Of a DNA stretch of 29,690 bases, positions 1-29,690 are shown piece by piece. The position numbers and the translations under genes are program-made. The notes under the pieces were generated by a model. It was not told where the DNA came from, did no database searches, and saw only the letters and a list, made by a program, of their open reading frames with translations. Position 1 is the first letter of the stretch; every line of letters starts with the position of its first letter. The DNA comes from a virus, in the IMG/VR virus record IMGVR_UViG_3300042547_000498, positions 1 through 29,690 of that record; one strand, given 5' to 3'.

Positions 1-440
1 ACGATTACGCAATTTGCAAAGGCTATTACGGTGAGCTTGATCAGGTAGCCAAAGACGGCACCGGCGGACAAGCTATTACTGGTGAATTGCAAACTTCGTT
101 CAATTCGTTTGAAACGCCGGGGCGATTGAAGCGGTTTACGATGGTTCGTCCCGTCTTTATTGCGCGTCAGCCGCCTTCTATCAAAGTGCGTCTCAACACG
201 CAGTACCAATTTCAAGATGTGGCTGGCTCGCCGTCGTTTACAACCGAAGAGCGAGCGGAGTGGAACGACTCGGAATGGAACCTTGCGCGCTGGGCTTATT
301 CAACTAGCACATTTGAAACGTGGATTGGTGTTACTGGGCTTGGTTATTACGGCGCGTTACGCATGCGCGTGAGGGGCTTAGGCGGCAGCACAATCTTCGC
401 CAGCTTCCATGTGATGTCTGAACTTGGCGGAGTAATGTGA
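1..440 (+). CDS. C-terminal part of a phage virion protein (5' end outside window)
   Basis: The reading frame is open from the first complete codon (base 3) to the TGA at 438-440, so this is the last ~145 codons of a gene that starts upstream. A TTG at 87 could act as a start, but the residues before it read as ordinary coding sequence and no Shine-Dalgarno precedes it. The fragment is rich in aromatic and beta-prone residues (a WIG, GLGYYGALRMRVRG and FASFHVMS stretch near the end), as in beta-rich head-tail stabilisation or tail proteins of podoviruses. Position supports a structural role, because the gene runs directly into the virion and ejection genes. The last bases overlap the next ATG at 440. 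The exact function cannot be named from this fragment. Confidence 0.85.
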   Translation, partial: DYAICKGYYGELDQVAKDGTGGQAITGELQTSFNSFETPGRLKRFTMVRPVFIARQPPSIKVRLNTQYQFQDVAGSPSFTTEERAEWNDSEWNLARWAYSTSTFETWIGVTGLGYYGALRMRVRGLGGSTIFASFHVMSELGGVM

Positions 441-1540
441 TGGCTGTAAATGTAGGCAACCCGCTGATTGCGGCACTTCGTGGTAACACTCAACCGCAAG
501 GCGGCATGCCTTCTGGCCCGCAGGCCTTGAAATTCGCGTGGCAGAGCAATTCGGAAGGCCCGTTGGTCATGCCAAATCGCAATGTGCCTAACCCGACAAC
601 GCCTCGTCCTCCGCCTGCGCAGCCGCCTGTACAACCGCCTGTGCAACCGCCTTCGCCTCCGGTTGTGCCGCCGACTCCACCGTTCCCGCCGGGCAACAAG
701 TCATGGCCCCCGCCTGACTTGCCGCAGCCTCCTGTCCCGCCGACACCGCCCACTCCGACAAGAGAGATTCTGCCGGACGGTGAGACGGGCGAACCGGACC
801 GTCCGCGCCAGCCGGACGTTCCGCCGACGGAGCCGCGACCTGTGGTGCAGCCATGGCAGCCAGATGTTGAACCGCCTGCGCCACCTGTTCCGCCGGTCGT
901 AACGCCTCCGCCTGCTCCTCCTCCGCCTCCGCCGAGACAGCCTGTGGTTGAGCCGGATGTTCGTCCGCCTAGACGACAGGTTGAGCCAGAGCCGTCGGTG
1001 CGTGAGACGCTGGAAGACATTCTCGCGCAGGAAGAACCACCTCCGCCTCCACCGGCAGCACCAGCAGCGCCAGTTGTTACTCCGCCGCCTCCCGCACCGG
1101 AGCCGCCGCTGCCTATTGCCGCTGTTTCGCCAGTGACTGATGAACGGTCCGTTCGTCAGACGTTAGAGCAAATCTTGGCAGACCCGGCGCCGCAGGTGGT
1201 AACGCCACCAGCGCCAGAGCCGTTGCCGCCTGACGTCAACATCCCCGCGTTTGACAGTGGCATCAATTTTGAGATGCCCGATATGTGGTTCTCGACGCCA
1301 GCGCCGTTTGTGGAGGGTTTTACGCCCGACGCGGATGTGGCTGCTGCAATGCAAGCGCAAGGCACGTTGCCTGCGCCTGTTACGCAGCCTGAGACGGAGC
1401 CGCAATACATCGACCCAGCCGTGCTTGCGATGCTGGAAATGCCGCAAGCGCCGCAGCCGGCGCAGCAGCCAGTCGTGGAAGAGCCGCTGTATGCCGATGT
1501 GCCGTGGTGGATGATGGACGGAGGTTTTGACTTTCGATGA
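440..1540 (+). CDS. Proline-rich linker-type virion-associated protein
   Basis: The protein has 366 residues. I chose the ATG at 440 over the GTG at 437 because it overlaps the upstream stop (TGATG) and has GGCGGAG at a good distance. Residues ~50-260 are dominated by PP, PPxP and PxPP runs, which give an extended polyproline-type linker. Two near-copies of a short helical motif are embedded in it, SVRETLEDIL at ~186 and SVRQTLEQIL at ~237. The C-terminal ~90 residues are less biased and end in an aromatic, acidic stretch (PWWMMDGGFDF). There is no recognisable enzymatic domain. The position between a virion protein and the internal-protein genes suggests a structural or scaffolding role, but the function is unknown. 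The proline bias makes a glycine-rich antisense frame that is not a gene. Confidence 0.85.
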   Translation: MAVNVGNPLIAALRGNTQPQGGMPSGPQALKFAWQSNSEGPLVMPNRNVPNPTTPRPPPAQPPVQPPVQPPSPPVVPPTPPFPPGNKSWPPPDLPQPPVPPTPPTPTREILPDGETGEPDRPRQPDVPPTEPRPVVQPWQPDVEPPAPPVPPVVTPPPAPPPPPPRQPVVEPDVRPPRRQVEPEPSVRETLEDILAQEEPPPPPPAAPAAPVVTPPPPAPEPPLPIAAVSPVTDERSVRQTLEQILADPAPQVVTPPAPEPLPPDVNIPAFDSGINFEMPDMWFSTPAPFVEGFTPDADVAAAMQAQGTLPAPVTQPETEPQYIDPAVLAMLEMPQAPQPAQQPVVEEPLYADVPWWMMDGGFDFR

Positions 1541-1974
1541 TTGTGACTGACCATCAAGAGTTGTTAGCGAGATGGCTTTGCGAGCGGGTTGGCTATGTGC
1601 CGACTCCGCACCTGCGCTGCATCGCTAACATTCGTAAAGATGGGAAAATTCTTGGCGTTGTCGGCTTTGATGGCTGGAACGGCGCGTCGTGTCAAATGCA
1701 CGTTGCTGGCGAAGGCAACTGGGTAACACGCGACTTGCTAATTGCGGTTTTTGATTATGTCTTTCGATTAGCAGATTGCTCGGTCGTGCTGGGTCTTGTT
1801 CCTTCTGGTAACGACAAAGCGTTGCGATTTGACAAACATGTTGGGTTTATTGAGGTGGCGCGCGTTAAACACGCACACCCAGATGGGGACTTAGTCGTAT
1901 TGCAATTGCGGCGAGAAGACTGCCGCTACTTGAGGAAACACGATGGGCAAGAAGTCATCTCCGCCGCCGCCTGA
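1537..1974 (+). CDS. GNAT-like N-acetyltransferase domain protein
   Basis: The protein has 145 residues. Its ATG overlaps the stop of the preceding gene by 4 bases, so it is probably translationally coupled. The order of elements fits a compact phage GNAT protein: an N-terminal helix (HQELLARWLCERVG), a beta strand with GVVGFDGWNGASCQMHV, a central GEGNWVTRDLLIAVFDYVF segment, and a late NDKALRFDKHVGFIEVAR segment resembling the acceptor-side motif (N..A....K.GF) of acetyltransferases. Such genes recur in podovirus structural blocks near internal protein genes, and their substrate is unknown. The acetyl-CoA loop is not classical (no clear Q/RxxGxG/A), so the call rests on overall pattern and context. 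The 3' end overlaps the next gene by 32 bases. Confidence 0.75.
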   Translation: MIVTDHQELLARWLCERVGYVPTPHLRCIANIRKDGKILGVVGFDGWNGASCQMHVAGEGNWVTRDLLIAVFDYVFRLADCSVVLGLVPSGNDKALRFDKHVGFIEVARVKHAHPDGDLVVLQLRREDCRYLRKHDGQEVISAAA

Positions 1975-3580
1975 CTATACAGGCGCAGCGTTAGCGCAAG
2001 GGCAGCTCTCAAAAGAGACTGTCAACATGCAAAACTTTGCCAACCGGCCAACCATCAATACGCCGTTTGGCACTGAGTCGTGGACGACGCAGGCAACGAC
2101 TGACCCGGCTACGGGCCAGGCCGTTACGACCTGGACTCAAAACACGACGCTGACACCAGAAGCTCAAGCCGCGCTCGATTCGCAACTTGCTCTTCAGCAA
2201 GGGCGCAGCAATTTGGCCGAAGGCTTTATGGGGCGCGTTGAGAATGCTTACTCTAAGCCGTTTGATTGGCAGAACCTTCCGGCAATGACCTCCGGTGGTG
2301 GGCCTGCGCAGTTATCTACTGGCATTGCCGACTACACGCCTGGCCTGTCAACCAATGTCGGGCAGCAAGACGTTGTTCGTGCGTTTGACTTTAACGGCCC
2401 GCAAACGGGCGTTAACACCATGAACCGTGGCTTGCAGCGCGGCGTCGGCACAGAGTCGTTACAGCGCAACCTGGGCGTGAGTGACAACCCGGCACTGCCG
2501 GCATTTGATGCTTCATATCGCGACGCGATAGCAACTGATCTTGTTGGCCGGATGATGCCGGTGCAAGACCAGCAGCGAAAATCGCTCGAGACGCAGCTGT
2601 CGAATCAAGGTTTTAAGCTTGGCAGCGAGGGCTATAAGCGAGCTCTTGACGATCTGTACGCTCGCCAGGCTTCAGAGCGGTACAACGCGCTTGATATGGC
2701 TGGCAATGAAGCGCAGCGGCTCTACAACATGCAGATGGGCCAGCGGCAGCAGGCGTTCAACGAAGATGTCGGCGCTGGCAACTTTTACAATCAGGCTGCC
2801 AATCAGGCGTTCAATCAGGGCCTGGCCGCGGGGCAATTTCGCAATCAGTCTGTCGGCCAGGCGTTCAATCAAAACCTTGGCGCGGGGCAGTTTGCCAACC
2901 AGGCGCAGAACCAGCTCTACAACCAGCAGATGGGAATTGCTGATCTGTACAACAGATCGGGCAACCAGATGTTCCAGCAGGACTTGGCTGCGCAGCAGTT
3001 CAACAATAGCGCGTTGAACCAAGCGTCGGCGTTAGACATCGCTCGCATGCAGGCTCAAAACCAAGCGCTTGGTCAGCAGTTCAACATGAACCAGCAGTCT
3101 GCCGATGCTGCAAATCGTTTGCGCCAGCAAGCGATCGCCGAGCAGCAGCTGCAGCGCGGCATGTCACTCAACGAAATGAACGCGTTGCTCACGGGGCAGC
3201 AGGTTGGTATGCCGCAGATGCCGTCGTTCGTGCAGTCGGGACGTGCGGAAACGCCGGACCTGCTTGGCGCAGCCAACATGCAGTACCAGGCAGCGCTTGA
3301 TGCGCAGAATGCCAAGAATGCGGCTGGTGGGAATTTGATGGGTGGGTTGTTCAGCCTTGGCAGCGCAGCCATTAGCAACCCGTTCATGTTCTCGGATCGT
3401 CGCTTGAAGCAAAACATCAAGCGCGTCGGCACGCATTCAACTGGCGTCGGTCTGTACGAGTACGACATCGCCGGATATCGCCAGCGCGGCGTGATCGCGC
3501 AGGAGCTTGAGAAGGTGCGACCGGACCTTGTACGTCGCCACTCGAGCGGTTACCTCACTGTGAATTACGGAGCGCTGTGA
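1943..3580 (+). CDS. Internal virion protein with 18-residue repeats and C-terminal S74 chaperone domain
   Basis: The protein has 545 residues. ATG 1943 lies inside the upstream gene and is preceded by GAGGAAA at good spacing. The N-terminus (KKSSPPPPDYTGAA, then NRPTINTPFG) is of a type seen in podovirus internal or tail proteins. Residues 263-370 form six degenerate 18-residue repeats rich in Q and N. The last 62 residues are a short peptidase S74 / intramolecular chaperone of endosialidase domain. SDRRLK starts at S484, giving the Ser and Lys (i, i+5) of the known autocleavage dyad, followed by G.IAQE..K..PDLV and the terminal VNYGAL. In characterised S74 proteins this domain trimerises beta-helical fibres and then cuts itself off. 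Here the preceding part is Q/N-rich and probably helical, so trimeric assembly of an ejection protein is an inference. Confidence 0.9.
   Translation: MGKKSSPPPPDYTGAALAQGQLSKETVNMQNFANRPTINTPFGTESWTTQATTDPATGQAVTTWTQNTTLTPEAQAALDSQLALQQGRSNLAEGFMGRVENAYSKPFDWQNLPAMTSGGGPAQLSTGIADYTPGLSTNVGQQDVVRAFDFNGPQTGVNTMNRGLQRGVGTESLQRNLGVSDNPALPAFDASYRDAIATDLVGRMMPVQDQQRKSLETQLSNQGFKLGSEGYKRALDDLYARQASERYNALDMAGNEAQRLYNMQMGQRQQAFNEDVGAGNFYNQAANQAFNQGLAAGQFRNQSVGQAFNQNLGAGQFANQAQNQLYNQQMGIADLYNRSGNQMFQQDLAAQQFNNSALNQASALDIARMQAQNQALGQQFNMNQQSADAANRLRQQAIAEQQLQRGMSLNEMNALLTGQQVGMPQMPSFVQSGRAETPDLLGAANMQYQAALDAQNAKNAAGGNLMGGLFSLGSAAISNPFMFSDRRLKQNIKRVGTHSTGVGLYEYDIAGYRQRGVIAQELEKVRPDLVRRHSSGYLTVNYGAL
2729..3052 (+). 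repeat. Six degenerate 54-bp (18-residue) tandem repeats
   Basis: Within the S74-domain protein, residues 263-370 align as six 18-residue units. Each has an NQ/GQ.AFNQ-type core and a G/A-A-G-Q/N end, for example FYNQAANQAFNQGLAAGQ followed by FRNQSVGQAFNQNLGAGQ. The period is exact over all six units. Eighteen residues equal five alpha-helical turns, so each unit would put the same side chains on the same face of a continuous helix. Confidence 0.85.
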
Positions 3581-3581
3581 C

Positions 3582-3986
3582 ATGAATGACGACTTGATGC
3601 TTGAGTACCTTCTGCAGTCTGGAGCGATGAACCCAGAAGAAGAGCGACTTGCCCGCCGTCAGGCGCAGGTAGATGCGCTTCGCCAACAGTCAATGCAGCC
3701 ACTGCAGGGCGGAATGGCCGGCCGTGTTTATGTCGGTCCTTCATTTGCTCAAGGGCTTGCTCAGCTAGGGCAGGCTTACGGCGCGCGAAAAGGGCAGGAA
3801 AAAGTTGATGTCGATTACGGCGCGTTTAATAAGACGCAGGGCGAAATGCTGCGCGCAATGCAACAGCGCATGGCGCAACGCCGTGCAATGTCTACTGGCA
3901 CAACGCCGCCGTCAATGGTGCCGCCCGCAGGCACGCGTGGCGTCAAAAAGCCTTACGACCCCGAAGAAGATTACGGGATGTATTGA
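3582..3986 (+). CDS. Small virion-associated protein, probable ejection cluster
   Basis: The protein has 134 residues. The ATG is 2 bases after the preceding stop, with GGAG about 10 bases upstream. The N-terminus (MNDDLMLEYLLQSGAMNPEEERLARRQAQVDALR) predicts an amphipathic helix, followed by a Gly/Val region (GRVYVGPSFAQGLAQLGQAYGARKGQ) and a Met/Gln/Arg-rich helix. The C-terminus is Pro-rich and ends in an acidic DPEEDYGMY. This helical, M/Q-rich composition is usual for small proteins encoded next to podovirus internal virion proteins. There is no catalytic motif, and the function is inferred only from position in the co-directional cluster. Confidence 0.85.
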   Translation: MNDDLMLEYLLQSGAMNPEEERLARRQAQVDALRQQSMQPLQGGMAGRVYVGPSFAQGLAQLGQAYGARKGQEKVDVDYGAFNKTQGEMLRAMQQRMAQRRAMSTGTTPPSMVPPAGTRGVKKPYDPEEDYGMY

Positions 3987-3998
3987 ACGGAGAGCAGC

Positions 3999-5093
3999 AT
4001 GGACTTCTACGAATCAATGCTTCAAAGCGATCCGTTTCTTACACCGGAAGAGCTTTTGCGACGCCAGGTTGCTGGAAACGCCGCGCCGCGCGTGCTGCCC
4101 AAGGCAACTTCAAAGACCAGTGTTGGCGGCACATTAACGAACAACGTTAAGCCTGGCGATAGCTCAATGCTGCCGCAGACCGCGCGCGGCATGGCTGATT
4201 ATTTCACGCGTATGGGCATTGATGCTTACGCCGCTGAGCCAGACGTGGCGGGCCTGCAGCAGTATGCGAAGCAGCGCTCGCAGGAAGGCGAGAGCGCGAT
4301 GCTCAATGCGCTTGCGGCTAACTATGCCGGCCGTCGCTTTGAGCCTGTGCAGGCGCAATTCCTCAAACGCGCAATGGCTGCGCAGGAGCCGCTCAAAGTG
4401 GGCAACGCGGGCTACATTACGCCGAGCGGCGAGTACGTCAAAGACCCGCAGTATGCAAACGACCAAAAGGCGCAGCGATTCCTGCAGCTTGGGCAGCAAT
4501 ACACCTCAATGGCCGACCGCGAAGATGCGCGCAACGATCAAAATCAGTTGCGACGAGATTTAGCGGCCGGCAGAGATCAAGATCGTGCAGATGCGAGAGG
4601 CTTTGCAAATGCAACAAAGCTGCGCACCGAGCTAAACACTCGCCTTGACAAGGTCGCTGCAGGGACTGGCTTTGCGCAGAACATTTTGGAAATGCTTAGC
4701 GACGAAAGCATTAAAAATGACGCGATAAAGCAAATTTCGCTAATATTCCAATACGGCAAACTTCTCGATCCTGATTCTGTCGTGCGAGAAGCAGAGCAGC
4801 GGCTTATTGCCGAGGCACGAGGCGTTTACGAGTCAGCGCTCAATTTCCCAGAGCGAATTCGCTCGGGCGTTTTGCTGACGCCGGCTCAATTACAAAGCAT
4901 TGGGCAAGTTGCGCAAAACTTGCAGCGAAACTCACAACAGCGCCGCTCAGACGTAGTCGATTATTACCGCGGAATCGCGGAGCGAAACGGAATTTCAGTC
5001 GACGATGTGTTGCCTTACAACTCTACCCCCGCGTCTGGTGGGCGACGAGTTATGCGGTACGAAGATTTGGTGAGAGGCGCTAATGGCAATTGA
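3999..5093 (+). CDS. Probable internal virion / DNA-ejection protein
   Basis: The protein has 364 residues and starts at an ATG preceded by GGAGAGCAGC. It is largely helical by composition. The N-terminal DPFLTPEELLRRQVAG is followed by repeated charged helices between ~95 and 230, including QKAQRFLQLGQQYTSMADREDARNDQNQLRRDLAAGRDQDRADARG, a strongly coiled-coil-like stretch listed here only by region. The C-terminal third has further helices (EAEQRLIAEARGVYESALNFPERI). There is no enzymatic motif. The 3' end overlaps the next gene by 11 bases. Location between an S74-bearing internal protein and a larger hydrophobic protein fits the three-to-four-gene ejectosome block typical of podoviruses, but this is not proven by sequence alone. 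Confidence 0.85.
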   Translation: MDFYESMLQSDPFLTPEELLRRQVAGNAAPRVLPKATSKTSVGGTLTNNVKPGDSSMLPQTARGMADYFTRMGIDAYAAEPDVAGLQQYAKQRSQEGESAMLNALAANYAGRRFEPVQAQFLKRAMAAQEPLKVGNAGYITPSGEYVKDPQYANDQKAQRFLQLGQQYTSMADREDARNDQNQLRRDLAAGRDQDRADARGFANATKLRTELNTRLDKVAAGTGFAQNILEMLSDESIKNDAIKQISLIFQYGKLLDPDSVVREAEQRLIAEARGVYESALNFPERIRSGVLLTPAQLQSIGQVAQNLQRNSQQRRSDVVDYYRGIAERNGISVDDVLPYNSTPASGGRRVMRYEDLVRGANGN

Positions 5094-7032
5094 TGTCCTC
5101 ATGCCTGACGGCACGCTTATTGAGGGTGTTCCTGACGGAATTACTCAAGACGAGCTATTGCGTCTACTGAACAAACAGCAGCAGCCTAAGCTCAGCGACG
5201 ATTGGCGACGCAATACTATGCAGAGCATGGCAGGCGCAAAGCTGAAAGACATGCCATGGGTACCGAAAGCATTGCTCAACTTCGGCGCTGGTACGCAAGA
5301 GCTTCTAACCGGCGCACAACAGCGCCTCACTGACATGTTTGGCAGTGATGCAAGTCAGGCGCAAATGCGAAAACGCGTTGCCGACGAGCGTGCATTAGCA
5401 GATACGCTGGCGGCCAACACCGCAGGCGGCGAAGTATCGCAAGCCGCTGGGAACATTGCCCCAACGCTGGCAGTCCCCGTTGGCGCTTTTGCAAATACAG
5501 CAATGCGTACGGCGACGTTTTTGCCGCGCGCTTACCAGGCGCTGCGCGCACGCAGCGCGATAGCCCCCGCCGCGACAACAACGGCGCGTTTGGGCGGCGC
5601 AGGGCTGGTTGGTGATTCGTTGCTTGCAGGCGGCGCGTATGGCGCTTTGCGGCCTACTGTCGAGGGCGAGAGCGTGCTTAACAACACGCTCGAAGGCGCC
5701 GCGTTTAGCGCCGCGCTCCCTGGACTCGTTGGGGTCGGAAACTACGGGCGTCGCATGATTACCAAAGCTGGCGGGAGCGACCGTGCTGCTGAGCGTATTG
5801 TTAACGACATTGCCGGCGAGGGCGCAGACGCAGCAACTCGCCGCAGCGTATTGCAGCGCACGCTGTCTCAACTGCGCGGGAACGCGCCGCAGGGACCAAT
5901 CCCGCTTTCGACGGCGGCGCAGCTTGATAGCGCCGACCTCGCTCGCCTCGAGCGCGGTAGCCGCGCGCGCGACGCATCTAATTGGTACGACTTCGACCTT
6001 ACGCAGGCGCGGTCGGTCGCTGACGAAGTCGGTCGTGCAACCAAAGAAGCAGATGCTCTTGCTGCTCGCCGCGCGACGCGTTCGCGGCTCTGGAATGAAA
6101 ACTGGGCCGACGCGCAGCAGGGCGCTAACCTCGGCCAATTCTCGGGCGACCTCGCGCAGTTCCGTAATTTCCTTGACGACGCAATGCTTGGGGCTGAAGC
6201 CAGCAACCCGACCGTGCGCGGCATGTTGAAAACGATCTCGGACGACATTGAGCGCGTGACGGCGGCTGGCGCCGAATACACTCCGGCGCACCTGCAGCAA
6301 ATTCGCGCCAATCTCAGCGCCCGGTTCAATCCCATGAACCCCAACGCGTTGTCAGCCGCTCCGCGCGATTCTGCGTCGCGCTTAGCAACAATGCGGCAGG
6401 TCGACGACATCCTTAACCGCGCGACCGACGGCAAGTGGCAAACCGTCGTAGACAACTACGCGCGACGCTCTCGCATGGTGGATGCAAGCAAAGCTGCGGG
6501 CCGCGTGCGTGATGCGTTCTATGACCCCGCAACTGGGCGCGTCTTAAACGTCGCTGCCGACGCCGCGGGCGATGTGCCAAAAATTACTGAGGCGGGCCTT
6601 GGCCGCGCCATGAATCGCGCTCGAGGTAAGGACGGCGTGTCGCAGCTCTCACCTCGAGCTGAAGCGAGATTGAATGTAGTGCTCGAGGCGCTACGACGGC
6701 AAAATATCACCCAGCGTGTAGCGAAAAGCGCGACAGCAGGGGGTGGCAGCAACACTGCAAGCGACACGATTGCCGCGGAGGCTGCAGGCCAGGTCGGCGA
6801 TGCAATCGCAGGCGCCGCTGGCGTTCCAAGCTGGGTGAGCCGTATTGGGCTCGGTCGGCTTGAGGATATTGCGACAGCAACTCGCGACCGCGCGTTGGCA
6901 GAGGCGTTGCAGAACCCTGACGAGCTGCTGCGCATGCTGGAGAAGCTCGAGCGATCTGGGCAGCCAATGTCGCCAGAGCAGAGCGCACTTTTGAACATGC
7001 TGCGCGGCGGCGTAAGCGCCGGCGCGAATTGA
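5083..7032 (+). CDS. Large internal virion protein (ejection/channel candidate)
   Basis: The protein has 649 residues. ATG 5083 has GAGAGG upstream and overlaps the previous gene by 11 bases. The N-terminus reads DVLMPDGTLIEGVPDGITQDELLRLL, a short domain common at the start of phage internal proteins. Residues ~110-225 are Ala/Gly-rich with moderately hydrophobic stretches (GNIAPTLAVPVGAFANTA; LGGAGLVGDSLLAGGAYGAL; AFSAALPGLVGVG) that could insert into or cross a membrane during DNA ejection. The rest is a long charged helical region rich in Arg and Ala. There is no lytic transglycosylase motif. The role as an ejection protein is inferred from composition and neighbours. Confidence 0.88.
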   Translation: MAIDVLMPDGTLIEGVPDGITQDELLRLLNKQQQPKLSDDWRRNTMQSMAGAKLKDMPWVPKALLNFGAGTQELLTGAQQRLTDMFGSDASQAQMRKRVADERALADTLAANTAGGEVSQAAGNIAPTLAVPVGAFANTAMRTATFLPRAYQALRARSAIAPAATTTARLGGAGLVGDSLLAGGAYGALRPTVEGESVLNNTLEGAAFSAALPGLVGVGNYGRRMITKAGGSDRAAERIVNDIAGEGADAATRRSVLQRTLSQLRGNAPQGPIPLSTAAQLDSADLARLERGSRARDASNWYDFDLTQARSVADEVGRATKEADALAARRATRSRLWNENWADAQQGANLGQFSGDLAQFRNFLDDAMLGAEASNPTVRGMLKTISDDIERVTAAGAEYTPAHLQQIRANLSARFNPMNPNALSAAPRDSASRLATMRQVDDILNRATDGKWQTVVDNYARRSRMVDASKAAGRVRDAFYDPATGRVLNVAADAAGDVPKITEAGLGRAMNRARGKDGVSQLSPRAEARLNVVLEALRRQNITQRVAKSATAGGGSNTASDTIAAEAAGQVGDAIAGAAGVPSWVSRIGLGRLEDIATATRDRALAEALQNPDELLRMLEKLERSGQPMSPEQSALLNMLRGGVSAGAN

Positions 7033-7044
7033 TAGGAGACGGTA

Positions 7045-9273
7045 ATGCCTAGAAACGGATCAGGTACATACACACTGCCCGCCGGTAACCCGGTCGAGCC
7101 GGGCACAGTCATTGAAGCAAGCTGGGCAAACACCACGCTTGAAGACCTTGCCACAGAGATGACCGACTCTCTCTCGCGTACGGGCGAGGGTGGCATGCTG
7201 GCTCCGTTCCGATTAGCCGACGGCGCACAGGCAACGCCTGGCATTTCGTGGCTGAACGAAACGTCGAGCGGCTTTTACCGCGCTGGCTCGGGTGAGATGT
7301 GGGCAACGGTACTTGGCACCCGCGTTTTGCAATACACCGCCAACGGCGTATTGGTGCCGACGGGCCGTACGTTTACTTCGCAGGGCAACGCCACGGTCGG
7401 CGGTACGCTCGGCGTGACAGGTAATGCAACGTTCTCCGGCACCGCTGCTGTTACTGGCAACACGACCGTTGGCGGTACGTTGGGAGTTACGGGAAACACC
7501 ACCGTTGGCGGAAATTTGGCCGTTACTGGTGCGATTACCTCTACGGGTGGAGTTTCGGGCAACTTTACAATTACTGGCGGCACGATCAACAACGCCTCAA
7601 TTGGCGCTACAACGCCTGCCGCTGCCACGTTTACGAATTTAACCGCTACTGGCGCTGCATCGCTTGGCGATGCGATTAGCGCGACGGGCGGCACGATCAA
7701 TGGTGTGACGATTGGTGCTGTGAACCGTGCTGCTGGTAACTTCACGACCGTCAACGCCAATAGCGGCATCACCGGCACTTTGACCGGCAACGTCACGGGT
7801 AACGTGACGGGCAACGTCACCGGCAACGTGACGGGCGATGTGGCGGGTAACGTCACCGCTGTTAGCGGCACCTCAACTTTCAACAACGTCACGATCAACG
7901 GCTCGCTCGACATGACGAGCGGCGTTATCTCCAACCTCGTTGCGCCGACTGCTGATAGCGACGCTGCCAACAAGGCATACGTTGACCAGGTGGCGCAAGG
8001 CTTGGATGCAAAAGCGTCGTGCGGCGCGGCGACGACGGCCAACATCACGCTGTCTGGTACACAGACCATCGACGGCGTTGCCGTCACGGCGGGTCAGCGC
8101 GTGTTGGTGAAGAACCAGACCAGCGCGGCAGAGAACGGCATTTATGTCGCTGCTGCTGGCGCGTGGAGTCGCTCGGCAGATGCCAACACCTGGGACGAGC
8201 TTGTCTCGGCGTTTGTGTTTGTTGAAGACGGCACGACTAACGACGACAGCGGCTGGGTTTGTTCTATCTCACCGGGTGGCACACTTGGCGTGACGGCTGT
8301 CACCTGGGTGCAGTTCTCCGGCGCAGGCCAAATCAACGCAGGCGCGGGTCTGACCAAGACCGGCAACACGCTCAACGTCGGCACGGCGTCTGCCTCGCGC
8401 ATCGTTGTCAATGCGGATGACATCGATCTTGCGACGACAGGCGTCGCCGCTAACACCTACAAGTCGGTGACGGTCGATGCCTACGGTCGTGTGACGGCTG
8501 GCACTAACCCGACGACGCTGGCTGGCTACGGCATCGTTGATGCCTACACGATCGCCCAGGTTGACAGCCTCTTTGGCAGCACGACCTCCGCGGCTGCGTC
8601 TGCTGCTGCTGCTGCGTCTAGCGCGTCGGCTGCATCAACCAGCGCGTCGAATGCTTCTACGTCGGCCAGCAACGCAGCGTCGTCTGCTAACGCCGCGGCT
8701 GCGTCGTTCGACTCGTTCGATGATCGGTACCTTGGCGCGAAGGCGTCTGACCCGACTGTCGACAACGACGGTAACCCGCTTATCACTGGTGCGTTGTACT
8801 TCAACACGACGCTCAATGAAATGCGTGTCTACACTGGCTCTGTTTGGCTCGCGGCCTACCTGCCTCCGACTTCGTTTGTTCAAGGCCCAGTGTCGGCTAC
8901 CGACAACGCGATTGCGCGTTACGATGGTACCACGGGCAAGCTAATTCAGAACAGCCTTGCAACGATTGACGACGCAGGCAACGTTACCGCGACAAGCTTC
9001 ATTGGCCCGCTCACGGGCAATGTCACAGGTGACGTATCTGGTACCGCAGCAAATGTTACCGGCACGGTGGCAGTTACGAACGGCGGTACGGGCCAAACGT
9101 CGTTTACTGATGGTCAGTTGCTGATCGGCAACTCGACCGGCAGCACGCTGACGAAATCCACGCTCACGGCGGGCAGTGGAATCACGATTACCAACGGCAA
9201 CGGCAGCATCACTATTGCTACCGCTGGCGGCGGCACGCCGGATTTCATTGTTCAGTCTTACGGAATCGTTTGA
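7045..9273 (+). CDS. Long tail fibre protein
   Basis: The protein has 742 residues and a strong Shine-Dalgarno (AGGAGACGGTA) before ATG 7045. The N-terminal ~100 residues (TYTLPAGNPVEPGTVIEASWANTTLEDLATEMTDSLSRTGEGG, given as region 8-50) are the virion-attachment type found in many podovirus fibres. They are followed by TVGGTLGVTGN-type beta repeats (~115-200) and a run of TGNV tetrapeptides. The middle has a fibre module of the form ITLSGTQTIDGVAVTAGQRVLV...NGIYV, ending in WVQFSGAG. After a TLAGYGI.DAYT element comes an Ala/Ser coiled-coil-like stretch (~515-555), a DRYLGAKASDP...GALYFNTT domain and a last beta repeat region. It lacks its own chaperone, while an S74 domain is present in the upstream internal protein. 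It most likely binds the host surface. Confidence 0.93.
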   Translation: MPRNGSGTYTLPAGNPVEPGTVIEASWANTTLEDLATEMTDSLSRTGEGGMLAPFRLADGAQATPGISWLNETSSGFYRAGSGEMWATVLGTRVLQYTANGVLVPTGRTFTSQGNATVGGTLGVTGNATFSGTAAVTGNTTVGGTLGVTGNTTVGGNLAVTGAITSTGGVSGNFTITGGTINNASIGATTPAAATFTNLTATGAASLGDAISATGGTINGVTIGAVNRAAGNFTTVNANSGITGTLTGNVTGNVTGNVTGNVTGDVAGNVTAVSGTSTFNNVTINGSLDMTSGVISNLVAPTADSDAANKAYVDQVAQGLDAKASCGAATTANITLSGTQTIDGVAVTAGQRVLVKNQTSAAENGIYVAAAGAWSRSADANTWDELVSAFVFVEDGTTNDDSGWVCSISPGGTLGVTAVTWVQFSGAGQINAGAGLTKTGNTLNVGTASASRIVVNADDIDLATTGVAANTYKSVTVDAYGRVTAGTNPTTLAGYGIVDAYTIAQVDSLFGSTTSAAASAAAAASSASAASTSASNASTSASNAASSANAAAASFDSFDDRYLGAKASDPTVDNDGNPLITGALYFNTTLNEMRVYTGSVWLAAYLPPTSFVQGPVSATDNAIARYDGTTGKLIQNSLATIDDAGNVTATSFIGPLTGNVTGDVSGTAANVTGTVAVTNGGTGQTSFTDGQLLIGNSTGSTLTKSTLTAGSGITITNGNGSITIATAGGGTPDFIVQSYGIV
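7783..7854 (+). repeat. Six 12-bp tandem repeats encoding TGNV-type units
   Basis: Six successive 12-base units of the type ACSGGYAACGTS encode T-G-N-V, with the last two varying to T-G-D-V and A-G-N-V. A shorter related run (TGNVTGDVSG) recurs near 9010-9050. Such repeats in a fibre gene can expand or contract by slippage or recombination. Confidence 0.85.
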
Positions 9274-9284
9274 GGTAAAAATTT

Positions 9285-9668
9285 ATGTCTACAGCAGCAC
9301 AATACGCATCAACCGTCCGCACAGCACAAGCGACAGTTTCCGTTGCAAATACTGCTCGTAATGGTACTGGCACGATTGTCACGGTGTTTACTGCCGGGGC
9401 TAGTGGGTCTCGCATTGACGACATCTACATCACGGCAACCGGCACCGCGACGGCAGGTGTTGTTCGACTGTTTTTGAACGACGGTACCAATACTTACCTG
9501 TGGAAAGAAAATCTGGTTACTGCAACTACGCCAAGTACGACAGTTGCTGTGTTTCAGGCGGTTCTTTTGAACCAAGCATTGGTTCTGCAATCTGGTTGGT
9601 CACTTCGCGCCAGCACTAACAACGCTGAGACGTTCAATATTCAAGTGACCCGCGCAGGAGACTTCTGA
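9285..9668 (+). CDS. Small beta-rich phage protein in the fibre block
   Basis: The protein has 127 residues. The GAGG that precedes the ATG overlaps the stop region of the fibre gene. It is rich in Thr, Val and Ala with alternating beta-prone residues (GTIVTVFTAGASGSRIDDIYITATGTATAGVVRLFLNDG...YLWKENLV), and it ends in SGWSLRASTNNAETFNIQVTRAGDF. This type of small beta-sandwich-like protein often accompanies tail fibres. Its stop overlaps the start of the glycine-rich adhesin (TGATG), so the two are probably translated together. The function is unknown; a fibre accessory or head decoration role is possible. Confidence 0.85.
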   Translation: MSTAAQYASTVRTAQATVSVANTARNGTGTIVTVFTAGASGSRIDDIYITATGTATAGVVRLFLNDGTNTYLWKENLVTATTPSTTVAVFQAVLLNQALVLQSGWSLRASTNNAETFNIQVTRAGDF

Positions 9669-10705
9669 TGAATCCGGGTACTTTTCAAGGCGCAGGTACT
9701 GGGACGACGGGTGGCAGCATAACCGGCTATACCCAGACTCCGACCATTAGTACGTCACAAACACTCGCTGTTCCTAACGGAGTTCAGCGTATTGAAGCCC
9801 TGCTTGTTGGTGGCGGCGGCGGAGGTGCTTACGGTGCTGCTGGCGGTGGTGGGTTTGGTGGTGCTGCAATTATTGAAGTACCGATCACAGGCTACCCCCT
9901 TGTGATCGTTGTTGGCGCAGGCGGTAACAACGGAGATGGCGGCACAACAAAAGTTTATAGCGCAGGTACACTTTACGCTGCTGTAGGTGGGGGTGGCGGC
10001 AATAGCGGCGCAGGGAAATACGGCGGCGGTGGTGGTGGTGGTCAAGAAGGCTGGTTTGGCGGCGTTGGCGGTGCGCCGCCTATTGGAAAATTGCTTTGGA
10101 CTATCTACCCGGCTGTTGGCGGAGTTAACGCTAGTTTTTACAGCACCAACGGTAACGCACCTACTTTCGTCTGGGTTCCGGCTGGGTGCGGTGCGCCGGG
10201 GCTGTGGTCAAACGGTTATGGCACACGGTCTAGTGCTACTAACGGCACACTTGGCGGCGGAGGGGGCGGCGGTAGTGGCCTCACTGGCCCGGCTTTAGGT
10301 GGGGGCGGCGGCCGTTGGCTGGATAGCGTAGCCGGAAACTTTGGGGGTGGCGGTGGGTGCGGACTTCAATACGGCGGATCAGGCGGCGGTGGAAGCTTGG
10401 TATCCGCAGAGCCTGTGTGGGGCTATACCGGAAAGGCTGGCGGTGGCGGTACTGGCGGTAATTATTACAACGGCGGCGGTGGCGGCGGCGGCTTGCTTGG
10501 TGCTGGCGGTAATGGTTCCGGTGGAGAATTTATTGACCCAAATGGAAATACCCAACTTTGGGCACAAGGCGGTGCTGGCGGAAATGGGGGCGGCGGCGGC
10601 GGGTCGGGCAGCCAAAGTGGGTATTGGAACGGCAGCCAATGGGTCTATACGGGTGGCGGCGGCGTTGGCGGAAACGGTTTTGCAGCCATCCGCTTTTATT
10701 TCTGA
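9668..10705 (+). CDS. Glycine-rich receptor-binding (adhesin-like) tail protein
   Basis: The protein has 345 residues and overlaps the upstream stop by one base. The N-terminal ~30 residues are Thr/Gly-rich. From ~50 onward there are repeated poly-Gly blocks separated by short aromatic or hydrophobic segments (GGGGGGAYGAAGGGGFGGAAI; AVGGGGGNSG; GGGGGGGSGL), and the C-terminus is GVGGNGFAAIRFYF. This glycine-rich layout is known from distal tail-fibre adhesins in which Gly runs pack as polyglycine-II helices and variable loops contact the receptor; assignment to that class is by composition. Its place directly after the long fibre supports a host-range role. The Gly repeats also make it a plausible site of rapid variation. 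Confidence 0.85.
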   Translation: MNPGTFQGAGTGTTGGSITGYTQTPTISTSQTLAVPNGVQRIEALLVGGGGGGAYGAAGGGGFGGAAIIEVPITGYPLVIVVGAGGNNGDGGTTKVYSAGTLYAAVGGGGGNSGAGKYGGGGGGGQEGWFGGVGGAPPIGKLLWTIYPAVGGVNASFYSTNGNAPTFVWVPAGCGAPGLWSNGYGTRSSATNGTLGGGGGGGSGLTGPALGGGGGRWLDSVAGNFGGGGGCGLQYGGSGGGGSLVSAEPVWGYTGKAGGGGTGGNYYNGGGGGGGLLGAGGNGSGGEFIDPNGNTQLWAQGGAGGNGGGGGGSGSQSGYWNGSQWVYTGGGGVGGNGFAAIRFYF

Positions 10706-10714
10706 GGAACGAAA

Positions 10715-11149
10715 ATGTCTCGTTACGCAATAATTCAAAATGCTGTTATAGATAATGTAGTCATCGCTGACGCGGCGTTAGATGTTGGCGGTGAATGGGT
10801 TTGTATTGACGACATGATGCCTATGCCGGGTCCAGGCTGGATATATGAGAATGGTGCATTTGTCGCACCCCCTGCTGCGCTTCCTCCGCCCTCACTCTCA
10901 AAAATCATTACTAAAGTCGCGTTTCGCTTCCGCATGACTGACGCCGAATACGTCGCCGTCATTAATGCTGCTAAGAGTGATGTGGAAGTCGCAGCATGGG
11001 TGGAAACCTTCAACATGGTGTCGCAGATCGATCTGGACAACCAGCGGACGAAGGACGGCGTTGCAAACCTTGTCAGCAAGAACTTGCTCACGCAGGCGCG
11101 AGCCGACGAGATTTTGACTGCGCCTGTGCAGGATGGTGAACGACCGTAA
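10715..11149 (+). CDS. Tail fibre assembly-like / fibre accessory protein
   Basis: The protein has 144 residues. ATG 10715 is preceded by GAGGAACGAAA that overlaps the previous stop. The N-terminal half has the pattern YAIIQNAVIDNVVIAD...GGEWVCIDD...PGPGWIYENGAFVAPP, which is characteristic of small proteins encoded after phage fibres (KYALI..G.V.N....D....PGW.Y....F..P). The C-terminal half is helical (FRFRMTDAEYVAVINAAK....VAAWVETFNMVSQIDLDNQRT). Such proteins are usually called fibre assembly or fibre accessory proteins, and their biochemical role is mostly unproven. Position right after the adhesin fits. The next gene follows after 15 bases. Confidence 0.8.
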   Translation: MSRYAIIQNAVIDNVVIADAALDVGGEWVCIDDMMPMPGPGWIYENGAFVAPPAALPPPSLSKIITKVAFRFRMTDAEYVAVINAAKSDVEVAAWVETFNMVSQIDLDNQRTKDGVANLVSKNLLTQARADEILTAPVQDGERP

Positions 11150-11164
11150 GTTGAGAGGGGTGAC

Positions 11165-11344
11165 ATGAGCGACAAGCTGACAGAAGCCGAGATTGAGCAT
11201 ATCGCGGAGCGGGCTGCGGATAAGGCCATTGAAAAGGTCTACTCGCAGATTGGTAAATCAGTCGCGCAGAAGATCATCTGGATGATCGGCGTGGCAACGG
11301 TCGGCGTCTTCATGTTCATCTCCGGCAAAGAGGTGCTGAAGTAA
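11165..11344 (+). CDS. Small membrane protein (59 aa) in the lysis cassette
   Basis: ATG 11165 follows a GAGAGGGGTGAC leader, a good ribosome site, and the stop is TAA 11342-11344. The first ~32 residues form a charged amphipathic helix (KLTEAEIEHIAERAADKAIEKVYSQI). Residues ~36-54 (QKIIWMIGVATVGVFMFIS) form one membrane segment followed by a short charged tail. One-segment proteins with an N-terminal charged helix are frequent just before phage holins and may be accessory or antiholin proteins; that is inference. The TAATG overlap couples it to the next gene. Confidence 0.82.
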   Translation: MSDKLTEAEIEHIAERAADKAIEKVYSQIGKSVAQKIIWMIGVATVGVFMFISGKEVLK

Positions 11345-11496
11345 TGGACGTTGCAGAGCTTGCTTTGAAGGCATGGCCGGTGGTGCTGGGCATTATCACG
11401 CTCATCATCGTGTTGTCGAAGCTTGATCTGCGCGTCGCAGTGCTGGAAGAGAAGATGCGGGCGGCGTTTGACCTGATCAATAAAAAGGGCAAGTAG
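11344..11496 (+). CDS. Small membrane protein (50 aa) with N-terminal anchor and short coiled coil
   Basis: The start overlaps the previous stop (TAATG). The protein has one hydrophobic segment at ~9-25 (KAWPVVLGIITLIIVLS) followed by a heptad-like charged helix (LDLRVAVLEEKMRAAFDLI) and a basic tail. The topology of anchor then periplasmic or cytosolic helix is reminiscent of an inner-membrane spanin, but it is too short and has no lipoprotein partner nested with it, so I do not call it Rz. It is more likely a holin-associated protein. It is followed after 2 bases by the holin gene. Confidence 0.8.
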   Translation: MDVAELALKAWPVVLGIITLIIVLSKLDLRVAVLEEKMRAAFDLINKKGK

Positions 11497-11498
11497 CC

Positions 11499-11993
11499 AT
11501 GATGGAGATGCTCGGCGGCGGCGTATTGGGCAGCGTGCTAGGCGGTGTCTTCCGCTTGGTGCCGGAGTTTCTCAAGGCGTTTGATCGGAAGAACGAGCGG
11601 CAGCATGAGTTGTCGATGTTCGACCGGCAGTGCCGCCTGGAAGAGCAACGCGGGCAGCAGAAGCTCGCGGAGATTGGCGCTGCGCGTGACGCCGCGATTG
11701 ACGTTGGCGTCATTGACTCGTTCAAGGCGGCAATAGAACAGCAAACCGAGATGACCAAAGCCGCAGGCGGCTGGGTTGCGTCGCTCTCGGCCTCCGTTCG
11801 CCCCGTCATCACTTATTGGGTGTTGGCTATCTGGTCGTTTGTCCATGCCTGGTATGCCTACAACGCCTGGCATTCTGGCGCTGACGCAAAGACGGTCTTC
11901 ACGACGATGATGTCGGCTGACTTCGCTGCGCTGGTGGCTGGCACGTTGAACTACTGGTTCCTTGATCGGACGTTGGCGCGGCGAGGGCTGTAG
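11499..11993 (+). CDS. Holin, three-transmembrane gene-transfer-agent type
   Basis: The protein has 164 residues. The N-terminus is short and hydrophobic (GGGVLGSVLGGVFRLVPEFL), followed by a charged helix (~30-75). The region from ~88 reads AAGGWVASLSASVRPVITYWVLAIWSFVHAWYAYNAW, then a C-terminal hydrophobic segment (DFAALVAGTLNYWFLDR). The motif ASVRP(V/L)ITYW with a later FLDR is the pattern of the three-TM holin family first described from gene transfer agents (Pfam GTA_holin_3TM). Its product would form the inner-membrane lesion that releases the cytosolic lysozyme encoded next; the two genes overlap by one base (TAGTG). Confidence 0.85.
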   Translation: MMEMLGGGVLGSVLGGVFRLVPEFLKAFDRKNERQHELSMFDRQCRLEEQRGQQKLAEIGAARDAAIDVGVIDSFKAAIEQQTEMTKAAGGWVASLSASVRPVITYWVLAIWSFVHAWYAYNAWHSGADAKTVFTTMMSADFAALVAGTLNYWFLDRTLARRGL

Positions 11994-12433
11994 TGAATCT
12001 CGAGCTTGCCGTCACACTGTGCAAAGAATTTGAAGGCTTTCGCAGTAAAAGCTACTTGTGCCCAGCCGGCGTTGAAACGATTGGTTTTGGCAGTACGCGC
12101 TATCCAGACGGGCGCAAAGTAAAGCTCGACGATCCGCCAATTACGCGCACAGAAGCGGAAGAAATTTTGCGCTGGCAGCTCGAGCGCGAGTTCTTGCCAG
12201 GCGTGCTGCGTTTGTGTCCGACACTAATATCGCATCCGCAAGCTCTAAACGCGACCGTCGACTTTGCCTACAACCTAGGCACGGGCCGACTCCAAACGAG
12301 CACGTTGCGAAGACGCATTAACCAGGGCGATTGGGAAGGCGCCAAAGAGCAGCTCATGCGCTGGGTGCGAGGAGGCGGGCGAGTGCTGCCTGGTCTCGTG
12401 CGCCGGCGGCAAGCAGAGGCGGCGCTGTTATGA
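11993..12433 (+). CDS. Endolysin, glycoside hydrolase 24 lysozyme
   Basis: The protein has 146 residues and a GTG start overlapping the holin stop. It cleaves the N-acetylmuramic acid to N-acetylglucosamine bond of peptidoglycan. The active-site segment is E14-x8-C23-x5-T29 within EGFRSKSYLCPAGVETIGFG. The spacing equals the Glu-Asp-Thr triad of T4 lysozyme, but Cys stands in for Asp, a variant known in phage lysozymes. Later signatures are NATVDFAYNLGTGRLQTSTLRRRINQGD and a lysozyme-typical RWVRGGGRVLPGLVRRRQAEAALL end. There is no signal peptide or SAR segment, so export depends on the holin. Its last four bases overlap the next ATG. Confidence 0.93.
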   Translation: MNLELAVTLCKEFEGFRSKSYLCPAGVETIGFGSTRYPDGRKVKLDDPPITRTEAEEILRWQLEREFLPGVLRLCPTLISHPQALNATVDFAYNLGTGRLQTSTLRRRINQGDWEGAKEQLMRWVRGGGRVLPGLVRRRQAEAALL

Positions 12434-12726
12434 GGCGCGCTGGCATCCCCAAGCGATTCCAGTTGCTTGGGCATGTCATCACTGTGCGCATCCTGCCGCG
12501 ATCAAAATGGCGCCACGGTAAGGGAGTCGTCGGAATGTGGGAGCCGGAGAAGCTCCGCATCGACCTGCTATCGAATCCGATTGAGTCGCAACTTCAAGCA
12601 GTGTTCACGCACGAGCTTGTGCATGCGCTTCTTGATCACCTTTCACACGAGTTAAGCCACGACGAGGTATTCGTCGACCAGCTCGGACTTTTGTTACAAC
12701 AGGCGTTAACGACGTTTGAGGATTAG
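12430..12726 (+). CDS. Mini metalloprotease-like protein with tandem HExxH motifs
   Basis: The protein has 98 residues. A longer frame begins at 12331, but it would lie inside the lysozyme gene. ATG 12430 overlaps the lysozyme stop (ATGA) and has GAGGCGGCG upstream, so I use it. After a short beta-rich half (FQLLGHVITVRILP...GVVGMWEPEKLRIDLL) there is HELVH at 61-65, then HELSH at 73-77. Acidic E79 and D83 follow and could give a third zinc ligand. This layout resembles the zinc-binding core of SprT or ImmA/IrrE-type peptidases, but the protein is only the core. It may be a peptidase or an inactive metal-binding protein. Position in the lysis operon is unusual and the target is unknown. Confidence 0.8.
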   Translation: MRRAGIPKRFQLLGHVITVRILPRSKWRHGKGVVGMWEPEKLRIDLLSNPIESQLQAVFTHELVHALLDHLSHELSHDEVFVDQLGLLLQQALTTFED

Positions 12727-13740
12727 ATGCCGGCAGCGAAAGTATCGGACGAAGAGTTCATTCACCTTTGGCAGATGTATCAAGAGCCGACAAAGGTCGC
12801 TCGAGCTATCGGCGTCGACGCGCGCAACGTGCACAGCAGGCGCAAGACGATTGAAGCGAAGTACGGCGTTGTGCTCAAGAGCAGCAACCAAAGGCTGGCT
12901 GACGGCCGCAACGGCAGGGTTCGCCAGGCAATACAAGCGACCGCCGCGGCGCGCGCTCGCGACTACGAGCGCGAGATGCCGCTTGAGCTCAGCGACGGCG
13001 TAGTGCTCGTTGGCTCCGACGCCCACTACTGGCCCGGACTTGTTACGCGTGCACACCAGGCGTTCTGTCAGCTCGCGAAGGAGCTCAAGCCAGCGGCGGT
13101 GATTCTGAACGGCGACATCCTCGACGGCGCGAAGATATCGCGCCACCCGCGGATCATGTGGGAGAAGCAACCACACCTGAAGGACGAGCTGCACGCGGTG
13201 CAGGATCGATGCGCCGAGATTGAGCGAGCGGCCGGCAAGGCGCAGCTCATCCGCACGATTGGCAACCACGACGCGCGGTTTGAGAACTACCTGGCAGCGA
13301 ACGCGCCCGAGATGGAGGAGATGTCCGGCGCGACCCTGATCGACTACCTGCCGCGGTGGCGAGCGGGGTGGGCGGTGCACATCAACGGAGGAACAGACAG
13401 CTGGACCGTGATCCGGCACCGGCCGGTCGGCGGGGGATTGCACGCGGCGTACAACTCTACGCTGCGGTCTGGGGTGCACTATGTGCACGGCCACTTGCAC
13501 AAGCTGCAGTACACGCCCTGGGGCGATTACAGAGGTCGTCGGTACGGGGTGGACACTGGGAGCCTCGCGGAGGCGAAAGGGCCCCAGTTCGCTTATACGG
13601 AGGCCGGACCGCTTAATTGGGCGTCAGGCTTTGTTGTGCTAACGTACCACAGGGGGCGCTTACTCGAGCCAGAGCTGTGCGTGGTGCACGACGGTGAGGC
13701 GTGGTTTCGCGGGCATCGCGTTGGCAAGAAGGCTGCGTGA
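12727..13740 (+). CDS. Calcineurin-like metallophosphoesterase with N-terminal helix-turn-helix
   Basis: The protein has 337 residues. The ATG follows the previous stop directly, with TTGAGGATTAG in front. Residues ~6-48 (SDEEFIHLWQMYQEPTKVARAIGVDARNVHSRRKTIE) look like a helix-turn-helix. Residues ~90-260 carry the metallophosphoesterase motifs: D98-x-H100, GD at 129-130, GNHD at 179-182, H231, and GHLH at 255-258. The full set of metal ligands is present, so it should be active. The family hydrolyses phosphomono- or diesters, including nucleic acids in Mre11/SbcD-like members. The DNA-binding-like head suggests a nucleic acid substrate, by inference. It is the last rightward gene before attP. 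Confidence 0.92.
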   Translation: MPAAKVSDEEFIHLWQMYQEPTKVARAIGVDARNVHSRRKTIEAKYGVVLKSSNQRLADGRNGRVRQAIQATAAARARDYEREMPLELSDGVVLVGSDAHYWPGLVTRAHQAFCQLAKELKPAAVILNGDILDGAKISRHPRIMWEKQPHLKDELHAVQDRCAEIERAAGKAQLIRTIGNHDARFENYLAANAPEMEEMSGATLIDYLPRWRAGWAVHINGGTDSWTVIRHRPVGGGLHAAYNSTLRSGVHYVHGHLHKLQYTPWGDYRGRRYGVDTGSLAEAKGPQFAYTEAGPLNWASGFVVLTYHRGRLLEPELCVVHDGEAWFRGHRVGKKAA

Positions 13741-13756
13741 ATTCTTTGAGCGAGGG

Positions 13757-13777
13757 TGGGACGTAAATGGGACGTAA
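13757..13777 (+). promoter_or_regulatory. Integrase arm-type site, left (tandem decamer)
   Basis: Two copies of TGGGACGTAA with one A between them. The 21-base block is identical to the one at 13953-13973 and flanks the core on the other side, as expected for arm-type integrase binding sites. Confidence 0.78.
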
Positions 13778-13820
13778 CTCACGAAAAAGTGGGGTAGCGG
13801 GGTACACTCGGGTCCAAAGA

Positions 13821-13833
13821 AATCAATAACTTG
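13821..13833 (+). promoter_or_regulatory. Perfect IHF consensus, left of core
   Basis: AATCAATAACTTG matches WATCAANNNNTTR at every specified position. It lies between the left arm site and the core, where a bend is needed for intasome assembly. Confidence 0.72.
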
Positions 13834-13857
13834 CTGATTCTATTAAGGCCTGATACG

Positions 13858-13904
<47 letters not shown>

Positions 13905-13908
13905 ATTA

Positions 13909-13921
13909 AATCAACGACTTA
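13909..13921 (+). promoter_or_regulatory. Perfect IHF consensus, right of core
   Basis: AATCAACGACTTA matches WATCAANNNNTTR at every specified position and starts 5 bases after the tRNA CCA, between the core and the right arm site. Confidence 0.72.
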
Positions 13922-13935
13922 CGACGATTCCTCAA

Positions 13936-13953
13936 AATTAGAAAGTTCTAATT
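13936..13953. repeat. Perfect 8-bp-arm palindrome next to the right arm site
   Basis: AATTAGAA and TTCTAATT flank a 2-base centre, and the palindrome abuts the right arm repeat. It is A/T-rich unlike its surroundings. It could be an excisionase or accessory protein site in attP, or a hairpin ending transcription; neither is shown. Confidence 0.7.
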
Positions 13954-13973
13954 GGGACGTAAATGGGACGTAA
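13953..13973 (+). promoter_or_regulatory. Integrase arm-type site, right (tandem decamer)
   Basis: Exact 21-base copy of 13757-13777, in the same orientation, 196 bases away, just before the 3' end of the integrase gene. Confidence 0.78.
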
Positions 13974-13993
13974 GTCGCGCGGCTGGGACGCGA

Positions 13994-14992
13994 TTAGTGA
14001 AGACGAGACGCTAATCGCTCCGCCGCATGCACCAAATGATCGACCGGCAGATGGACGTAGTTGTCGATCATGGCCGGGGTCTTCCAACCCCCCATGTCCT
14101 GCAACGTTTTCCTATCGACCCCGTCCATCGCCGCCCAGCTCGCGAACGTGTGGCGGATGTCGTGGAAGCGAAACCCAGCCGGCAACCCGGCGCGCTTTGT
14201 GTAACGGTTCCACTGGTGCCAGCACGGCGCCTCGACCGGAAACACGCGCAGCTCACCTTCGATGCGCGGCTGCTGCTCGAGTAGCGCCTTCGCGGCCGAG
14301 TTAATCGGGCAGACGATCAAGTTGCCCGCCTTGGTGTCAATCGGCTGCACCCAGCACACCGAGCGCGCAAGGTCCACTCGATCCCAGGTCAACCCAAACA
14401 CGTTCGACTTGCGAAGGCCCGTCATGAACGCGAAGCCGACCGCAGCGCGTAAGCTCGCCGGCAACACCTCAAGCAGTGCCTTCGCCTGCGCCGGGGTCGC
14501 GATCAGCATCTTGCTCGCATCGCGCTTGCTGCCGTAGGTGCGAAAGGTCGGCACCTGGTCGATCCACTCCCACTCCTTGCACGCAGTCGAGAGCACCGAG
14601 CGCAGCGTGATGACGTAGTTGTTCTTGGTGCCGTTGCTCGCGGGCTTATCTTTGCGCGTGATCAGCCCCTCGATCTGCTCGGCTGCCCAGGCGCGCGTTA
14701 TATCACCGAGTGACATACCTTCAGCGCGTGCGCACCAAAAGGCGAGGTGGTGCGTGTAGTCGCGGATCGCGCCGTCGTCCTGGTGCTCGGCGAGCCAACG
14801 CTCGGCAGCCTCGGTGAGCGAGCGCGGTTGTTTGTCGCCGAGTTTATTTTGGCGCCACAGCTGCGCCTTTAATTGGTCGTGCAGTTCCTGCGCTGCTTTG
14901 CGATCAGCAGTCTGAGCAGACTGCTTGAGTCGCCGCCCGTCGGGGAGCGCGATATCGATGTAGAACGTCTTGCCTCGTTTGAAGATGGACAT
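13994..14992 (-). CDS. int: Tyrosine site-specific integrase
   Basis: The protein has 332 residues. It catalyses integration and excision at attP, which begins just after its stop codon. The catalytic set is visible: R194 in TGLRKSN, K221, H277-x-x-R280 in HDIRHTF, W303 in GGWKT and nucleophile Y312 in DNYVHL. The N-terminal arm-binding region is short (KRGKTFYIDIALPDGRRLKQS, given as residues 5-25), followed by a SAM-like core-binding domain (~57-150). The start at 14992 has AGGAA about 11 bases upstream and lies inside the upstream excisionase-like gene (124-base overlap). Transcription is leftward from the recombination operon or an own promoter. Confidence 0.96.
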   Translation of the reverse strand: MSIFKRGKTFYIDIALPDGRRLKQSAQTADRKAAQELHDQLKAQLWRQNKLGDKQPRSLTEAAERWLAEHQDDGAIRDYTHHLAFWCARAEGMSLGDITRAWAAEQIEGLITRKDKPASNGTKNNYVITLRSVLSTACKEWEWIDQVPTFRTYGSKRDASKMLIATPAQAKALLEVLPASLRAAVGFAFMTGLRKSNVFGLTWDRVDLARSVCWVQPIDTKAGNLIVCPINSAAKALLEQQPRIEGELRVFPVEAPCWHQWNRYTKRAGLPAGFRFHDIRHTFASWAAMDGVDRKTLQDMGGWKTPAMIDNYVHLPVDHLVHAAERLASRLH

Positions 14993-15189
14993 GGTTTGCT
15001 CGGTTCCTGTTTGGTTGCCTGGAGAACCTCCGCGACGTTGACTCGGATCGCCTTGCCAAACCTGTAGGCTGGCACTGCGCGCCTATCGACCATGCGTCGG
15101 AGTGTCTTTACGCTAACACCCAACTGGTCCGCCGCGTCATCAAGTGTGGTTAGCACCTGATGGTGAGATTCTCTCAACACCTCAGTCAT
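14869..15189 (-). CDS. Excisionase/AlpA-like helix-turn-helix protein
   Basis: The protein has 106 residues. Residues ~12-60 (LTTLDDAADQLGVSVKTLRRMVDRRAVPAYRFGKAIRVNVAEVLQ) form a MerR-like winged helix of the excisionase/AlpA type: TLDDAA..LGVS..TLRR, then P..R.GK.IR. The gene sits directly upstream of int, the usual place for a recombination directionality factor. The last ~45 residues overlap the start of int in another frame, are Ser/Arg-rich and look unstructured, so the functional part is probably the first ~65 residues. Its start overlaps the stop of the upstream nuclease gene by 8 bases. It may also regulate early genes. Confidence 0.82.
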   Translation of the reverse strand: MTEVLRESHHQVLTTLDDAADQLGVSVKTLRRMVDRRAVPAYRFGKAIRVNVAEVLQATKQEPSKPCPSSNEARRSTSISRSPTGGDSSSLLRLLIAKQRRNCTTN

Positions 15190-15508
15190 CCGTCAACTCG
15201 CCCCGCAACAGCGGCAAAAAGTCCTCTAATTTCATCACGATACGCCACGGCTGGCTGTTCTGCCGGTACGCCACAATGGGCACCTCGCCAGGGCTGCAGT
15301 GCTCCTCGATCTGCCGGCACCAGGCGGGCAGGGCGAGCGTTTCGCGCCGCTTAGCCTCAATACGAAACTTGCCCACCTGGATGTCATCGCCCGAGTCTCG
15401 AGCCTGCCCGAGCTTGCGCTTAACGACAAAACCGAGCTCATTCGAGAGCAACGTCGCAAGCTCCCGCTCGGCCGCGGCGCCCTTATTGCGTGACATCCGA
15501 CCGCCCAT
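15182..15508 (-). CDS. Hjc-like PD-(D/E)XK nuclease, probable Holliday junction resolvase
   Basis: The protein has 108 residues. ATG 15508 was chosen because it overlaps the stop of the upstream small gene (TGATG). The motif order fits an archaeal-Hjc-like resolvase fold: SRNKGAAAERELATLL (E14), DSGDDI (D42) and FRIEAKRRE (E51-x-K53), then beta strands VPIVAYR and WRIVMKL. Such proteins are common in phage recombination clusters and resolve four-way junctions before packaging; specificity for junctions is inferred from family and context. The neighbours (Sak4-like ATPase, Cas4-like exonuclease) support a recombination role. Confidence 0.85.
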   Translation of the reverse strand: MGGRMSRNKGAAAERELATLLSNELGFVVKRKLGQARDSGDDIQVGKFRIEAKRRETLALPAWCRQIEEHCSPGEVPIVAYRQNSQPWRIVMKLEDFLPLLRGELTDD

Positions 15509-15642
15509 CAAATCACCCAGTCATAGCCCTTGCGGGCGATCCCGACAAACACGCCCGACGCTAGCGCCAGCAGCACCCAGCTGCCGAGAATTACCGTCGT
15601 GTACACGGCTACGCTGATCAATGTCTCGAGTCGATCCCTCAT
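15508..15642 (-). CDS. Small membrane protein (44 aa)
   Basis: ATG at 15642 has GGAG eight bases upstream, and the stop TGA overlaps the next ATG at 15508. The N-terminus is charged (MRDRLET), residues ~8-36 are continuously hydrophobic (LISVAVYTTVILGSWVLLAL, then ASGVFVGIA), and the tail is basic (RKGYDWVI). One membrane segment is predicted. The good ribosome site and coupling at both ends support a real gene. Its position in a DNA-processing operon gives no clue to function. Confidence 0.82.
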   Translation of the reverse strand: MRDRLETLISVAVYTTVILGSWVLLALASGVFVGIARKGYDWVI

Positions 15643-15689
15643 GTCTTGTGCTCCAACTTGTTCGCCACGGATGTTTGTTACGCGGTTTG

Positions 15690-15920
15690 CTAGGCTTCAC
15701 GCGGATCACTCCCCGCAAGCCACGTCGCGTACCACAGTAATTTTCCAGCCTCTTGCTCGGTCGCATCTTTGCGGCCCATGCGCCAGTTGTACTTAGCAAC
15801 CTGGCCGCGCAAGAAGCCACGCCACTCGTCTTCAGTCAGTTGAGCGCGAATGGCATCAATGCACTCGATGTCGGTCGAGGCGTAATGAGCCGGGCGCTCA
15901 ACTACGTCGTACTCGCTCAT
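15690..15920 (-). CDS. DUF3310 family protein
   Basis: The protein has 76 residues. The family pattern is clear: RPAHYAS..IECIDAI......GFLRGQVAKYNWRMGRKD....EAGKLLWYATWL. DUF3310 proteins are widespread in phages near DNA metabolism genes. Some have been called nucleotide kinase-like, but the biochemical role is not established. The start overlaps the stop of the upstream exonuclease by 4 bases. The 47-base gap downstream (15643-15689) shows no feature. Confidence 0.9.
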   Translation of the reverse strand: MSEYDVVERPAHYASTDIECIDAIRAQLTEDEWRGFLRGQVAKYNWRMGRKDATEQEAGKLLWYATWLAGSDPREA

Positions 15921-17059
15921 TTCTTTGACTCCCCGGTCCAGTTCACCGAGTCCAAATCGTCATCCACAAACGGCTCGTCAGCCTTGGGGAACTTAGACAA
16001 GTCCACCTTGCTTCGACGACCGCGGCCGGTGCTCGTCGACTCGGTGACGGTAGCTTTGAACACGCTGCGCATCGCCTCAACCGTGCGGTCAGTGACGATC
16101 TCGGCGACACATTGCGAAAGCTCCTTGCTCGAGTACCCACCAGGACCGTTCTTAAAGACGCGGCCGGTTTCTTTGTGTTGGTACTCGATGTGGCTCTCAC
16201 CGCCGTCAATCGGCTCGCCAAAAGGCACGAGCTGCGGAATGAACAAATGCGAATCGCACGCCTCGCGTTGAGCTCCAGCGTGTCTTTCCGCACTGTGAAG
16301 TTCGCAGCGCCATGCTCCACTCGCAACAGGTGACGCATGGCAACACGTTCGACAACTAACCTCCGCGACCGCCTGCTCGTGACACAACGAGTAGAACGAG
16401 CAGCCTTTGCACTGCCAGTGCGCCGGATCGTCCGAGAGCTTCGCGGGCGGCTCCTTCGCGTCGATAATGCGGCGGGCTCGCTCGCGCATCGCCTCAAACG
16501 CATCGCGATCAAAATGAACCCACTCGGTATATATCTCGTCGTTGTCTTTGTTCACGGCAAAGTACAACGCGCGCTCGATACCGAGCAGCCCCATGTAAGA
16601 CTGCATCTGCGCGTAGTGCTGCGGCTTGCTCTCCGCGACGCCGAGCTTCTTCATATCGGTAAAGCTCTTTGCGCTATGCGTCTTCACCTCGAGGATCGCC
16701 CAGGACTTAGGCGCCTCGGGGAACCCTCGACCAATGCCGTCGACCGAGCCACCAAAGTGGCCGCTGTCATCTCGGCAGTTGATTTGGCGGCCGTTCTCGT
16801 CCGTGTGAAGCTCCACGCCAATCGCGCGCAGCTCCTCCGCAACGACCGCCTCCTCACGCTTGCCGCGATCAAAGAGGCGCAGCATTCGCCCGCTCCAGTT
16901 AGGCATCTTCGCCCAACGGAACGAGTACCAGATGTGCCGATCACATGCGTGCCCAATGAGCGACGCGCCCAAATGTTCACGGTGTTCCTGCGGCAGCCTA
17001 GCTCGCCATTCGGTAACGGCGACCCCCGTGCTGTGCTGACTCGCAGGGACCTGCGGCAT
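15917..17059 (-). CDS. Cas4/RecB-like PD-(D/E)XK exonuclease with Fe-S cluster cysteines
   Basis: The protein has 380 residues. The nuclease core is seen as E70 in GKREEAVVAEEL, D107 in FGGSVDGIG, E124-x-K126 in ILEVKTHS and the Q151-x3-Y155 motif (QMQSYMGLLG). Four cysteines fit a Cas4/AddB-type [4Fe-4S] cluster: C39 upstream, and C217-x2-C220-x5-C226 downstream. A further cysteine cluster (CRTCC.....C, ~236-252) and a ~120-residue tail ending in acidic residues are extra to minimal Cas4. It would resect DNA ends to expose single strands for annealing by the Sak4-like protein two genes upstream. Its start overlaps the stop of the DUF669 gene by one base. Confidence 0.9.
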   Translation of the reverse strand: MPQVPASQHSTGVAVTEWRARLPQEHREHLGASLIGHACDRHIWYSFRWAKMPNWSGRMLRLFDRGKREEAVVAEELRAIGVELHTDENGRQINCRDDSGHFGGSVDGIGRGFPEAPKSWAILEVKTHSAKSFTDMKKLGVAESKPQHYAQMQSYMGLLGIERALYFAVNKDNDEIYTEWVHFDRDAFEAMRERARRIIDAKEPPAKLSDDPAHWQCKGCSFYSLCHEQAVAEVSCRTCCHASPVASGAWRCELHSAERHAGAQREACDSHLFIPQLVPFGEPIDGGESHIEYQHKETGRVFKNGPGGYSSKELSQCVAEIVTDRTVEAMRSVFKATVTESTSTGRGRRSKVDLSKFPKADEPFVDDDLDSVNWTGESKK

Positions 17060-17538
17060 TACTTGCGCTCCCAGGGCCGCGCGGCCGGCTTGGCGGTAGG
17101 GGGGGCGGACGCTGGACGCGCAGCCTGGGAGGCAATCGGTTTGGCACCACCGACCGCCTGGTACCCCATCACGCGATTGCGTGACTGGTCCTTGCGGTCG
17201 AGGTCGATCTCGGCGAGCACCGGCACATCGTGCAGCTGCTCGGTTTCGTTAAGCGTTGAGACACCGACGGCAAGGCAGAGCTCCTGCAGCTGGCGCTTGG
17301 CAATGTCCTCGGCAGTCTTATTCGGGTTCGACACATTGAGACGGTCCCACACGCGGCGGCCGGCAAATTCGCCGTCAACCACTTGCAGCGTCAACTCAAT
17401 GAATTCGCCCGTGCCCGCCTGCGTCGGCTTAATCGCCGACTCGATCACAATGACCTGGTACATGCCACGCGGGAGCGGCTCGCGGCTCGGGGCCGGCGCG
17501 GCAACGTGGGAGACAGCATCGAATTGAAATGAAGGCAT
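17059..17538 (-). CDS. DUF669 family protein (probable ssDNA-binding role)
   Basis: The protein has 159 residues. The family signature is present: PRGMYQVIVIESAIKPTQAGTGEFIELTLQVVDGEFAGRRVWDRLNVSNPNKTAEDIAKRQLQELCLAVG (region ~24-92). DUF669 proteins are encoded beside Sak4/Erf-type annealases and exonucleases, and they are thought to act as single-strand DNA-binding or recombination mediators. The C-terminal ~35 residues are Pro/Ala-rich with basic and aromatic end WERK, like a flexible SSB tail but without the acidic tip. It lies 19 bases after the Sak4-like gene. Confidence 0.9.
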   Translation of the reverse strand: MPSFQFDAVSHVAAPAPSREPLPRGMYQVIVIESAIKPTQAGTGEFIELTLQVVDGEFAGRRVWDRLNVSNPNKTAEDIAKRQLQELCLAVGVSTLNETEQLHDVPVLAEIDLDRKDQSRNRVMGYQAVGGAKPIASQAARPASAPPTAKPAARPWERK

Positions 17539-17557
17539 AGTTAAGTTCCTCGTCTGA

Positions 17558-18289
17558 TCAGTTTGCTATTGCGGTTTCAAAGGCCTCCCAGGAGAGCGGA
17601 ATGCTGTCCGGCAGGCCATATCGATTCTTTGCCATGTAGGCTGGGCGCTCTGACGTGAAGAGCAAACGCTCACCCGTGGTGATGCCGCGCGAGACGGTTT
17701 TGTTGAACCCAACGTCGTCTTTCTTGATGAGCGTCTTGTAGTTCGCAAACAGCACCGCGTCACACCACTCGCGCACAAGGGCGCTTGAGCGAGCCTGCAG
17801 TTTCGGCTGGTACCGATCGTATGGCTCTGTTTCCGGCGAATCAAAGCGCTTTATCTCGGTGTGTGCGATCAAGATCACACTCATCGAGCGGTCGTTTCGC
17901 AGCGCTGTCAATCCATCCAGTATTTCGCGCCACTTGTCCGCGGCAATCATGGCGCCTTTGCCGTACGCCAAATCCTTTGCGTCGTACCTCGCTTCGATGT
18001 CTCGCCAAATCAGCGTTTCGAGCCAATCGAGCGAGTCGATGACGACCGTCTTAAAACTGTGACCGTCGTCAAACAACGTCGAGATCGCGTCAAGTACATC
18101 GCCGACTTTGGTCGCGATAGGGAAGTGATCTACGGCCAACGAGCCGAGTCCGTCTTCCGTTTGGATAAAGACCGGCTCCGGCGCGCCTGCGGCAAAGGTC
18201 GACTTGCCGATCCCCTCGACGCCATAAATTAGAACGCGAGGAGCCGCAATCGACGTGTTCTTCTTAATACTTTTGAGATCAAACGCCAT
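17558..18289 (-). CDS. Sak4-like RecA-fold ATPase (phage single-strand annealing)
   Basis: The protein has 243 residues. It has a Walker A at 23-31 (GVEGIGKST), a Walker B ending in D85 (KTVVIDSLDW), a sensor-like VILIAHTEIKRF and a later KLQARSSALVREWCDAVLFANY segment. This is the AAA_24/Sak4 pattern of phage ATP-binding recombination proteins. Sak4 proteins bind ssDNA and promote annealing, often with a partner SSB; the DUF669 protein and Cas4-like exonuclease downstream complete such a module. The start overlaps the stop of the accessory gene by 11 bases. The role is inferred from family; the ATPase fold is clear. Confidence 0.9.
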   Translation of the reverse strand: MAFDLKSIKKNTSIAAPRVLIYGVEGIGKSTFAAGAPEPVFIQTEDGLGSLAVDHFPIATKVGDVLDAISTLFDDGHSFKTVVIDSLDWLETLIWRDIEARYDAKDLAYGKGAMIAADKWREILDGLTALRNDRSMSVILIAHTEIKRFDSPETEPYDRYQPKLQARSSALVREWCDAVLFANYKTLIKKDDVGFNKTVSRGITTGERLLFTSERPAYMAKNRYGLPDSIPLSWEAFETAIAN

Positions 18290-18662
18290 GAGCGGGCTCC
18301 TCGATAACTATGTAGGTTTTGGCAGGCTTCACGGTGATTGCCGGGGCGATTTGCCGCCAAAGGTCGGGGCGGTCGGTGCGGATCGCGCGCAAAAATGCCT
18401 CGTCCGCCTCGACTTTGGTTTTAACTGGCTTCTCCGGCCAAGACGCCGTCAGCGCAAGCAGCTTGTCCAGGTCAGCCTTGTACGAGAGCTTGCCGGTGGC
18501 CTTAAAGCGAAAGCCATTGCTGAGCGTGGTTGTGGCGCTGCCTTCCTCTTTGTGCGGCAGCATTTTCAAAAGGTCTTCCTCGATTTCTAGTCGTCTTGTT
18601 ACGGCTTTGAGTTCCTCTTGCTTTGCAAGAAGCCACTCTGCCGCGAGTTTTTCTGCGGTCAT
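18279..18662 (-). CDS. Accessory protein of the Sak4 recombination cluster
   Basis: The frame is open from 18722, but the first codons read as proline-rich leader. I place the start at ATG 18662, which gives 127 residues beginning MTAEKLAAEWLLAKQEELKA. The first ~45 residues form a charged helix, followed by EEGSATTTLSNGFRFKATGKLSYKADLDKL and a C-terminal beta part (APAITVKPAKTYIVIE). Phage genes of this layout (resembling DUF7173) usually precede Sak4-like ATPases; the role is unknown. ATG 18662 lies ~22 bases after the expected start of the candidate promoter at 18691-18719, making this the first gene of the leftward recombination operon. Confidence 0.82.
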   Translation of the reverse strand: MTAEKLAAEWLLAKQEELKAVTRRLEIEEDLLKMLPHKEEGSATTTLSNGFRFKATGKLSYKADLDKLLALTASWPEKPVKTKVEADEAFLRAIRTDRPDLWRQIAPAITVKPAKTYIVIEEPAHGV

Positions 18663-18690
18663 ATTAAGGCCTCGTGGTGGGGGCGGTGGG

Positions 18691-18719
18691 AATGTAACAG
18701 GACAATGCGAATATCTCAA
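18691..18719 (-). promoter_or_regulatory. Candidate sigma-70 promoter of the leftward recombination operon
   Basis: On the minus strand, TTGAGA (18719-18714) and TACATT (18696-18691) are separated by exactly 17 bases, with 5/6 and 4/6 consensus matches. The predicted start is about 22 bases before ATG 18662. It lies in the only gap between the repressor and the recombination genes. Confidence 0.65.
18705..18719. promoter_or_regulatory. Candidate operator O1 overlapping the -35 box
   Basis: ATGCGA-ATA-TCTCAA matches the palindrome ATGCGA-N3-TCGCAT at 10 of 12 arm positions. Its first 11 bases are identical to those of the perfect site at 23531-23545, and its right half is the -35 hexamer of the leftward promoter. 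Binding here would block transcription. Confidence 0.5.
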
Positions 18720-18733
18720 CACCTACGGCAAAG

Positions 18734-18751
18734 GCCCGGATTAGACCGGGC
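18734..18751 (-). terminator. Candidate terminator of the repressor transcript
   Basis: GCCCGG and CCGGGC pair over a 6-base loop that contains the repressor stop codon. On the minus strand the stem is followed by CTTTG, only a weak U tract. It separates the repressor from the promoter of the recombination operon. Confidence 0.45.
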
Positions 18752-19337
18752 GAATCCACATTACCGGGGCCGCGGCGCGCACCGAGACGTTGTTCATCGT
18801 CGGGGAGGGCGTAAACGGCACCAGGTTAAACTTCTCGTCGTCGTAGCCACGCTTCAACGTGCCAATCACATCGCCTTCGCCAGGGATTTCCGCGATACAT
18901 AGCCGATCAATCATCGACTCCACGGCTAGCGTTCGAGCGCCTGCGAATAGCACCCAACCGTCAGTCGTTAGCTCGGAGGATCGAATTTGTACGGCCATGC
19001 CGGTGCCGGGCACGTCGCGCGGAGCAGTCACGCGCCGAGCAGAGCGCGCTGAGATCGCCCGAAGGGTGCTGTGGGCGTCTACCCAGGCCTTGATCGGGAA
19101 GCTACGCGCGTCCTCCTCAATCGGAATACCCGCCTGCGTGAGCACCTCCGTTACCGGCACCATCAGCAAGCCGGAGATACGGTTGGCTTCGTCCGCCGTC
19201 ATCTGGCGCTTGCCGCGTAACATCAAAGAAACCGCGCTCGGGTCAAGCTCGAGCAGTTTGGCTAATCGGCGCATCGACATGTCGCGCTCGGCAAGCCGCT
19301 CGCTGAACCATTTCGTATTCACCTTTTTAACAGCCAT
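18741..19337 (-). CDS. CI-like lysogeny repressor (XRE helix-turn-helix, S24-like C-terminus)
   Basis: The start was set at ATG 19337 (198 residues, MAVKKVNTKWF), since the upstream TTG has no ribosome site. The helix-turn-helix at ~10-60 reads FSERLAERDMSMRRLAKLLELDPSAVSLMLRGKRQMTADEANRISGLL (split here as one domain). The C-terminal half is beta-rich and ends NNVSVRAAAPVMWIRPV, like the LexA/CI dimerisation fold. I see no clear Ser-Met nucleophile motif or paired Lys, so self-cleavage is doubtful. It is divergent from a Cro-like gene, as in lambdoid switches, and would hold early promoters off in the lysogen. Confidence 0.88.
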   Translation of the reverse strand: MAVKKVNTKWFSERLAERDMSMRRLAKLLELDPSAVSLMLRGKRQMTADEANRISGLLMVPVTEVLTQAGIPIEEDARSFPIKAWVDAHSTLRAISARSARRVTAPRDVPGTGMAVQIRSSELTTDGWVLFAGARTLAVESMIDRLCIAEIPGEGDVIGTLKRGYDDEKFNLVPFTPSPTMNNVSVRAAAPVMWIRPV

Positions 19338-19439
19338 GTTTGTCTCGTTCCTCGTTTGCAAAGTTAGTGTGTTGACAATTCCACATCAGTATTGCACCTT
19401 CCGCCACGCCTCGCAATGTAGCAATGAGAAAAACAATTT
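19338..19439. promoter_or_regulatory. Divergent repressor/Cro control region
   Basis: This 102-base A/T-rich gap separates the two divergent regulator genes. It holds a direct repeat GCAATG at 19413-19418 and 19421-19426 (8-base period), ACAATT at 19375-19380 and 19434-19439, and a candidate leftward promoter at 19388-19416. TTGACA at 19372-19377 on the plus strand has no good -10 partner. The operators are not unequivocally identifiable. Confidence 0.6.
19388..19416 (-). promoter_or_regulatory. Candidate repressor promoter (PRM-like)
   Basis: Minus strand TTGCGA (19416-19411) and AATACT (19393-19388), spacing 17 bases, each 4/6 to consensus. The start point would be ~44 bases before the repressor ATG. 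Confidence 0.45.
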
Positions 19440-19670
19440 ATGTCGCAACTATCTCCTGCAAAAGAAGTCGTCGCTAAATTAGGCGGCGTGCGTGCTACCG
19501 CACGCGTCTTGCAACTTAATCCAAGCGCGGTGTCGCGCTGGATGATGCCAGCAGAAAAGCGTGGCACCGGCGGTCATGTGCCACAGCGGCATTGGCCTGC
19601 AATATTAGAACACGCGAAAAAAGAGCGCATAAAGCTGCGATTGAACGACCTCGTCAATCTGCCGAAGTAA
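19440..19670 (+). CDS. Cro-like transcription regulator
   Basis: The protein has 76 residues. The helix-turn-helix at ~6-33 (AKEVVAKLGGVRATARVLQLNPSAVSRWM) is followed by a region GTGGHVPQRHWPAILEHAKKERIKLRLNDL. It resembles the Cro/carph-isopro type, in which GG.IP......L..A......L follows the DNA-reading helix. It is the first gene of the rightward early transcript, upstream of the replication gene, and divergent from the CI-like repressor. The leader GAGAAAAACAATTT gives a weak ribosome site. A perfect 7-bp inverted repeat (GCGTGCG, 6-base loop) lies inside it at 19486-19505. Confidence 0.87.
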   Translation: MSQLSPAKEVVAKLGGVRATARVLQLNPSAVSRWMMPAEKRGTGGHVPQRHWPAILEHAKKERIKLRLNDLVNLPK

Positions 19671-19686
19671 GTTCCGCGGGGGCGGC

Positions 19687-21699
19687 ATGGTCAGCAACTC
19701 AGAATTCTTAGACGCTGTGTATGGCGAATTAGGTGCCGGAATACACGGCTGGATTGCATGCTTTCGTGGTGATCCAAATGCGGTCGCGGCGGATGCGTGG
19801 GCGGGGCAGCCGTGGCTTGCGACGGCCAACCAGCGGATACTTATCGACAAACGATGTGACGATAACAACTACTACGCGGTCGCGCGCCTGGCGATGGGAG
19901 ACGGGAAGCCGCGGCGCTCAAAGAATAACTTTAACTCGCTCGCGGTTCTGGTCGCGGACGACGCGGACCCCAACGAACTAAACGGCACGCCAAGCTTTGT
20001 CATCGAGACATCGCCTGGTAACTACCAAATCGGCGTGCTGCTCGACGAAACAGATTCCGCGACACGGAACGCGAAGCTGATCGATGCCGTTATGCAGGCG
20101 ATGGCGGATGCGCGCCTGATTCGCGCCGACAGCTCGGGGAATAACGCGGTGCGGTACTGCCGGCTGCCGGTCGGTACGAACGGCAAGGCCGGTCGCAACG
20201 AAGCGGTGCGCTTAGCGCAGTGGAACCCAAACGCGCGCTACACGCTCGAGGATGCGCTTGCGGTGTTTGGGCTTGACCTGGATGCGGTGCAAGCTCGCGT
20301 ACCGGCGGTTGCCTCGCGTGCGTCGGACACGCCAAGCGATGCGGAGAATGGCGCGCTTATTCAACGCATCCTAAGCGGCGAGAGCTACCACGACCCGCTC
20401 GTTAAGCTCTCGGCGAAGCTTGTCGCCTCCGGCGCGAGCGGCGGTGCGGTGGTCAATTTGCTGCGGGGCGTCATGGACGCAGCACGCCCAGGCTCACCGA
20501 GTGAGCTCGAGCGGTGGCAGTCGCGTTACAACGAGATACCGCGCATGGTGCAGGGCGCCGAGCGGTTCCGGCCAGAAGCTTTGCCCGCGGTCACGATCAA
20601 TCTCGGCCGCAAGCCGGAGCCGGCGAGCAGTGAGCTTTCACCAATGGACTGGGGCCAGCTTGCCGGCACAACGCCAGAGCCTGCGACGTTTCGCTGGGCT
20701 GGGTGGTTGCCTGCGCGCACGACGACGCTGCTGAGTGCGAACGGCGGTGTCGGTAAATCCAATCTCAGCCTGCAGCTCGCGGCGGCGCTCGCGCTCGGCG
20801 GGCGGTTCCTGGGACACGAGCTCGAGCCGGCGAGGGTGCTCGTCATCAGCGCTGAGGATGAGGCGCGCACGGTGCACTTTCGTTTAGCGAACATTGTCAA
20901 AGATATGGGCGTGCCGTTGTCAGCCCTCGGTGATCGCCTGATTGCGTACGATCTGACGCAGGTCGATTGCGTGATGTGGCGTGACGGCGCGCCGACTGCG
21001 CGCATGCAGTGGCTTGCGGACATGGTCGAGCAGCACCAGGCGCAGGTTCTGGTTATCGATAACAGCTCGGATGTGTTCAACGCCAACGAAAACGATCGAG
21101 CCGAGGTGCGTGGCTTTATGCGCGCGCTGAACTCGATCGCGCATCACTCAGGCGCGGCGATCTTGCTGCTCGCTCACGTCGACAAGGCGAGCGTGCGTAT
21201 GGGCGCGGGTAAAGACACCAACAGCACGTTCTCAGGATCGACGGCCTGGAACAACTCCGCTCGCTCCCGCTGGGCGATGACGCGCGACACTGATCGATTG
21301 GTGACGCTGTGCCACGAGAAGTGCAACCTGGGACCACTACAGGAAGAGATTCAGCTCGAGTTCGATCAGGCGGCCAAAGTATTCCGACAATTCGGCACTG
21401 TGCCCGGCTCTATTTCGGATAGCATGTTGCGAAATTCGCAGCGCGTCACGATTCTCAAACTAGTCGCGAGCGCGATCCGCGCAGGGCAGAAGCTCAGCCT
21501 GGCGGCGACGGCCAACAATAACGCCTACAAGGTGCTTGCTGGTAGTAAGGCATTCCCGCGCATTGCTCGAGGTGAGTTCTTCAGCATCCTCTACGACATG
21601 CAGCGCGAGGGGCTGATTGTCGAGCAGGAGTACGAGGCGAACCGAAAGAAGTACAAGGCGCTCGCGCTGAGCGCCGCAGGAGAGGAGGTGACGCTGTAG
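19687..21699 (+). CDS. Replication protein: RepB-like primase fused to RepA/DnaB-like helicase
   Basis: The protein has 670 residues. Residues ~15-180 look like an archaeo-eukaryotic-type primase: LAVLVADDAD (D91, D92, D94) as the metal site, FVIETSPGNYQIGVLL, and NNAVRYCRLPVGTNGKAG as the nucleotide-binding R..RLP.G.N.K motif. Residues ~330-560 are a RecA-fold helicase with Walker A ANGGVGKSN (351-359), SAEDEARTV, Walker B VLVIDN (454-459) and ILLLAHVDKASV. The C-terminal ~90 residues resemble a winged helix (LSLAATANNNAYKVL...FFSILYDMQREGLIV). It would prime and unwind phage DNA in one chain. The ribosome site is poor (GGGGGCGGC). Confidence 0.92.
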   Translation: MVSNSEFLDAVYGELGAGIHGWIACFRGDPNAVAADAWAGQPWLATANQRILIDKRCDDNNYYAVARLAMGDGKPRRSKNNFNSLAVLVADDADPNELNGTPSFVIETSPGNYQIGVLLDETDSATRNAKLIDAVMQAMADARLIRADSSGNNAVRYCRLPVGTNGKAGRNEAVRLAQWNPNARYTLEDALAVFGLDLDAVQARVPAVASRASDTPSDAENGALIQRILSGESYHDPLVKLSAKLVASGASGGAVVNLLRGVMDAARPGSPSELERWQSRYNEIPRMVQGAERFRPEALPAVTINLGRKPEPASSELSPMDWGQLAGTTPEPATFRWAGWLPARTTTLLSANGGVGKSNLSLQLAAALALGGRFLGHELEPARVLVISAEDEARTVHFRLANIVKDMGVPLSALGDRLIAYDLTQVDCVMWRDGAPTARMQWLADMVEQHQAQVLVIDNSSDVFNANENDRAEVRGFMRALNSIAHHSGAAILLLAHVDKASVRMGAGKDTNSTFSGSTAWNNSARSRWAMTRDTDRLVTLCHEKCNLGPLQEEIQLEFDQAAKVFRQFGTVPGSISDSMLRNSQRVTILKLVASAIRAGQKLSLAATANNNAYKVLAGSKAFPRIARGEFFSILYDMQREGLIVEQEYEANRKKYKALALSAAGEEVTL

Positions 21700-21712
21700 C
21701 GCATAGCGCTAC
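21696..21712. terminator. Hairpin covering both convergent stop codons
   Basis: GTAGCGC and GCGCTAC form a perfect 7-bp stem around a 3-base loop. The left arm contains the TAG stop of the replication gene (21697-21699) and the right arm contains, on the other strand, the TAG stop of the leftward gene (21709-21711). No U tract follows on either strand, so activity as a bidirectional terminator is uncertain. Confidence 0.5.
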
Positions 21713-21954
21713 GCGTTACCTCGAGCGCGGATGGCGTTAGATACGCCGCTCGGACAAGTGTCGCAGCGCGGCTCATAAGATTCGGCAATCAACGCGCAAG
21801 ATTCGCGCTCATGCTGGCGAGCGGCCACATCAATCAGGTTTGCAAGCAACCAAAGCCGATTAATATCGTCCCTTACTGAGTGGTCGTCCCAGTCAAAGCC
21901 AGGCTCAACAAGCTTTGCGCTAATCGCCAGCTCAAGAAATTCATTGCGAGTCAC
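21709..21954 (-). CDS. Small phage protein with CxxC pair (81 aa)
   Basis: This is the last gene of the leftward small-gene operon. The N-terminal part is helical and acidic (EFLELAISAKLVEPGFDWDDHSVRDDINRLWLLANLIDVAAR). The C-terminal part ALIAESYEPRCDTCPSGVSNAIRARG carries a CDTCP pair in an A..IR.RG context that I recognise as common in small phage proteins of unknown role. Metal binding by two Cys would need a partner. The start overlaps the stop of the upstream gene by 4 bases. Confidence 0.85.
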   Translation of the reverse strand: MTRNEFLELAISAKLVEPGFDWDDHSVRDDINRLWLLANLIDVAARQHERESCALIAESYEPRCDTCPSGVSNAIRARGNA

Positions 21955-22145
21955 GGCTCCATCTCGAGGTGCTTGGTTTTCTCGCGCTCGGTCGCGAGCT
22001 CAATGCGCAGCTGAGCAATCTCGCTCAGGTAGCTGATGATCCGGTCGCGTAGCTCGCGAATCTCTGCGCGGTACTCGGCGCTCGTGTGCGAGCGTGAGTC
22101 CCACTCGCGTACCCACGAGCCGGGCTCGGATTGGTCGTCAATCAT
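21951..22145 (-). CDS. Small coiled-coil protein (64 aa)
   Basis: A longer frame begins at 22199, but ATG 22145 overlaps the stop of the upstream gene (ATGA), so I use it. The N-terminus is acidic (IDDQSEPGSWVREWDSRSHTSAEY). Residues ~25-60 form a heptad-rich helix (ELRDRIISYLSEIAQLRIELATEREKTKHLE). No function can be assigned; small coiled-coil proteins of early phage operons often bind and redirect host proteins. Confidence 0.8.
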   Translation of the reverse strand: MIDDQSEPGSWVREWDSRSHTSAEYRAEIRELRDRIISYLSEIAQLRIELATEREKTKHLEMEP

Positions 22146-22693
22146 TCGCGATCCTCCGCACTGAACCAGCCACGCTGGCGCTTGAGGTAGGTCGGCCATT
22201 CGAGCTTGTCGACAAATGAGCGGTCATCGACCAGCACCTGGTTGGTGGGCTGCGCGGTGTAGCGGCCGTTGTCGAGCGCAACAAAATAGAATTCTTTGGA
22301 CTGCTCAGGCGCTGCGCTAAATGCGTCGCCGACTGGCACAAGCGTGAAGACGTACATGCCGTCTAGCTCAGCGCCATTCTGCAGCTTGACGCGCGCGTTC
22401 ATGGCTTGCAGGAGCGGATACTCGATCATGGCGAACTGCCACCCGTAGGCGTCCCAGGTCTGAGCGTCGGCGGGCGTCCAGGGGCCAGCGTCTTTGCGCG
22501 TCGCGATCTTGTGTAACGGCACGTTGCGGTACACGGCGCCGCTTTCGAGCAGGATGTGGCACCCGAACGCGCGGCCGGGGTAGGACGTGATCGCGAACCA
22601 GACGCCGCGTATCCAGTCGTGTTTGCCTATCGCGTCAGGCTCGAGCCAAACGTATTGATGGACGGGGAGCGAGCCGGAGTGTGTGTAGAGCAT
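22142..22693 (-). CDS. Phage protein of unknown function (183 aa), early operon
   Basis: ATG 22693 was chosen over an upstream GTG at 22714 because it has GAGGCAGC in front. The sequence is well mixed and rich in aromatics (VHQYVWLEPDAIGKHDWIRGVWFAITSYPGRAFGCHILLESGAVYRNVPLHKIA, region ~11-63), then PLLQAMNARVKLQNGAELDGMYVFTLVPVGDAF and a polar tail ending LKRQRGWFSAEDRE. It looks like a folded alpha/beta protein. There is no catalytic motif. I recall proteins of this type in early regions of several proteobacterial phages but cannot name a family. Confidence 0.85.
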   Translation of the reverse strand: MLYTHSGSLPVHQYVWLEPDAIGKHDWIRGVWFAITSYPGRAFGCHILLESGAVYRNVPLHKIATRKDAGPWTPADAQTWDAYGWQFAMIEYPLLQAMNARVKLQNGAELDGMYVFTLVPVGDAFSAAPEQSKEFYFVALDNGRYTAQPTNQVLVDDRSFVDKLEWPTYLKRQRGWFSAEDRE

Positions 22694-22775
22694 ATGGTTG
22701 CTGCCTCGCACCACGGGGGCAGCTCGCCGTCTCTAGGGGTTACTCGGTGCGTGAGAGGGCCGTGTACAGGAGGTA

Positions 22776-22913
22776 TCAGTGCTTCACGGCCTTGAGTTGT
22801 TCCAATTCGCGCTCGAGGCGTCGTACCTCGGCGCGTAGCTGCATCTCTCGTGCGACCGCTTCGCAGAGCTGGCGCAAGAGGCCACGCATAGCGGCGCGTG
22901 CTTCAGAGTTCAT
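22776..22913 (-). CDS. Small coiled-coil protein (45 aa)
   Basis: ATG 22913 is preceded by GAAGG at 7 bases, and the stop is TGA at 22778-22776. Almost the whole chain is one charged helix (EARAAMRGLLRQLCEAVARE, then MQLRAEVRRLERELEQLKAV) with Leu heptads in the second half, like a short dimeric coiled coil. It overlaps the upstream gene by 11 bases. The gap to the next gene (22694-22775) shows no further gene. Confidence 0.7.
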   Translation of the reverse strand: MNSEARAAMRGLLRQLCEAVAREMQLRAEVRRLERELEQLKAVKH

Positions 22914-23079
22914 GCGACACCTTCTCGAGCGAGGCAGCAATCGACTCGACCGCGTAGCCCATGCCGAGCAGGAAGTGCGCGAAGGCCTGTACGGCCTCGT
23001 CGGTCGTGGTGTGCTCGTCCAGCGTTTTGGAGATCGAGTAGTGATCAGTGTGTCCAGTCAGGACGATAAAGTCAGTCAT
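22903..23079 (-). CDS. Small acidic protein (58 aa), early operon
   Basis: ATG 23079 overlaps the upstream membrane-protein gene by 8 bases and the stop overlaps the next gene by 11. The N-terminal strand TDFIVLTGHTDHYSISKTLDEHTT is followed by a helix TTDEAVQAFAHFLLGMGYAVESIAASLEKVSHEL. This beta-then-helix layout, with predicted pI on the acidic side, looks like a compact folded domain. No function is assignable. Confidence 0.75.
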   Translation of the reverse strand: MTDFIVLTGHTDHYSISKTLDEHTTTDEAVQAFAHFLLGMGYAVESIAASLEKVSHEL

Positions 23080-23326
23080 GTTTGTAGCCCCACTTTACGG
23101 GCGGCTGGTTTTGGTGCAGCACCCAGTTCGAGCCCAGCCGGCGCAGTGCGTCGCGGCGCTTCGCCTGTAGCTTGCGCAGCTGCTCGCGGTCGGGCTCGTA
23201 GCGTCCGCCGGTGCGCGGCGCTGCCTGGCGCCAGAACACGTCGTAAAAGAACCAAACGAGCAGCACAGTCGACGAGACCGCGGAGGCGATCAGGGCGGCG
23301 ACGTAAAACGATTCCCAGAAGCTCAT
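23072..23326 (-). CDS. Single-span membrane protein (84 aa), early operon
   Basis: The ribosome site GAGGG overlaps the stop of the upstream gene. Residues ~7-30 (FYVAALIASAVSSTVLLVWFFYDV) form one membrane segment. They are followed by a strongly basic cytosolic tail with charged helix (EPDREQLRKLQAKRRDALRRLGSNW) and a polar end. Inner-membrane anchoring with a basic cytosolic domain is likely. Exclusion or membrane-tethering roles are possible but not shown. Confidence 0.83.
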   Translation of the reverse strand: MSFWESFYVAALIASAVSSTVLLVWFFYDVFWRQAAPRTGGRYEPDREQLRKLQAKRRDALRRLGSNWVLHQNQPPVKWGYKHD

Positions 23327-23336
23327 AGCAAAGCCC

Positions 23337-23525
23337 TCAGTAGTTGCACTTCAGCTCGGCCACCATCGACTCGAGCGTTTTGATGCGCGCCTCGAGCAGC
23401 TCGATGACGCGTTGTTGGTTGTCGATCAGCCGGGCCTGGACGACAGCGAGCGTGTCTGCGCGCTCGACCGCTTCGCGCAGTGCCGCGACCTTGGCAGGGT
23501 GTGGGGTATTGATGTGCTCGCTCAT
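23337..23525 (-). CDS. Small coiled-coil protein (62 aa), early operon
   Basis: The frame is open much further upstream, but ATG 23525 is the first start after the operator at 23531-23545 and the end of the previous gene. The chain from ~10 is helical (AKVAALREAVERADTLAVVQARLIDNQQRVIELLEARIKTLESMVAEL), a heptad-rich coiled coil. There is no ribosome site in front. A candidate promoter (-35 TTGCTT, -10 GATATT) would start the transcript only ~4 bases before the ATG, so a leaderless message is possible. Confidence 0.8.
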   Translation of the reverse strand: MSEHINTPHPAKVAALREAVERADTLAVVQARLIDNQQRVIELLEARIKTLESMVAELKCNY

Positions 23526-23530
23526 ACGCC

Positions 23531-23545
23531 ATGCGAATATCGCAT
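23531..23545. promoter_or_regulatory. Candidate operator O2, perfect palindrome
   Basis: ATGCGA-ATA-TCGCAT is a perfect 6-bp-arm palindrome. It lies between two early leftward genes and covers the -10 box of the candidate promoter for the 62-residue protein. Confidence 0.55.
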
Positions 23546-23745
23546 CAGTCAGTGTAAAAGCAAACATGCACGGTGTTTCCCAGGTAACGCTGCACGCGTG
23601 TGCCAAACGAGTCGTGGTCGATCCCAGCGCGCTCGATGTACTCAACAAGCTCGCGGTCGGTCACGTCATCGGCGTGTACACACAGCGTGTGTACGTTCTT
23701 GCCGTAGCGCGACTCTCGCGAGCGGTATTCGATGCGTGTGTCCAT
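23545..23745 (-). CDS. First gene of the leftward early operon (66 aa, unknown)
   Basis: ATG 23745 is the first plausible start after the O3 control region; the longer frame from 23853 would run through the operators. The mixed sequence has Arg-rich N-terminal (DTRIEYRSRESRYGKNVH), TLCVHADDVTDRELVEYIERAGIDHDSF in the middle and strands at the end (TRVQRYLGNTVHVCFYTD). It looks like a small alpha/beta fold. The ribosome site is weak (GATGATCCGCTT). No family recognised. Confidence 0.75.
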   Translation of the reverse strand: MDTRIEYRSRESRYGKNVHTLCVHADDVTDRELVEYIERAGIDHDSFGTRVQRYLGNTVHVCFYTD

Positions 23746-23779
23746 AAGCGGATCATCGCGCGGTCGCAATCGCCACGCA

Positions 23780-23794
23780 ATGCGATAATCGCAA
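23780..23794. promoter_or_regulatory. Candidate operator O3
   Basis: ATGCGA-TAA-TCGCAA matches the O2 palindrome at 11 of 12 arm positions. The inner 13 bases (TGCGAT-A-ATCGCA) are themselves a perfect palindrome. It lies 35 bases before the first leftward early gene. Confidence 0.55.
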
Positions 23795-23798
23795 CACG

Positions 23799-23811
23799 TC
23801 CACAATGTGGA
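23799..23811. promoter_or_regulatory. Second palindrome in the early control region
   Basis: TCCACA-A-TGTGGA is a perfect 6-bp-arm palindrome 5 bases from O3. The sequence differs from the ATGCGA sites, so another regulator may bind here. Confidence 0.5.
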
Positions 23812-24059
23812 TGGTGGCGGTTTGGGGGTCGTTGCGCTCGCTGTCGTGCGCATGCGGCCGCTATAGCGAGCGCAGGCAGTCGCAGCAGGGCGGGGATGGC
23901 ATGGCCCGCGCGTCTAGCGCGGGGCCATCCCCCTGCGAGGGGAGTCGAAAATGGCCGTTTTGGGGTGCGCGCGCTCGCATCTAGTAGGGGTGTGGGGAGC
24001 AGGAGCAAACTTTGTTGCAGCACGCGGCGTGGTAGGTTGCGGGGCAAAGGAGGTGCTCG
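23812..24059. other. Structured intergenic region between divergent operons
   Basis: No gene is seen in this stretch. It holds a perfect 10-bp inverted repeat (TGCGCTCGCT at 23833-23842 and AGCGAGCGCA at 23865-23874, 22-base loop). A second strong imperfect hairpin spans 23892-23932, with GGGGATGGC pairing GCCATCCCC and CCCGCGC pairing GCGCGGG, with a 4-base bulge. Next comes CCCC-TGCGA-GGGG (23930-23942), whose first arm competes with the preceding stem. It is a candidate packaging site, control RNA or terminator region upstream of the terminase genes. Confidence 0.6.
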
Positions 24060-24203
24060 ATGGATGAACAAGACAAAGAGATTTGGGCTTGGACGACTGG
24101 CCTGGTTGGCGTGATCGGGCTCGGCGTGCCGGCGCTTGGGTTTGTGGCGTATTGGCTTGTGGCGCTGTTTAAGTTGGGTTGGCAATTTGCGGCGGGGCTG
24201 TAG
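24060..24203 (+). CDS. Small membrane protein (47 aa) before the terminase genes
   Basis: An excellent ribosome site (AAAGGAGGTG, then 6 bases) precedes ATG 24060. The acidic N-terminus (MDEQDKEIWAW) is followed by a long hydrophobic region (~13-38, GLVGVIGLGVPALGFVAYWL, VALF) that could span the membrane once or as a hairpin, then an aromatic tail (GWQFAAGL). It is the first rightward gene after the structured region. No family is recognised; a holin-like or exclusion role is conceivable but not shown. Confidence 0.75.
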   Translation: MDEQDKEIWAWTTGLVGVIGLGVPALGFVAYWLVALFKLGWQFAAGL

Positions 24204-24221
24204 CGCGCTGTTGCGAATAGA

Positions 24222-24233
24222 CCACCGCGGTGG
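24222..24233. repeat. Perfect 12-bp palindrome before the small terminase
   Basis: CCACCGCGGTGG is a perfect palindrome 14 bases before ATG 24248. Palindromes in this place can be terminase binding or cleavage elements; alternatively it folds over the leader. Confidence 0.6.
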
Positions 24234-24247
24234 CAGACTCGCACCGC

Positions 24248-24787
24248 ATGAGCGCGGTCGAGACAACTGTTTCAGATACGGTCGATAAACGACCGCAGAC
24301 AGCGCCTGAGCCGCCCAAGAGGATTCGGGTGGGTACGGGCATGCCCGGCCCAGGTCGCCCCAAAGGGTCGCAGGATCGCATCACGCGCACGATCAAGGAC
24401 GCTATCGAGATTGCCGCGAAGGAGTGCCACCCGCAGGGCCTGGCAGGGTGGCTGCTCGAGCGGGCGCAGGGCGGCGTTGAGGATCGGAAGATATTCGCCG
24501 GCATGGTCGCCAAGGTGATCCCGGCACAGCTCCAGGCGTCTGTGCAGGGTGGCATCGTGGTGCAGCTGCCCTGGCTACAAGGGCGCAATGTTGGGGGTCA
24601 CGTCCCATCTACGTCCCATTCGCAAGCTATCGATGCGCAAGTCATTGATATCACTGTGGAAAAGGGTGGAAACCTTCGGGTTGCAGACCCGAGGCCAGCC
24701 CTCGAGGCGCCTGCGACCGGGCTGAATGCGAACCATTCGCACCCCCATCCCCCCATCGAACGGCAGGCGGGGGGTGGCGAGGAGTAG
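24248..24787 (+). CDS. Probable small terminase subunit
   Basis: The protein has 179 residues from ATG 24248; a GTG at 24230 in the same frame lies inside a palindrome and is less likely. The core GMPGPGRPKGSQDRITRTIKDAIEIAAKECHPQGLAGWLLERAQGGVEDRKIFAGMVAKVIPAQLQ (region ~30-98) follows the pattern GRPKGS.....R.....I..AA.......L..........FA....KV.P.Q of proteins encoded just before phage large terminases. A basic N-terminal segment may read DNA. The C-terminal ~65 residues are low-complexity, His/Pro-rich. It would recognise the packaging site and load the large subunit. Assignment is by pattern and position. Confidence 0.78.
   Translation: MSAVETTVSDTVDKRPQTAPEPPKRIRVGTGMPGPGRPKGSQDRITRTIKDAIEIAAKECHPQGLAGWLLERAQGGVEDRKIFAGMVAKVIPAQLQASVQGGIVVQLPWLQGRNVGGHVPSTSHSQAIDAQVIDITVEKGGNLRVADPRPALEAPATGLNANHSHPHPPIERQAGGGEE
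24598..24618 (-). repeat. Inverted near-copy of the attP arm repeat
   Basis: On the minus strand this reads TGGGACGTAG then A then TGGGACGTGA, 19 of 21 bases identical to the arm sites at 13757 and 13953. It lies inside the small terminase coding region (codons for GHVPSTS). Confidence 0.65.
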
Positions 24788-24797
24788 GGGTCCCCTA
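24785..24797. repeat. Perfect palindrome at the small terminase stop
   Basis: TAGGGG-T-CCCCTA starts with the TAG stop of the small terminase gene. A 6-bp stem with one-base centre is too tight for a terminator hairpin as such. The 50-base gap to the large terminase holds no gene. Confidence 0.55.
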
Positions 24798-24837
24798 GCC
24801 CTTCTCGCCAATACCCAAAAACAGGTGTTGAGAAAAA

Positions 24838-26175
24838 ATGGACATCAACACCTACGCCCCGCGCTCCGTCTTTACCCCGCTGCACAACCGCCGCGCTCGC
24901 TGGGCGGTCGTCGTCGCTCACCGCCGCGCCGGCAAGACGGTCGCCATGTGCGCCGACCTCGTGATCAGCGCGCTCGAGTGCAAGCACCCGAAGCCCCAGG
25001 TGGTGTACCTGGCGCCGTTTCGCGAGCAGGCGAAGAAGGTCGCCTGGGCGTACCTCAAGGACTTGACCAAGCCGCTCTGGGCCAAGCCGCCCAACGAGAG
25101 CGAGCTCAAGATCACGATTTACAACGGCAGGCCGGACGACTACTCGACCATCTACGTCGGCGGCGCTGACAACCCAGACGCGATGCGCGGCATATACGTC
25201 GACGCGTGCGTGCTTGACGAGGTCGGGCAGATGCGTCCGAGCACCTGGTACTCCGTATTGAGACCGGCTCTCAGTGATCGCGGCGGGTCGGCGATATTCG
25301 CCGGAACTCCGGCTGGCAAGAATTTCTTCTGGCAGATGCGCGAAGAGGCGCGTCTGAACCCTGGCACGCACCTGCTGCTTGAGTTGCCCGCGAGCAAGAC
25401 CGGCATTCTCCCCGAGGAGGAGCTGCGCGACGCAAAGGCGCAGATGACCGAGGAGACGTACGCGGTCGAGTACGAGGTTTCCTTCGACGCGGCCGTACCG
25501 GGCGCGTACTACGCCAAGCAGATTGGAGAGCTGTATGAGAAAAATCGGATTGGTAGTTATCCCGTTGACGCAGAAAATCCGGTCGATCTGGTCGCGGATT
25601 TGGGTTACACGGACAGTTGCTCTTGGTGGGGATGGCAAACCACCCCAGACGGATACCGCATCGTCGACTTCTACGAAGCCGACGGGCAAGCAATCGGTCA
25701 CTACATCGACTGGGTCAAAACCCGGCCGTACAAGGTCGGGCAAGTCTTCCTCCCGCACGACGCGCGCGCGAAAAGTCTCCAAACGGGCAAGTCGATCATC
25801 GAGCAGTTCTTAGGCGCCGGCATCACGCCGCGCCTGGTGCCGGAGATGTCGCTGCAGGATGGCATCGAGGCCTCGCGTATTGTGCTGCCGAAGTGCTACT
25901 TCGACGAGAAAGCGACGTACGAGGGGCTCGAGCACCTGCGCGCGTATATGCGCGAGTGGGACGAGCGCACGCAGACGTACCGCAACCGACCCAAGCACGA
26001 CCAGCACTCGCACGCCTCAGACGCGTTTAGATACCTGGCGCTCGCCGCGAAACCGATTTCTGGTAAATTGTCAAGTGCTGATGCTAAAATCGCCACGCGT
26101 AGTGGAAGCTCTTACGCGTTTTCACTGGATGACGTATGGGATTGTCGACCTAAAACCACACGGCGGATCGGGTAA
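24838..26175 (+). CDS. terL: Terminase large subunit (packaging ATPase and nuclease)
   Basis: The protein has 445 residues. It pumps DNA into the prohead through the portal and cuts it. The ATPase has a classical Walker A at 27-34 (AHRRAGKT), Walker B at D127-E128 (VLDEVGQM) and coupling motif GTP at 156-158 (FAGTPAGKNFF). The RNase H-like nuclease has D254 in VADLGYTD, D308 in FLPHDAR and D395 in HASDAFRYLAL. Length is usual for podovirus-type TerL. The ribosome site is weak (TTGAGAAAAA). The stop is followed at once by the portal start. Confidence 0.97.
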   Translation: MDINTYAPRSVFTPLHNRRARWAVVVAHRRAGKTVAMCADLVISALECKHPKPQVVYLAPFREQAKKVAWAYLKDLTKPLWAKPPNESELKITIYNGRPDDYSTIYVGGADNPDAMRGIYVDACVLDEVGQMRPSTWYSVLRPALSDRGGSAIFAGTPAGKNFFWQMREEARLNPGTHLLLELPASKTGILPEEELRDAKAQMTEETYAVEYEVSFDAAVPGAYYAKQIGELYEKNRIGSYPVDAENPVDLVADLGYTDSCSWWGWQTTPDGYRIVDFYEADGQAIGHYIDWVKTRPYKVGQVFLPHDARAKSLQTGKSIIEQFLGAGITPRLVPEMSLQDGIEASRIVLPKCYFDEKATYEGLEHLRAYMREWDERTQTYRNRPKHDQHSHASDAFRYLALAAKPISGKLSSADAKIATRSGSSYAFSLDDVWDCRPKTTRRIG

Positions 26176-28107
26176 ATGGAAAAAAACACGCGGATTGAGT
26201 CGGCGAGAGACTTTGCGGACACCCCGCAGGGCATGGCTCAGCGCTGGAGCGCCGAGATCGAGGCCAGCAAGAAGGAGCTCGAGAAGTTCCAAGAGAAAGC
26301 CGACAAAATTACCCGCCGTTATCTCGACAAGCGCGACGATTACCAGGAAGAGCAGTCGCGCGTAAATCTGTTCTGGTCGACGACCAAGGTTTTGCTGAGT
26401 TTGCTGTACGCCCGACCGCCACGCGCGTCTGTGGCGCGCTCGTTTCTCGACGCGGATGACGACCAGGCGCGCGTGGCCGGGCAGATCATGCAGCGCATGC
26501 TCAATCGCTCGTTCGACGACAACGTGTCGGACTGGGACGCGACCGTGCGCCAGGGCATCGAGGACTGGCTGATCGTTGGCATGGGCCAGCTGTGGCAGCG
26601 CTACGAGGTCGAGACCGTCGTCGAGGAGATTCCGCCGCAGATCGACCCGCTCACGGGCGAGGAGATTGCGCCGGCCTCGACGTACGAGCGCATCGTGAAC
26701 GAAGATACGCCCTGCGATTACGTTTACTGGAAGGATTTCTTTTGGTCGCCCGCGCGCACCTGGCCCGAGGTGCGCTGGGTCGCGCGCCGCGTGTACATGA
26801 CCAAAGATCAGCTCGTGAATCGCTTTGGCGAAGAGATTGCCAAGATCGTTCCGCTTGCGAGCACTAAGCCCAAAGATATGAACGACAGCCAGCCCGGCTT
26901 TGACGTTTGGTCAAAGGCCGAGGTGTACGAGATTTGGAACAAGGACGACAAGCGCGTCTACTGGCTCGCCAAGGGCTGCGAGATCATTCTCGACTACAAG
27001 GACGACCCGCTCGGGCTTGAGAAGTTCTTCCCGTGCCCGAAGCCGCTGATCGCGAACGTCACCTCGAGCAACTTCATGCCGCGCGCGGACTACATCTTCG
27101 CCGAGGATCAGTTTAACGAGCTCGACGAGATCAATACCCGCATTACCTGGCTCACGCGCGCTGCCAAAGTCATTGGCGTCTACGACAAGGCAGCTGATGG
27201 CGTGCAGCGCATGCTGAACCAGGCCGCGGAGAACCAGCTCATTCCGGTCGACAACTGGGCAATGTTTGCCGAGTCTGGCGGCGTGAAGGGCAAGGTCGAC
27301 TGGCTCCCAATTGAGCAAGTCGTCAACGCCATCGAGCGCCTGCGTCAGTACCGCCAGGACAAGACGGTGCAGATTTACGAGGTGCTTGGCATCTCTGATG
27401 TGATGCGAGGATCGTCACGCGCATCAGAGACCGCAACGGCGCAGCAGATCAAGGCGCAGTTTGGCTCGACGCGTATTCAGCTGCTGCAGTTCTACATTGC
27501 AGAGTGGATCACTGAGTCGCTGCGCATCAAGGCGGAAATCATTGCTAAGCATTTCCAACCGGAAACCATTATCACGCGCTCAAACATTATGCGCACGCCG
27601 GACGCGCAATACGCGCAGCCCGCGGTTCAGCTGATCAAAGACGAGCAGCTCGCCGAATATCGCGTCAGCGTTGAAGCAGACTCGATGGCCGCAATGGACT
27701 GGGCCGCCGAGCGCGACGCTGCCGTGCAGTTCATGCAGGGCTTAGGCGCATTCATCTCTCAGGTCTCGCCCATGGCGCAGGCCGTGCCAGGCGCCGCGCC
27801 GTACTTGCTGCGATTGCTGCAGTGGAGCGTGTCGAAGTTCCGCGTCTCTGGCGAGATCGAAGGAATACTCGATCAGGCGATTGCTCAAATGCAAAACGCT
27901 GGCATGCAGCCGCCGCAGCCTTCGCCGCTTCAGCAGGCGGAGGTTGCCGAAAAGATGGCGGGAGCCGAGGAGCGCAAGGCTAAAGCGCAGAGCACTTCGC
28001 TCGAGAATCAAGTCAAAGTTTTGCAGCTGAACGCGATGCGTACGCCAATGGCGCAGGCCGCGATGCAGCCTAACCCGCAGCTGCCGCCAGTCATGCCAGG
28101 AGCCTAA
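26176..28107 (+). CDS. Portal protein (podovirus type)
   Basis: The protein has 643 residues. It forms the dodecameric ring at the head vertex through which TerL packages DNA. Recognisable parts include an N-terminal helical part (ADKITRRYLDKRDDYQEEQSRVNLFWSTTKVLLSLLYARPPRASV, region ~41-85), a wing with VYWKDFFWSPARTWPEVRWVARR, the central FAEDQFNELDEINTRITWLTRAAK stem-type segment, the EVLGISDVMRGSSRASETATAQQIK motif and a C-terminal Gln/Ala-rich barrel-like tail. Size and motifs fit P22- or N4-like portals rather than siphovirus ones. The ATG abuts the TerL stop. Confidence 0.95.
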   Translation: MEKNTRIESARDFADTPQGMAQRWSAEIEASKKELEKFQEKADKITRRYLDKRDDYQEEQSRVNLFWSTTKVLLSLLYARPPRASVARSFLDADDDQARVAGQIMQRMLNRSFDDNVSDWDATVRQGIEDWLIVGMGQLWQRYEVETVVEEIPPQIDPLTGEEIAPASTYERIVNEDTPCDYVYWKDFFWSPARTWPEVRWVARRVYMTKDQLVNRFGEEIAKIVPLASTKPKDMNDSQPGFDVWSKAEVYEIWNKDDKRVYWLAKGCEIILDYKDDPLGLEKFFPCPKPLIANVTSSNFMPRADYIFAEDQFNELDEINTRITWLTRAAKVIGVYDKAADGVQRMLNQAAENQLIPVDNWAMFAESGGVKGKVDWLPIEQVVNAIERLRQYRQDKTVQIYEVLGISDVMRGSSRASETATAQQIKAQFGSTRIQLLQFYIAEWITESLRIKAEIIAKHFQPETIITRSNIMRTPDAQYAQPAVQLIKDEQLAEYRVSVEADSMAAMDWAAERDAAVQFMQGLGAFISQVSPMAQAVPGAAPYLLRLLQWSVSKFRVSGEIEGILDQAIAQMQNAGMQPPQPSPLQQAEVAEKMAGAEERKAKAQSTSLENQVKVLQLNAMRTPMAQAAMQPNPQLPPVMPGA

Positions 28108-28110
28108 GAA

Positions 28111-29690
28111 ATGGCAAACCCATACATTGACGAGCTTCGCCGCCGCGCTGAGATTTTTACTGCGCTAGAAAACCGCGATGACACCGATCTTGCAGACATG
28201 GGAGTTGATATTGCGGCAGGATTTTTGCCTGGCGTTGGACAAGCGCTTAGTGCTCGAGATTTCGAGCGCGCGCGCAAAGAGGGCGATGTGCTCGGGATGG
28301 GGCTTTCGACTCTTGGGATGATTCCTGTCGCTGGCGGCATACCGCGCGCGGTGATGATGGCCGCGAAGGCAGGCGGCAAAAAAGGTAAAAAAGCGGTTGG
28401 CGCCGTTTTTGACAACGTTACCGATTACGCCGAAGCGCAGCGCATGGCGCTGCGTGGAGATCACTTGAAGCGCACACCGGAAGGGAAGTACGTTGGCGCT
28501 CCCGCTGATGTCGACAGCCCGCAGAAGCTTTCTCGCAACAGACAGAACGCGCTACGCAAGGTTGAAGAGGGCGCATTCAACGCCAACTGGTATGACCGCG
28601 CCCGCGATACCGCGACCGACGTGTCTGGTGGCGACCCAGCAATGGCCGCTATGTTTGCCCGAGGGGGTGCGGCATATAGCCCGCAGGCAACTCCCGAGGT
28701 TGAGGTAGGCGCGCTTGTTCGTCAGCACAACGCCAAGGTGTTACGCGGCGAAGACGCCGTGCCGCGCACTGGAGCGCAAGCGCGAAACGTTGCGCGTGCG
28801 TATTCAGAAAACGCAATGGGCGGTTACAACATCGACCCCAGCGTTGTTCGCTTGGGTAAAAAAACCGGACCGTATGCAGACGCAAAAGACCCGACCATTC
28901 CGTCCGAGTCTTTATACAAAACTGCGAATGACATTTGGCACGGCCGTGTCATGGGGTACGGCGAGAATTTTTCGCGTGGCTTTACGCCGCAAGAGCATGG
29001 ATTTTTGACCGGCGAAAACCTGGTGCTGGCTGATACGGCGCAGCGCAAAGGGTTTGGTAAGGACGTGCTGCCGGAAGGTTACGAGTGGACGCCGCGATCA
29101 GCGCAGGCCGCCACTTGGGGCGCTCAGCGTCTCGAGAAATACAAGGGCGATTACGCTAACGCCGTCAAGAAAGCGCTTCGTGCTGGCAAAAAGCCACCTA
29201 AAGCGGCAAGCGAACAAGAGCTTGTTGATCGCGCAAGTTATGGCATCGATTCTGCGGTCCCGCGATACACCGCAAACGATACTTTTGAATTTGTCACCGG
29301 CGAGAACACCGGCCACTTGGCTGGTCTGAACCGCGCGGATGAGGCGACGCGTGAAGCCTACACCGACGCAATGGGCGAGGCTTACTTACGCACGCCGTCC
29401 GGCGCGATGCGCGATCCGATCTACGACTCGTTCCAGATGTACCAGCGCGAAGCGCTGCCGACGCGGGGGACGTACGTCAACTCGCAAGGCGTCGTCGAGA
29501 ACAATCCAGGCTTTACTTCTCGGCCGCTTGTGTCGTTGCGCTCGTCCGATCTCGGTACTACTGCAAGCGGAAAGCCTAAGCGCGGCGGCCCAGAGATCGT
29601 GCCGGAAGATACGCGCGCGGCTCGCTACGCAGGCGCCTTGCGCGGACTGATTACAGGCCAGGAGTCGACTGGCTTCAATAAATTCACGCC
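28111..29690 (+). CDS. Large virion/polyvalent-type protein, 3' end beyond the window
   Basis: ATG 28111 is preceded by AGGAGCCTAAGAA, and the frame is open to the last base (526 full codons). After a short charged helix, residues ~28-90 have an Ala/Gly-rich, moderately hydrophobic segment (GVDIAAGFLPGVGQALSARDFE; GMGLSTLGMIPVAGGIPRAV) of the kind found in large phage polyvalent proteins and pre-toxin regions. The remainder is soluble, with Tyr/Gly-rich parts (NAMGGYNIDPSVVRLGKK; NDIWHGRVMGYGENFSRGF) and repeated GEN elements. There is no identified catalytic motif. Position right after the portal suggests a virion protein, possibly one injected with the DNA. Codon use matches its neighbours. 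Confidence 0.88.
   Translation, partial: MANPYIDELRRRAEIFTALENRDDTDLADMGVDIAAGFLPGVGQALSARDFERARKEGDVLGMGLSTLGMIPVAGGIPRAVMMAAKAGGKKGKKAVGAVFDNVTDYAEAQRMALRGDHLKRTPEGKYVGAPADVDSPQKLSRNRQNALRKVEEGAFNANWYDRARDTATDVSGGDPAMAAMFARGGAAYSPQATPEVEVGALVRQHNAKVLRGEDAVPRTGAQARNVARAYSENAMGGYNIDPSVVRLGKKTGPYADAKDPTIPSESLYKTANDIWHGRVMGYGENFSRGFTPQEHGFLTGENLVLADTAQRKGFGKDVLPEGYEWTPRSAQAATWGAQRLEKYKGDYANAVKKALRAGKKPPKAASEQELVDRASYGIDSAVPRYTANDTFEFVTGENTGHLAGLNRADEATREAYTDAMGEAYLRTPSGAMRDPIYDSFQMYQREALPTRGTYVNSQGVVENNPGFTSRPLVSLRSSDLGTTASGKPKRGGPEIVPEDTRAARYAGALRGLITGQESTGFNKFT

Follow-up and report, generated by a model that had tools for sequence, protein, structure and literature searches.

Near-identical palindromes were found repeated above chance at early control points, both in the window, i.e. 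the whole stretch of DNA that was analysed (a 29,690-base IMG/VR virus record), and in its relatives, and the operator set of the window was confirmed to be real and conserved. The sites are very probably shared CI/Cro operators of the phage's own lysogeny switch, some located at promoters and others stoperator-like. Operators of this kind, forming a CI/Cro switch set, are already known; the members are new. An operator word is thereby provided for a group of uncultivated phages and linked to a repressor family with members in cultured Burkholderia, Erwinia, Klebsiella and Pseudomonas phages. With this word, immunity groups may become predictable from sequence, and the natural loss of the repressor in some relatives makes it possible to ask what role Cro has without CI.

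Gene organization of the window

The leftward block comprises integrase, xis, nuclease, Cas4-like, Sak4-like and DUF7173 genes, next to which lies the gene of a CI-like repressor. This is followed by a rightward Cro-like gene with primase/helicase, a leftward group of small genes, and finally the terminase and structural genes, which point rightward. The genes relevant to the analysis are the following:

14869..15189, minus strand: xis, excisionase-like HTH_17 protein
17558..18289, minus strand: Sak4-like ssDNA annealing ATPase
18279..18662, minus strand: DUF7173 / phrog_2480 gene, gene 1 of the PL operon
18741..19337, minus strand: CI-like repressor, XRE-type HTH, recognition helix LDPSAVSLMLRG
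19440..19670, plus strand: Cro-like protein, P22_Cro family by weak profile match
23337..23525, minus strand: 62-aa coiled-coil-like protein, gene past site 1
23545..23745, minus strand: 66-aa protein, function not assigned, first gene past site 2

No close relative was found among named phages, the best identities being 49% for Sak4, 38% for Cro and 35% for the repressor. Repressor and Cro were both recognised as HTH proteins. The model of the Cro-like protein resembles Xfaso 1, N15 and P22 Cro, its closest folds; in the repressor model, the C-terminal half is of low confidence (block pLDDT about 45–72).

Putative operator sites and their enrichment

Sites are named below after the first position of their core; mismatches refer to the strict 6-3-6 word.

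15161..15179 (core 15163–15177), minus strand: putative operator site at the xis start, GTGAGATTCTCTCAA
18691..18719, minus strand: PL-like sigma-70 promoter TTGAGA-17-TACATT, with a matching region in relatives
18703..18721 (core 18705–18719), minus strand: putative PL-like operator, ATGCGAATATCTCAA, 2 mismatches
19370..19388 (core 19372–19386), plus strand: putative degenerate operator in the repressor–Cro gap, TGTTGACA-ATT-CCACATCA, overlapping a TTGACA −35 box
21425..21443 (core 21427–21441), plus strand: putative operator site in the primase/helicase ORF, TTGCGAAATTCGCAG, left half conserved at the codon level
23529..23547 (core 23531–23545), minus strand: putative operator site 1, ATGCGAATATCGCAT, perfect 6-3-6 palindrome, 0 mismatches
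23778..23796 (core 23780–23794), minus strand: putative operator site 2, ATGCGATAATCGCAA, 1 mismatch
24209..24216, plus strand: half-site TGTTGCGA before the small terminase gene

Three of these, 23531, 23780 and 18705, had been listed in an earlier note on this DNA, and their positions and mismatch numbers (0, 1 and 2) were reproduced exactly. Each lies in a short gap before a leftward gene, also as described there. Site 23531 occupies the 19 bp that separate the stop of the 66-aa gene from the 62-aa gene with its ATG at 23525; 23780 precedes the 66-aa gene, whose ATG at 23745 is 34 bp away, and so stands first in the leftward small-gene operon; 18705 lies 42 bp before the ATG at 18662.

The strict word was present in the window more often than in shuffled sequences in its 0- and 1-mismatch classes (0.02 and 0.2 copies expected); with 2 mismatches, 2 copies were observed against 2.2 expected, i.e. 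without excess, and the 18705 copy is therefore significant only through its conservation in relatives. For the degenerate word WTGMGANNNTCKCAW, three perfect and two one-mismatch copies were counted in the window (0.05 and 1.2 expected). The same word at ≤1 mismatch gave about 81 matches in 23 related records compared with 2 for the reversed control pattern, these records sharing descent, so that the counts lack statistical independence. A matrix derived from relatives alone, with the window and its closest kin excluded, yielded five strong sites in the window (0.0 expected in first-order Markov sequence). The motif scan thus recovered the three sites of the earlier note and added two that it had missed, 15163 at the xis start and 21427 inside the primase gene. 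A weak motif copy at 26079–26097 (matrix rank 6) was also seen near the 3′ end of terL; similar copies at about the equivalent place occur in G006 and G021 and possibly reflect coding conservation only.

Searches with DUF7173, the Cro-like protein and the repressor returned about 60 loci each. The motif recurs in the relatives at PL, at the xis start, in the primase gene, in the small-gene operon and before terS; fuller copies of the 24209 half-site stand at the equivalent place in G001, G002 and G009. As positions ±8 and ±9 were likewise conserved, even though they had not been used in picking the sites, the operator was refined to YGTTGMGA-N3-TCKCAACR, a 19-bp 8-3-8 palindrome. Beyond the end of the window, a further conserved late-region site, TGTTGAGA-TTA-TAGCAACA, was observed directly before an ATG (G001:34597, G002:5976, G005:8348, G009:15979).

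Conservation of the individual sites

The proposal that the sites serve one system linking the recombination and small-gene operons held up; relatives keep the whole set at syntenic positions. The emphasis given to 23531 had to be inverted. Its left half and the adjoining TATTC are kept in six close relatives, while its right arm reads GCAT, GCAC, TCAA, GGTA (twice) and GTGA and is broken in three of the six; 23780 and 18705, in contrast, are largely conserved in close relatives, and both arms of 23780 are retained by nearly all relatives, including the repressor-less G006. The best palindrome of the window is yet its least conserved site and is partly local.

Nearly all close relatives that carry xis have the site at its start, in several of them as a perfect TTGMGAGAATCTCAA. 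This site lies in coding sequence, and some of its DNA conservation could stem from conservation of the protein. Within the primase site, a single non-preferred codon, TTG, is invariant among 82 conserved Leu/Arg/Ser columns, and the codon CGA is retained in most sequences, which suggests a functional left half-site whose codons are maintained in spite of codon bias. The earlier note had named numerous copies of equal quality within genes as evidence against operators; this applies in part, as two of the five strong sites are intragenic, but the primase codons suggest function and not a refutation.

Promoters and proposed action

TTGAGA-17-TACATT, running from 18719 to 18691, was the only sigma-70-like site within 18600–19480, and its −35 box is covered by site 18705, as the earlier note had recognised; the site thus overlaps an early promoter, that of the DUF7173/Sak4 recombination operon. 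Upstream of DUF7173, most loci share this promoter, with the −35 box within the site (GTGTTGMG...TTCKCAT...) and the −10 box 17 bp on. Among 41 distinct repressor loci, the best motif match at PL had a median of 1 mismatch (control: 4). A promoter search of 23300–24300 gave no recognisable promoter, hence none at 23531 or 23780; both occupy short operon gaps devoid of promoter-like sequence, as L5-type stoperators do, and 23531, if bound, would be stoperator-like.

We infer the identity of the binding protein and the effect on transcription as follows. The 19-bp palindrome would be bound by an HTH protein in dimeric form, namely the CI-like repressor and probably the Cro-like protein too. Binding at 18705 would cover the −35 box and switch off the leftward recombination operon, and binding at 19372 would act on the repressor–Cro gap, while binding at 23780, 23531, the xis start and the primase gene, all lacking an evident promoter, would impede initiation or elongation much as stoperators do.

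The binding protein

The earlier note had found no good copy between repressor and Cro and had raised the possibility of a regulator other than the CI-like protein. The first statement stands for the strict word, but a degenerate copy in the same register, weak in the window (matrix rank 11), is present at 19372–19386. The second statement finds no support in the relatives: among 41 distinct ones, the best motif match in the repressor–Cro gap had a median of 2 mismatches (control: 4), several relatives have cleaner outer arms TGTTG...CAACA, and most of the more distant loci (35–41% repressor identity) have gap copies with 0–1 mismatch (TTGCGATTGACTCAA, TTGAGAATATCGCAA), the others having 2. 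The missing good copy in the window appears to result from local decay. In addition, the recognition helix of the repressor (LDPxAVSLMLRG) is nearly invariant, like the operator. When viral contigs were searched blindly with the 16-letter operator TGTTGCGANNNTCGCAACA, 24 stretches (L217–L240) were returned. One of them, L234, codes for a homologue of the repressor (E 1e-28) and has several further sites next to it; L234 is the only one with a repressor of the family, and many of the others may be chance matches or belong to other systems.

That the Cro-like protein alone uses the sites, with the CI-like repressor acting elsewhere, is considered unlikely, although this reading draws on the relatives in which the repressor is missing (G006, G021) or broken or scarred, the Cro-like gene being present in all relatives examined. 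At its small-gene operon, G006 has a perfect site GCGTTGCGA-TTG-TCGCAACGC, and two sites of G021 exceed the control. Since both retain Cro and sites with no repressor homologue, they count against CI acting alone. Against Cro acting alone, the recognition helix of the repressor is conserved no less than the Cro helix, and in the 35–41% clade the latter is changed to LDKSTLSRW with the operator unchanged, an indication in favour of the repressor in that clade. In the window's own clade, most Cro-like proteins begin their recognition helix with PSAVS, as the repressor does. Sharing of the sites by repressor and Cro, as in lambda, would fit these observations best.

A host regulator recruited by the phage would also account for sites kept in repressor-less relatives; such a regulator is nevertheless very unlikely, because the copies concentrate around the phage switch and follow the repressor family to identities as low as 35% and across to other phage groups. 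A search of 84,980 species genomes with the Cro-like alignment gave a single match, a contig of a metagenome-assembled genome (L168 8001–8135, Porticoccaceae), on whose end 45 residues of a Cro-like protein directly follow a bacterial gene. It was rejected as host evidence, as a chimeric assembly is probable and the genome of L168 has no perfect operator copy. Even less probable are RNA hairpins or coding coincidences in place of DNA operators: 23531 does overlap a stop codon and a translation start region, and two strong sites lie in ORFs, but conserved copies sit on a −35 box or in gaps and keep the same letters in both arms rather than free base pairing, and the primase TTG codon is kept in spite of codon bias. 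The excisionase-like protein (phrog_66 type), one of the binders envisaged in the earlier note, was rejected as the common binder and has next to no probability left. Xis proteins usually bind asymmetric direct repeats; despite the site at the xis start in nearly all xis-bearing close relatives, the presence of sites is not tied to the xis gene, as G006 and L196–L210 keep sites with no detectable xis homologue.

Relatives that lost the repressor

The repressor is missing, truncated or scarred in L047–L051, L054, L016/G021, L044/G006, L034 and L100, scars or fragments of the gene being found in L047–L051 and others; the Cro-like gene and the promoters stay. In G006, neither a repressor nor an int or xis homologue was detected, while some repressor-deficient relatives still have integrase and xis. 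A more distant repressor-less clade (L124–L130, G019, G022) has GTGTTGCGTTTGCAGAAACAC in common in the Cro-side promoter region, in the same 19-bp frame as the operator and with different inner letters; a change of operator specificity is possible in this clade. A broader picture is offered tentatively, and we regard it as less likely than not: an uncultivated temperate phage family might run its genome from a few scattered palindromic operators, among them a codon-kept one in primase and another at the xis start, and its members might repeatedly delete the CI-like repressor, leaving the Cro-like protein as sole regulator of the same operators.

Comparison with known systems

In lambda, CI and Cro bind palindromic sites of OL and OR over the early promoters that flank the divergent repressor/Cro pair. 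The window likewise has palindromes at early promoters beside divergent repressor and Cro genes, and both proteins are likely to share the sites. It differs in having single sites instead of triplets, a weak repressor–Cro gap copy in its clade, and extra sites in the small-gene operon, xis and primase.

The mycobacteriophages L5 and D29 combine an operator over Pleft with related sites in short intergenic gaps (PMC5712189, PMC9283540), and D29, a natural repressor-deleted relative of L5, retains its stoperator sites (PMC5712189). A Pleft-type operator with gap sites, and repressor-deleted relatives keeping sites, are found here as well. The L5 sites are 13-bp, asymmetric, oriented and monomer-bound, at about 24 per genome (PMC5712189, PMC9283540), whereas the present palindromes span 19 bp, number about five to seven per genome and do not follow a 13-bp asymmetric pattern in one orientation. 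Literature on the conserved inverted repeats of phiC31 yielded nothing useful for comparison.

For TP901-1, the CI operators OR, OL and OD place the repressor at the two switch promoters plus one more site (PMC7250872), an arrangement resembling the one proposed here. TP901-1 differs in being a Gram-positive phage with the antirepressor MOR, and the switch proteins are unrelated as far as known.

Bcep22-like phages and Pseudomonas phage Itty13 share a homologous repressor (28–35% identity) followed by a leftward-type operon. No operator work was found in a paper on Bcep22-like phages (PMC9144972). In Itty13 (L170, about 4573–4704), a palindrome TGTTTGCAAAACGCAAACA lies downstream of the homologous repressor in the PL position and has the 8-3-8 frame; the half-site is TGTTTGC as opposed to TGTTGMG here.
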